Positions 1 through 64,000 of a stretch of DNA of 64,000 nt are shown here, piece by piece (within the stretch, counting starts at the first letter, position 1; each line of letters opens with the position of its first letter). The notes under the pieces are model-generated. The model was not told the DNA's origin. It searched no databases and worked only from the letters and a program-made list of their open reading frames with translations. This DNA is from Isoetes taiwanensis (lineage: Eukaryota > Streptophyta > Lycopodiopsida > Isoetales > Isoetaceae): assembly GCA_021234155.1 (NCBI GenBank), contig JAJEKV010000024.1:11568913-11632912 (forward strand), given 5' to 3'. A program made the position numbers and the translations under genes.

Positions 1-340
1 CAAGTGCTCAATGAGCCACTCTGATCTTGTTGGTTGCCTAGACAGGCATCTTCTTCTTGATCCCTACCTGCGAAGAAAAGCTTTGGGCGCTGAGATTCGC
101 TACCCTGCGTCCATTCGTGTGATGATCGATCTGATTTGGCTTCCTGAGCGCATGAGCTATGAGATATCAGGGATCACTACTACAGATCCTGAAGATGAAT
201 GAGTCACCTGTTCAACATGTTATAGTGTAAGAGCTCTTGTGTTAAGATGAAAAATGCAAGACGTAATGAATAATAAATAGTCTATTGTAGTGATGTTATG
301 GATAATAAATAGTATATTGTGAAATGCTTTAATGTACCTG
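1..340 (+). repeat. First copy of a ~330-bp direct duplication
   Basis: Bases 1-340 match 668-1000 closely, starting with the stretch AGTGCTCAATGAGCCACTCT and continuing through the block around GAGCTCTTGTGTT. Each copy can encode a short peptide beginning MSHSDLVGCLDRHLLLD. The DL..LDRHLL string faintly recalls the N-terminus of eIF3 subunit e, but the rest does not match, so no product is assigned. The window starts inside this copy. Confidence 0.7.
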
Positions 341-583
341 TAAGACTCAAGTTTCATCTCCATCCTCAGATGCCTCGATAGCAAGCAATTCCTGTAGCTG
401 GATTCCTGTAGCAAGCATTTCCTAATTTCAACTACACCTGAATTACTCAAGCACACGTTTTAAAAGCATACATATATCCATACGAAAGATGTATTATACT
501 TGTATTTATACAACGGTCTTATACACGAGCAATAATGGCGCCGAAGTCTACCCCAATAATTCACCTCAATAAATCTACTTCAC
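220..583. other. AT-rich spacer without a recognisable gene
   Basis: AT-rich DNA between the two duplicated segments. No open frame with recognisable protein character on either strand. Confidence 0.5.
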
Positions 584-591
584 TATAAAAG
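584..591 (+). promoter_or_regulatory. TATA-box-like sequence
   Basis: TATAAAAG lies 43 bases upstream of an ATG at 627 that opens a 63-codon frame running into the second duplicated segment. Spacing fits a plant core promoter. No other support for transcription. Confidence 0.4.
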
Positions 592-654
592 CTTCTCACT
601 TCGGGGCTAAAGTTCATTCTTCTCCCATGGATTTTTCGCCTTCATCAGTTCACC

Positions 655-1000
655 ACATCGAGGCGATCAAGTGCTCAATGAGCCACTCTGATCTTGTTGG
701 TTGCCTAGACAGGCATCTTCTTCTTGATCCCTACCTGCGAAGAAAAGCTTTGGGCCGAGATTCGTTGCCTGCGTCAATTAGTGTAATGATCCATCTGATT
801 TGGCTTCTGGCCGAATGAGCTATGAGATATCGGGGATCACTACTACAGATCCTCGAAGATGAGTGAATCACCGTTTAGCATTGTATAGTGTAAGAGCTCT
901 TGTGTTGAGATGAAAACGCAGAGCGTAATGAATAATAACTAGTCTATTGTAACTTGCATGTTATGAATGATATAGTAATTATGTAAAAGAGCATTGCATA
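655..1000 (+). repeat. Second copy of the ~330-bp duplication
   Basis: Near-identical to bases 1-340, with small indels that change the reading frame after the shared peptide start. The two copies lie about 667 bp apart in direct orientation. They could be a tandem duplication or solo-LTR-like ends, but no TG...CA termini or target-site repeat were recognised. Confidence 0.65.
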
Positions 1001-1002
1001 CC

Positions 1003-3602
1003 TCAAGAGTTCTCATCATCGTCCTTAGCTTCTTTAGCCACTAATTCTTGCAACTGAGCCCCCACACTACTAGGGATCACCACTGACAATGGCCTGGTCT
1101 CTACGGCCCAACCATAGTCTATTGTTTTCAAAGGTTGGTAGCGTGGCGGGTCATTAGGATTGGGTCTCCAATTCTTGCTCCAGCAATCCCTATACTGCAT
1201 TGCATATGAGGTTCCCTTTCTGGCAACAGGCTCAAACCAAGAGACAAACACCTCTTCGTAATGTGGGAGATTAGGGTCCTCTATTGGGTCCTCTTCGGCA
1301 AAAGCCAACCACGTCGGGCAGTTATCATGTGGTCTGATTAGCAAGAGCATTCCTTTCTTGACATCTTGGTAGGGGTCGAATATTTCAACTGGGTTCTTGG
1401 GTCTACCCGAGAAAGGCCCAACGTAATGAGATGCTTCAATGTGCTCATCCACAAACACTCTTTCGGGTTCTTCCAATGCACTCTGCCTGGTACTGGGCCA
1501 GAAATCTTGAATGACAGCTCTACCGGGCTGCACGTCCCCAAGCACTCGCAGCAAGGTGGACCAGTAGTCAATAACTTCATTCATATATGTGTTGGACCAT
1601 GACTTATCGCCAGCTCTAGAAATAGCTGCCCAGTGCATCATGTACTTGGCAATAGTAGCTGCAAGTAAAGCCTCCTAGGCAACTTGTTCGCTACCATGGG
1701 GCCTTTGATAGGAGGCATAAAATCATTTCTACTGCCATTCATCATTTTTGTCCTAAGGTTATCTGTGTTTAAAATTGCTGCACCCCAGCTGCTTTCAGGA
1801 CGATCTGTATCTCTCAAATGGCCCCAATTATCCTCAGATCTATTCTCCAGTGTCTTCAGGGTATGATTCAAGGATCCCACATGAAAATTAGAATCATCAG
1901 GCCAGAGGTCCAGTGAGAAGTGGCCCAAGGCACCTATACCATGGCCGTGCATGATCGCACCTGTAACACTGACCTTCAGTCGTTCACCCCTCCATACAGA
2001 CTTTGCTAGCTTCTCTAGACGAGGGACCATGGTCTTATTCTGATCCATCTTATCATGTATAATGGTTAAAGCGTGCTCAGGAGATCTATGAGACAAAGCT
2101 CTCCAGGACCAGTAAAGGTTCCTGCATGAAATCTGGGCCGTCATATGTGATTTTCTCTCTATTGCAAGTACCCTTCTTTCATTTGGATCTCTGGTCTTAG
2201 CAAGCTTTTCCTTTATGACAATACAGGTGTTACACTTAGAAAATGCTATCCTCTTAGCTATTGCCACCTCTGAATGATTCTCTTTCCAAGCAGACAGAAA
2301 GGACGAAGGAGAAATATGCTTGCCTGTCATCTCTGTAACGGTAATATCTACTTCTTGGTGTATATCCTTCTTAGTCAAGACTGAAGGTAGCCTCTTAACA
2401 TTTTGTCTGCTACCCTCGCTCGTAATTTTCGAGCGGTGTGGCATCGTCTCTGCGTTTTCATCTATGAACATAGATAGCACAGCATTGCCAGCCAAAGTAT
2501 GAGACCTTGGCTTCTTAGACCCAGTATTTCCGTGCTCAGCAATTCTGTGGCCGTCATTGAAGAGCTTCTTCCACTTGTAAAAAGTGGAAATGGGTATGCC
2601 ATAGGCTTTATGCCATGCTTTCACGCACACCTGTTTGTTATTCAACATCAGGTTGCGAACTACACCATTTTCAGAGCAAAGATCTAGCATGTTATATGCA
2701 AAGGTTGTGCGCTCCGAGGACTTCATGTTCCAGTAAAAGGTTCTCATGCAAGCTATCTCCTGGGATGTAAAATTTGCACAGCATCGTTTCATGCAGCAGA
2801 GTGATGACCTGAAGTCTAGAATAGCCTCAGCACTAGTTTTTCTTTCACATTTAGTCTGTGCTGGACGTGTCCTGGGTCTCCGATTGACCATGCTGTAAGG
2901 TCTCTTTTTGGTGATGCCAATTTCGGGTCTAATAGAGTAAGGTTCATTCTCCACATCCTTCTCCTTCACCGCAACCACGAGAGTAGAAACTGGAATGTTA
3001 TCAACGAGCACGAAGGCTATGGGCCATCTGACAAGGTCATGCAGTTGGGGCATTTCTGCACAGGCTTGGCAGCGCATAGAGATCTTTTCAGGCATTGGAA
3101 ATATGCTCATGATAGTAGCAGCTATCGAGCCTTCCCCTAACTTCACGTCAGACACAGCATGGTTTGGATCGGCAAAAACGATAACACCATAGGCATAAGC
3201 CATGTGGCAGCATTCATGCATGAGTGTGCATGCCTTCTCAACTAACTCATCTCTAGAAAGCCCTTGCACATGATTCGTCTCATTACTGGCTAACCCCTCA
3301 TTGCCTCTGTCCTGCCAGTTTATGCGTTTTATCTGACCTGGTGGGGTGCAAGCTTCCTCCTCTCTAACAAGTGGAGCAGCAATGTCCTTCTTGTACCACA
3401 ACACAAAAGTCCCCACAGCTTCACCCATTTTTTCTATTTCCATTTCGGGAATTGGTAGCGGCAATTGTCCATCCAAAACATTCACAATTGAAACAACAAC
3501 CATACCCTCCGGGACAGTCGAATTGTGATGGCGCTCGAAATTGTGGACTCTTCCCTCTGCCACCTTTTTCCCCAGTAGATATAGCGGAATTACATCTGCC
3601 AT
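1003..3602 (-). pseudogene. Transposase-like gene with one frameshift
   Basis: On the minus strand an ATG at 3602, just after an acceptor-like TTTGCAG, opens a frame of about 650 codons. The order is: an N-terminal region containing HECCHMA (resembles HExxH, probably chance), a Cys-rich segment (CCMKRCCANF), an HTH-like YGIPISTFYKWKKLF, a C..C pair (CNTCIVIK), the acidic motif IHDKMDQNK near 2030-2062, and HGHGIGALGHFSLD. The (D/G)xMDQxK block and this order resemble DDE-type transposase-like proteins expanded in plants and other eukaryotes; the exact superfamily is not assigned. The frame stops at 1638-1640. The -1 frame then reads on as LAATIAKYMMHWAA and continues about 216 codons (module around GMLLLIRP and VFVSWFEP). 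The join at about 1665-1680 lacks a canonical slippery heptamer, so an indel is more likely than programmed frameshifting. Confidence 0.65.
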
Positions 3603-3623
3603 CCTGCAAAGAAGAGGTCGAAT

Positions 3624-3637
3624 ATCGCGTCCGCGAT
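3624..3637. repeat. ATCGCGNNCGCGAT palindrome
   Basis: ATCGCGTCCGCGAT, one member of a palindrome family seen repeatedly from 3.6 to 10.0 kb. It lies just upstream of the transposase ATG, inside its probable leader or intron. Confidence 0.8.
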
Positions 3638-3659
3638 CCTCGTGGAGCAAAAAAAGCAA

Positions 3660-4195
3660 TCGTGATCATAAAGTACTACGTAAAAAATAGCAACCGAGAA
3701 ATTAAAAATGTTCGGGGACTTTCGCCACCGCGATCTTATCGAGCATGGGCAAGAACGCGGTCGCGCTTTTTGCAATCATTCAAACTAGCTGTTTCAATAA
3801 GAACTCATGTGCAAATCACATTTGGAGGTTAACAAGTGGTTTCAACTCATAGTTATCGATAGCTGGGAGTTCTTTGGTAAATAGCAAGTGTAGATGGTTG
3901 AAGGTATCGCGACCGCGATCTCGTCGAGCACAAAAGTTAAACGATTGACTTACAGACTAAAGCATTACTCATACCTCACAGAATATGGTGGCGTCAATGT
4001 CTACTTGAAGCCAAAGACCCGTCAGAAGTTGCAGTGTCATAAAAACAGTGTTTTGTATCATCCTCATGGAGAAAGAAAGCATATACTTGAAACATGTTTA
4101 CATTGTATAATAAACACACCAGAGTGCACAGGTTTGCTTACAACATCTATTTTTACATAGTTGCACCAAAGTATCAGGAGGTATCTTATCAATCC
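3660..4195. other. Intergenic stretch with two degenerate palindrome copies
   Basis: No convincing gene. A degenerate copy of the CGCG palindrome lies near 3728-3765 and a good copy at 3906-3919. Both are followed by a shared GATCT..TCGAGCA string. Confidence 0.45.
3906..3919. repeat. ATCGCGNNCGCGAT palindrome
   Basis: ATCGCGACCGCGAT, arms perfectly complementary around a 2-nt spacer; same family as 3624-3637. Confidence 0.8.
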
Positions 4196-4750
4196 ATTAG
4201 AGGTAATTTGAGATCTCATTTTGTCCCATTAAGGGATGCTTAAAAAGCCACATCAGCTTTTTAAACTGTCCAATAAGAGAAGAGCTCCAATGTATTTTAT
4301 TCCAGTATTATGTGGCAGCAGTAATTAATGCAGTTCTAACTAACTTTTGCAGTGTCATTTTTCTACTATAACTTTTGATCAAAAACTCCGATTCGAACAC
4401 TATTTGTGGCAATGGATTCGTCTCCTCAAGATCTTTCTAATGACAACCCATTGTTATATCTTTTGGGATGTAAATATATAAGAAAAGAGCAAAAAACCAT
4501 ATTTTTTTAAGGTTAACACATATGGCTTGTATTGAAATACATCATAACCATATATCACTTGAAAGATCTTTTCATTCTGCATCTAATGCAACAAACGCCG
4601 CAGCATTTTCATGAGTAGATCAAAAGTTATAGGGAAAAAACGACAGCAATGAAGTTGTTAATGCTGCATTAATTGCAGTTTGATGTAGAGTACTCATTCT
4701 ATTGGAGGATTCTTATGGGGACAAAAGGAGATCTCAAATTACCTCTAATG
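4196..4750. mobile_element. Foldback MITE of about 555 bp
   Basis: The left end CATTAGAGGTAATTTGAGAT (4196 on) is the reverse complement of the right end finishing at 4750; the match runs about 33 bp with one or two differences. Imperfect inverted similarity continues inward (for example ATAACTTTTGATC on both arms). Both ends can be read as flanked by TA, as expected for a Tc1/mariner-derived MITE. No coding capacity. Confidence 0.7.
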
Positions 4751-5438
4751 CATGCAATACATATTGATGTTAGTGTAGAGACTCGTCGGTTGTAGTTATA
4801 ATTGAAATTCAGTGCAGCATAAACTTTGAGTTCACTTCACTGAGTGATATGCATCAGAATATGCCTTTTACCTCGCCCGAAACCCTGAATTCGATGCAGT
4901 TGAAGAACTCCAAATGTGCAGTGGCGGAGTGCAAGCGGATTATGAGCGCCCTCGTCAGCGCCTTCAATGGATGCGGGATTCTGCAGCAAATCCTTGCCCG
5001 AACTTGGCCCAGCTTAGGCGCAGCTCCAGCGTCTCGAAGATCTTGCAAAACAATCAAATTTGAATTGGCTTTTCCCGCTTTCACTTGAAATGTTTGTTAT
5101 GGAATTCAAATTTTGCAGTCACTGTCCGTCCGTAATCCAGTCTGTCTTTGGAGCATTTACGGCTGCATAGTCTGTCATGTACCTTTAATGAATTGACATT
5201 ACGGCAGAAAATTGAACGCGGACGTCCAAGTCGATAAACACCTTTTGTACGGATTACTTGCTTTTTCGGGCGGGCATATTCGCACGGACGCATTTATGGC
5301 CGGTAATAATTACGGCCGGCCGGCCGGTAATTAATACTTCTGGCGTGCAATTAATGCGCCCGCACGTGCGACGCCATTATGGGCCATTATGGCAGGCACG
5401 ATTTTTCACGCACCATTATGATGGGCGGGCATTTAAAT
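4751..5438. other. Non-coding, increasingly GC-rich DNA
   Basis: No gene seen. From about 5190 the sequence becomes CpG-rich, with GGCCGGCCGGCCGG near 5314 and repeated ATTATGG/CATTATG strings. It reads as a promoter-type CpG-rich region for the gene at 5595. Confidence 0.45.
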
Positions 5439-5460
5439 TCCGCGGCCGCGTTCTATAAAT
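5439..5460 (+). promoter_or_regulatory. Probable core promoter with CGCGGCCGCG and TATA box
   Basis: CGCGGCCGCG at 5441-5450 (the core of the local palindrome family) is followed directly by TATAAAT at 5454-5460. The first ATG of the downstream two-exon gene is at 5595, leaving a leader of roughly 100 bases. Confidence 0.5.
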
Positions 5461-5594
5461 TGAAACTCAGAACCCCTCAAAACAAATTTCAAGACCGCGA
5501 TTTCTTCAGCGCCTGGCGCCTTCGACCTCGGAGCGCCTTCTCGAGCCTCTCGAAAAAGACTGGAATTTCGTACACACCCGCCGCCCGCGATCCC

Positions 5595-6387
5595 ATGGCA
5601 CCAAAGGACTCCCTCAGAGAAGGTAATTTCTAACATTTCAGCTCAGCAAGATCGCGGCCGCGATCTTGCCTACTAGAACTTCTATTGTTTTCATAAGTAT
5701 AGCTGCTCAGCAAGATCGCGGCCGCGGTCTTGCTGGCTAGGTTTTGTAATGTCTTGATAGCTGTGGGTGCTCAACAAGATCGCGGCCGCGGTCTTGCTGA
5801 GCATAGATTTTCTTTCTTGCGATGTTCATGAGTAGTAGTGTAGTAGGTCACTAGGATCGCGGCCGCGATGTTCGTGAGAAGTGGAATTGTTTTCTTGCTG
5901 TGCTTAGCTGCTACACAACATCGCGGCCGCGATAGTGTGGAGTGCTATTTTAGTTGCTTGGAAGGATCGCGGTCGCGTTTCTCTTCCGTAGTTTATACCT
6001 TTTCGTTCCACAACATTATGCAGCCTATCAGGCTCTCACCACAGACTTTTGTTTACAGCACTTGCTCTGTTTCGAGGACCGGATGTCGAACCCATCCGTA
6101 TTATAACCCCTTCCAATGAAAGGAAATGGTGTATTGAGATTGCACAAGCCATACCGCACATTAAAGGTGATCGCAGAAAGGACCTGTGCCTGTTCCTGCG
6201 GACTGGAAAGAAACCTGAGGACGTTGAGCAAGTTGGCATAGTGGTAGCAATGTGGGAAGGCACAAAGAACAATGTGCAAGATGCTATCATATGCAGCATT
6301 GATGACACACAAGCATTGCAATTCCTCGAGTACATTTTGAAATGGCGCAATTATGATCCGTCCTTGATGACAAACCCGAAGAAATGA
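5595..6387 (+). CDS. Unknown small protein, two exons (5595-5622 and 6059-6387)
   Basis: ATG at 5595 (context CCCATGGCA) opens a 28-base exon ending GAAG|GTAATTT. The acceptor TTTGTTTACAG ends at 6058. Joining 5595-5622 to 6059-6387 keeps one frame and gives a 118-residue protein starting MAPKDSLREALALFRGPDV and ending MTNPKK. The body is mixed alpha/beta in character (VGIVVAMWEG, ALQFLEYILKW), with no signal peptide, membrane segment or recognised domain. A TATA box lies 135 bases upstream. The 436-base intron holds six copies of the ATCGCGNNCGCGAT palindrome, so the intron may be regulatory. Decayed coding sequence follows, so this may be the 5' part of a longer gene or the gag-like first ORF of an element. 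Splicing is inferred from consensus sites only. Confidence 0.5.
5646..5979. repeat. Cluster of six ATCGCGNNCGCGAT palindromes in an intron
   Basis: Cores start at 5651, 5715, 5779, 5856, 5920 and 5966, spaced 46 to 77 bases. The first is embedded in a perfect 24-bp palindrome (5646-5669, arms beginning GCAAG). The third sits in a ~34-bp near-palindrome with GCTC..GAGC outer arms. Most contain the NotI sequence GCGGCCGC. The cluster lies wholly within the intron of the gene at 5595-6387. Confidence 0.85.
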
Positions 6388-6582
6388 ACAAGCCACCCCA
6401 GAGGGAAAAACGTCCCCACATCGCTAAGGGTTATGGCTGGTTGTTGCCATCCTATGAATCTCTATCTTTGTCGGGAATAAAGGGAAACGAGACATATTGG
6501 TAGGGTTCTCCGGCATGCGAAAATGGTTTGTCTACGCACAAGAAGCCTCCGAAGCGTGCTTTGAAAGCGGTTCGGGGAGAAA

Positions 6583-9500
6583 ATGCCCTCCGTGATGGAC
6601 ACCAATTGGCTAAGAGCGTGGCCAAGAAAAAAGAGTGTGAAACCTATTGCTACTTTGGGAGAGACGTCAACACCAAAAAAGGTTGTTGAAGAACCAGAAT
6701 CCACGATAAACCCCTCCGGTATTATTAACCCTACTCTTCCTCTTGCTTTGAAGGCGCCAGATAGCACTACATCTGGTGGATTTATTCCAAAAAAACTCCC
6801 TCCTTTCAAAATTAACCTTAGAAATCTGACACCTGCTGACGATAGCCCGCAGCCCAGCAGTTCTCAAACCCCCCTCAGCCTCCTCTAAACTAGCATTGAC
6901 ATGGCCCCCACGACCGCCATTCGGTCGAGTTGAAGTTCAATCCTAAGAGGAACATAAGATGGCGAGCAAACCACTCGAAGCTTGAACAGGTTCAAAAGTT
7001 TTTACCCTTAGGGGTTAATTGGTTTACAAAGATTTCTATTTTTGATTGTGAACCTGCACCAGCAAACTTGACACACAGAATGCGGTCAAATGACCATGTT
7101 CAAACTCTGGTTAAAAGCTTCAAGAGGTCCTCACACCTGCTGACGTCGTGCCGTTTGACCCTATTACCAGGTAACGATTTCTTTATCTTTTGGACACTCG
7201 TTATGTAGATTTGACTTGATGGTTGTCTATCTTTTCGGGAGGAGGGTGACATGGAGCAATCCGGAAGATTTGAAGGGCAAGAAATTTTATATTATTTACG
7301 GCAACCACGGTATTTTGCGCCGCAAAACTCCTTTGTTCTATTAAATCGGCCGGTTGGAGCAAAGAACTAGAATTTGCCAAAGTATATGCTAGAAGAAGAT
7401 CGAGGGTGCTCAACGGAAATCTTACGCATACAAGGAATATATAGAGTTGAGTATTCAATGCAACGGCAATAATTGCAAACACCGTGTACTGAGAGAGCCA
7501 CCGATTGAAAAGCGCAACAACTTAGTCATCGGCACAAGGCTTATGGCTGTCCTCCACAAGGACCTATAGGGACAGCTACAACTTCAGCTTGGAAGGTATT
7601 TATTTATTTTCTACTGCGCCAACATCAGCGGCGCGATCTTGATGACCTTTGCTTCTGCGGGGATTTCCATGAAATTGCAACGACCACCTTGAAAGTGCGA
7701 GGAGCTTAAGGATGAAAAACAATTCATTTTATGGATGAGAAGGTTTTAAGAAGTTAATGGAAGTTGCCGGTCGTGGGTGAGTCGTAAACTTCGGTGGCGA
7801 CCATGGTGCGTTTCGGACAAGCCATCCAAAGAATTCTTTAACAAGACCTGGCTCCGGTTGCTCACGAGGTATGTCGAATCAGAGAGGTGTCCACAAACTT
7901 TCGATGAGATTATAGAAGGCAAGACGTATTTAAAGGTGCAGTCAGGTTATAGCGGGAGATTTGATTGCAAACAACGGGCAACTGACATCAGAACCCTCAC
8001 TTTTATGAGGCGCGAAATTTTATCTTATGCCACAAATTTGCTGCAGAAGGATTTCGATAGCTGGGAGGAATTGCTTCAGGCTTTTCCTGATTTGAATGAA
8101 CAGAGAATACTGGATATATCAGATACCGATACAGAGTACGTGAAGGCTAACTATAACAAGGATCATACACTAGGTAACCTACATGTAGCCTTTCTGGAGC
8201 CAATCAGGAATATTCTAAAGCCAGAAGAGACTAGAAAAAGAAAGGAAAAGAAAAATATTGTCATAGCAGTGACGAAGGATGGCATCCCTACTTCCTCCCA
8301 AGTGTCGAGAAATCGACATTGATATTCATTGACATCCGAGGGATAAACAAGGTATGGGATTGCAAGAAATACACAGATCTATTTACAAGGATAGCTACCA
8401 TGACGAATGCCAAAATTTATCACTTGGTTATTATCATGCGCTCAGTGAATTTGCCCAATTGCTTGTACAGTCAGAAGCAAATTCAGGGCGGTGGCTACCT
8501 ATCTTTAGGTTCTTATGAAGAAATGGGATGGGAGAGCAAACGAAGGGTGAAAGAACATCAGTACTTTATTAGTCATATGTGCATTAACAGGAGTGATGTT
8601 CGGGTAGCACCTGTGCAACCAGAGCTGGAGCTTCGCCTATCTCCACACGGCAAGGCTCCTAAGTCAACACCATTGCCTCCAATGCCGCTAACAGTAATGA
8701 GGATGCCGATGAGAAGATAAAAAAAGAAATTTCAGACTCTTTTTTCTGACGGGCAAACCAAGATTCAAATGGGCGGCAATGGAAGGAGATCTTGTATTGA
8801 AATGTCACCGAAAACCTCGTATGCCTACCATATTGTTGAACAAATTGGTGCCGACCGATGGTTGCGTTACGGATTTCTTTTCTTTGGGACAGACTTCTCG
8901 TGTTGCTCTTATGCAAGGCAAAAAGAGCGTGGCCTTCGAAGTTCAGTAAAGTGTGCGCTTTTCGAGGGCGTTCTTGGAAACGCTTGAGAAAATGGCCAAT
9001 CAAAGTACGGGGGTTTGAAGAAGAAGAGAAAGCGAGAATGTTGAGCCCGATCCAGCTCGCCCAACATCGATATCACCCAAAACACGAGATCTATCAAACC
9101 TGGATTCCATTTTGGAGAACCTCGATGCTAAGTCCTAATGAAGAGAAATGCAAGAAACAAAGCGCTTGCTTGAAGAGATCAAAAAGGTATAGAAGCCCCG
9201 AGCCCACTTTTCAAAAATTGAGTGCACTTAATGAGAAGCTTGATGGGTACATGCCTTTCTTGACAGCGAACATAAGTTTCAATACGTGGGCATAGAACAC
9301 ATGGAAATGGACCACCAAAGACATGGAAGCGGACCAACAAAGACATGGAAGCGGACCAACAAAGACATGGAAACCCATTTAAGATGAGGTTCTCGGGACA
9401 CAAGAGCATCGGTACACAAAAAGAAGCGAAGCTCTCTCATCCACAAAGAGATTGCTAATGAATCGGAGAACGAACTTATAGGCGGGGCAAAGCGGTGGAT

Positions 9501-9771
9501 GATGAAAAATGGGAGCCCGATTCACATCTGCGGCAAGATCGCAAAAGCGCCATGGGTGTTCGGGATTCCAGAGGTCACAGGTTATTCAGAGATGGACACA
9601 ACACAAGCTATGGAATTGGGTAGAGAGCATGTCAACCGCATGGCCAATGAAATGGGTGTGATACGATCAAGTATCCGAAACACAATCGAGAATAATGAAT
9701 GTTGTATATTACTTCCTTCAATGGAAATTTTGGTTTCGAGAATATGTATTACCATATCTTTTTGTCTTTAA
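6583..9771 (+). pseudogene. Long decayed coding region of unknown family
   Basis: Several protein-like stretches follow one another on the plus strand in shifting frames: 6583-6888 (Pro/Thr/Ser-rich), 7777-8322 (SWEELLQAFPDLNEQRILD), a different frame over 8331-8518 (YHALSEFAQLLVQSEANSG), about 8718-8950 (FKWAAMEGDLVLKCHRKPR), and 9430-9690 (AKRWMMKNGSPIHICGK). The amino-acid composition looks coding but the frames are broken by stops and shifts. I do not recognise the family. It may be the remainder of the element or gene that starts at 5595. Confidence 0.35.
9291..9385 (+). repeat. 22-bp tandem repeat
   Basis: About three and a half copies of a 22-base unit containing GACATGGAAGCGGACCAACA. 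It sits within the decayed coding region and would extend a repetitive peptide if translated. Confidence 0.75.
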
Positions 9772-10195
9772 CCATAGCTTTTACCATATGTTTAATGCTA
9801 AAAATAATCGCGACCCGCGATCCTCTGTAGAGTATTATATGGCTTTAAATCTTTGAATTATTTGTGATATGCTTGCTCCTCGGTACCTTATTTTAACACA
9901 ATGCTCTCATATGGTCTTAATAAAAGGCTCATTATTTTGTCTCCTTTCAGCTGCGAAACATCGCGTTCGCGATTCTTGCGATAAGTTTGAGCATTCCCTC
10001 CTACTACATTCTACTGGCGATGGATCTTTGCATGAGCTGTAAAAATTATATTTCATGAAACAACACCTCATTTGCGGAATTTGTGCAAAAACGCCAACTT
10101 TTACTTTCGGTTGGTAGCGGTTTTTTTCTTTGGCTACCCGCTAACCTATTTCATGCTAAACGAGAATTCCAAATTTCTCTAATTAATGAAATCAT
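9772..10195. other. AT-rich spacer with two CGCG palindromes
   Basis: No gene. Palindromes ATCGCGACCCGCGAT (9807-9821, 3-nt spacer) and ATCGCGTTCGCGAT (9960-9973) belong to the family seen at 3.6-6.0 kb. Confidence 0.7.
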
Positions 10196-13100
10196 GCTTT
10201 TACATGCACACTTTGTAGGTAGGATATAATCCCACCTTAGGAAGTTGGGCACCATAGCGCTGTAAGACAGCGGTCGGTCCATGGCCCATTAATTTTTTAG
10301 AGCTTGTTTAAGGTCCATACTAGACTAATCTTGTACAGACTATCTAGTTTATCCCACTACCTTGCGGCAGCCAAAGTGGAGGACACGTATAGGCTTTTAA
10401 GTTCTACCACGTCGGGGATCATCATCGTATACCCCTAGTAACCAACACCCAAAGATAAGTGACATTGACAAGGTTTGAACCTATGACCAAATGAACACTT
10501 ATTTTGGCATTACTAGACCTATACCAACTCACCACACATCCGTTGGGCAAAACTTTTGCCTTACATGCATACTTTGTAGGTAGGATATAATCCCACCTTA
10601 GGAAGTTGGGCACCATAGCGCTGTAAGAAAGCGGTCGGTCCATGGCCCATTAATTTTTTAGAGCTTGTTTAAGGTCCATATTAGACTAATCTTGTACAGA
10701 CTAGCTAGTTTATCCCACTACCTTGCGGCAAAAAGGAGGAGACACGATAGCTTTTAAGTTCTACCACGTCGGGGATCATCATCGATATACCTAGTAACCA
10801 ACACCCAAAGATAAGTGACATTGGCAAGGTTTGAATCTATGACCAAATGAACACTTATTTTGGCATTACTAGACCTATACCAACTCACCACACATCCGTT
10901 GGGCAAAACTTTTGCCTTACATGCACACTTTGTAGGTAGGATATAATCCCACCTTAGGAAGTTGGGCACCATAGCGCTGTAAGACAGCGGTCGGTCCATG
11001 GCCCATTAATTTTTTAGAGCTTGTTTAAGGTCCATACTAGACTAATCTTGTACAGACTAGCTAGTTTATCCCACTACCTTGCGGCAGCCAAAGTGGAGGA
11101 CACGTATAGGCTTTTAAGTTCTACCACGTCGGGGATCATCCTCGTATACCCCTAGTAACCAACACCCAAAGATAAGTGACATTGACAAGGTTTGAACCTA
11201 TGACCAAATGAACACTTATTTTGGCATTACTAGACCTATACCAACTCACCACACATCCGTTGGGCAAAACTTTTGCCTTACATGCATACTTTGTAGGTAG
11301 GATATAATCCCACCTTAGGAAGTTGGGCACCATAGCGCTGTAAGAAAGCGGTCGTCCATGGCCCATTAATTTTTAAGAGCTTGTTTAAGGTCCATATTAG
11401 ACTAATCTTGTACAGACTAGCTAGTTTATCCCACTACCTTTAAGGGGCAGACCAAAAGTGGAGGACACGATAGGCTTTTAAGTTCTATCACGTCCGGGGG
11501 ATCATCATCGTATACCCCTAGTAACCAACACCCAAAGATAAGTGACATTGGCAAGGTTTGAACCTATGACCAAATGAACACTTATTTTGGCATTACTAGA
11601 CCTATACCAACTCACCACACATCCGTTGGGCAAAACTTTTGCCTTACATGCACACTTTGTAGGTAGGATATAATCCCACCTTAGGAAGTTGGGCACCATA
11701 GCGCTGTAAGACAGCGGTCGGTCCATGGCCCATTAAATTTTTAGAGCTTGTTTAAGGTCCATACTAGACTAATCTTGTACAGACTAGCTAGTTTATCCCA
11801 CTACCTTGCGGCAGCCAAAGTGGAGGACACGTATAGGCTTTTAAGTTCTACCACGTCGGGGATCATCATCGTATACCCCTAGTAACCAACACCCAAAGAT
11901 AAGTGACATTGGCAAGGTTTGAACCTATGACCAAATGAACACTTATTTTGGCATTACTAGACCTATACCAACTCACCACACATCCGTTGGGCAAAACTTT
12001 TGCCTTACATGCACACTTTGTAGGTAGGATATAATCCCACCTTAGGAAGTTGGGCACCATAGCCCAGAAGAAGGCAGTGGGTCCATGGCCCATTAATTTT
12101 TTAGAGCTTGTTTAAGGTCCATACTAGACTAATCTTGTACAGACTAGCTAGTTTATCCCACTACCTTGCGGCAGCCAAAGTGGAGGACACGTATAGGCTT
12201 TTAAGTTCTACCACGTCGGGGATCATCATCGTATACCTCTAGTAACCAACACCCAAAGAGAAGTGACATTGGCAAGGTTTGAACCTATGACCAAATGAAC
12301 ACTTATTTTGGCATTACTAGACCTATACTAACTCACCACACATCCGTTGGGCAAAACTTTTGCCTTACATGCACACTTTGTAGGTAGGATCTAATCCCAC
12401 CTTAGGAAGTTGGGCACCATAGCGCTGTAAGACAGCGGTCGGTCCATGGCCCATTAATTTTTTAGAGCTTGTTTAAGGTCCATACTAGACTAATCTTGTA
12501 CGGACTAGCTAGTTTATCCCACTACCTTAAGGCACCAAAGTGGAGGACACATTATAGGCTTTTAAGTTCTACCACGTCGGGGATCATCATCGTATACCCC
12601 TAGTAACCAACACCCAAAGATAAGTGACATTGGCAAGGTTTGAACCTATGACCAAACGAACACTTATTTTGGCATTACTAGACCTATACCAACTCACCAC
12701 ACTTCCGTTGGGCAAAACTTTTGCCTTACATGCACACTTTGTAGGTAGGATATAATCCCACCTTAGGAAGTTGGGCACCATAGCCAGAAGACAGCCGGTC
12801 CCATGGCCCATTAATTTTTTAGAGCTTGTTTAAGGTCCATACTAGACTAATCTTGTACAGACTAGCTAGTTTATCCCACTGCCGCTTGTACAGACTAGCT
12901 AGTTTATCCCACTACCTTGCGGCAGCCAAAGTGGAGGACACGTATAGGCTTTTAAGTTCTACCACGCCGGGGATCATCATCGTATACCCCTAGTAACCAA
13001 CACCCAAAGATAAGTGACATTGGCAAGGTTTGAACCTATGACCAAATGAACACTTATTTTGGCATTACTAGACCTATACCAACTCACCACACATCCGTTG

Positions 13101-13200
13101 GGCAAAACTTTTGCCTTACATGCGCACTTTGTAGGTAGGATATAATCCCACCTTAGGAAGTTGGGCACCATAGCGCTGTAAGACAGCGGTCGGTCCATGG
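10196..13200 (-). repeat. Tandem array of eight ~361-bp units with tRNA-like A/B boxes
   Basis: Eight units can be counted from the marker GGTTTGAACC (near 10472, 10828 as a variant, 11189, 11554, 11916, 12276, 12637 and 13027). Spacings are about 356-365 bases, and 390 for the last, which has an internal 30-base duplication. Read on the minus strand, each unit has TGGTGAGTTGG followed about 42 bases later by GGTTCAAACC. These match the A and B boxes of a tRNA-derived pol III promoter with SINE-like spacing. Most units also have the hairpin CGCTGT-AAG-ACAGCG. The minus-strand ORFs in the units repeat the same peptide and are by-products. The units differ by only a few substitutions, so the array is young. 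Confidence 0.8.
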
Positions 13201-14215
13201 CACAAGCTGTTATGTAATTTCTCATGCAATGCAAAACACTATGTGGAACCATTCTACGTATCTCAATATGCACGATATAGAGGCTGGCATTCCACGTATT
13301 TCAATGTGCACAATATGGCAATCAAGCCACAGGGATGACTTGAATTGAATGATTTATGAACTATGAACTCTTGTTTTTTATAACGAGGACAGCTTGCAAA
13401 AATTTTAAGGTCATAAACAAAGAAAAAAAAAGACTATCGTTCTTTTCTATTTGAATATGAACAATTGCTTAACTTCATTATTGAGTTGACTTGTTTACGT
13501 TCTAATACAAGTCATAAATTAATTGGGGATTTATACAGATTGACGCTCAAGACTTGGAGGATTCCAAACATTCCACCCATTAAAAAAAAATCCAGCGTCC
13601 CGCAAGGGAGAGAGGGAACGCCGCATGCGTCTGCACATGCGGCGTTCCTGGCGCAAATATCAAAGCCATCTCATTGATAAAGAAGATTAGCAGGAGGAAT
13701 GCGACAGTATCTTCGAGCGTTAACTTAAAAAAAAACATGAGGGATTTTTTTTTTGGGCTGAAATCGTGAGCAGAAACAGGAGATTTGGGCCTTAGATGAT
13801 GATCCAAAACATAGGATTTTGGCTCTGTAAAACAAAGTTTGCCCTGTCTTTGCATCAATCGGCGGCTTTAGCTCAGCAACTGCTAAGATTCAACCATTTA
13901 GAAGATTTTGAAGCAGTCCAAACCTTGTTTGGAAGAAAGGGAAACCCTTTTCAAAACTGTAGGAGAAAACAGAAGCTTTTTTCAAACTTTGGAAGCTGCT
14001 TCATTCTTAAGCTGCTTCAAAACCTTTAGAAGCCAAATTGTCGGCGCTGCTTGAGAAACCGTTGGCATCTTTATTTCGAACATCGCTGGAATGGATGGGA
14101 AGGAAGATTCGTTGGATTATCGTGATAATCATCGACATATTCCTCAAAAACGAATATTCAGTGAATTGTTGTGATAATCGTCAGAATATTCGAATATTCG
14201 AGAGGTTCAAGTACG
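13198..14215 (+). repeat. Partial copy A of a ~1.75-kb dispersed/tandem repeat
   Basis: Begins CACAAGCTGTTATG directly after the last 361-bp unit and ends in the AATATTCGAATATTCGAGAGG block. Nearly identical sequence recurs in 16440-18187, and parts recur in 15334-16439 and 18188-18872. No conserved protein frame; short ORFs here are incidental. Confidence 0.8.
13616..13647. repeat. Perfect 12-bp hairpin
   Basis: GAACGCCGCATG, an 8-base loop CGTCTGCA, then CATGCGGCGTTC. The same hairpin recurs with one arm mismatch near 17236-17267 in the next copy of the repeat. Confidence 0.85.
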
Positions 14216-15333
14216 TTCAATCATAAGATTGAGCCTTCCCGCTTTCTTCGAAAGGAGAATGGTCCTGCACCCCTTCAATGACGTTGTACACAACGTCATA
14301 TCTATTCTCTCCCCTTAAGAGGTTATACGCTTCTTACTTAGCGCATTAATTTACTAGCCTTAGCTGACATATATAACTATCTAAGATGGATGCACATATT
14401 ATGTTATCATTTATTTCAATATAGTTATGGGTTACCTACTTAGTTAGAACGATTCTAAACCACAAGGTTTTGTCATCATGACAATTCCTTTTGTCTCAAA
14501 AGACTATTTGATTACTATAATTCTTATTTTAGATGTACCTTGCATGTACTATCCTTTTATATTCTAGATATTCCCCCTTTCTTAGCTATTTAAACTCTTG
14601 AAATATTCCTACCAATCGAATTGATGCCATCGTAACAAGTTGGCCGGACTTGTTAGATTACTTCTTTTCTTTCGGTTGGATTATTCTTTTGGAGGTACTA
14701 GATTTATACATGGTCAACAATTATCCTAGTAATGATTCCTTCTTAGCGAGGTGATCAATCTCACCAAGTGGTTTCAATATGTTGGACGTCTGTTAACAAT
14801 CGTGTATAATTATAGTTACTCCTATGCATTTCCTTCCTAATCCTTGACGCTTAGCTCAATATTGGGGCAATCCTTTCAGCGTGAATATCTGGAAATGCCT
14901 TCTAATCCCAATATGGATGTTACCGTCTATACATTTAACCTACTAGGTCCCATGGCCTTAGATCCTTGAGCTTGCTAGAAGCTTATCCACTCGTTGCCTG
15001 CTTGAAGTAGCAAGGTGACGTTCTTCCGAGTCGCTCGATACTTCAGTCTCCTTGACGGTGGCTCCTCTTTATGTAGAGGTTGACTTTGTTCGTTAGAAGC
15101 CTCTCATTGCTGGTGGCTTTGATGGTGTAGTTGATCACTTGAAATCTTCCATGCCGCTTTTCAAAGCCTGAAGGTCGCGCCGTTGAGAAAAAAAAAATCT
15201 TTCATCTTGAACTCTTTGTCTTGGCAGCTAAAGGACGACTCTGTATCCGATATTGTTTCTTCGACTCCATGGACGTCTCATACGTCGAGTCCTCTTGTTG
15301 CCCGAAGAGTATTGAGGATGTTGATTGCTAGCC
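14216..15333. other. Unassigned DNA between repeat copies A and B
   Basis: No recognised gene. It separates two copies that both contain the TTAGAAGATTTTGAAGCA block and may be an insertion. No terminal repeats or target duplication were recognised. Confidence 0.4.
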
Positions 15334-16439
15334 GTTTAGAAGATTTTGAAGCAAGCCAAACCTTGTTTGGAAGAAAGGGAAACCTTTCTCAAAACTGTCG
15401 GAGAAAACATAAGCCCTTTTCAAACTTCGGAAGCTGCTTCATTCTTAAGCTGCTTCAAAACCTTTAGAAGCCAAATCGTCGGCGCTGCTTGAGAAATTGT
15501 TGGCATCTCTGCTTCGAACATCGCTGGAATGGATGGGAAGGAAGATTCGGCGGATTATCGTGATAGTCATCGACGTATTCCCAACGAATATTCGGTGAAT
15601 TATTGTGATAATCGTCAGAATATTCGAATATTCGAGAGGTTACGGATTATAACTTCATTTGATCCAACGGCAAGGAATGGTCGGATGAAAAGAATCTACA
15701 AGAACTAAGGTTTATGAGGAGGCTAAACCTTTTGTCAATATGATTATAACCCTCGGGACCGGTAGGGGCCGAGGGGGTTATCTGCTATGCATTGAGGGGG
15801 AGGGGTTGACCTCTCTTAAAAAGCTGGTGGAGGTGATTATCACCATCGATCTGATAACATCTCCAATATAAGCCTTAAAATTGATAATCTTTCAAGAGTG
15901 ATAGATTACTAGAGATAACATGTGCTGTCTGTAATTAAATCGAGATGTTTTGTGGGTTTTGAACATTAATATGCACATGTCATGAGCAATAAATATTTCA
16001 CACAAGGCCATTATCGCACGATACAAAATAACACTAGGTCCAATGTGACCTTTTTGTGGGCTTTGAACAATAATATGCACGTTCATGAGCAATATATATT
16101 TTACACAAGGTTATTATGTAATTTCTTATGCAATGCAAAACACTACGTGGGACCATTCTACGTATCTCAATATGCACGATATAGAGGTTGGCATTCTACG
16201 TATCTCAATATGCACGATATGCACGATATAGAGATTGGGGGTGTTCGTCCCTGAAAAATCCGGCATCTTTTAAAATTTTCCGTTAACAAGAAAAAAATTC
16301 TGGCGAATTTTCAGGTCATTTCCATGAAAATCTCTAGGGATTTCCGGGAAACTACACTAAAATATTGAATATTTCCGGCCGTCTTGAATATTAGCAATCA
16401 TTTCTTCTAGTTACGGAGGTTTCTAATTTCGAACCCTGG
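15334..16439 (+). repeat. Partial copy B of the ~1.75-kb repeat
   Basis: Shares the TTAGAAGATTTTGAAGCA to GAATATTCGAGAGG block with copies A and C, then GAGGGGGTTATCTGCTATGC and the cold-spot CATGAGCAATAAATATTTCA block. It lacks the middle section that copy C carries. It ends before a second GAGGGGGTTATCTGCTATGC at 16444. Confidence 0.75.
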
Positions 16440-18187
16440 CAGAGGGGGTTATCTGCTATGCATTGAGGGGGAAGGGTTGACCTCTCTTAAAAAGCTGGTG
16501 GAGGTGATTATCACCATCGATCTGATAACGTTTCCAATATAAGCCTTAAAATTGATAATCTTTCAAGAGTGATAGATTATTAGAGATAACATGTGGTGTC
16601 AAGATGCTGATCCAAGTGTGCATGTTGCTGTAATTAAATCGAGATAACATTAGGTCCATGTTACCTTTTTGTGGGTTTTGAACATTAATATGTACATGTC
16701 ATGAGCAATAAATATTTCACACAAGGCCATTATCGCACGATACAAAATAACACTAGGTCCAATGTAACCTTTTTGTGGGCTTTGAACAATAATATGCACG
16801 TTCATGAGCAATGTATATTTTGCACAAAGCTGTTATGTAATTTCTCATGCAATGCAAAACACTATGTGGGACCATTCTACGTATCTCAATATGCACGATA
16901 TAGAGGCTGGCATTCCACGTATTTCAATGTGCACAATATGGCAATCAAGCCAGGGATGACTTGAATTGAATGATTTATGAACTATGAACTCTTGTTTTTT
17001 ATAACGAGGACAGCTTGCAAAAATTTTAAGGTCATAAACAAAGAAAAAAAAGACTATCGTTCTTTTCTATTTGAATATGAACAATTGCTTAACCTCATTA
17101 TTGAGTTGACTTGTTTACATTCTAATACAAGTCATAAATTAATTGGGGATTTATACAGATTGACGCTCAAGGCTTGGAGGATTCCAAACATTCCACCCAT
17201 TAAAAAAAAATCCAGCGTCCCGCAAGGGAGAGAGAGAACGCCGCATGCGTCTGCACATGCGGCGTCCCTGGCACAAATATCAAAGCCATCTCATTTTAAT
17301 AAAGAAGATTAGCAGGAGGAATGCGACAGTATCTTCGAGCGTTAACTTAAAAAAAAAAATCAGGAATTTTTTTTTTGGGGCTGAAATCGTGAGCAAAAAC
17401 AGGAGATTTGGCCCTTAGATGATGATCCAAAACATAGGATTTTGGCTCTGTAAAACAAAGTTTGCCCTGTCTTTGCATCAATCGGCGGCTTTAGCTCAGC
17501 AACTGCTAAGATTCAACCATTTAGAAGATTTTGAAGCAGTCCAAGTTTGGAAGAAAGGGAAACCCTTTTAAAAACTGTAGGAGAAAACAGAAGCTTTTTT
17601 CAAACTTCGGAAGCTGCTTCATTCTTAAGCTGCTTCAAAACCTTTAGAAGCCAAATCGTCGGCGCTGCTTGAGAAACCGTTGGCATCTTTGTTTCGAACA
17701 TCGCTGGAATGGATGGGAAGGAAGATTCGTTGGATTATCGTGATAATCATCGACATATTCCTCAAAAACGAATATTCGGTGAATTGTTGTGATAATCGTC
17801 AGAATATTCGAATATTCGAATATTCGGGAGGTTATGGATTATAACTTCATTTGATCTAACGACAAGGAATGATCGGATGAAAAGAATCTGCAAGAACCAA
17901 GATTTCTAAGGAGGCTAACCCTTTTGTCAATATGATTATAACCCTCGAGACCAGTAGGAGCCGAGGGCAGGATTCGAAATTGGGGGGGTTCGTCCCTGAA
18001 AAATCCGGCATTTCTTAAAATTTTCCGTTGACAAGAAAAAAATTCTGCCGAATTTTCAGGCCATTTCCATGAAATTTTCTAGGGATTTCCGGGAAACTAC
18101 ACTAAAATATTGAATATTTCCGGCAGTCTTGAATATTAGCAGGCATTTCTTCTAGTTACAGAGGTTTCTAATTTCGAACCCTGGCCG
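16440..18187 (+). repeat. Full copy C of the ~1.75-kb repeat
   Basis: Runs from GAGGGGGTTATCTGCTATGC to the next occurrence of the same start at 18188, giving a period of about 1748 bases. Includes the imperfect CGCATGCG hairpin and a short (AATATTCG)3 palindromic microsatellite near 17800. Confidence 0.8.
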
Positions 18188-18872
18188 AGGGGGTTATCTG
18201 CTATGCATTGAGGAGGAAGGATTGACCTCTCTTAAAAAGCTGGTGGAGGTGATTATCACCATCGATCTGATAACGTTTCCAATATAAGCCTTAAAATTAA
18301 TAATCTTTCAAGAGTGATAGATTATTAGAGATAACATGTGGTGTCAAGATGCTGATCCAAGTGTGCATGTTGCTGTAATTAAATCGAGATAACATTAGGT
18401 CCATGTTACCTTTTTGTGGGTTTTGAACATTAATATGTACATGTCATGAGCAATAAATATTTCATACAAGGCCATTATCGCACGATACAAAATAACACTA
18501 GGTCCAATGTGACCTTTTTGTGGGCTTTGAACAATAATATGCACGCTCATACAAAGCTGTTATGTAATTTCTCATGCAATGCAAAACACTATGTGGGACC
18601 ATTCTACGTATCTCAATATGCACAATATAGAGGCTGGCATTCCACGTATTTCAATGTGCACGATATGGCAATCAAGCCACAGGGATGACTTGAATTGAAT
18701 GATTTATGAACTATGAACTCTTGTTTTTTATAACGAGGACAGCTTAAAAATTTTAAGGTCATAAACAAAGAAAAAAAAAAGACTATCGTTCTTTTCTATT
18801 TGAATATGAACAATTGCTTAACCTCATTATTGAGTTGACTTGTTTACATTCTAATACAAGACATAAATTAAT
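18188..18872 (+). repeat. Truncated copy D of the ~1.75-kb repeat
   Basis: Starts like copy C and stops where the Mutator-like element is inserted. Its last 60-70 bases match the 87-bp tandem unit found on the far side of that element. Confidence 0.8.
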
Positions 18873-18873
18873 T

Positions 18874-18882
18874 GAGGAAGAA
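18874..18882 (+). repeat. Left 9-bp target-site duplication of the MULE
   Basis: GAGGAAGAA, repeated at 28379-28387. The uninterrupted target GAGGAAGAACTTGTCC is visible at 28466-28481. Confidence 0.85.
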
Positions 18883-19629
18883 GGTGGGTGAAAATATCCT
18901 TACCCTGGTTTTGGTGATTCCATCGCGGTTATTCCCTACCGCGGAATCACAAACCCCCCCCCCCAACGGGATCCGTGCCGGAGGCCCCGTTTTCCGTACC
19001 TGACAGTACGACAATAAATTCAATACCGTCCCGCGGAATCACAACTGTAGAATACTGCCGGATGGAATCACCACGTATTTATACCTCGCGAAGGAATCAC
19101 GACGACGGAATACCGTCGGACGGAATCACCACGGAATTATTCCACGCGATGGAATCACGGCGTTGTAATACCGCCGGATGGAATCACCACGTGAGAATTC
19201 CTCCCGAAGGAATCACGGCCAGGGAATACCGTCGGACGGAATCACCACGGAATTATTCCACGCGATGGAATCACGGCGTTGTAACGGAGGCGCCGGATGG
19301 AATCACCACGTGAGGATTCCACCCGAAGGAATCACGCCCAGGGAATACCGTCGGACGGAATCACCACGGAATTATTCCACGCGATGGAATCACGACGTCG
19401 TAATACCGCCGGATGGAATCACCCGCCAGGGATCCCACGGCACGGAATCACCACCTTACAATTCCCCCGGACGGAATCACCATATTCTGATTCCCCCGGA
19501 CGGAATCACCACCTTACAATTCCTCCCGGCGGAATCACCACAATACGATTCCTTCGGACGGAATCACCAAGCAAAATCTGATTCCGTCCGGTGGAATCAC
19601 GTCGCCGTGAATCCACCGGATGGAATCAC
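18883..19629 (+). repeat. Left terminal inverted repeat with ~22 GGAATCAC motifs
   Basis: About 22 copies of GGAATCAC(C), spaced roughly 30 bases, each preceded by strings such as CCGGAT, CCGGAC or GCGAAG. A 110-120-base internal duplication (19198-19310 region) makes it longer than the right TIR. A run of 11 C lies near 18953. The spaced octamers look like transposase-binding sites. Overlapping ORFs are incidental. Confidence 0.85.
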
Positions 19630-19867
19630 CAGTGGAAAATTCTCCAAAGCGAATGCATGTTCGACACGTCGCAACATCAAGACCGCATTCATGGACCGGA
19701 TCGACGGCCGGTGGTGTGTGGATCGTGAGTCCAACTTCGCCGAATTTAAAAACGCGTGCATCCCCCGCACCCTTTTGTGTACCATCGCGATGGAATCACC
19801 TCCTCTATTCATCCAGAGGGATTCACTGGCATTCCTCTCGCTCTAGGGCGGCATCGGGGAGCTCGGG

Positions 19868-22641
19868 ATGGATTTGGACGAGAGGATCGAGGAGGTTAGT
19901 GCCTGAAAACAACCCGATTTGCATGTCCTTGCGGCGGGGCAAGCTCGATAGCATTTTTATTGACCGGTACCAAATCGGGCATTTGGCAAACAGACCACTT
20001 GAAGGGCATTTTGATCCTGATCGGCCCCTCCGGGTTATGTTAGAGCACCAGAGTCCTGAACCAGAAGGAGGAGGTAGTCAACCGGTTTGGGTGTGCCACA
20101 TTCCCACCTCACGGGTTGGGGATTTCATAGCCGGGGAGCAAAAAAGTGGGGAAGCACCATGCAGTTTCTACATAAGAAGCTCTCAAAGAAATAAAGAGCT
20201 ATCCAAACCGGGCAAAGGTTCATATTTGACTTTGAAGAGGTGTGAATTTCCTTTCCCTAGCTTGTGACAATTTATTTGGATTTTAAAGCTTGTCTGATTC
20301 ATTCCCTGTGCAACAAAGGTACTGGTGTGTCTTTGGGCCAGAAGACAATTCTGAGAACACTCATGTTGTTGAGGATCGACGTCCCCCTCGAGGCCAAAGA
20401 AGGAAGAGGATTGAGAGAGGGGAGAGTGTTAGAAGGGGTTGCCAATGTCATTTTACTTTGAAACAGCTCTATCTTCTTCCCAATTGCACTCAAATTACCT
20501 ATCACAAATGGGATCATGTGAACAAGCAAGGTGCAATCTGCCATGGTAAAGCACAACCTATTGAGAAAGGGTTGAGGTATAGGCTAGCAATCGTGGCTCT
20601 ACTTTGAAAAGAAAGAATGGATCAAACAGAAGCTAGTGCACTATATAACACCTAGAATGGTGATGAACATCCACCAGGAGAGGGTGAACTTGAAGAAAGA
20701 ACTGGTTGGTTTGGAGGGGTTGTGTAGGGACGACATGTTGAAGATGCATGATGTCTACAATATTGATAAATTGGTGGCTCGAAATGTATGGAAGTTGCAT
20801 GAAGACCAAGCAACAAGCATCAACATGTGGGTCCAACAACACCAAGATTGTGTCTTCCACTACGAACAAGGTGACATCTTTCAACTTGGGGTCATGACTC
20901 CCATTCAAAGGGATGCCATGCTGAGATTCGGAAAGGATAGAGCTATATGCCTTGACTCCACCTACAAGACAAACGAGAAGAGGTTTGGTTGCTCTTTTTT
21001 AGGTTTCTTGGAAATTAGGTTTGCTAAAGCGTGTTTCTATTTACATAGGTATTACCTCTTCACTCTCATTGGATTCGATGACCACTTCAATGGGCTGCCA
21101 CTGGCTTGGATAATCACGAATACCCAAAAGAAAGAGACAATAGCTAGATGGTTGGAAGCTATGAAAGTGTGGATTGAACATCACGACGACACTTGGAAGC
21201 CCTCATGTTTTATCACCGATTCTTGTGACGCCGAAGTACAGGCGATAAAGAAGGTAACATTGTTTGCTAGTTTTCCTCATTTTCATTCTAGCTTATTTGG
21301 TTCCATACTAACCCATGTGTCAACTTTCCACCTCCACCATAGGTTTTCCCTACCAGACGCGTGTCAACCTTTGCATCCGCACGTGAGGAGAGATTGGTTG
21401 AAGTGGTTGACAAAGAACGTGAAGAATAAAGATTTGAGGAACCAAATGTTCAAGGAGTTGGGCGAGATCATGTATGGAACAAAGTGTCCCCCAGGTAACA
21501 ATGAGTATGGGGATGATTACATACAGGCTGTTAGAGAAGAGGCTTCGAGGAAGTTGGAAGCATTAAAGAGAAGGTACCCACAATATCCAAAGTTGGCGGC
21601 CTACATGAGTCAAGAGTGGACTCGCAACATTTGTGATTGGGTCCTGGCCACAAGAATGTTTCCCCATTCCAATCAAGAAACCAATGCTGCAATAGAGGCT
21701 TCGCACAAGGCACTAAAATTGCGCCTCGGGATTTCCAAGTCCCAGTTAAAGGGCAGAAGGATAGATTGGCTACTTCACATGCTTGTCCATGATGTGGAGA
21801 CCCACATGGCATACTCTAGGTAATTACTGGAAGTGACTAAAATTTGCTTCATGTATGCACTAACCCTCCATATTGTATCATTTGCTTGCGACAGGGGGGT
21901 TGAAGGAAGCTGGTTTTGTGATAAACACATCACAAGAGCAAATTATAGAGTCGGCTATTCAAGGGCTAGGCAAATTCCCGATGATGCAGTCACATTCGTG
22001 GACCTCGATGGAGGAGAGGCCTATGTCCAAACTCTCGATTTGAACCGCCAACCCTACTTTGTCAATGGGGCAAATAAGAATTGGGCGAGTTGTGATTGCC
22101 CATGGGGCGCCAAGGGGAACATTTGCAAACACCAAGTGAAGGTTATCCAAATGATGGATAGGTACAGGGATCAAGATCTCCTTGAAGTTCTAGGGTCCCA
22201 ACATGGAAATGCATCTGGTGGCATGGAGCTCCTAGCCCATGTAGATCTGGTAACACCCATGCCAATATCCTTGAAGGGGCCGAGGTGGACATAACTAGTC
22301 TACAAGATGATATTAAACCAACCCCAAGAGTTGGCTTGACAGTGGAAGATGCTAGGGCATCTTTGGAGTCTTGTGTTGCTAGGGTTATGGAGCGGGCCTC
22401 AAAGGATCCCACCCTCCTCATAGCCACCGAAGTGATGATGAGACAGCTTGACACAAGACTCGAAAGGATGAATGAGGAGGAGGCCAATGACACAACCATA
22501 ACATCTCTGCCAGTTTTGAGGGAAGAGGAGGCCTATGGCACGAGTCTTGCTAGGGTGAAACCACTCTTGGAAATAGGGAAGAAGGAAGCAAAGAAAAGGA
22601 AAGTTAGTTGGAAGGAATATGAAATGGAAAACCTTGCCTAG
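19868..22641 (+). pseudogene. MULE transposase with SWIM zinc finger, frameshifted
   Basis: Coding segments on the plus strand, in order: an N-terminal segment (about 19,900-20,238, with FIAGEQKSGEAPCSFYI); RGCQCHFTLKQLYLLPN (about 20,430-20,590); a catalytic region with LDSTYK (first Asp, ~20,955), FITDSCDAE (second Asp, ~21,220) and a candidate Glu in NAAIEASHK (~21,700); a SWIM finger CDC...CKH (22091-22132); and an acidic/basic tail to 22641. Introns 20983-21048, 21254-21342 and 21820-21894 have GT-AG borders, and removing the first and third joins family-like sequence. Apparent 1-nt shifts occur near 20590, in 21360-21390 and near 22260-22275, so the gene is probably inactive unless these are consensus errors. 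A start at 19868 is a guess; the TIR would act as promoter. Confidence 0.75.
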
Positions 22642-22739
22642 ATGTATTAATACTCTATGTATAACCCTAACTACTACATGTATAAATAGTCTATGTATAA
22701 CCCTGACTACTCCATGAAATAGTACTCGATGTATAAATA

Positions 22740-23415
22740 CTCCATACACTTCAATCCCATGTGCCAAGTCACCATACACTCCAATCCCATGTGCCAAGTC
22801 ACCATACACATGGAGTATTTATACATGGTGTATTTATACATCTAGTGCCAAGTCACCATACATGGATTACTTATACATGGAGTATTTATACATGGAGTAT
22901 TTATATATCTAGTATTTATACATGGAGTATTTATACATGGTGTATTTATACATGGAGTATTTATACATCTAGTATTTAAACATGGAGTATTTATACATCT
23001 AGTATTTAAACATGGAGTATTTATACATCTAGTATTTATACATGGAGTATTTATACATCTGGTATTTATACATGGAGTATTTATACATGGTGTATTTATA
23101 CATGGAGTATTTATACATGGTGTATTTATACATCTAGTGCCAAGTCACCATACATGGATTACTTATACATGGAGTATTTATACATGGAGTATTTATATAT
23201 CTAGTATTTATACATGGAGTATTTATACATGGTGTATTTATACATGGAGTATTTATACATCTAGTATTTAAACATGGAGTATTTATACATCTAGTATTTA
23301 TACATGGAGTATTTATACATCTGGTATTTATACATGGAGTATTTATACATGGTGTATTTATACATGGAGTATTTATACATGGTGTATTTATACATGGAGT
23401 ATTTACACATGGAAT
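22740..23415 (+). repeat. 15-bp minisatellite with higher-order structure
   Basis: Tandem 15-base units of the type TACATGGAGTATTTA and variants (CATCTAG, CATGGTG). A block starting GCCAAGTCACCATACATGGA near 22838 recurs near 23128, so there is a ~290-base higher-order period. The repetitive IYTWS-type and CINTP-type peptides in both strands are by-products. It lies just downstream of the transposase gene. Confidence 0.85.
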
Positions 23416-23764
23416 CACCATACACGGCCTTGGCACAGATGTATCAGGAAAAAACAGTTTGTATGCATGGAGAGGTTGTATGTGGTTGCAATTTGAAGCT
23501 GACTGAACATCAAGCAACTTAGATTTATATTATCAAAAGAAGCCCTTAGGCAAGGTAGCTACCAGGAACTCAAAAGTCAAGAGGGATTCAGACTTCCTCC
23601 ACATTCATAGATCTGTGTGTTAACAAAAAAAAAAGGGACGCTCCTCCTTCATGAATCATCGCCAGCTATGCACTGTAACTGGGGCGGGCTCGTTTTGTCT
23701 GCGAAGTTCAAGCAGTGAGTTAGTTCCAACAGTTTGTAAAGAACATCAAACGAATAGCGACCCA
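23416..23764. other. Spacer inside the MULE
   Basis: Nothing recognisable apart from a run of ten A near 23626. It separates the minisatellite from the convergent cargo gene and may hold its 3' end. Confidence 0.4.
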
Positions 23765-24262
23765 TCAAGTCGGACCTTCTTTGGTAGACCAGTTAACCTT
23801 CCCAGAACTTGGGTCTCTGCAGCAGGCAACTGGGAACACAAAATCATCGTCATCTGTCTCGTCCTTGCACTCCTCCTTCGCTCGCTTAGAACCACCAGAA
23901 TCTTTGCAGCCACACTCCTTCGCTCGCTTTGAACCACCAGAAACTTTGCAGCCACACTTTGCAGATGACGCCTTCGGCACTTCAGTTGCGTGAATGTAGG
24001 TAAACAGATTCTTTGCCCACTCCCCATCAAGCGTCTCGTGCCCGGGGATGTGTGAAACGTTGGAGACCTTCACAGGAATCCTTATGCACTCACAACCGCG
24101 TCCCGAAGGTATGGCGACAGAAATTGGCGGGACCTCTACCAGTGCACGACTCCGGAGACGCTGCTGCAGACTCTCAAGCCTGCAATCCTTGAGCGCCTCA
24201 AGAAAACCGAGGTCCACCACGAGGGACGCCGGCCGACACGGCTCATCGGGGCAGTCCGCCAT
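23765..24262 (-). CDS. MULE cargo protein of unknown function, 165 aa
   Basis: Minus-strand ORF from a good-context ATG (GGCATGGCGG) at 24262 to 23765. The N-terminal ~110 residues look globular (SLVVDLGFLEALKD, VEVPPISVAIPSGRG). They are followed by a duplicated Cys/Gly/Lys-rich block, CGCKVSGGSKRAKE then CGCKDSGGSKRAKE, and an acidic DETDDDDF stretch. The Cys pairs might bind metal, but no known finger fits. It lies between the transposase and the Ulp1-like gene, same strand as the latter, and is probably mobilised with the element. Whether it is spliced further downstream cannot be judged. Confidence 0.5.
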   Translation of the reverse strand: MADCPDEPCRPASLVVDLGFLEALKDCRLESLQQRLRSRALVEVPPISVAIPSGRGCECIRIPVKVSNVSHIPGHETLDGEWAKNLFTYIHATEVPKASSAKCGCKVSGGSKRAKECGCKDSGGSKRAKEECKDETDDDDFVFPVACCRDPSSGKVNWSTKEGPT

Positions 24263-25000
24263 GCCTGGAACTCAGCTACAAATCGTAAGAACATCCATCG
24301 TTTGGTTTTACAGGCGAACATGATTCTTACCGATTTATAGAGCCGCGGAGGTTGCTGGACCTGATGATGATATGCTGGAAGCTAGCGGCGATGGCTGGGA
24401 AGCAAGCGCCGACGGGGAAGATCGAAGCGCCTCACAGGAACGACAGCCAAGGAATTATGATTCAATACGAAGAGGATGGCGCTGGTCCGGCGGGCGAAGT
24501 ATGATTCCGTCCGGTGGAATCACCCCCTATGGGCCTAGATTTCGCCCTAAATTGTCCGTCAGTGTAGCCCACGACGTGGCGCCGTTTCATTCCCCTGCTA
24601 TGCGTCACGCCGGTTAACGTCCGTCCGAAAGTGGCGCCCCTTTGACGTGACCAAGCAGTTAATGCCTGCGGCATGCAATGATGGGGGCGGGCATTCCATT
24701 GGATGGAATCACCAGCTTGTGATTCCACCGGATAGAATCACCCGCCGAGAGATTGCTTGCGAAGGAATCACCTACCCACACTCACGACCATTGGCCAGAC
24801 AAATAGTTCTCTATTTTTTGAATGGACGGCATATTCGAATATTCACGTTCAAAAATTTCGAAACAGATTCGCGCTAAATTACTTTCAAATTCAAATTCAA
24901 ATGAGTTCAAAGTCTGAAACATTCCGGAAGTCAGATTAAACCCAGCAATGCTGGTATTTTTGCTGTTATATTCACAGTTTCTCACATACATAATAAAAAT
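24263..25000. promoter_or_regulatory. Internal cluster of TIR-like GGAATCAC motifs
   Basis: No convincing gene. Four or five GAATCACC/GTGATTCC motifs like those of the TIRs occur at about 24507-24770 (for example GGTGGAATCACC and GGATGGAATCACC). They sit upstream of the 24262 minus-strand gene and just past the 3' end of the Ulp1-like gene. They may be an internal promoter or binding region, or the remnant of an older element end that was captured. Confidence 0.5.
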
Positions 25001-27390
25001 TCAAGGCCCATGCACCCTTAAACGGGTCATGGGGCCACCGTTTTCACTCCAATCTCCCTCAGGCAAGTGGAAGGTGGTTCTTCTTTGCTGCACACAGTCT
25101 CCCAGTTTTTGTAACATCACTGCAAATGAGGACCTCGTCTGGTCGATCTCAGCACGCCCAAACCATTTGGAAGCATCGACAACCTGCAACTGGGAAAATT
25201 AGCACGAAGTTCGAATAGACTAGATAAAATTGGACACATATAAATACCCACAGATTGCTCTTTGGTGTTGCAGATATCCTGCAAGAACCACTTGACGAAA
25301 CAGATGGTGTAAATTCCGCAATCCTGGGTGTTTTCCTGCTGAGGGACCTTCAGAGAGACGCAGCAGGCATTGTGCAATCTGGACGACTCAAAACTCCACC
25401 TCTTCATAACGTCGGAAACAAATCTGGGGCCAAAGGAATGAGAGAAACCCAAAAATTGACCTGAAAGGGGCATAATTTTAACTTACAATGTGGCGAAACA
25501 GTGCAAGCTCGAGTGCATGCCCGACATTGAATCCAAATGGAGCAACACTGGACACGGAGTCTGGAGCCTGTGGCATGCATCAGCGTCTGAAACCAATATG
25601 AACAAGCTCCAGTGATTGCTGCAAACAATTGCAAAACCGGAATTAAGGTTCAATTGCCCATGAATGGATTTAAAACGGATTCTTTACCTGCTCATGACTG
25701 GGAAGTAATAGAACCCGACATTCTGCATCCGCCAATTCTGCCTGATGAACGGTTTCGGTGGGATTAATTTAGCAAACAGATCATATGAACCGGATTGACC
25801 TTCCAAACTGTTCTGCAGAAAAAGCCCAAAGGCCGCAGGATGCACGAAAACATGCTGTGATCTTCTGTTTTGGGGAATGGAATGTATCAAGGCCCTGCAG
25901 AGACCACATAGTCAGCGAATCAAAGCCTTGTGATGCTCGGGTAGTGCTTATAAGACTGACTTACAGTAGATAGGCACCAACACATTCTTCATTGATTCTG
26001 CAATCCACATCATCACCAGGACCGGGAACTGTCATGAAATCTTGGGCGAAGTTGCCATACACACGAAATTCTGCTGCTGATGATTTCTTGCCCACTCGAA
26101 TGGCTGTGCTGCTTAGTGTCAGTGGGTATTTAAATGTAAAGTTACAGGTCCACCTCCCGGAAAGAAGACCTGATTGATAAGAGAACACTGAATTAAAAAA
26201 GCTGGCTTCCAGCCTATGCATCATGGGGATCTCAATTAAAGTGCCCTCCTCTTCCGATGGAGCTCTGGGATCGGGGAGTCCTGCTGAATGAATTGCCTCA
26301 CGCAAACCCTCAATGTAGCTGGAGGTTTCAAACACTATATGGTTAGGGGCAAGATACTCCTCTGTTTTTTTTGCTGCCCTCTTCTTCCTTGGAGTTTTCG
26401 GGGAGCTCCTGAGTGGGAGCTTGCACACTTTCCTGGGAGGGGGGGATGCAAGATCTCCTTGGGCCTGTGCGAGTTCCTTGCTAAAATCATCATTCTCTAC
26501 CTGAGCTTGCTCTCTGGAATATGAAATCTCGGCCTTCATCTCTTCAACTTCACAAACCAAACCTGGTGGCGATTTTTTTTCTAATTGCTTCCCTTCTTAC
26601 GCTCCTCCAAAGTTTCCTCTACCGTCCGCCTTATCTCCACCTGTTGATTGACCCAAGCAGACCTCATAGCAGGATTTAGAAGTCCGTGCTCAATCTGCTC
26701 CTCTGCCATAGCCTCAGCCCTGCGCTTTGCCCTCACCAAAATCCGCCTAAGATTATGCTGCCACAGATAATCTTCATCCGCGCTCCGCTCCAGCTTCACC
26801 GATTCAAAGTTCCTCTTCCTTCTGCTCATTTCTGGAGCAAATGGTTTCCGGCCTCTTGCCAATGGCGGCAGCTTGTAATCATTCGTCATGGAATGCTTAG
26901 CGAGTCTGTGGATCTCCAGATCCCATTTTTTGGAGTAACTGCTACTACACCCACCGAATAAACAATACCACCGGCCATCTGCCCGATCCAATTTCCAGTT
27001 TTCGATTTCAGCATCCATGTATCCGGCGTTATCCTCAGGAGGGTTCTCCACGGCATCCTCTCCAAAATCTTCGGGCTCCTGGTAATGAACTTTTTCCTTT
27101 GCATCCTTGCACTCATTCTTTTCTTTACTTACCGACGGCTCCCCCTTCCAAAGACCTGGGAATAATTCGGCCGCTCGACTAACAAGCTGCGCCTGCACAG
27201 ATGCAAGATCTGCCATCTCACCTGCGGCTCCAACTGGCTCAAAACCTGGAGGAAATTTAGGAGGGGAGTCCACCTCCGAATCGACCAGCTCTTCCGACAA
27301 CGGATTGTTGGCAGCAAATTTGAAAGCGGAATTGGCAGAAGATTCTCGCTCGAAGTTCTCATTAACCGAGGTTCCGTGGCTTTGATCCAT
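25001..27390 (-). CDS. C2H2 finger - coiled coil - Ulp1 (C48) cysteine protease, MULE cargo
   Basis: ATG at 27390 opens a 269-codon frame with an acidic N-terminus and a C2H2 finger C-X4-C-X12-H-X4-H (WYCLFGGCSSS...HRLAKH). A second segment (26560-25965) has a coiled-coil-like start and a basic PRKKRAAKK stretch. It continues through exon 25894-25688 ending FYYFPVM, spliced in phase to exon 25618-25487 with NHWSLFIL and LLHLDSM. Exon(s) to ~25250 carry VPQQENTQDCGIYT, and a last exon 25189-25001 ends the protein. His (codon 25612-25614), Asp (25531-25533) and Cys (25318-25320) are the Ulp1/SENP catalytic triad in the right order. Ulp1-family enzymes cleave SUMO or related modifiers; the substrate here is unknown. 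Between 26,600 and 26,520 a short intron or a 1-nt shift is needed to link the first two segments. All later junctions have GT-AG borders and keep frame. Confidence 0.78.
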
Positions 27391-27399
27391 CCGAACAAA

Positions 27400-27750
27400 T
27401 GAACGTAAAGGGACAAGAATTCGAAATGAGGGAGGAACGGAGGCGCCGGAACGGGGAGGAACGGAGGCGCCGGAACGAAGCTCTCAGAGAGAGGGCTTTT
27501 TGGCGCTAACGGTAGTGATTCCTTCGGAGAGGATCACTATCTTCAGCGGGAAGACGTGGCATGCGGTGATAGGACAATGAACATGCAATCATTTCCCTTG
27601 TCAGTCGGCAGTGTACGGCTAATAATACCCGGCGTCGGACATTCAATTCAAAAGCTGAGCCCTGAATTTGGCACGGCTTTTTATATCAAATATCCACGGG
27701 TACCCGATGCCGACGTGGCACCGACGGCCCGATGCGCCCTTCAAAGATTT
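27400..27750. promoter_or_regulatory. Probable promoter region of the Ulp1-like cargo gene
   Basis: Between the right TIR and the minus-strand ATG at 27390. Contains a direct repeat of GGAACGGAGGCGCCGGAAC (27436-27480). The left TIR holds a related CGGAGGCGCCGGA string. No gene. Confidence 0.4.
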
Positions 27751-28378
27751 GGTGATTCCATCCGGTGGATTCACGGCGACGTGATTCCACCGGACGGAAT
27801 CAGATTTTGCTTGGTGATTCCGTCCGAAGGAATCGTATTGTGGTGATTCCGCCGGGAGGAATTGTAAGGTGGTGATTCCGTCCGGAGGAATCAGAATATG
27901 GTGATTCCGTCCGGGGGAATTGTAAGGTGGTGATTCCGCGTCGGGGATCCCCGCGCGGTGATTCCATCCGGGCGGTATTACGACGCCGTGATTCCATCGC
28001 GTGGAATAATTCCGTGGTGATTCCGTCCCGACGGTATTCCCTGGGCGTGATTCCTTCGGGTGGAATCCTCACGTGTGATTCCATCCCATCGCATTATTAC
28101 AACGCCGTGATTCCATCGCGTGGAATAATTCCGTGGTGATTCCGTCCGACGGTATTCCGTCGTCGTGATTCCTTCGCGAGGTATAAATACGTGGTGATTC
28201 CATCCGGCAGTATTCTACCGTTGTGATTCCGCGGGACGGTATTGAATTTATTGCCGTACTGTCAGGTACGGAAAACGGGGCCTCCGGCACGGATCCCGTT
28301 GGGGGGGGGGTTTGTGATTCCGCGGTAGGGAATAACCGCGATGGAATCACCAAAACCAGGGTAAGGATATTTTCACCC
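27751..28378 (-). repeat. Right terminal inverted repeat with ~18 GTGATTCC motifs
   Basis: The reverse complement of the left TIR, including the G run matching the left C run. About 18 GTGATTCC motifs at ~30-base spacing. Shorter than the left TIR because it lacks the internal duplication. Begins near GGTGATTCCATCCGGTGG at 27751. Confidence 0.85.
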
Positions 28379-28387
28379 GAGGAAGAA
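28379..28387 (+). repeat. Right 9-bp target-site duplication of the MULE
   Basis: GAGGAAGAA, identical to 18874-18882. Confidence 0.85.
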
Positions 28388-28561
28388 CTTGTCCTTAGTT
28401 GACAAATGCTTAACCTCATTATTGAGTTGACTTGTTTACGTTCTAATACAAGACATAAATTAATTGAGGAAGAACTTGTCCTTAGTTGACAATTGCTTAA
28501 CTTCATTATTGAGTTGACTTGTTTACGTTCTAATACAAGACATAAATTAATTGAGGAAGAA
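28388..28561 (+). repeat. Two 87-bp tandem units at the MULE insertion site
   Basis: 28388-28474 and 28475-28561 are 87-base units starting CTTGTCCTTAGTTGACAA and ending GAGGAAGAA. A partial third follows to about 28580. The left flank of the MULE (18814-18882) is the interrupted earlier unit. Confidence 0.9.
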
Positions 28562-28656
28562 CTTGTCCTTAATTGACAAGCGCTCTAAGACTAAGATGTT
28601 GTAAAACAACTAAACGGACTAGTTACCATTTGTTGATTCAGCCTGATTGAGCTACA

Positions 28657-30186
28657 ATGGCATTGACATCTCCATCATCGTCACCGCCTGGGTTTGTAAA
28701 CGAGATGCACGAAGCTTGCGTACTTGGAGACAAAGAAAAGCTGATTAGATTGCTCCACTGGGCTCCAAGAGAAGATTCTGAAATTCGGATTGGGGACAGA
28801 AAAAGCACGCTCCTGCACATTTCTGCTGAATATGGTAGGGTGTCTATCATGGAGACTCTGCTCTCTCACGATAATTTCAGAAAACATATCCTAAGTCCGG
28901 ATCATGAAGGGGACACTCCTCTCCACATTGCCACCGACAATATCGATATTTTTAAGCAGTTGTTCAAGGTTTTTGTTGAGATGAATCCCAAAATGGATGT
29001 GAATGAGTTGGATAATCACAAAAGACGAACTCTTTTGCATTATGCTGCAGGAAAAGGCAATGCAGAGGTTGTAAATTTTCTTATAAGCGAAGGAAGGGCT
29101 AACAGACTTGCACGGGATGAATATGGTGCAATCCCTTTGCATTTTGCTGCTAGATGTGGAGCTAAATCTGTCATGGAGATACTTGTTGGTGATAATGTAG
29201 ATGATGCAAATGACTTCGGCATAACTTCTTTGCATTATGCCGCATGGAATCAGCAAACTGAGGCTGTGGAATGGTTGCTTGGCAGGCGTGCTTCATTGTC
29301 TAAGGGTGATCGTATCAAAGGAAACACTGCTCTCCATTGGGCTGTCAGGAATGGTGCTCCGGATGTTCTCCTCAAATCCCTCATTCAAGGTGGTGCTAAT
29401 CCGTTTAAACCCAATAAAAAAGAGGAGCTTGCACTTGACATAGCTCATGATTTCCACAAAGGATTTGCAGATGTCATCAAATGTATTTGCAGCGTGATGT
29501 CAGAGTTGAAATCAAATAATGAGCATGATCTTTCAATTTATACGAGAAAACACAAAGATGGTGCCACTTTGATTCATTATGCTGCAAGTTGTTTTACTGA
29601 ACAAAATGTTGAATGGCTATTCGAACATATACTTCGTGCTACTCCGCGCGGAGTTCGTGGTAAAGATGAGAACTTCACGGCCATTGTGAACTGCAAGGAT
29701 AACAAGGGCAACAATGCCTTCCACTGGGCTGCTATGGAAGGCAACAATAAGACTATAGAAACGCTTCAAAAGTATAATGTGGATCCCTTGGCAAAGAATA
29801 GTACAAGACAAACACCATTGTATCTTGCTCTCAGTAATAACCATTTGGAATTTGGGGAAAAGCTGATGAAGTGTTTAGGAAAACGCCTGGATGTTAGGGA
29901 ATGGGAGGAGGACATAAATAGCTGGGCAGACACATTCAATGAGAAGCTTGGGTTGCGCAGGGGCATGGAAGATTTCAACAAGCAAATGCCACCCATTTAT
30001 AAACTTCTGTGTGCAGGGGAAACGAGTCGTGCCTGTTCTTTGCACCGCCTGGACCGCCTGTTTTCTGAACAAAATGGGCGATTCATTCAGAGAAATACAG
30101 ATGGAAGAGGTGGTGACGTGAATGAGAAAGGAACAGTTTCAGGCTTCACAGGATGGAAATCAAATCCAGTCTGTTGTTTCAAATGA
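28657..30186 (+). CDS. Ankyrin-repeat protein, 509 aa, single exon
   Basis: ATG in good plant context (CTACAATGGCA) starts one open frame of 509 codons. From about residue 15 to 400 it is built of roughly ten ankyrin repeats with typical cores (STLLHISAEYGRV, TPLHIATDN, TLLHYAAGKGNAEVV, IPLHFAARCGA, TSLHYAAWNQQTE, TALHWAVRNGA, ATLIHYAA, NAFHWAAMEGN, TPLYLALSNN). No transmembrane helices or PGG domain, so it is a soluble-type ankyrin protein acting presumably in protein binding. The last ~20 residues (SGFTGWKSNPVCCFK) are doubtful. The next frame over 30,130-30,290 reads QDGNQIQSVVSNDG ... DDRLDEICKRDL, and copies of that tail occur elsewhere in the window. The natural C-terminus may therefore be shifted by one nucleotide near 30,110-30,130. 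Confidence 0.8.
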   Translation: MALTSPSSSPPGFVNEMHEACVLGDKEKLIRLLHWAPREDSEIRIGDRKSTLLHISAEYGRVSIMETLLSHDNFRKHILSPDHEGDTPLHIATDNIDIFKQLFKVFVEMNPKMDVNELDNHKRRTLLHYAAGKGNAEVVNFLISEGRANRLARDEYGAIPLHFAARCGAKSVMEILVGDNVDDANDFGITSLHYAAWNQQTEAVEWLLGRRASLSKGDRIKGNTALHWAVRNGAPDVLLKSLIQGGANPFKPNKKEELALDIAHDFHKGFADVIKCICSVMSELKSNNEHDLSIYTRKHKDGATLIHYAASCFTEQNVEWLFEHILRATPRGVRGKDENFTAIVNCKDNKGNNAFHWAAMEGNNKTIETLQKYNVDPLAKNSTRQTPLYLALSNNHLEFGEKLMKCLGKRLDVREWEEDINSWADTFNEKLGLRRGMEDFNKQMPPIYKLLCAGETSRACSLHRLDRLFSEQNGRFIQRNTDGRGGDVNEKGTVSGFTGWKSNPVCCFK

Positions 30187-30420
30187 TGGAAGTCAAATTC
30201 AATCTTCTCCTCCAAACGGGGAAGGAGGAACACGACATGATTATCTCTCTTGGGATGACCGTCTCGATGAAATATGCAAACGGGATCTATAGAGGTATGT
30301 ATAATGTGAGGTAAGATGTTGCCAAGATACATTGTATCTTGTACGATAATTATTACCTTTTAGTGAATATTTGTGTGTATTTGTAATGAAAGAGAAGGCT
30401 AAGCACGTAAGAGAATGGGG
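30130..30420 (+). other. Ankyrin gene 3' end (tail frame and 3' UTR)
   Basis: Alternative-frame tail ending DDRLDEICKRDL with stop near 30291, followed by UTR-like sequence GAGGTAAGATGTTGCCAAGA to AAGCACGTAAGAG. The same block recurs at 34417-34612, and its first part at 30424-30485. It is treated as the ancestral 3' end of the ankyrin gene. Confidence 0.6.
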
Positions 30421-30423
30421 GAT

Positions 30424-30485
30424 GTCTCTTTTGGGATGACCGTCTCGATAAAATATGCAAACGGGATCTATAGAGGTATGTATAA
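30424..30485 (+). repeat. Partial second copy of the ankyrin tail, cut by the Helitron end
   Basis: TCTCTTTTGGGATGACCGTC to GTATGTATAA, matching 30245-30303 and 34417-34475. It stops exactly where the Helitron end begins. Confidence 0.75.
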
Positions 30486-31618
30486 CAAGTAACGGTGCCC
30501 AGCGTTGCTGGGCATTCGTTGGAAGTTTGTAAATGTTTTTGTTGCAATAAGAAATGTGTGCAGTAAGCTTTTATTATTGGAATAAAAAAATATTCAAGCA
30601 TGTTATAGTGCCCAGTGCTGCTGGGTATTAGTACAATGTAAGAAATCTATAGAAACTAAGGGGCTATTTCATCCCGTAGAATTTCTTTGTAGACTACATT
30701 TAGAGTGAACCTCCGTTTGGTTTTTAGCAGTGCTCCTTGTCTTGTGGTTTCTTGAATGGATACCTTCACTCCGTGTTGTGTAGTGCACCTTGAGAATATG
30801 ACATAGAGCTGGCCGTGTGCGAATACTGGAGTTGGTACGTAGATGCCAACGGAGGTCATTGACTGTCCTTGCGACTTGTTTATGGTCATCGAGAATACAA
30901 GTCGGACGATGAACTGCCTTCGCTTGAAGGGGAGGAGGTCGTTATCTGATGGCTCCAGTGTCATCCTTGGTATGAGGACTCGTGTTCCTTTGTAGGTGCC
31001 AGTGATTATTTCTGCATCTATGATTCTTGGGTGCGCTTTGATTACACGGAGGCGGGTGCCATTGCAGAGATCGGCCTTTGGGTTCATGTTTCTGAGTAGG
31101 ATGATGATGGCACCATCCTTGATGTGTAACTTATGCGGTGGCATGCCAGAAAGAGTCAGGTGGTTGATGAACTCAATTGGGAAATCCCTTGTAGCATCTT
31201 CGCCTTCTGCAATGATGGCATCTATGCTTGTGTATGTATGGAGTTGTCCATTCATCCTTAAAAGGACCTTATTGTTGATTCTCATCGTGTCTTCATTCTT
31301 TGGAGTCAAGATGGCCTTGTCATGCAATACGTGCACATTTGCCTCTGTTATTTCCTTGCCGAAGATGCTGTCAATCAAGTCGTCTTCTACCACGCATTCT
31401 CCAGGTATCTCAACCAAGTCGCGATCGAGTCCTGACTCATTGTTCATCTGTTCCCCATTACCGAGTCGTAGCAGCCAATTTGAGAAGATTTGCTCGTCTT
31501 TTCCGACCCACATGTTTTGTGTCAGCTTGTGGGTTTTGAAATTAATCCACAACGGGTTTCTCTTGACACACTTCGAGATGATTTCTGTCTTTGTTGCACG
31601 CTTGATCCAAGAAGGCCA
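30486..31618 (-). mobile_element. Helitron fragment with RepHel helicase C-terminus
   Basis: On the minus strand 31618-30656 encodes the C-terminal part of a Pif1-type Helitron helicase. Visible motifs are PLWINFKTHKLTQNMWV, FSNWLLRLGNGEQ, LTLSGMPPHKL, NGTRLRVI, FSMTINKSQGQSM and HGQLYVIFSRC. The frame is open upstream to about 31614 and then meets an ankyrin-tail copy, so the Rep domain and most of the helicase are missing. The minus-strand 3' end is at 30486: an 8-bp hairpin TGCCCAGC-AAC-GCTGGGCA (30496-30514) lies 10 bases from a CTTG terminus. The flanks compared with uninterrupted copies show insertion between A and T, as Helitrons do. CTTG departs from the usual CTRR. Confidence 0.8.
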
Positions 31619-31800
31619 TCTCTTGCTTCACAAAGATGGAAATCAAATTCAATCTGTTGTTTCAAATGATGGAGGTCAAATACAATCTTCTCCTCCAAAC
31701 GGGGAAGGAGGAACACGACATGAATATGTAGCATAATAACAGGGGGTTTTCTTTGTGTTTTTGTACGCTTTTCACAAAGGTTTTCCTAAGATTTCATGGC
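31619..31800 (+). repeat. Third copy of the ankyrin tail with different 3' end
   Basis: Encodes KDGNQIQSVVSNDGG through GGTRHEYVA and a stop at about 31734, then AATATGTAGCATAATAACAGGGGGT. The latter is repeated at 36316-36400. It abuts the broken end of the Helitron helicase. Confidence 0.65.
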
Positions 31801-32940
31801 GTATTCGAATAGATGTACTAATGCGTACATCTAGAGTGCACCATTTCTTAGTCGTTGATTTAGTTTTTTTTTTCAATAGTCCAATATCCAAGGGCTCACA
31901 ACAAAAGCCCTCTTTTTATTTTAGTTGCCCTCTGTTTGCATGCAAGAAAGAAAGAAGGCAAGAATCGAAAGCAATACAATGCTGGAGGGTTCGAACATGC
32001 TTCAAGATTCAGCATTCGGCTTCAAGAATAGGCTTCAAGATTTGACATTCGGCTTGAAGATCTAGCATTCGACTTCCTTATTTAGTGCCTTCCAAGAAGC
32101 TTCACCATTCCCTTCCGACCTTCCCTTCAGATTTGTGCTACATTGTCGTCTTTCCAAAATTTGTACCTTGAAATTGTGGTATTAGGGGATACGAGGATGG
32201 ATTGTCTAAGGTATGGGGCCTGAGAAGAAGCTTCCGATCTAAGGTAGCTATTAGATCCTGCATCTTTAATTGCTGCAAGGCCTCGATCCGATCCGCCAAT
32301 GGCCTCCAAGAAACTTTCTCAAGAAACCGCCGGGCGTTTTGGGAGAGAATGAGCAAGACGAAGAGTTTTTGTTAGTGGATGAGATTTTACGTAAGGGGTC
32401 AGCGACTTCGGGGCTGCCCAGTTGCTAAATTTCGTTCTGCTCAGCTTTGCATGGACTATACTATAGAGGCTTCTCTATCTTTTGTTACAGTGTTTGCAGA
32501 GAGAAAACCCTTGTGGCATTGCTTGGAGCAGAGTCCCAACTGCATAGCAACCTTCTCCAGGTATGCAATTCATTCTTTTACTTATCAAGCTCCTGTGATA
32601 TTCGAATCTAGGGATTAACGATTATTTCATGGAAGAAATTTTTTCTTACTATCTCAGGCAAGCTCCAGATTTTCGCCCACATAGCAACATTTCTAAATTA
32701 AATAGACACATGGAGTTCATTTGTCCAATGAATTTGCAGCCACAGAACTTTTTAATTTGGGCATCAAATCCTTCTGCTATCCATCTCTGTGTCGAATTTT
32801 TCTATTTCACTGTCGAAGTTTTATCCATTTATCTGACCAATTTAAGCGTGGGTTTGTCGAATTTGGGCATCAAAATCTGTTGCTGATGTTTTCTCGGAGC
32901 ATCTTAAATCTCTGTTGAATTTGGCCTCTGCTCTTTCGCT
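31801..32940. other. No clear gene
   Basis: AT-rich sequence with short ORFs only (for example minus 32356-32127) that match nothing recognised. GCTTCAAGAT/CATTCGGCTT strings are repeated near 32000-32070. Confidence 0.4.
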
Positions 32941-33090
32941 ATGGCTCCCGAACACCATTGCTGCTGTCATTGCGACTGTAAAGGTTGCCCTGAGAAGAAA
33001 AAAACAGAGGCCGTTCTTAAGGCCAACATCACATGCCCGCACTGCCGGAAAAAGATCGAGAAAGCTCTTAAATCCCTAACACATATCACG
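32941..33090 (+). CDS. Possible first exon of an HMA (heavy-metal-associated) protein
   Basis: ATG at 32941 (GCTATGGCTCCC) gives 50 codons ending before a donor-like GTAAAT at 33091. After a Cys-rich leader (HHCCCHCDCKGC) comes VLKANITCPHCRKKIEKALK. This matches the start of an HMA domain, with the CxxC metal-binding pair and the following amphipathic helix. HMA/HIPP proteins bind Cu, Zn or Cd. No second half of the domain was found downstream, so this is a truncated gene or an isolated exon. Confidence 0.45.
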
Positions 33091-33859
33091 GTAAATCGTG
33101 GATTGCAGACACAAATGGCTCTACATTTGCAGCCATAGAACTCGTCTCCTTTGTGCGTAGAAGCTAACAAGGCGAGCAGGGCAGAGCTAACAAGGCGAGC
33201 AGAGCAAAACACAGTTGTTTGGCAGGCCGACTTAGGGTTTCCAAACTTAGGGTTTTCATTACGAAGGCACAAACCAACTCTCAAAATAGTTTTTGCTCTG
33301 GGACAGCTTAGGCCTAGTGGGGTCATTCTCCCATGCTCATCTATCTGTTCTATGCCCTTCTATCTGTTCTATGCCCTTTATAGATGGTACTGTAAGATTA
33401 TATCATCTGCTATAAATCTTGTTTTAGATTGGTTGTTCTTCAAAACGATAGACCGTGTTTTTTCAGTTCCATCCACACAAGCTGGTTTAGAAGTTGGTTT
33501 TGAACAGGAGTTTTGGTTGGTTTAGAAGTTGGTTTTGAACAGGAGTTTTGGTTGCTTTATCCAAATGTATTATGTTGCTTGTCACCAAGGATGGACTTCT
33601 CACATTACATTGCTACAACCATTAGGGATTGTCCAATTTTGCTATAGAACTACTGTGAGATTGGCAATATCTAGCATAATATGGTTTTTCTAGAGAAGAA
33701 TTTACAATCTTGGCACCTTGGTTTTTCTATTCTATTCTTTTTGATCCTATGAATATTCTTATTTATGGATGCCAATGCCAGTTATGATTGCCATTTCTTT
33801 TGTATTGATGCTCAGAGTATTAGGTAATGTCTATATCTACACCCCTACACCATCCTTAA
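33091..33859. other. No clear gene
   Basis: AT-rich, with a ~37-base tandem duplication (33482-33555, GGTTTAGAAGTTGGTTTTGA) and a short duplication at 33165-33215. No supported coding region. Confidence 0.4.
33165..33215 (+). repeat. Short tandem duplication
   Basis: Two copies of a ~25-base unit containing GAGCTAACAAGGCGAGCAG. Confidence 0.75.
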
Positions 33860-34414
33860 GGCCCCGAAGGGGCCAAAAAATTTTTTGGTTAATACAAACC
33901 ATTAACACACAACTACCATTAACATTATTAACACAAACCATTGCATTTAACACATTTAAATTGAAATCCCCCTTAAACCCCCTTTGGTTTGGGTGCATAT
34001 TCACACGGGGGGTTACGTAGGGCAGCGAGAGCCTACAAAATTACAATACATGTACAAAATGAACACCATTAAGTACATTCTCTCAAACCTTATAGTATTT
34101 TGCAAACCTTAATATACAGTATACAAAAACTTGTACATGCATACCCCACAAACGAGGATCGCTATGTACGGTCCAGATCTTGGAATATAGGGCAAATATG
34201 CCCATCCGACAGCTCTCGTTGCCCGGAGTAACCCCCCGTGTGAATATGCACCCAAACCAAAGGGGGTTTAAGGGGGATTTCAATTTAAATGTGTTAAATG
34301 CAATGGTTTGTGTTAATAATGTTAATGGTAGTTGTGTGTTAATGGTTTGTATTAATGTGTTAAATGCAATGGTTTGTGTTAATAATGTTAATGGTAGTTG
34401 TGTGTTAATGGTTG
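33860..34414. mobile_element. Foldback element, copy 1
   Basis: Left arm 33886-34032 and right arm 34212-34414 are reverse complements, sharing GGGTGCATATTCACACGGGG and the ACCATTAACA-type block. The right arm has an extra ~75-base internal duplication. A GC hairpin GGCCCC-GAA-GGGGCC opens the left side at 33860-33874. The ~180-base centre is AT-rich and non-coding. A second member lies at 55792-56236. Confidence 0.75.
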
Positions 34415-34416
34415 TC

Positions 34417-34612
34417 TCTTGGGATGACCGTCTCGATGAAATATGCAAACGGGATCTATAGAGGTATGTATAATGTATGCTTGCACAGAGGTAAGATGTT
34501 GCCAAGATACATGATTTATTCGAGAACATGTATCTTGTACGATAATTATTACCTTTTAGTGAATATTTGTGTATGTATTTGTAATGAAAGAGAAGGCTAA
34601 GCACGTAAGAGA
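34417..34612 (+). repeat. Fourth copy of the ankyrin tail and 3' UTR
   Basis: TCTCTTGGGATGACCGTCTC to AAGCACGTAAGAG, matching 30245-30420 with small insertions (GTATGCTTGCACA and ATGATTTATTCGAGAAC). It starts directly after the foldback element. Confidence 0.75.
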
Positions 34613-35215
34613 TAAACTTGCAATATTCCATTTCTATTGTGGGAGGGTTTTTCTCGCGAGGTTGGAACTATGATTCCTAGCGCGTTTGAGCAACAAAGAT
34701 TCAATCAAAACCACTCGCGTGCATAACTTATCAGACAACATTTGTGCTATATTGGCTTGCAATCATTACAATTTACAAAAAAATTCACATCATTGTCTAT
34801 CAAAACATTTACAGGTACATTGACATAAGGTATAGAATAAATACCACACCTTTCAAATACAAGCACATATTGGACTTGAATCCACAATGATATGCTACAA
34901 AGGCACAGTCAATCATATGGAGCACTCTATGTATATGCTAGATATCCACTCAAGACCAATTAGAGTTTGAGAAGACTAAAACAATAATGACTTAATGCTA
35001 CTTTGACTTGAATAATTCTCATTCTGACAGCAAGGACTTTACGTTAGTCATATCTACACAAATATAATTAATTTTGCTTAGATTCTAAGCAAATATGCTT
35101 CAACCATCAACATTCTAATTTTGGAGGCAATGATGACATGTGTAATGTTTTCTCACAATTTTTAGTAGGCTTGCTTAACCCCCGACAACAATTCCTGAAT
35201 TTCTAGCATATCCAC
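34613..35215. other. No gene seen
   Basis: AT-rich DNA without coding or repeat structure that I can identify. Confidence 0.4.
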
Positions 35216-35785
35216 ATGTTGTCGCTTTTTAAACAAAAAGCCACATTAATCAACATTCTTGATGCCTGTGGAGGTTTATCATCAGTCTCTCTAAGCAGGC
35301 ATCTTACTGACTGTATTATGAGAGCCAGATATTGTTGTGCAAAATGCCCTTTTGCATTTCCATGGCAAGGCAGGATTGACACACACGTAATATTCGATGA
35401 CATTTAGGAACAAGATGTCCTTTATTGGAATACCATATGCACAACATGGAGATACTAGCAAATGATCTTGGAAGTACTAATAAATAAATGAGGTCACATT
35501 TGTCAATGTATTTTTGCATGCATTCATGTAGGCCTTGTGTGTGGTAGTTATCATCACTTTCTAGGCATGTGGAGGACCATGGGATTGTACCGATGATGGG
35601 ATCATTTTGCTTGTATGATTGACCTTCTTGAAGCACAAGAATGGATAAATAGCTTGATGTTGGATCCTAAGCCTCTTTTGTGGACTATTTTACTTGCAAT
35701 TTGCAAAGTACGTGGTGGCTTCTACGAAGGTAGAAATGCATTGGGATATATCTTTGGATTGAGCAATTTGGATGTTCCATTATAA
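35216..35785 (+). pseudogene. PPR-protein remnant
   Basis: The plus strand reads in broken frames as a plant pentatricopeptide-repeat protein. TLINILDACGGLSSVSLSR at 35220-35300 matches the L-type motif start. From ATG 35615 an uninterrupted 56-codon frame (MIDLLEAQEWINS, DPKPLLWTILLAIC, GLSNLDVPL) fits the E-motif region that follows the last PPR repeat. PPR proteins bind organellar RNA. Here stops and shifts separate the pieces, so it is a pseudogene fragment. Confidence 0.55.
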
Positions 35786-36069
35786 GCATGGCCTAATGAA
35801 AACAAGTGACAACAATAATCGTGGAGCTAAAGAAAGAAATCTGTCTGAAACACTAAAGCCTCATGAATTCAACTTCATGCAAGAGTCTGCAGAGGCTAAA
35901 ATGCACATGAAAAGTTGTCTGAGTTATTTCTGAGGTCTCAGTTTTTTGTGAAGCTTTGGACCTACAGCAGTGTGCATACTAATGCACCAATAAAAATGGA
36001 AATGTGCCACATGAAATGTGGTGGAGGAGTATGAAAGGACACAGCCTAGGTCATGAGTTTGTGCTTATT

Positions 36070-36310
36070 ATTTTTTTCCACCTAATGTTTTGCTAAATAT
36101 TACATGTCTGAAATGTCTAAAACAACACTATTTTCCCCTCTAGTTTTTTGGTTACTGTTGTTAATTGGTTTATCATGTTGTTAACTGGTTTATCACGTAC
36201 ATAACAACGTGTTTTTTTAGAGATCATGATATTTCCCACCTATTGTTTTACTGGATATTACATGTCTAAAATGCCTAAAAGGACAATATCCTACCTTGTA
36301 GTTTTTTTTG
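36070..36310 (+). repeat. Dispersed repeat, copy 1
   Basis: Contains TTGCTAAATATTACATGTCT, AACAACGTGTTTTTTTAGAG and AAATGCCTAAAA, which recur at 56262-56415. Non-coding and AT-rich. Confidence 0.6.
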
Positions 36311-36315
36311 GGGGG

Positions 36316-36400
36316 TTGAATATGTAGCATAATAACAGGGGGTTTTCTTTGTGATTTTGTACGCTTTTTGGCATGGTTTTCCTATGATTTCAGTGCTGTA
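36316..36400 (+). repeat. Copy of the AATATGTAGCATAATAACAG block
   Basis: Matches 31722-31800, the sequence after the GGTRHEYVA stop; likely part of the same gene family's 3' UTR. Confidence 0.65.
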
Positions 36401-36528
36401 TTCATTGGGCCATACTAAATAGTATTGCGGCTTTTTTGGAGCGTCGATCTTTTTTAGCTTCAACAATCTAACGGTTCTTATCTTGTCCTCCTTATTCATA
36501 TGCATATGCATGAAACCAGAGAAGTTCT

Positions 36529-36750
36529 CGCATGAAAGCAGAGAAGTTCTCTTCTCTCAAAAATTCTTCTGCTGGTGAACTTCTCTCAAAAATTCTTCTG
36601 CTGGTTTTCCGATCCGTCCTGTTCAACAATTCATTCAACAATTGTAGTATGCAAGATTTTTGTTTCTCTAAGAATTCTTCTGCTGGTTTTCCGATCCGTC
36701 CTGTTCAACAATTCATTCAACAATTGTGGTATGCAAGATTTTTGTTTCTT
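36529..36750 (+). repeat. Tandem ~95-bp duplication
   Basis: AAATTCTTCTGCTGGTTTTC ... CCGATCCGTCCTGTTCAACA ... ATGCAAGATTTTTGTTTCT occurs twice in tandem, with an extra partial unit at the left. Confidence 0.8.
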
Positions 36751-38092
36751 TTTTGCTACATATTCTTGTTGTAATCTTATTTCATCTTATAGCATGAGCA
36801 TGAGCTACATATTCATAAGAAAATCCGTTCTTCAATTTCACAGATATGTCATGGCAGATATTAAAACAGATATTGAACAAAATCCGTCCTCCATTCTGTT
36901 ATTATGCTACATATTTGATGGCAGATATTTCACGATCCGTTGTTTGTCATTCTGTTGTAGTGCAGATGGAGACAGATCTTGAAGGATTGTTTGTTATTCT
37001 GTTGTTTTATTACTTGGTCTTGCATTTCGGAATCCAAAACCTGCAGGCAAATACCTAGCATGGCCTGCCATAGCCGGAATCTGCATGCCAGGGCCAATCT
37101 AGCCTGCCATAGCCGGAACCTGCATGCCAGGGCCAATCCAAAACTTCAGACCATTACATTTTCGTTGCTACAAAACCTGCAGGCAAATATCTAGAATGCT
37201 GAAGTGAAGATGGACACAGATGAAGCCTGCCATAGCCGGACTCTGCATGCCAGGGCCGGATTCTGCATGCCAGGGCCATCTGATTACATTATCTGATTAC
37301 ATCTTCGCTGCCACACGATCCAGCATCTTGCATCTGCTCCAGATTTCGCAACAGCTCTGAAAAAACCGGCCTCCATAAGCATGTCTTGGAGCATGCACGC
37401 TGCCATTGTGGAATCCGAAACCCTAGCGTGCCCTACCCTGCCCTAAATCGAGAAGACACAAAAAAACAGCCTTTAACCTTACAAAAAAAATGTAACCCTT
37501 GTTGCTACATATTAGTATTACAAGTTTCCTTGGGGTTTCCTACATATTACTATCACAAGGTTTGTTGCTACATATTAGTTATTAACAATTGGGTTTTTTC
37601 TAATGGTAGATATTAGTTCCAAATATTACAATGAGGCGAATGGCAAGAAATAGACGAGGCGCAAGCTCAACATCACGAACGGGACTTGCATGAAGGCATC
37701 ACATACGAGATTAATCATCCTGCACAAGAAAATGTTGTGGATAGTTGGATACATCAATGATATGTGATCATCTATGCAACAAATCCGTAACATACTGGAC
37801 TCGATTGAGAACTTCATACTTGATGCACACATCCATTTGGGGGTAAAAGCATGAAAGGGTGTCTATAAATGTAGCCCTTTTTGTACATATACATATGTAC
37901 AAAATGCACATTTTTGGAATAACTGTCATCATGGTCCGCTAGTAACTGCCATGATTAATGGCTATCCACTACTCTGAACCCGCAATTATCGGATTTTGAA
38001 ATTCTTTCCCAAATTCTTTCTTGGTTTGCCTCTCGCTCACTATCCCGCCCGCCTTCTCTCGCTTGAATTCGATCACGAATTCTTCATCTAGC
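36751..38092. other. Repetitive non-coding DNA
   Basis: Four copies of GCCTGCCATAGCCGGA plus CTGCATGCCAGGGCC lie within 37064-37285. Otherwise no supported gene. Confidence 0.5.
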
Positions 38093-38654
38093 TATGGCCC
38101 CAAAACGCCCCGGATGAGTGCTTGCTCATCACCACAGCCCCAAGCAAGAAGCCGTGCCCGGCAAGGATTTTACCTCCAAGGAGTTTACGCTTGGGTTCCG
38201 AGGTGATCCAAGCCAAAGACCTCCGTGATAAACATGCAGAGGCCAACATACCCAACCTAGAGATGGTTATGAACGAGGTATGGGGTGAAGCTCCAAAAAA
38301 CAGACGAGGATTCAAGGAAGGGAGAATCCAGAACGCATGGAAAGATGATTTTTTAAATATTATGAATTGGTTTATGGCAAGAAACAGGTTACAAACCATT
38401 ATATTTCTACCTATTTTGCCAGAGCATTTGCTCTTCACTTGAAGGGACGGCTTGTTGATTGGATGGACGTGGCTAGGACCGCCAAAGATCTTGCCAAAAC
38501 CCTCATTTCAGACGTTACGAGAGGACCCTACAACAAAATCCTCAACTATCAAACAGGACATCGTGTTGCGGTAAATATTAGAGCCCTGGGTTATTCTAGA
38601 TCAGATGTTGACACAATAAAGCAGTTACTTAAGCATGGGTTGGAGGAGGACTAA
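38093..38654 (+). pseudogene. Unknown gene with two single-base shifts
   Basis: ATG at 38093 begins MAPKRP. A one-base shift at the GCCCCGG run puts the reading into DECLLITTAPSKK, which continues to about 38,345. A second shift at a T run (GATTTTTTAAA) continues as YYELVYGKKQVTNHY, ARAFALHLKGRLVDWMDVA and on to the stop at 38654. Together these give about 180 residues with a basic start and a helical, globular body. The family is not recognised. More protein-like sequence (38,915-39,240) follows in mixed frames, including EIERHEISIEQAKEKLN and TACGQGFGKTGFV, so the gene may once have been longer. Confidence 0.4.
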
Positions 38655-39369
38655 CCTATTGAATGAAGTAGAAGCATTGGAAGAAAGAAGGAGGGATGCA
38701 TTGAAGGTCATCACCGGATTGAGGGTAGAAAGGATATGCTATCCTAAGATCTCGCAGCCAGATCGCCGTAGAAAATAGATGAGACAAAACAGAATTTGAC
38801 AAATTGTCCCGTGATCCTGCTGAAATCAAGTTATGTTCGAGTGTTGAAGTACAAGTTGGAAGACTTGGTTATGAGTAGACATGATAAAGAGCAAAGACTC
38901 TTCTAAGCTAGACATTGGTTTGCGAGGAAGCAACTAAAGAAATTGAAAGGCATGAAATCTCAATTGAACAAGCAAAGGAAAAACTTAATTGCATTGAATT
39001 GGTTCAGCAAAGGCATTCACAGATTTTGGATTTCATGGGGAGAGCAGGACCTATTGTTCTCACACCCGAGGCCCTACCCCGTAGGGAGCTACTTCTATAG
39101 AGCAGCTCATCACATTCGGTTCATGTACTGCTTGTGGCCAAGGCTTTGGCAAAACCGGGTTTGTTGTTTACTAGCTCCATGCGAGATGCTTATTGCCTCT
39201 TCTCGCTTGTGTTATCCGTCCATGAAAGACAGAATTGCATAAAAGGTTGCATCCGGGATGAGGGCATTCGAATTCAGCTTGGTTTCCCCGTCACGTGAAA
39301 GGTATGCATTGCTCTCAACTAATTTAAACTTATATTTCACTTAATTCATATTTGTTATTGTAATCTGCA

Positions 39370-39835
39370 TAGTTCTACATGTATGGCTTTCAAAGGCATT
39401 GCTATTCCTTGTACATGTATAACTTTTTAGTGTACATCCAGAAGCGTGAGGTACATAGGCATATATTTGCTTGTTTATTGATGCTTTTATTTTTGAGCTT
39501 GACTGCAGTTGTATCAGTTGTACATGTCTCTAATGGAGTCTACATCTACAAATAGATGTACATGCATTTATTTTTAGAGTGCATCCAGAGATGGATTCAT
39601 AAGTATGTGCATTTTTACATATATGTGCTTTTTTTTTTGCATAGATCTACATTCCCTAACCGATACACAGGTATTCGGGTACATCGGTGTACATCCGGGT
39701 ACACCGATGTACCTTTATGTACATTGAGGAACATGTACATGTACATTTGGCTATAGTTAAATGTAGTTACTTACATTTGGTACATTTTATGTACATGAAA
39801 TGTACATGCTTGGCAAAATGTACCGATATTTCTCA
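39370..39835. repeat. TGTACAT-rich tract
   Basis: More than a dozen TGTACAT/ATGTACA occurrences in under 500 bases, irregularly spaced. Related tracts occur at 51905-51990 and 53995-54400. Confidence 0.7.
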
Positions 39836-39877
39836 TTAGTTCTGCTTTTCATGTTCTTTTATGTCTATTGAAATTTA

Positions 39878-40731
39878 GATCATTTGTTTGTTTGCGATGA
39901 GGTCGTTCCTATCCCGTATGCTTTAATGGTCGATGTTCTTGAGCCATCTGCATCGACTCTCTTTACTGATTTTATCGAGCATAATAAGCGGATCGAATCA
40001 GAGACCCTCTACCTTCCAGCTCCGATCACCAATGACATTTACAAAGCCAATAATAGAACAATCTGCAACAAAGGCCTCCTCGAACATGGCAAAGTGAAGT
40101 TGAGGAAATTGAGAGGATGGCACTTGAGAAAGCTAAAGCAGTTGCAGGTGCAGACCCTTCAATGACTGCTGCAACAGAAACTCCTTCATCACCAAGTGCT
40201 AAATTAGTAATTGGAGAAGCTAAGAAAGATTCAGCTTTGCCTCAAAGATCATCATCTGCAGTCCCAGCCTGGACCTGCATGTAAGAAGCTACAAAGGAAT
40301 CAGATCCAGATTTTAACCCAGGAGATACCAGGGAAGAGGAAGCTGAGTTGGTAGTTGAGTCCACTCCAAAGAGGAGGCAAAAGAATGCCGGTGATGGCAC
40401 TCCAAGAGGAAAAAAAAGTGCAAAATCTCCAAAGAAGAAAAAATGTCCTCCGAAAAGAAAATCTCCAGGCAAAAAAGTGCCACCACCACCTAGAAAGAGG
40501 CATGTCCAAGATGAACTAATTTTGTTAAACATCTCAGATTTATGATAATTAACCACATTTTTTTTGTACATAGGACACGATCACAGGCCGTGAAGGAAGC
40601 TGATCCTGATCCTTCTGAGTCGGAACCGGAAGAGGAAGAGGATGAGGATCTACAAGCAAATATTGATGTGATAACAAATAAGGTGCAGCAGTCCACAGAA
40701 GATGCTGAAGCAGGTGATGAATTTACAAGGT
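39878..40731 (+). CDS. Unknown spliced gene, Lys-rich then acidic (partial)
   Basis: After an acceptor-like AAATTTAG at 39877, a frame reads DEVVPIPYALMVDVLEPSAS and LYLPAPITNDIYKANNR. One shift later it reads AKAVAGADPSMTAATETPSS. A strongly basic tract (KSAKSPKKKKCPPKRKSPGK) leads to about 40,520. A second exon, 40574-40731, has an acceptor TTGTACATAG and donor AAG|GTGAGT, and encodes an acidic SESEPEEEEDEDLQ segment. The mix of basic and acidic low-complexity blocks suggests a nuclear protein. No domain recognised, start and end not found. Confidence 0.35.
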
Positions 40732-41124
40732 GAGTAATATACAATTGAAACAAGATTGCGTATTAAACGGGAGCAAATCATCGAAACGAGAGCGAAAGGA
40801 ATATTCCTCAAAGATTCCCTTTTTTTTTACAAAAAGGGGGTAAAACTAGGTTTAAAAAAAAAAAGATGCATGAAATTCTATTTTGACCCCCCCCCAAAAT
40901 GACTAATTTTTTTGTGCAACCAAAGAATTGACATTTTTAAAGTGTCACTTTTCTTAGCAAATAGAATGTTCTTGAAGTATATTTTACGAGAGAATCTCTA
41001 ATTTCAGAGGATAAAATATTTAACAAAAAATTGAAGTAAGTCCAGAATCTAAACTCAGTATTCTCAAAATTTGAAGATAGAATCTTCATATTCACATGCA
41101 AAATTTACAGTCTTTTTCTAAGAC
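40732..41124. other. No gene seen
   Basis: AT-rich, with A, T and C homopolymer runs. The string ATCGAAACGAGAGCG has no assigned role. Confidence 0.35.
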
Positions 41125-41700
41125 TCAGTTATGTACAAAAGTGTGAGGAGTGATGAGAGAGGGATCCAGGACGTCATCATGTTCATTTATGCCATCCTCA
41201 TCACCTTCACTAGAGGAAGTGCTTGAGTTATCTTCCTCATCACTATCAACAGATGGTGAAGCATTGCCACCACCTTCTTCATCCTCTTCTTCGTAATTAC
41301 AAGCTTTTTTAAGCAAATTGATAGTCCTCTGGCGTAGACGATTGTCAGATTTCAATTTAAAATCATAGCATAATATAGTCACGTCATTAAGGATCAGCTC
41401 ATCCCTACAACCCACCTTCTTGGACTTTCTCCCTTTTCCTTGGCTTCTCATTTCTAACTCATATCTACCTTCAAAAGCGTGTTGCAAGCCAATGAATCTT
41501 GAGTTTAGTGACTAAGCCTTCCTCCTTGACTGTGTCAAGCACTTTTGCTATCCAGAAAGGTCGACCTTTGTCATCCTCCTCAGTAGGAAGAGCAATTAGC
41601 ATACCCTTGGTAATTTCTGTGATATTACCTTGAGGCTCATTCCCCGCCTTGGTCCGAGGTACATGACTCGATCCTCGCCTTCTTCTACTGCAGTGCTAAC
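41125..41700 (-). pseudogene. C-terminal module of a transposase-like protein
   Basis: The minus strand reads ITKGMLIALPTEEDD, RPFWIAKVLDTV, KIHWLATRF and, after a one-base shift, EGRYELEMRSQGK, LKSDNRLRQRTINLL and an acidic Ser-rich tail to 41125. The GMLIALP...PFWIAKV...IHW layout parallels GMLLLIRP...WLAFAEE...VSWFEP at the end of the 1003-3602 gene. Both probably belong to a widespread plant transposase-derived family. The upstream catalytic part is not recognisable here. Confidence 0.5.
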
Positions 41701-44350
41701 GTAGCATTGCTTGGACCTCGCTTTGGTGGGGTTGATGGAAGGTGTTAGGCCATTGAAATGGTTCTTGCAACTGTCTTAGAGCTATATTTTTCACAACAAT
41801 TTTCTGTTCGAGAAAGAAGTTACTCCACCACATTCGATCTTCTTCTAAGAAGTACTTAAAGCCTGAGGAAATTCCATTTTCTATGGCTTTTAAGGATGAC
41901 TCGGGGTACTTTTCTTCCGCTTGGACTCCTTAGGATTTTTGAGAGGAAGTTGCTCAAAGACGCTCTACCTAAGGAAGTGTCTCGAATATATTTAAGGAAG
42001 CGTAATCCCTCCGGTGGACTCCAAATCCTTAGTTGTGGTATACTTCTTGCCCTCAGAAGAAACTCGGTCATCCTTCAAGTAGAACTTGATGTGATGTTGA
42101 AAGGTGAGATCATTCAATTTGTTCACAGCCTTTGTTCTCTCGTCCCTGAATGTTGAGAGAAAATAAACTCTCTCAAATCAGCAGCCTTTTTTAAGAAGAT
42201 CGATCACCGGGAGGGGAGTGTAAGAATCTTCAATAATTCGAACTAAAGTAGGAAGAGAGAAAGCCTTCTTCCTTCCGAGGCTTATGTAAAATCTGCTGAA
42301 CATTTGGTCAATTTGATCATGAGTGTGGCCTACAAGTAAGAAACCCAAATTTCACTTTTCTAAAGATCCCTAGCTCCACTAACATGGCACAAGACGCGCA
42401 AAGAGTGTTTGGTTCTTGTTCTCCCTTGTAGTATTGTCAAGTTGCAGATAAAGCACCGGTGGTAATTGCTCTTGCTCGCCGCAGACCTTGTTAAGAATTG
42501 TAATTGTGAGGTTCGGTCACCATGCAAGTTTGGATACGTCAAGAATACTTTGCACTTTAGACTTCCTTTGAAGACCATAGCTCCTACAAGGTGGACCTTA
42601 ACAAAACATTCCTCCGCACATCTTTAGGAATGTTCAAGAAATGCGTAGAGTAGTTTTTTTTTTGTCCATTCCATCAATCACAATGACATATATTGCAAAG
42701 GACGCTCAAGAGCTTTTTTTTCGTGTTTTGGCAAGCTTTCTTCTCTCTCTCACGCTTGTTGTTCACGATGTGTCCGGCAAGGTTCTCGTTGCACAATATC
42801 TCAGAGAAGAAATGAGGTCAAAGCATTATCTTTAAAACAAGTAAGAGATTGGAGAACATGAGCTTACTTCTTTCGACCTCTGCCTTTTGCGGTTTCTCTT
42901 TGACTCTTTAATTCTCGCACACCTTGAACAAAATGACATTCTATGTCTCCCCGAATTTTCACTAAACCAATTCACTTTTCCACACCCGGGTGAAGTGTGA
43001 GTAAGAGATGTGTCAAGCCGAGTGCAAGTCTCTTTGTACTCATTAAAAACATCTTTTTGGTGATGTTATCGCTTAAATGATACATGTTACCAAGTAGGGC
43101 AGACTTCTCACATGTTTCTCTAAAATATTTCTCCATCCACGACCACGGCCAGCAAGGGGCATGCATGGTTATAACTCTTCTTGGTCCACAATGATCATCA
43201 ATGGCTGGATTTTTGTCCGGTCTTTTGTGTATTCTAGACATTCGGTGGACCCTAAACGGTGGACAACCATAAAGCATTTCGGCAAACTTCTTTGACGGTT
43301 AATGTAGTGCAAGAAGGTGTTGCGGTCTGGTCTTACATGATAGGCCAAATAGGCATTCTCGGTCAGCCAATGTCATTGAACTCAGAAGTTGTCTCTAATT
43401 GCTCGTAATTTAGCCATGTTAAATTTGTTGATGCAACCCAATGAGCAAAGATTTACTTCTTAAAAGTCTTCTCATTTTGTGCTCGGTCCATAAGGTTTCT
43501 TCTTCTTACAGAGGAGCATGCTCTCAAACTAAAATCCACCTTGAATTTCTTGGTGGATTGGCTAGAGAATGTGTAATCTCGTTGCGCTTCGTTGGTGTCT
43601 TCATCTTCCTCAAGAGAGTTCTACTGGGGTGACCTCCTCTACCCTTAGTGGTGTGCTTGTAGAGGAGAACAAACCACGGAAGCCGCATGCGGATAAAGGC
43701 GGAGGTGCAAAGTTGAATGAAGGAGATGGGCCACCATATGATGTGCCAAAAAAGTTGTTGTAGCGCCTTCACGGGAGTTCGTTCAAACATGTCTCTTAAA
43801 GCAGACTCAAATTTCAAGAAACCCATGTGTCACCACGCTTGTGTGAAGAGGTGTAGATGCTGCAGGTCGCCTTCATTTGTAGTGAAATCGTGGTGGGAGA
43901 AGCGATGGAGGATCTCGCAGCCTTCTTGAACGCGTCTTTGTATTCCCCGCATGTGTAAGTGAAGATGGAGAAACAACAAACGGCGGAGGTAGTCTGGTTC
44001 CGGAAAATTTGCTGAGGTCGAGCCATTGTAGTGTCTGGGGATGGTACAAATGGTGGTGGAAGATTGCTACGCGCAAATGGTGAGGGTTGGAAAGGTGGTG
44101 GCAGCCGGTTTCCCACCGGACTTGGAGAGGGTTGGAAAGTGGTGGTGGCACCGCTAGTTACCGGACTCCTGAGTGTCTTCGAGAAGCAACAAAGACCTTG
44201 TCGAGGTAGGTGTTGAAGAAGCATCTCCGCCTTGTGTTCCATCCGAAGTAGAGGTACTTGGGCAAACAAATGGTGGTGGAAGTTTGTTTACGGCGGTTAA
44301 CCATGTCAAACAACCGCAAAAATTGTGGGCTTGTTACTAACTCACAAGTC
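41701..44350. other. Degenerate coding-like DNA, no assignable gene
   Basis: Many short ORFs on both strands. Some look protein-like (minus 43277-42972, Cys/Trp-rich; minus 44151-43873, Pro-rich; plus 44031-44216, Gly-rich), but none gives a recognised family or a continuous model. Probably layered transposon remains. Confidence 0.35.
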
Positions 44351-44704
44351 GATTGGACTAATGATATTCAAGAATACAAATGCTATTCCTAATAGTATTT
44401 TGTGTGCAAAGATTTGCCGTGTGTGTGCAAAGATGCTATTCCGTAATACACTTGTCCGTGAGTGTTTGGACAAGACGTATTCCGCATTACATAGAAAACA
44501 CAACCGACGCTGGCCTACCTTTAAAAAGGAAAATCGAAATTTCGGTTCATGTATTCCGCTTTCGGAGATTTAGTCGCCAGCCCGAGCACCTTCCGATCAA
44601 TATACATTTGTCAGATTCCGATTTACATAGCGAAGACAATGGACGTGTAAGCATATAAAGTACATAGTACGCCTTTTCTTTTGTTTCCTCGATTTGGTTT
44701 AGTA

Positions 44705-45006
44705 GGGCAAAGTGTATTCCGAATACACTTTGCCCTTTTCAGTGAAGAGCAAAGTGTATTCCTGAATACACTTTGCCCTTTTCGGTGAAGAGCAAAGTGT
44801 ATTCCTAATACACTTTGCCTTTTCAAAAGTGTATTCCTAATACACTTTGCACTTGACGAAAGGCAAAAGTGTATTCCGAATACACTTTGTCTTCACCGAA
44901 GGGCAAAGTGTATTCCTACACTTTGCACTTCACTGAAGGGCAAAGTGTATTCCTAATACACTTTGCTTCACACCGAAGGGCAAAGTGTATTCCTAATACA
45001 CTTTGC
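44705..45006. repeat. Array 1: eight long palindromes, core GTGTATTC-N-GAATACAC
   Basis: Eight hairpin-forming units at ~42-base spacing. The first (44705-44735) has 15-base arms GGGCAAAGTGTATTC / GAATACACTTTGCCC around one C. Others (44749-44776, 44792-44818, about 44826-44850, 44861-44890, 44901-44926, 44939-44966, 44980-45006) have CT, CCT or C spacers and 10-13-base arms. Spacers between units contain GAAGAG/CCGAAGGG strings. The array ends about 245 bases before the ParB-like coding region. Confidence 0.9.
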
Positions 45007-45251
45007 TTGTCTTTTTGGAAACTCTTGTTTTTAGCACTTAATGAAGACACCTTTTAGCTAAAAATGCACCACTTTTAAAGGTTAAAATAACAATTTCGAG
45101 TCCAATTAAGGCACAAAAATTGTCTTAGAGTTACTATATTTCTCGCTTGTTTTCCTCGTCTTTTTCCGGCCTTTAGGGCACAAGATTAGTAAATGTTATT
45201 CGAATACGTTTTCAATTTCTTGCCTTAACATTGTTGTTTTAAACGTTTCAG

Positions 45252-46942
45252 TGGCAGGGAAGAAGGAAGCAAGAGGGCATCGAAGAAATCTCGTAAGCCT
45301 AAGCGTCCACACCCACAAAAGCATACCGCTGACACGGACGAACCTGCTATTTACGAAAACTTTCAAACGCAGTGGTTCGTAACTAGGGGTGCAGATGGAA
45401 AATACAAAGACACCGACGCTTTTGTACGCCCCAGAAAAAGTGCTGGACAAAAAAGGTACGCCGACTCCGAGTTTGTGAACCTTGGGACAATAAAAGATGT
45501 TGAGGAAGTTGCCGGACAAGGTGGTCAGGTGGGGAGGCTATCCTTCAAGACCTCCCAAGGCTTCATAGTTGTGGACATCGCATTTTTTAGAATTGTCAGT
45601 GTGCAACCACCGGCACTGTACAAATTCTTTTCACACTACCGGTCAAAAAGAAGCCTGTGTTCAGTAATTAGACAGGTTTGTACCAGTACAAGCGAGGACT
45701 TTCCTGTCAGTGAGTCCGAGCATTCAGATGGAGAAAGGTCACAATCATCACCCTCAGATGCTAGTTCTTCGGGGAGGTCATCGATGGAGGTTCCCAGAAC
45801 AAGACGAGGAAGAACCCCCTGTGCGGCCAAAGAAACTTAGCAGGCCAAGGGCAACCATAGCTGCTAAAGAACCAAAGAAGCGGAAAGCACAGCAGCTTGA
45901 AATCACAGAAGTCCCCGAGGAACCTAAGAAGAAGAAGGGGAAGGGTAAAGCACCTGGTGTTGCTATTAAGGAAAAAAAAGTTGATAAAACATCTGAAAAA
46001 ATGGAAGAGATTAACCTGCACAAGTTTGTGCAAGGTGTCATTTATTTGCCGGGCCACTTCAATGAAGCTTCCTCCAAAAATGAAGTCGGTGAAAGGCCAC
46101 TTCAGTGTTCGCAAAAATTTATGCCGATCACTTGAGGAACCCGGAAGACGTAATAAGGAGCAATCCAAATGCTCATGTGGCCCCAATAGTTGTCCTTGTT
46201 GACAGGGAGCAGTGCACAACCCCCCAGGAGTATGACAGAGAAAACGCTGACACCTACACTCACTACGTCTTGGGAGGGAATCATAGCTTCAAGGCAAGAA
46301 GGCAACTTTACAAAGAAAAGAAGAACCCGAGGTACCTCTCCGTCCTCTGCGCTGTCTACTGTAGTCTTACAGATGAAGAAGCAAAAATCTTTGCCAACAC
46401 CCACAATGCTGACAACGAGTACAAACTAAAGATGAGCTTTGTCGACAAGATCCGGTTTATGCACAGGGAGTATGTAATTTTCAAGGAAAAGTACGGTGAG
46501 GACCTTAAGAAGCCAGCGTTTTCCTTGGAGCTTAAGGAGGCGTGTGCCATTGAATGCTGCCTGAAATATGACGAGGCCAATAAAAGGCAGTCTCTCATTG
46601 GCCACGACAACTGGTTCCAGTTAGCTTTTAGAGATGGCAAGGTAAGCACAAAATGTATTCCAGAATAGCAAACCGACTATTTGACGTGAAATCTTCTTGA
46701 ACAGATTTGGGAACTCCAGGACGAGATATTTACAATGTTCGAAAGAGGGGAGTTAAAGAGCAAGGGCAAGGAGACAGCCAAGAAAAAAAAACCCCTGACG
46801 TGCCCAAAAAAAGAAATGACCATTACCGCCCGAGGGGAAATGCGTGGCTTCTCCGACACGGAGAGCTTCCGGGAGCAAACTTCTCCCAAAAAGTTGTTGA
46901 TAAGGAGTTTAGCCTAGAAGAAATGTCAAAGGAATTGCACAA
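45252..46942 (+). pseudogene. ParB-like nuclease-domain part of a ParB-methyltransferase gene
   Basis: After an acceptor AAACGTTTCAG (ends 45251), a frame runs to 45840: basic start, then AIYENFQTQWFVTRGADG and a globular VGRLSFKTSQGFIVVD, then a Ser/acidic tail. A shift near 45,780 continues as EEEPPVRPKKLSRP and EINLHKFVQGVIYLPGHF. After a further shift near 46,100 comes LRNPEDVIRSNPNAHVAPIVV and YVLGGNHSFKARRQL (46264-46308). This is the layout of a ParB/sulfiredoxin-type domain: an I.L..V..LP strand, a partner strand, then a G.NHS..A motif in place of GxRRxxA. Intron 46642-46704 (GTAAGC...AACAG) joins FRDGK to IWELQDEIF in frame. The exon then carries a shift at an A run and ends at donor 46943. 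Partner of the methyltransferase exons downstream. Confidence 0.6.
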
Positions 46943-47002
46943 GTAAGTTCTCCTCACACAAACTTTACTCTTTGCATGTTAGATTCCCAAAAACATCGGC
47001 GC

Positions 47003-47300
47003 ACATAGTGTATTCCGTAATACACATGCCTTCCTCCACACCCGCAATGTGTATTCCGGAATACACATTGCTTGTCTCTAGAAAAGCATTGTGTATTCCG
47101 GAATACACATTGCTCCTCTTAAGAAAGACATGTGTATTCCGGAATACACATTATGCTTCCTTTAGAGAAGCAATCAGATTCGAATACACATTGCTTTTCT
47201 AGAGACAAGCAAGAGAGTTTGTCCCAGAGCGTAACTATTTTCTGCATATTGTTTTGAGGTAGCATCACCAGTTAACCAGTTTGTATTCCAGAATACAAAT
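47003..47300. repeat. Array 2: intronic palindromes, core GTATTCCGGAATAC
   Basis: Lies wholly inside the intron 46943-47379. Units: 47008-47025 (CCGT spacer); a perfect 28-bp palindrome at 47044-47071 (arm GCAATGTGTATTCC); a near-perfect one at 47086-47113; a 22-bp perfect one at 47130-47151; a degenerate one near 47170-47194; and TTTGTATTC-CA-GAATACAAA at 47280-47299. An outer inverted pair, GCTTGTCTCTAGAAAAGC (47070-47087) and its reverse complement (47193-47210), encloses the central units. Confidence 0.9.
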
Positions 47301-47379
47301 AGTTTGACTTTTATTTGTTTTCCTTTTACTTTGCCTTGATTCTTACGTTTAATCTCATTGTTTCCTTAATGTCTTGCAG

Positions 47380-48829
47380 CCAAAAGAACGTTATAACATG
47401 TCAAACATGTTTGATGGAGCAGCTAAACGTCGAAACATGGGAAAGGTGCAAGGAACTCTACCCAATTGCCACATCCGACGAGCGCATTGTGCAATATGCA
47501 CCAAATTTTGAGGGCTGGGTAAGTACTCTCAAAATTCCTTTTCTCTGCACAAACGATCTCTTGACAGTTGTTGTTTTGTTTTTCTTTAGAGCAAAAAGAA
47601 AAATAAGGACCTGCCCGAGGGCTTTATGAATTTGGTTAGAACAACACGGGAAGAGAGGTCGTTAGCTGAAAGAAGAACTGTTGAGCCAGAACCATCCGAC
47701 TACGAGAGATTCTGCATGTTTGATCAAAACAATTTATATTCAATCATTCATGGTGATTGCACGAACCTTGTCGGAACGGTTAAGCCACAGGACTTTACTT
47801 TGGTTATTGCTGATCTTCCCTACGGGTTTAAGCTTAAAGACAGCAGATACGACGATCAGCCCTTCAAATTTTCAGAGTTTAATGCTTTCATTGAAGGAAT
47901 CAAGCAGATCTCAACGGCCAAACATTGGCGTTTAGTGACGTTCCATTCGAAAGCATGCGACCGGCTTGGTGGAATCAGCTTTCAAAAATCACTTTGGTTC
48001 TCCGATTCAGGCAGATATGAAAACCTTGTTCAGTAAGTCTTATTCCGAATACAATTACTTTTCTCTTTAATTACGTAGTGTATTCCTAATAGTGTTTCCT
48101 CGTTTCGGTGTTCAAGTGTTTTCTTGTTTTTGCTAACATCACTTTAAATGCTTCACTAGGTACAAAACGAACATCAACTACCATGGTGGAGGACCAAGGT
48201 TGCTCAGCAAGGTAGAGTACCTTCATGTAGCTTATTGGAGTTTTGATGGGAAGAGGTCCATGGAACACTTTAACACTGCCGCCTGTCAAAACTTTTCAAA
48301 CGCCCTAGAGTTTCCAGCCGATCTTCTACAAATTGCGGGACCCAAGTGCACAAGGCGATTGTGAATCACTACCGTAAACCACAAAAGCTCATCAACCATC
48401 TCCGGACATGTTCTCGCCCCGTGAGATTGGGTGCTTGATGCTTTCTCCGGTTCTCGGTACTACTATCGCATGTGCACTTAAGAAGGGCCGCAAATCCGTA
48501 GCCGTGGATATTGATAAGGAGGTCGTGCATTTTGTGAAGATGAGATCGGGGTGCCTTTACCTACTTTACCAGATGAAAATCAAGAGTTAGGGGCCAAGTC
48601 TTCATCTGATTATGCTAAACTAACGTCCTCAGAGATACAGCCTCCATTCTCGAGCTCACTAGACGACGAGGCAACCTTTGCAGAGCTTAAAGAAGTAGCT
48701 TTAGCTACCATTCCAGAGAACAAGGAGGATACAAAACTTAAGTCTCCAGCAAAGGAGCAGATTGAACAGAAGGACGAGACGGCAGAGAGCAGCAAAAAGA
48801 ATGAGGAGGACTATGATGTAGATCTTTGA
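47380..48829 (+). pseudogene. N6/N4-type DNA methyltransferase part of the same gene
   Basis: Exons 47380-47518, 47590-48032 and 48160 onward have GT-AG borders. Reading: LYSIIHGDCTNL, then VIADLPYGFKL (DLPY at 47812-47823 in place of DPPY), then a globular region, LLSKVEYLHVAYWSF, and after a shift IVNHYRKPQKLINHL. Next comes DWVLDAFSGS (48431-48454) and, one extra C later, GTTIACALKKGRKSVAVDID. The DPPY-like motif before the DxFxGSGTT SAM-binding motif is the order of the N6_N4_Mtase family, which methylates adenine-N6 or cytosine-N4 in DNA. A Lys/Glu-rich tail ends at 48829. At least four single-base shifts (near 48350, 48420, 48455, 48545) make it inactive as read. GT-AG introns and charged tails argue against bacterial contamination. 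Confidence 0.7.
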
Positions 48830-49230
48830 CTACTGCATATTAAAATTATCATTATTTATTACAATGAATCTTCAATATTGATGTACAAAAATTTATTAAA
48901 AACATATTACTTTTTTTTCCTTTCTATTCTGGTGCTTTTTTTTGTAATGCTTTCAGTCTCTTCAAGTCTATGCTAAATTTCGCTATTTTTATGATTTCTG
49001 TTTCATAAGTACAAAGTTTTTGCCTAATGATGGGCCAAAATGGCATGAAAAAAAATGCAAACCTCTAGAAATTCTCAACTACTATCAAAAAAGGCTTATT
49101 TTAGAAACATGGTGTTTTTTTAAAGGGAATCTTTGAAACGGGAGTGATGCAACACTCCCGTTTAATTTGCAATCGTGTTTTGATTACAATAGATATATTC
49201 TTTTGCTAATGCTGTTGTTTCCTTGTACAG
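48830..49230. other. No gene seen
   Basis: AT-rich 3' flank of the methyltransferase gene with many T and A runs. The phrase GAAACGGGAGTGATGCAACACTCCCGTTT (49136 on) forms a 9-bp inverted repeat, AAACGGGAG / CTCCCGTTT. Confidence 0.45.
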
Positions 49231-50260
49231 TTTAGTGAACCGACTGAAAAGGTTGGTTCCATTCACTCCTTATAGGGACTGTCCTCCTAAACCTGCACCC
49301 TCTATCTTTCAAAGTGATGTTGACGAGTTCTGCTGGAAGCTGGACTTGACCTCTAAGATGGTAGATGTCTATGGGAGGTAGGCTAGCATTTCAACATATT
49401 TATGTTATTTCATTCCCTAAGTCACTCATCTTATGTATTAATATGTATTCTGGATTTGTGTGCAGGTACCTTTGTAGCAGTCTTCCATCTGATTGGAAAC
49501 ACAAGTTTTTACTGTTCGACCGGACACCTTCCGCAATTTTGTGAATTCCATCAAGAACGGGGGTAGATGCACGTAACACTAACATAAAGGAAGGGCTGGA
49601 TGGCATTTTGATTGCAAGATGCCAATACATATTTGTTCCACCTCGCAAGGCCCAAATGTGGCATTGGCAATACTTGTGTTTGCTGGTCCTGAAAAGCTCT
49701 TGTCCATCTATAGCTAGCCCAAGTATACGATCCTCTCTCTCTCCGTCAAAGGCTATGTACCCGATGCTAAAGTGGTCCGTAAAGTATGAGTTTCTGTTTT
49801 TAGTTTTATGATTTGATTATTCTCATATTGCAATTTCTTATGCTTGATTTATTCTCACATTGCAATTTTGCGGGTTTCATAAGCTTGTGATCAATAATAT
49901 GATGCTCGGATCCAACAAAAAAAACCATGGTAGGAAGAACTTTGATGCTCCCGTGTTCTCGTCCTAAAATGCCGTAAACTAGTACCAAAGAACCCTTGCA
50001 TGTACATTGTGGCTTACATGCACAAATTCATAGATGCCGTGGTTGATGCAATGACCAAGCTCCATTTTTGTAAGTAGAACATGTTATTTTCCTATTAGTT
50101 ATTTGTTGGTATAGTCCTCTAATACTTGTGCACCATGCAGATGACACCCAGTTGGTTCACTGATGCCTATGCCAAGTCACGGAGGGATCATCTAATGGAG
50201 GCATTAATTGTAGAAGGCGAGATGAATATACAAGCAGTTGTTCCTACACAGGGTAGATAG
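49231..50260 (+). pseudogene. Remnant of an unknown multi-exon gene
   Basis: Exon 49231-49377 (acceptor CCTTGTACAG, donor GGAG|GTAGGC) encodes LVNRLKRLVPFTPYRDC and DVDEFCWKLDLTSKMVDVYG. Exon from 49466 (acceptor TTGTGTGCAG) continues YLCSSLPSDWKHKFLLFDR. Later pieces at 49,600-49,790 and 50,140-50,260 are in other frames. The splice borders look real but the product is not recognised. Confidence 0.35.
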
Positions 50261-50470
50261 TCCCTTTGACTTGTTTGTGAATTACAGTTTTGTATGAGCC
50301 ATGCTCCGAGCTTCTTTGTACTCAATAAGTAATGAAAAAATTAATTTATTTGGCTCACTTACACCTGTGCAAATAACAATTGTGTAATTATCAATGTGTT
50401 TTCTCCATTGTGTAATCTGAAATGTAATTATAAATTGTGAATAGACTCTCAAGTGTTTTGTTGCTGACAG

Positions 50471-51069
50471 GTGAATCATCTAATTCAGGGAGAAAGCTCA
50501 TTATCTTTGACTTAAATTCTGTGTTGGGCAAGAGTGTGCACAAGAATGAAAATATTAACTCAAGATACCAAAAGATCCAGAAAGATGAGCTTCAATTCAA
50601 TATAGGAAAATGTGTTTTTTACCGCAGCCGGGGTTAGCATCACTGTTTGCATTTGTAAGAGAAGGGTTTGATGTTGCCATCTGGTCTTCACTCACTTTTA
50701 AAAATCTTCTACCAATTGTGGATCAAATTTGTGAAAGGGGTTGTTTGTGAAGCCATTAGCTGTGGTATGGAAAGAGTACCCAGAGTACTATGGAAATACA
50801 GTTTTGATCGATGACGAGAGATACAAATCCACTCTGAATCCCGTAGGAAGCTACATATGTCCTTTCTCTTGGACACCAATATTAGCTGGCGACAGTTTGC
50901 TTGTCATGGAGCTCATTCCATGGCTTAATGGATTGAAAATGGCTGAAGATGGTATAGTGTATGTAAAAGAGCATCCAATGACTAATGCAGCAGATAGCAT
51001 ATCGAGGCAGTGGAAAATATTTTGTCGGGCAAACTATGGCAAGAAACTTGGGTGCTTTCTCATTGCCTA
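50471..51069 (+). pseudogene. NIF/FCP1-type (HAD) phosphatase remnant
   Basis: After an acceptor TTGCTGACAG the plus strand reads RKLIIFDLNSVLGKS. This matches the NLI-interacting-factor phosphatase motif, with the plant-type DLN in place of DxD. It continues, one shift later, as LPQPGLASLFAFVREGFDVA and IWSSLTFKNLLPIV. After a gap it reads KPLAVVWKEYPEYYGN, VLIDDERYKSTLNP and GDSLLVMELIPWL (50741-51000). The order of IWSS, KxL..vW, DD...NP and the terminal helix fits the family, which includes CTD phosphatases and Tim50. Frame changes near 50,610 and 50,750 and a missing stretch show that it is broken. Confidence 0.6.
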
Positions 51070-52139
51070 AATTTAGTCAATATATGGAGCAAGCAATGGA
51101 GAAACTCGCCCGTCATGTTATTGGCCTCTCGAGTGGCCCATTGTTGGTACGCACTAAAAAACCGATGTACAAATTCAAATGTTATGAATATATGTATGAA
51201 AGTTTTGTTCATTGCACTTGAGTACTGCTTTTACTTGTCTTTCTTATTGGTACAATTATGAGTGTGTATACATAATTAAGTCAATCTTCATTTGCTTTGT
51301 AGATGAATGGACTGAAACACAAAAGACTATTATGAAACTAAGAGATAGAGTTCTCTGCACACCGAGGTAGGTAATAGAAACCAACACAAGCCGCAAGCAC
51401 ATAGGGTTGGGGACCGATTATCGCCTCTATACTTCTGTTCTGGACTGTGGGGGAAAAGGTTGACCAAATTGAAAACTATGAGGAACGAGCAACCACAAAA
51501 TGTATATTGGCAAGAACTCACTTGTTGCACAACCCTTGGGGAAGGCACGTGTCCGGAAGATGAAGGCCATGTAGGATGGAAAGGTTTGCGGTGGCACGAG
51601 CTATAGAAACCGCATGGACTATGCGTTAGAGGATATCTCTACACCTCTAGGCGGGCTGGAAGACATGATGCAATAGTCATAAGATATCGCTCCTAACGAC
51701 ATTTTGAAGCTAGGCCATGAATTATGAGCCATGCTCACTTTCAGGTGTGTTGTATTTATGTCCACAATATAAATATATGAACCATTTGTACATGAAAACC
51801 TGTCCATTTCTTATCTTTGCCATGACTGAAACTATTTTTAATGTTTATGTAATTCAACTTTCTTATGTTCAATTCTAATCAACTTACACTTAACAAATAT
51901 CTCTGGAATGTACAACAGATGTACATAAGATGTACATAGGATGTACATATTATGTACATTGATGTACCTAATGCACTATTGAAGTAGTCCTTGTCATGTA
52001 CAATGAAAATTTGTTCGGGTTCTTATCTCTTATATGAACAAAGTATTACAATATTTACGGAAAGTACCACAGATCTGACTTAGTCCAAGTCATCTACAAT
52101 TGCTGGAAGTTGTGATAACAATGTCTCATGGACTTCATC
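51070..52139. other. No gene; TGTACAT tract at 51905-51990
   Basis: No supported coding region. A compact run of six ATGTACAT-type units lies at 51905-51990. Confidence 0.5.
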
Positions 52140-55100
52140 TGGCAAGTGAAATGCTGTGCTTGCCCCCTTCAGCTTGTGTTTTACTTTCTTGAATGGGATT
52201 CAACCCCAATCACGGTTCTGCGGCAGTACCAAAACATTCTTAGTAGGAAGCGGTTTATACTTATTGTGGCAGCTGGGATTAGTTCATAATATTGTCCTTC
52301 AATGACACTAGTGCCGCCAGAGTAATCATTTCCATAGTCATCAATTGAATCTTCTTCCAATGCATGCTTTTCCCCGGTGCACATGATAACATAGTATGAA
52401 ACACCTTCCACATTGTCCGGTGTCTTTGCAAAAGACACAAATACATCCGAAACTCCTACAATTGTCATCTAAACCAGCCTCGTCTTACGCATACAAAAAC
52501 ATCCACATCATTTTCAGCTTCACCACAAGAGGCAATATGATCCGTGGGCTCCAAACTTTTAGAGACCATTCTCCACAATGTTTAATGTTCTCACAATTCA
52601 ACCAATTGAAGTTAATGCAAGCATCACAAAAAGCACGAGTGGTCTGCATAGCAACTTTGTTGGATCTGGGGGTTTATAGTTGACACGCAGAATGTATCTG
52701 CTGAGTACCGTGTAAAGTCTTGCAATTGAATGCTTGCTGCCTGTTCACATCTGTTTTCCAACCTCCCAAAACACCCTTTCACAATCCGATTCCTTGGCCC
52801 TTAAAAGCGCACAAGTTTGTTTACGCTTTTGCCACCGGCATGCCATTTTGTTTTCTCTCTTTCGCCTCTCAAGCCACAACTTTGCTATACCAGCCTCGCC
52901 ATCATGTGTGCCTTTCCCATGGCCGGATCCAAAGAAATTCCATATCACTTTCGAATTTTATTTTCAACATGGTATCTACAGATTCCATACCATGCCCGTC
53001 TTGATTTGAATTGAGATGCATAACCATCCGACCACACATAATGAAGGTTTATGTGTCCACCTCCATTATTCTTAAGCCACCCCAAATGTAATTTAAAACC
53101 ATGTTGCACAAAATGAGTGTCATGCTTTTCATCATCCGAAACATAGAAATGCAATTGTTTTTTTTTTTTTACCTTCTATTTTCATCATTGAAATATGGAC
53201 CAAAATACTAATTTGATCGGGATTCCAATGCTCGGATTGCACTTCGTCCCCGGGTTTCAATGTGTAGTTCTCTCGCAAAGTCAACAACGGACAACACACT
53301 ATTATCCGGAGTTTCTCAACACATCTTTTAAATTGTTTGCTCTGCCCGGTGTCTTTGTAAAGTTATGATCCTGTAAACTTAGCAAGCTGATTTTTCATGT
53401 TCTTTAACAAAACAGATGCTTTGTCATTCTCGATCAACTAATCTAAGCCTTACGGATGTACCTTTTTGGATGGCTCATTGACATATGCATATACTTGCCG
53501 GTCCACATTCTGATTCCATCTTTCTCGTTTGGACCGGATGTCGAATTTCTTCACTCCACATTCATCACATTCGCCTTTGATGCATTTTAGTTTATGCCAT
53601 TCATCCGTCACAAATTTCTCAAACTGTTGACCTCCACAAGATACTAACATTATCAAAAGTCTTCTTGTTTGCTTGACATACTCCATTGTTTTGTTTGGGA
53701 TGCACGTACAACTGCGGCCGGCAAGTGCAATTAACATGTAGGGATCTCCTCATATCATTGAAGGCCTTTACATACGGATCGCTTGCTCATGTTTGACACA
53801 ACAACATGTGTTTCTCTCCTTCAATTTCCTTATGCAATCGGGTTTGGATACTTTCCGCCGTCGGGCGAATTTTGGTATCAGGATTCTGATATACAAACTG
53901 TTGATAAAGCTCAGATTGCAATAACAAAACCATTAAAGACCATGTTAGCAAAATGATGTCGGCAACTAGATGCCAAAAGAGTATTGAACTATACTATTGT
54001 ACAATTAATGTATGGTCTATGTACATAAAATGTCCATCCAACAGTTCCACCGATGCATTCTATCGTACATCTAATGTACATCTAATGTACATCAGTACAT
54101 CTAATGTATAGCCAACAGTTCCACTGATCTGTTACTGTACATCCAATGTACATCCAATGTACATCCAATGTACATCTAGTGTACATCTAATTAATGTTCC
54201 AATATTAGTACATCACATTAATGTTACAATATTAGTACAACTAATGTACATATGTCAGATTTGTTTGGCTTCATTACCTGAAAGTACACTAAAATGTAAA
54301 ATGATGTAATTTTGATATTCAAGTACATGTAAATGCACTTTGCATGGACATGTAAGTGTTAATGGATGTACATCTAAAAGTACCTAATAGCACATCACAT
54401 GCAAGATTTCTCGCTCTTGTGTAAACAATGTATAAATGTAAACAATGTAAAATGCAATACATTTCATGAAAACCATGTGTATTCATTAACAGGTCACTTT
54501 CGAACGAGAACTAGAATGTACAGAAGAAAGTCATGAAAGAATTTTGGAAGAAAACATAATCTCCAAAACTGAATTGATTCAATTACAAGAGCAAACCTGT
54601 GAGATATCAAGGTATTGTATTGCTTGTGTTCTCCTCTTCATGACATCTCTAACCTTTGGTGAAACTTTGGTATTGTCAAGCCAAAATTCACTTAACCGAC
54701 ATTTGATTGAATCATCGATTCTATTTGATCTTGGCATCCTTCCTGCCAAAGCCCATACATTTGCTCCACTTAATGACATTATCTTCCTTCTTGCTGCAGC
54801 TTTGGATAAATTTCTTGGCTGTGTAGCAATTTTGAAGAAACATTCTTGTTTATATCTCCTTTTTTTCCAACAATCATTGATAACAGTGAATGTTTTGCAG
54901 CCAATTTATCTTTGCTATTAGCAGACTTTACTTCTTGAAGCCCATCTTTCAAGTTTCTGATCATTGATTTCATAACAATAACTTCGGAAGGATTTCCAAT
55001 TACAGGTTCGAAAACAGGAAAAAGCCTGTCATCTTGCAACAAACGATCACAAAAAACTAATCTTTGATCTGGACGAAGCGTTTGCCAGCAACTGAGGATG

Positions 55101-55260
55101 CAATCTACCGACCTGTCAACACGCTGCTTTATTTGTTTTGTGGCATAACACTGGCCAATGTCGGCATACTTACGCTTAGAACCATCACTTCCATTGGAAT
55201 TCTCACCCTCCATGAACAGATTGAAATTGATTTGTATTTCTTGTAGATTCAATTGGCATG
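52140..55260 (-). pseudogene. Second transposase-like gene, decayed
   Basis: On the minus strand, from 55252 down: SVDCILSCWQTLRPDQRLVF with a Lys-rich region, SEFWLDNTKVSPKVRDV (54,600-54,720), a Cys-rich KLKCIKGECDECGVK (53,560), HYVWSDGYASQFKSRRAW (~53,000-53,040), WNFFGSGHGKGTHDGE (~52,900) and a tail to about 52,180. The F...TxVSPN/K..V segment, WSDG..SQFK and GSGHGKG..DG blocks in this order recur in a transposase-like family found in plants and animals; the superfamily name is not certain. Frames are broken by stops and by a TGTACAT-rich insertion at 53,995-54,400. It differs from the 1003-3602 gene. Confidence 0.55.
53995..54400. repeat. TGTACAT-rich tract within the second transposase remnant
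   Basis: Includes a near-perfect 11-base tandem (AATGTACATCC) at 54128-54175 and many further TGTACAT/TACATCTAATG units. Confidence 0.8.
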
Positions 55261-55791
55261 TGTTTGCTTCTGGAATTCGTTCGGTGTTCGTCCTGTGAAA
55301 GGGGGGAATTTCGGAAAGGGAGGGACGGATCCATTCGAATTGGTTCGGTGGTTCGGTGGTTAACCAAGAATTTCGGGGGGAATGTCAGGGATGATCTTGC
55401 AATCATTGCATATCTGACACAAAACGACAAACCATAGTATCTTGATGTACATCTAAAATGTACCCCAAAAAAGCACAAATTCGTCCTTCAATTCAGTACG
55501 ATGTACGTACACCCTTTCGTGCTTTTACCCTTGGACATGGATCAGCGGAGGCAATTACGTGCACAAATAAACAGGCTAACTGCCCTCTGCAGATTGTTTG
55601 ATAGACAAATCAACCAACATATGCATCGTATCCTAAGCCGCTATCCATTTTGAGTGCTTCAAAATTGCTTTAACACTTTTGCTGTCTTCAATAATTTAAT
55701 AAATTTTTAAATAATATGCTTTTAAAGCATATATAATTAAATTACATTATCTTGTTCTTTAATTTTCAAGTTCTTTCGTATGCTTCTCTTA
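55261..55791. other. No gene seen
   Basis: Likely 5' flank of the second transposase remnant. GGTTCGGTGGTTCGGTGGTT is a short tandem at 55342-55361. AT-rich towards the foldback element. Confidence 0.4.
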
Positions 55792-56236
55792 GGGCCCGAA
55801 GGGCCCAAAATTTCAACCAACACATAATTAAAATTAACATTAACTAACACAACCATTGGGTCCAACACATTTACATTAAAATCCCCCTTAAACCCCCTTT
55901 GGTTTGGGTGCATATTCACACGGGGGGTGACGTAGGGCAGCGAGAGCCCTTCTAATGATTGTTTGCACGTACAAAAACAACACCATATAGTATTTTGCTT
56001 AAAATCTTATAGTATTTTACAAATCTAGTTATACAGTATACCAAATCTTCTACTTGCATACCCCACAAATGAGGAACTTTACGTACGGTGTAGATTAAGG
56101 AATAAGGGGGTGATATGCCTATCCAACAGCTCTCGTTGCCCAGAGTCACCCCCCGTGTGAATATGCACCCAAACCAAAGGGGGTTTAGGGGGATTTTAAT
56201 GTAAATGTGTTGGACCCAATGGTTGTGTTAGTTAAT
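55792..56236. mobile_element. Foldback element, copy 2
   Basis: Left arm about 55843-55946 and right arm 56129-56236 are reverse complements (ATTCACACGGGGGGTGACGT and CAACACATTTACATTAAAAT blocks). It opens with the palindrome GGGCCC-GAA-GGGCCC (55792-55806), the counterpart of GGCCCC-GAA-GGGGCC in copy 1. The central region also resembles copy 1 (TATAGTATTTTGC, GCATACCCCACAAA). Confidence 0.75.
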
Positions 56237-56261
56237 TAGTCATCCACATATAGAACGTGTT

Positions 56262-56415
56262 TTTTTCGAGGAATATTGTTTCTCAACCTATTGTTTTGCT
56301 AAATATTATATGTCTAAAATGCCTAAAACAACAATATTTTACCATGTAGTTTTTTTGGGAGTGTTGTTAATTTGTTTCCCATGTATAGAACAACGTGTTA
56401 TTTGGAGATAAACAA
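56262..56415 (+). repeat. Dispersed repeat, copy 2
   Basis: Matches 36070-36310 (ATGTCTAAAATGCCTAAAAC and AACAACGTGTT). Directly follows the foldback element. Confidence 0.6.
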
Positions 56416-56749
56416 TGATTGGTTATACTAACCAACTTGTGTTATTTTGAAGTCAAACAACGCGTGGCTCCTCCATAAACAACAGTCAACAAAAAACCAC
56501 ATGTTGACAAAAATTCACTAAAAACAACAGCGAAAAAAAAAAAGCCACATTGACAAAAAGAAAAAAGGTGCCAAAAAACCACGGTGGAAAATTTCTGTTT
56601 AAGTCAACTGTAACTTCTAGCAAATTCGGATAAAATGACCAAGTAGACTTTTGGTGCCATTTTTTTGGCATAATACAACACTTCTGTACAACTTAAAAAC
56701 AACACTGGACCAAAATTTGGGGCCAGTGTGCAATATCATCAATCCCAAT

Positions 56750-57290
56750 ATCATCATTTGCACCATCGAGATCCTTCTCCTGTTCCAATATTTCCAATTC
56801 ACTCTCTTTGCAGATCAAGCATGCTGACCAAACTCAGCAATTTTAAGCTTTCCATCCTTTGAGATCAAAAGACTAGATGGCTTCAAATCCCTGTGCAGGA
56901 TGCAGATCCTGTGACATGCTGCCATGCCTTGAAGATATTGCAACATCCAACCCCTTATCTCTTCCTCAGATCCTTCTCTTAATTACATCATCAACCGAGG
57001 AAGGAAGATATTCTAAAATAACTAAAATATGAGAACCCTATTGAAAGCACTCAACTAATAAGATTTACAGTATGGGGATGGTTTTGGAAAAGAAGAAGAG
57101 CCTCAAGTTCCCGTTCAGCACTTTGTTCATGGTGGACCTCTATTCTATTCTTCTTCCTCAATCTAACATTTTGTGAACCACAGCCAAAGACCCAATATCA
57201 TCAACAAATGACCAACGAACATAACGCGACATCCGACAATCTGTCTTCGTCCATTGTTCGACCCTTTGATCAAGCAACTTAAGAACCCGT
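56750..57290 (-). pseudogene. CDKF-type protein kinase remnant
   Basis: The minus strand reads, across shifts, RYVRWSFVDDIGS, EVHHEQSAERELEALLLFQ, ILVILEYLPSSVDDVI, GWMLQYLQGMAACHR, LHRDLKPSSLLISKDGK and LKIAEFGQHA. These are the glycine-loop region, the C-helix Glu, the hinge, the HRDLKP catalytic loop and the DFG segment of a CDK. The FGQ after the catalytic loop and the EVHxxQSAxRExEAL string are typical of plant CDKF (the CDK-activating kinase CDKF;1). Here DFG has become EFG, the Lys-bearing strand is damaged and several stops occur, so it is a pseudogene fragment without the C-lobe. Confidence 0.65.
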
Positions 57291-57784
57291 TGGCCATCAA
57301 TACAACTAGGCTATATCATACAAGATGGATCATGGATTAACAATGCCTGCAGATCCCTGACAGCACAAACGTAATCCTGAAGAGCAATGTTAAAGTCTGT
57401 AGCTTCAGATAGACTCTGAAATCCAAAATGTGATTACTCTCTGCAATGGCTTCATGGACCACTGTTAAAGAAAGAAAAATTACCATGAGGCCAGAAAAGG
57501 GGCCAGTTCGAGCTCCCATTAGATGTGGGGAAGTGCCCATAAGCGTGGTTCACAGGTTCCGGCCTATATATCATAACTATCCCGAATGGATGGGAAGCGA
57601 GCTCCATGGTTGCGGCAAGGTTATGCTCGTGCAAAAACATTGGTACAAAGGGATTTTTAGGGTTAATTTAGCCATCTAAACGGTCCAACTCAAATAAGAG
57701 CCGTCGAATTTTTAACCCAAACGATTTGAGACACCCAATCTAGGGCGAGATGCAAGATAGACATACTAAATAATTTTATTATAC

Positions 57785-57925
57785 AGGAGGATAGTGGCCA
57801 AGGGAGAAATTGATTTGCAATACATACATATCTATAGGTAAACCAGAAGCAGATATTCTAACAAAAGCATTGAATGAGAAAAAGCATGTCAATTTTAGAA
57901 ATGCAAAAGATTCTTGGGAGCAGCA
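57785..57925 (+). pseudogene. Ty1/copia RNase H C-terminal fragment
   Basis: Reads VAKGEIDLQYIHI and, one base out of frame, GKPEADILTKALNEKKH. This corresponds to the ...GEIxLxYI...ADIxTKAL end of a copia polyprotein. No LTR was recognised nearby. Confidence 0.7.
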
Positions 57926-58499
57926 AAAGATGCAAATATGTCTCCAATTTGGAATACTTCGGATAGTTCTTGCTCGTCAGCTGCATAAAAACCAACTAGC
58001 TCTTGTTCGTAAACCTGGGCCGAACTAGGCTCCAGTTTGTGCAGTTTCTACGCACCACAATGCTGGAGATTCTCACATCCTCCCCATCTGAAATTCAAGC
58101 AACCATTACAAAAACATGACAGGGATCTATACATGACAAGTGTTGGGTCAGCTAGATTAATAGCAGACACACAATGTATAGCTAGAGTACCAGACAATGT
58201 CTCACAAGCTGAACGAGGGTCTCTGTTAATGTCTTCTGCCATGACGTCCTATAAGACTCTGTCCATTTTGCACTTCTTTTGTTTGCGCAAACTGCAAGCA
58301 GAGTTGGCACCAATCGAAACACCATTCTCTTTCCTTTGCTCGTCTGCAAGGAACCTTTTCTCCAAAGCAGCCTACCCGTAATGTTCTCCTTTCCCATGGC
58401 CTGAGCCAAAATAATTCCACTGCATCCTAATTCTATACCTGTTATAATACTGGGCCACATTCAAATAAAAGGCTCGAGAACACTTAAACTAACACTATA
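57926..58499. other. No gene seen
   Basis: Short ORFs on both strands only, none recognised. Confidence 0.35.
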
Positions 58500-58990
58500 A
58501 CCCCAAAATCTGCTCTATATGTAGTTTTTTGCTGTTGTTTTTGCAAGAAAACAACACTCAAAGACCACCCATATTATTATTCCGAAAATGCTAGAAACAA
58601 CAGTAGTTTTTTAATGTAGTTTTTCACACGAAAAGAACGCGTGGTTTTCATGTGTGGTTTTTAGACAAAAACAACTCGTAATTTTTATGTGTGGTTTTTA
58701 GAACAATGCCAGATTCTATGTGTAGTTTCGCATTTTTATGTGTGGTTTTCACCGTTGTTTATAGAGAAAAACAATGGCAGATTCTATGCGTGGCTTCGCT
58801 CAAAAAAAGGAACAATGCATGGTTCTTAGATGTGGCCTTTAGCTAAAAACAATGCATGGTCCTTATATATAAGTTTTTTTAGCACAGTTTTTCTTCAATT
58901 TTCTACATGTTATTTTTAGTATTTGTATTGCAACCACATGTTGTTTTCAATAATAACACGTTTTTTCTAGTGTTGTTTTTGGTACAATAA
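58500..58990. repeat. Diffuse repeat of TGTGTGGTTTTTAGA-type units
   Basis: Irregular repetition of ATGTGTGGTTTTTAGACAAA, AACAATGCCAGATTCTATG and similar strings. Ends in a long T run near 58995. Non-coding. Confidence 0.6.
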
Positions 58991-59444
58991 CAATATTTTT
59001 TTTTTTTGTAGTGTAGAAACAATGTGTTCAAATTAAACAAAAACAACAAAGATATGAAACTTAGGATTAGCGATTGTTTTCCATTGTCACAAGAGAATAC
59101 AGTTAGATGATTGTAATAGTAAACAAGGAATTTTTGCATTATTCAAAATACATAAGACTTTGAATACATATTCCACATTTCTTGTAGTACTACTTTTTAC
59201 AGCATGTTTTAAAACCAGTTCATGCTCACATATTTTATTGAAACAAATTCAACTGCATGTTATCTATTCCTTTCTAGTTCTGCAGCAGCATCTTTTGATG
59301 CCTTTCATAGGTTTTTTTTGAAGTAGCCATACTTAAAAGCCCCGATTTTGCCTCAAACCTATCTGTGTACAAATATTCCTGATCAGAAAGGGATCGTATA
59401 GAAGAAAGAAGTTTCGGAATGTTTTACCTCATATCGCCCCTGTT
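58991..59444. other. No gene seen
   Basis: AT-rich, no recognisable feature. Confidence 0.35.
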
Positions 59445-59585
59445 TCAGTGCCATTTGCTCCAAGACAGCCGCATGTATTTATTGTAATCCGTCATGAGCT
59501 GGCCCTCGTTCCAGGGTAATGGTTTACAGAGAAGGTTCGGAGGAATAGACCATGCATTGCTGTTATGGTAGCATCCGGTTATGTT
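59445..59585 (-). CDS. Possible last exon of an unknown plant gene
   Basis: On the minus strand an acceptor TTTCCATGCAG precedes a 47-codon frame, from NITGCYHNSNAWSIPPN through WNEGQLMTDYNKYM to WSKWH and a TGA at 59445. It is rich in Trp, Tyr and Asn and looks like a conserved C-terminus. A possible upstream exon (MVRDWVPSTAHQLCAEARRQ, donor GTTATC) lies near 59,730-59,670. Family not recognised. Confidence 0.3.
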   Translation of the reverse strand, partial: NITGCYHNSNAWSIPPNLLCKPLPWNEGQLMTDYNKYMRLSWSKWH

Positions 59586-60116
59586 CTGCATGGAAACAAT
59601 AGATGAGAAATTATTTAAAGAAAACAGAGGATCTGCAGAGAACAAAACAAAAAAATACCTAGATAACTTGCCTTCTGGCTTCTGCACAGAGTTGGTGTGC
59701 TGTTGAAGGTACCCAATCCCTAACCATGGCAAGAACTAACAGATAGTCCTTTAGGAATCAAAGGCCGGATCTTGAGCAACAAAATCGCTATTACAAAAGT
59801 CCCTAAGATGCCCTGCAACATGCAGCAACTAAGCTGCTCTTCCAACCACGCATTTCAACCAGAGATCTCTGCAGAGCAATTGGCGACCACCGCATCCGCC
59901 CTAAGTGCTTGAAACCCTAAACATTTCTTCCTATTCTCCTATGCAGATAAGAGTATGGAAGTAGAGGTTTAAATCTTTCTATCATGGTCGAATTCCAGAA
60001 ATATAGCAGAGCACAAACCTCACCTGTAAGCAAGCCCCTCTGAGCGGATCTGAACCACCTTTCCGAATCTACCTTTGCGGATCATACATCTGTGTTTGAA
60101 AATAGAGAGCTTTATC
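59586..60116. other. Possible introns and flank, no gene assigned
   Basis: Upstream of the candidate exon. Contains splice-like signals but no model I can defend. Confidence 0.3.
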
Positions 60117-60129
60117 TTTGAAAATATTT

Positions 60130-60225
60130 CCAAAAGCCGGATCATACAGAAGGATCATACAGCCGGATCATTCAGAAGCCGGATCATACAGCCTGATCAT
60201 TCAGAAGCCGGATCATACAACCGCC
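60130..60225 (+). repeat. Short tandem repeat of GCCGGATCATACA
   Basis: Five or six degenerate 13-17-base units (GCCGGATCATACAG, AAGCCGGATCATTCAG). Confidence 0.8.
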
Positions 60226-60689
60226 TTTGAAAATAGAGATCAGAAGCGAGAAAGGAGGGAAAAACTCAATGCAGGGATCAAATCCGAGTCGTTATTTTGG
60301 ACCAATCGTATGGCAGGACATGGATCACCATCTAAACCAGTCATCTCAATAAACCAGTCATCTCAGCCGTTGAATGTAATTGTTTACAAATTTTAAAATT
60401 TTAAATGCTTGATAAAACAACCTCCACCCGGATGCTAATTTAAAACTAGGTTAAATGCTCTAATTTTGTAGGGCATCTATAAAGGAGGTTAATTTTGTTC
60501 AACCTCCTTCACTAGATGGAATGCATGATGTCGGTTTAGCATTTGAGAAAATTCTAGCTTCCTGAATGTTTATTCTACAAGGTAGCCAGGCATTGTTATA
60601 GACAAAAATAGAAAAAGCCTTCACAAAGTGAACTAATTTACACAACCTTTAATATTGTGGGTTGTTATACACTAGCCGTTATGTTAGGT

Positions 60690-60940
60690 TAAATTGCTAA
60701 TATAACGGGATGTCCTTTATATTAGGGTAACATAACATAAAGATTTCACTTCACACTCGTCGTTAGATTAAAAATTAATATAACGGAAACCGTTAAATAT
60801 TGCCTCACAGAGACTATCACGCCGTTAGGTTAAAACTTAATATAAGGAAAATTGTTAAACATCAATTCACGCGGATTGTCACGCCGTTATGTTAAGAGTT
60901 AACATAACGGAAATCGTTAAATATTTCCTTACACTGAAAA
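60690..60940 (+). repeat. Diverged ~77-bp tandem repeat
   Basis: Three units sharing CACGCCGTTAGGTTAAAACT and AATATAACGGAAA.CGTTAAA. Non-coding. Confidence 0.65.
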
Positions 60941-62409
60941 AAAAAAACCCTTTCTTTAAATAAAAGGGCATAGGAACCAAATTGCATACCTCATATTTAG
61001 TCAAACGCCCTTATAACTTCTCATGTTTCTTAATATTGCACCGATTTGATATGCCATGCACCAAAGAGTCGGGTTCTGTGCTCCATATTCTAGATTGCCC
61101 AGAGGGGGGTATTTGGCGAAATTGAGGTGCACTAGATTTCACTTATACAAATAGGGCTTCTACATGTGATTCAATGCGGGATATGTGTGCAATGGAGTCA
61201 CCCCACCTCCATATCCTATTAGCTTCTAACTAGCTAAGAGCAATCGAGTTTCTATTACAACAATGGTGAGGTGGCCAAGATGAGTAATGAGGTGGCAAAA
61301 ATGAGTTATGATGTGGCAAAATATGGATGGATGGAAAAATGAAGAATTTGCTTAGCCTATTTTGCAACTTTTTAGAAGAAGCATCATTCAATATGGTGAC
61401 ATGGCATTTTTTGGATGATGTGCCATGTCACATGATGGTTAAGCATTTTAGGCACTTTTGGTAGAATATGACTAGAACTTTCTAGACCAAAAAAGTAGAG
61501 ATGCCAATGAATTAGATTGTTGTGAAACTCAGCCCATGGGGTAATATCAGTAGTATGAACTTTGTGGAACAATCGATTTGCTGAAAACATGGTTAATGAT
61601 ATGGAAAAGTTGGCATCATGATAGGCAAAGGGTATTTTTTGCAATCTCCATGAAATGAGTGGGGAAAATTGAAATTTGCAAAAATAGACATGCACATGAT
61701 GATGTGGCACGTCAGTGGCGACATGTCATGCCAAATAAGCAAGGCCAACTTTTGACTAGGCCAAAAATAAATAAATAATGTGCAACTTTGGTTTTCCACG
61801 GGCGATGTGGCAAATTTTTGGTGACATGGCAAGATCTGCATGATTTGGACATGACGATGACTAGGCATTTTTGCAACAAATGGACAAAGCAAGTCTTTTT
61901 TGTATAAGGAATTTGGCAAAGAGAACTTCAAGAGCTTAGAGCAATTTTTGTTACCAAAAGGGTGATTATTTGACTTGTTCTTGACTTATTAACTGTATTT
62001 CCTTGAGTTTGATTTCAATTTATTTTGAGTTTGATGTCCAACTTGAGCCAAAAAAAGGTGTACATTTTTGAAATATTGACTACTTGGACCTTGCATGCTT
62101 ACTTTTGAATTCAAACTTCTTCCAATGGAATCTTTGACAATGTAAATGGCACACTTTTCCAAGTGGAACAAGGCTAAGACTTTGCACGGCTAGCCCACTA
62201 AAGGGGAGGGGCCAGACCACAAAAATGTTCCCGAGGCAACCTTCCTTGGTGGCGCTCTTCCAAGAGGTCGTATGCTAATGCCAACCATCAATCCAAGAGA
62301 ACCTATCAAACCACGAAGTGTCCTATGGGCGATTGTGTAGAAACATGCAAAGGTGGCTCAAACATGCAAAGGTGGCTCCAACATGCCATCTAGCCTCCTG
62401 CATGCCAAG
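60941..62409. other. Non-coding DNA with GATGTGGC-type repetition
   Basis: No gene. Frequent GAGGTGGC/GATGTGGCA/CATGGCA strings between 61260 and 61880. At 62345-62400 a small patch of CATGCAAAGGTGGCTC units is the reverse-complement relative of the satellite at the window's end. Confidence 0.45.
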
Positions 62410-63215
62410 GCTACTTTGGCGCTTCTTGGAAAAGGGGTAGTCTTCTGCCCACAAAACTTGGTCTCCAGGGTAATGTCAACGTTTTGAGTCCATTGGCAGA
62501 GTCAGTTCACAGTTCCGAAGTGGGAAAGTTGCCCGTCTGTGGCCAAGGTTCTTTGGGAGAGGACCTTTGGGGCGAACTGCCTCCGAAAGGTTTTAAAGGT
62601 CCATGTTTCGGAGGCCAAAACGTGGTCGTTTTCTTGGATAGCTAGGTGCACCTTTGCTAAACACACATGCGGAGCCATGGCAATTGAAATAACAGAGTTT
62701 GGATCTATTGGCCATCCCGAATAATCCCAAACAATTTTGCTACTGCAAAAGGCACTCTTGACTTCTAATTGCCACACTGGGAGGAGGATAACTTCAAACC
62801 CCATTCCATCAGTTCCTATTGCTTCACATTTTCAACTGCAGCTTCTCAACCATGTCCCAAGTGCAACCGACTAAAACTTGACCTCCATAACGCAAACCTT
62901 TCAATAACCTAGCAACACACAGGGTTTACATTTCGGAGGCCGTATCCTAGTCAAATTCGACCAGGATCTTGCACAATGTCATCACGTAGAGGGAGGGTGT
63001 TGATGCCAGAAGACGGACCCTTAAAACCTTCCGGAAGCAGTTCGCCCCAAAAGTCCTCTCCTGAAGGCCCCTGGCCACGGACGAGCAACTCTCCCACTCC
63101 AAAACTGTGAACTGACTCTGCTAATAGACTCAAAATGTCGACTTTACCTTGGAGACCACGTTTCGTGGGCAGAAGACCACCCCTTCTCCAAGAAGCACCA
63201 AAGTAGCTCATGTCC
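62410..63215. repeat. ~230-bp imperfect inverted repeat with ~345-bp spacer
   Basis: The arm 62410-62640 (GAGTCAGTTCACAGTTCCGA, GGGGCGAACTGCCTCCG, AGTCTTCTGCCCAC) is matched in reverse complement by 62985-63215, with scattered mismatches. ORFs in it are not recognised. It could form a large hairpin transcript or be the arms of an old foldback element. Confidence 0.7.
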
Positions 63216-63845
63216 AACACGTTCGTAGTCAATTGGCCTAGGAGGTGGCTGCGGAATACCGCTATGTAGAGGGTTCGTGTTTCTTTCGTTGCCTAAAATG
63301 ACCATGTAACTTGGTCCCTAGGGTAAATTTGTCATTCCGGACGATGTGGCGAAGTCGAATCTCCATTCCAGAGCCTTTGTACTGCTCAAACGACAAAACA
63401 CTTGGTTTTCTCTTTTCCAACCCGCGGGGATGCTTAAATAATTTGATAAGTTCTCCCTGGACGGATCTTGGATTTTTTTGAGCCTTCTTTCGGCGTTACT
63501 TGAATGATGATTCAATGGTCGATAGGAAAATTGAGCTCCCGAAAAGGGGGATTGGCATTTGCCCTCCAAGAGGAGCGATATAGGAAGGCTGCCCCAGCCA
63601 ACCTTTACGAGGTGCATCTCCTTGAAGGGTCCGGCCTCTCCCCTCTGGTGAGAAAGGCTGGCAAAAGTTAAGCCCGGTTCGATTTGGGGAAGGGTGTCAG
63701 CGCTTTAAGTTCTTCAAGATCCCTCTATTCTATCCCTTGCCAAACTCCTCTACAAAAATTTCAAAGGTTATCATATTTCTTGCATAAAGTCCTAGTCATC
63801 ATATCCATGTCACCATCATCTAGCCATGTCACCTAAAATTTGCCA
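63216..63845. other. No gene seen
   Basis: Mixed-composition DNA with short ORFs only. Confidence 0.35.
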
Positions 63846-64000
63846 ACATCATCCAATGAAAAGACCAAAGATGGAGCCACCTTGGCATGTTTGAGCTACC
63901 TTGGCATGTTGGAGCCTAAGTGGCATGTTGGAGCCTGCATGGCATGTCTGAGCCACCTTGGCATGTTTGAGCCTAGGTGGCATGTTGGAGCCACCTTGGC
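63846..64000 (+). repeat. Satellite-like tandem repeat, runs off the window
   Basis: Units of about 24-27 bases, GGAGCCACCTTGGCATGTTTGAGC and variants (CTAAGTGGCATGTT, CTGCATGGCATGTC). It continues past the right edge. Confidence 0.8.

Follow-up and report, generated by a model that had tools for sequence, protein, structure and literature searches.

The window, a stretch of 64,000 nucleotides from Isoetes taiwanensis, holds a whole copy of a DNA transposon of 8431 bp, here termed family A, at positions 40749–49179, the points at which homology with other copies begins and ends. Terminal inverted repeats (AACAAGATTGCGTATTAAACGGGAG at 40749–40773 and CTCCCGTTTAATTTGCAATCGTGTT at 49155–49179, with 22 of 25 positions matching) and a flanking 4-bp target-site duplication, TTGA, on the left (40745–40748) and right (49180–49183) give this copy the ends of a DNA transposon. 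Duplications of 4 bp were present in all six copies in which both ends were compared (TTGA in the window, CCTA in E2, CTCG in E7, TTTA in nA, ATAC in nB and CCTT in B2); outside this count are E6, whose left end is missing, E3, E4, E5 and E8, each read at one end, E9, whose ends were left uncompared, and B1, whose right end was not found. Whole-genome gene searches returned thousands of first-look candidates, of which the best 150 per search were scored, and the element group is very abundant in the genome. Both the ParB-like/methyltransferase gene and the palindromes described below sit inside this single transposon. The earlier note had treated them as one gene locus; the link of gene and palindromes held, while the single gene gave way to a two-gene, high-copy element. 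An isolated host gene is ruled out by the genome-wide copies, the element borders, the inverted repeats and the 4-bp duplications. No MULE- or VANC-named Pfam match was found among the element pieces scanned, and a 4-bp duplication is not that of a MULE-type element.

The two genes are arranged divergently. On the minus strand, tblastn with the exons of copy E2 mapped the pieces of a DUF7869 gene, with outer limits at 41477–43995 and broken frames in the window copy; the DUF7869 profile PF25273 was matched at E 2.3e-52 in copy E2, with a second match at E 7e-47. From its position and copy number we infer that the DUF7869 protein is the transposase, a domain of which the literature searched contained no mention. 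The plus strand carries the ParB-methyltransferase gene, composed of an exon with an N-terminal and a ParB-like domain (45349–46641, frame broken here), exon 2 (46705–46943), exon 3 (47378–47518), a methyltransferase exon with DLPYG, a DxPY-type motif IV (47590–48033), and a methyltransferase exon whose SAM-binding motif, DAFSGSGTT elsewhere, is broken here (48161–48718). As the assembly is Nanopore-based with Illumina polishing, the indels that break the reading frame in the window copy may represent either decay or assembly error.

Profile searches bore out the methyltransferase half of the proposed fusion and left the ParB half weak. PF01555 scored 49.8 bits in copy E2 (E 5.4e-13) and 59.4 bits in copy B2 against a cut-off of 26.7, with 12.3 bits for the window copy by itself, and the catalytic motifs ADLPYG or ADIPYG plus DAFSGSGTT were recovered, which places the protein among the N6_N4 methyltransferases. 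TIGR03764, the ParB profile, was matched in other copies at E about 5e-4 with 19.7 bits against a cut-off of 143.75, and two of four members matched at E 0.1. PDB profile searches gave no ParB match, just marginal unrelated ones, and the structure predicted for the ParB-like exon of the window alone was unusable (pLDDT 33.7). Neither the gene DNA nor the family B ParB exon had a phage match, and the family B methyltransferase exon matched 825 phage records, every one below 60% identity. Analysis of dN/dS revealed purifying selection on the ParB exon in families A and B, with values biased low because the gene copies are the best 150 protein matches; 176 of 378 pairs in A and 47 of 91 in B were kept after saturated pairs and those with dS ≤0.02 had been discarded, and the codon count excludes A copy L044 and B copy L070.

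A search of the window with GTATTCCNGAATAC, allowing up to two mismatches, gave 21 matches on both strands against a shuffle mean of 1.4, and none of 100 shuffles reached 21. Twenty of these represent ten sites at 44364–47296, each read on both strands, the remaining one being a two-mismatch match at 32179, so that the coincidence of gene and palindromes claimed earlier was recovered. The two arrays were likewise found where they had been placed: array 1 in the stretch separating the divergent genes (44705–45006; tandem array 44707–45006, period about 40) and array 2 in an intron (47003–47300, comprising a tandem array at 47008–47212, period about 42, and a single site at 47283–47296). Degenerate palindromes lie between the divergent genes (44364–44490), and two more in the next intron (48037–48095). 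Near 46642 and near 48033, single palindromes follow the 5' splice sites, and the lone palindrome at 46655–46668 holds the same position in 18 of 20 sampled copies. Array unit number varies strongly among copies. Of the core GTATTCC(N)GAATAC proposed earlier, the palindrome family stood, but not its intactness in array 1, where nearly every unit of the window copy has a broken centre (CCGAATAC, CCTAATAC) and only the site at 44756 is exact. Centres of array 1 are intact in close copies, and Nanopore miscalls of modified bases were considered as the origin of the broken ones.

Genome-wide, palindrome A (GTATTCCNGAATAC) occurs 5407 times compared with 27 for its reversed control, while two further words, palindromes B and C, occur 7218 and 1551 times with no occurrence of either control. 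Element homology was detected in 19 of 19 A-palindrome windows (references palindrome-masked, E 1e-8) and in nine of ten B-palindrome windows (E 1e-5), the B cluster L076 having none, and palindrome A was present in all 20 family A gene copies. Palindromes scattered without connection to the gene, which the earlier note had set against its own idea, were not seen in the samples. In five mapped elements, none of 80 palindromes falls in mapped coding sequence.

Family B, whose ParB region is 45–49% identical to that of A, shares the layout of A but has another palindrome at the equivalent positions. With GTATTCCGGAATAC as the word for family A and GGTATAAATTTATACC for family B, the B palindrome was found in 14/14 B copies and 0/20 A copies and the A palindrome in 0/14 B copies (Fisher p 7e-10, assuming independent copies). 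The third palindrome, CTATGCGCGCATAG, was present in five of seven further DUF7869 loci from about three related families, at which a ParB-methyltransferase gene was not seen. The main words have a common frame, nTAT-NNN-NNN-ATAn. However, the co-variation between A and B does not single out the ParB protein, since transposase and ParB have diverged equally between the two families (about 48% each) and their inverted repeats differ as well.

This last point bears on a reading in which the transposase, or a cofactor of it, binds the palindromes and transposition needs them, with the ParB-methyltransferase as an unrelated passenger. Sites of this kind would resemble the repeated subterminal motifs of En/Spm. 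Palindromes persist in short element copies that lack a complete gene, in some cases a few hundred bp in from the termini. On the transposase side, L084 has two third-word sites and L088 has one, all three flanked by the DUF7869 exon and the transposase exon that comes next. Both observations would suit such a role, as would a transposase that differs between A and B to the same degree as ParB. In full-length A and B elements, however, the arrays hold no subterminal position, 3.5–3.7 kb separating the left end from the first site, the sites track the ParB-methyltransferase introns with none in the mapped transposase gene, and family-specific ends are already supplied by the inverted repeats. 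We therefore regard a role as transposase sites as rather unlikely.

The letters of the sites themselves bear on three further explanations. In the A core they are nearly invariant and conserved beyond TTCnnGAA to TAT/ATA, although the search pattern itself favours invariance, and 26 of 28 aligned copies preserve the core within intron 1, an intron that is otherwise mostly unconserved (A copy L046, not found, is outside this alignment). Hijacked host transcription factor sites serving as promoter and enhancer would agree with arrays in the divergent promoter region and with TTCnnGAA in the A consensus, which we take to be the heat-shock-element core, the family B sites containing TATAAA; this explanation appears improbable given the conservation past TTCnnGAA, the different inner letters of the second and third words and the constant position of sites downstream of a splice site. 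A role as DNA or RNA hairpins instead of protein sites, such as hairpins in introns that influence splicing or the production of small RNA, would be in line with arrays in introns and with family A positions outside the core (2, 3, 5–7 and marginally 10) that pair above all 300 shuffles. This symmetry excess may stem from related copies, pairing outside the core in family B nowhere surpasses the highest shuffle value, and the near-invariance of core letters goes beyond symmetry, although, as stated, it is favoured by the search pattern. We regard hairpins as very improbable. Lastly, functionless selfish tandem repeats spreading inside the element by slippage would explain the variable unit number, but hardly why the core is conserved while the linkers have diverged, why single sites keep one position, why mapped coding sequence is free of palindromes or why a sister family has another palindrome in their stead, and we give this explanation scarcely any credence.

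In bacterial ParB/parS systems, palindromes of 14–16 bp cluster within and next to the gene. The Isoetes element resembles them in this clustering and in its ParB-like domain, whereas its protein is fused to a methyltransferase and matches weakly in sequence. Likewise, a significant profile match together with motifs of the DxPY and FSGSGTT types links it to the N6_N4 DNA methyltransferases (PF01555; CcrM, phage methylases), but unlike CcrM and the phage methylases, the gene is split by introns, joined to a ParB-like domain and located on a eukaryotic transposon. We consider it probable, if far from certain, that this two-gene transposon uses the palindrome arrays as its own cis-acting address sites, to which the ParB-like domain binds and which the methyltransferase modifies, so that the element marks itself. 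As a dimer, the ParB-like domain would most likely bind the palindromes in the divergent promoter and the introns, and the methyltransferase would modify the bound DNA; by marking its copies the element could regulate them or shield them from host silencing, and with a different palindrome word in each family, each system would target its own kin. We infer that the ParB-methyltransferase would be the protein that binds and methylates the palindromes, with an effect in anti-silencing or autoregulation. On sequence grounds, the self-marking idea of the earlier note has strong indirect support, because the palindrome is tied to the element group and a different one occupies the corresponding sites in the sister family, whose ParB-methyltransferase has diverged. 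The retention of palindromes by short elements also agrees with this reading.

Algal transposons such as Sola1-1_Ec32 of Ectocarpus carry ParB-methyltransferase genes, and the authors of that work suggest that such a protein may bind the transposon encoding it and modify that DNA (PMC12477816, accessible part). In those elements, too, a gene for a ParB-like and N4/N6 methyltransferase protein lies on the other strand from the transposase, as found here with a ParB half that is weak by profile, but Sola1-1_Ec32 is a 21.5 kb element of an alga and family A one of about 8.4 kb in a land plant with very many copies. In the accessible part of PMC12477816, no description of palindromes or target sites linked to these transposons was found, and candidate target sites are now given for the proposed self-marking. 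A functional parallel is offered by the anti-silencing systems VANDAL21/VANC21 and VANDAL6/VANC6, for which VANC binding and hypomethylation were shown experimentally (PMC5735166, PMC10398659, accessible parts). Similar to these, and on the Isoetes side as read from sequence, an element-encoded protein is accompanied by a short motif, specific to the family and tandemly repeated in the introns and intergenic regions of its own element, and sister families have different motifs. However, the VANDAL motif YAGTATTAY is not palindromic, VANC is not described as a methyltransferase in the parts accessible, and the Isoetes element duplicates 4 bp of its target and carries a DUF7869 transposase.

By this analogy, the different palindrome of the sister family fits a coevolving self-recognition of the VANC/VANDAL kind built from prokaryote-type parts. 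A bolder version, which we put forward as a tentative and rather doubtful possibility, is kin-specific epigenetic self-recognition in which parS-like palindromes load a ParB-like clamp-methyltransferase that spreads over the element and deposits 6mA or 4mC to repel plant silencing, with lineage words on the nTAT-NNN-NNN-ATAn frame diverging together with the proteins. If true, the self-marking proposal would mean that the VANC problem had been solved independently, by convergence, and would point to a possible origin of 6mA or 4mC in a land plant; with many natural copies and two protein families paired with two words, it is open to binding assays and to 6mA/4mC calling.

The A core has CA or TG at its centre at 133 of 270 sites, as expected under CG methylation of the copies, so that any mark would give no lasting protection. 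Site spacing is mostly 41–42 bp in family A (126 gaps), near four helical turns, and mostly 28–30 bp in family B, which rules out helical phasing as a general rule.

The palindrome-bearing region of the window is a transposon, the borders of which were placed at 40749 and 49179 by copy-to-copy comparison and the ends of which are inverted repeats starting AACAAGATTGCGTATTAAACGGGAG, with 22 of 25 positions matching. Target duplications of 4 bp were observed in all six copies in which both ends were compared, namely TTGA in the window copy, CCTA and CTCG in the further family-A copies E2 and E7, TTTA and ATAC in the short relatives nA and nB, and CCTT in B2, an element of the sister family B; the family-A copy E6, which is without a left end, is not among the six, nor are copies for which one end alone was read or no comparison was made. 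The minus-strand gene is taken to be the transposase and carries a DUF7869 domain, matched at E 2.3e-52 in E2. The plus-strand gene, the reading frame of which is broken in the window copy, combines an N-terminal domain with a ParB-like domain, which matches TIGR03764 at E about 5e-4 with a score far short of the profile cut-off, and an N6_N4 methyltransferase part (PF01555, E 5.4e-13; motifs ADLPYG and DAFSGSGTT). The N-terminal domain of about 110 amino acids (window 45349-45700; also in family-B copies) could be aligned between A and B at 20% identity, and a Pfam search with its A form gave no match. Searches of the whole assembly (1,658,258,908 bases, 1110 contigs), in which the window corresponds to C1028:11568913-11632912, afforded 3205 first-look candidates for the ParB-like exon (46093-46645) and 2481 for the methyltransferase exon, the best 150 of each being scored. 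From the best-150 lists for each gene, at least 17 pairs were counted by eye, not exhaustively, in which an opposite-strand transposase match has the methyltransferase match 4.7-5.6 kb away on its 5' side. At one locus, L001 (C21:36000-43000), two broken-looking gene copies in opposite orientation lie near sequence resembling, by eye, a retrotransposon gag-protease.

A pattern search of the window bore out the positions of palindromes and arrays given in the earlier note: GTATTCCNGAATAC, allowing up to two mismatches, gave 21 matches versus a mean of 1.4 in shuffles, and 20 of them represent ten sites, each matched on both strands, at 44364-47296. Most units of array 1 (44707-45006) are without an intact CCGG centre, and close copies differ; these broken centres reflect either decay or Nanopore error in the window copy. 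The published Isoetes taiwanensis assembly is described as comprising 1658.30 Mb in 204 scaffolds and 909 unplaced contigs from Nanopore and Illumina data (PMC8566536).

The A palindromes and the element go together. Across the genome, exact GTATTCCNGAATAC is found 5407 times forward and 5300 times reverse, and a control with its letters in reversed order gives 27 and 26. The earlier note had proposed a self-marking element and had set against it palindromes scattered without a link to the gene; no such scattering was seen in the samples checked, since 19 of 19 palindrome windows showed blastn homology to the element group (E 1e-8 or better) and 20 of 20 ParB-exon copies had palindromes downstream of the exon (up to two mismatches), with none inside the exon part. 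The windows were all clusters among 100 places listed (contigs C1-C23) minus those in L001, and reference elements were masked at palindromes and 14 flanking bases; as some windows lie in diverged relatives (66-69% identity) and several share one element, the 19 do not equal 19 independent insertions of one family. The exon copies were picked down the list of the best 150 matches, and in 18 of them a palindrome follows the protein match after 11-12 bp and the exon after about 14 bp, this fixed site being missing in L050 and L052. Within intron 1 the core is kept amid mostly diverged sequence in 26 of 28 aligned copies, the exceptions again being L050 (no core) and L052 (degenerate form). Across five mapped elements (window, E2, E7, E6, B2), none of 80 palindromes is centred in mapped coding sequence, which makes up 39-52% of each element, and all 80 are to the right of those pieces of the transposase that were mapped, either between the two divergent genes or in non-coding sequence of the ParB-methyltransferase half. 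Palindromes are also kept in nA (4284 bp) and nB (3778 bp), short elements that have an inverted repeat at either end and lack a complete gene. The A word persists as well in a family on contig C3 that is A-like and diverged, its ParB being 82% identical over the stretch read.

Family B, for which the best 150 of 2916 first-look genome candidates were scored, is 45-49% identical to A in the ParB region. The full element B2 has two divergent genes as in A and inverted repeats related to those of A (AACAAAGTTTAAAATGAAACGCAC). Neither B2 nor the second element B1 contains the A palindrome; repeats of GGTATAAATTTATACC occupy the same intergenic region and introns as the palindromes in A. The B word was found in 14 of 14 B gene copies and 0 of 20 A copies, the A word in 20 of 20 A copies and 0 of 14 B copies (Fisher p 7e-10 on the assumption of independent copies, which does not hold for related ones), and no B word occurs in eight 10-kb A loci or in the window. 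The exact B word occurs 7218 times in the genome versus 0 for the reversed control. Ten B windows, comprising all listed B-word clusters outside C4, from which the B query was taken, were compared after masking (E 1e-5): nine showed B-element homology, L076 showed none, and five are element ends with inverted repeats adjoining B words. The C4 locus has both words, with A words in an A-like fragment and B words only once B homology begins, and is interpreted here as a pair of elements, either side by side or one inside the other. Around B2, minus-strand ORF pieces (L073 1-615 and 9094-9999) flank the element and its CCTT duplication, and by eye resemble one other transposase gene split by B2.

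A third word, CTATGCGCGCATAG, is repeated in five (L084-L088) of seven DUF7869 loci chosen for a profile match that looked unlike A and B and read over 2.9 kb upstream; as L084, L085 and L087 are 88-93% identical and L086 and L088 more distant, the five loci are not five lineages. Most of its repeats occupy the stretch from the transposase to the plus-strand exon that comes next; three sites, two of them in L084 and the third in L088, fall on the side of the transposase, between its DUF7869 exon and the transposase exon that follows. With up to one mismatch allowed, neither the A nor the B word occurs in these five loci, and no ParB-methyltransferase was seen in the part of the presumed exon that was read, roughly its first 100 bp. 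The exact word occurs 1551 times genome-wide versus 0 for the control. L089 and L090 (91% identical to each other) represent a B-related family with GGTATAAATTTATACC, GGTATGAATTCATACC and also GGGATTAATTAATCCC, a mixture that may reflect a word in the course of change. When aligned, the main words have a single frame in common (gTAT-TCC, gTAT-AAA, cTAT-GCG, gTAT-GAA, each then followed by its own reverse complement), which GGGATTAATTAATCCC does not fit.

Among A copies (28 of 29) the share of differing sites is 7%, 4% and 39% at codon positions 1, 2 and 3, and among B copies (13 of 14) it is 8%, 3% and 39%. Median dN/dS is 0.043 for A, from 176 of 378 pairs, and 0.022 for B, from 47 of 91 pairs; these dN/dS values are biased downward because copies were chosen by protein score. 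The centres of 270 A sites read CG in 110, CA in 81 and TG in 52 cases; this CpG-decay pattern means that these copies were probably CG-methylated at some time, and it argues against the site being itself protected in the long term. Outside the core, positions 2, 3, 5-7 and marginally 10 of family A pair above all 300 shuffles, an excess inflated by related copies, and no position of family B does so.

In the most economical reading, the palindromes would be address sites of a DNA-binding protein encoded by the element itself. The ParB-like/methyltransferase protein is the best candidate for the binder, because it joins a weakly identified domain of DNA-site-binding type to a DNA-modifying domain, is conserved, and has A and B sites in and around its own gene. 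Alternatively the transposase could be the binder, with which the A/B comparison is compatible. For the favoured ParB-like/methyltransferase protein, a close resemblance is found in VANC21, whose binding site is a short motif that is tandemly repeated in VANDAL21 introns and intergenic regions, the VANDAL6 motifs being different (PMC5735166, PMC10398659). As far as the accessible parts of these papers describe it, each element there likewise carries repeats of its own motif, with a different motif in a different family. By this analogy, anti-silencing or autoregulation would be the likely effect. Prior work on ParB-methyltransferase transposons reportedly includes that of Petroll in 2025. PMC12477816 suggests that the proteins of known transposons of this type may act on the transposon that carries them, by binding and modifying it. 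In the literature covered, which includes few subscription papers, no account of arrays of palindromic targets in elements of this kind was found.

Elsewhere in the window, an ORF at 30656-31627 (minus strand) resembles by eye the PIF1-type helicase part of a Helitron. A 361-bp tandem repeat (10200-12880) runs over 7.4 copies with 95% matches, and two tandem arrays of about 29/58 bp, at 19035-19569 and 27781-28243, have units that look by eye like mutual reverse complements (GGAATCACCACG... and GTGATTCC...).
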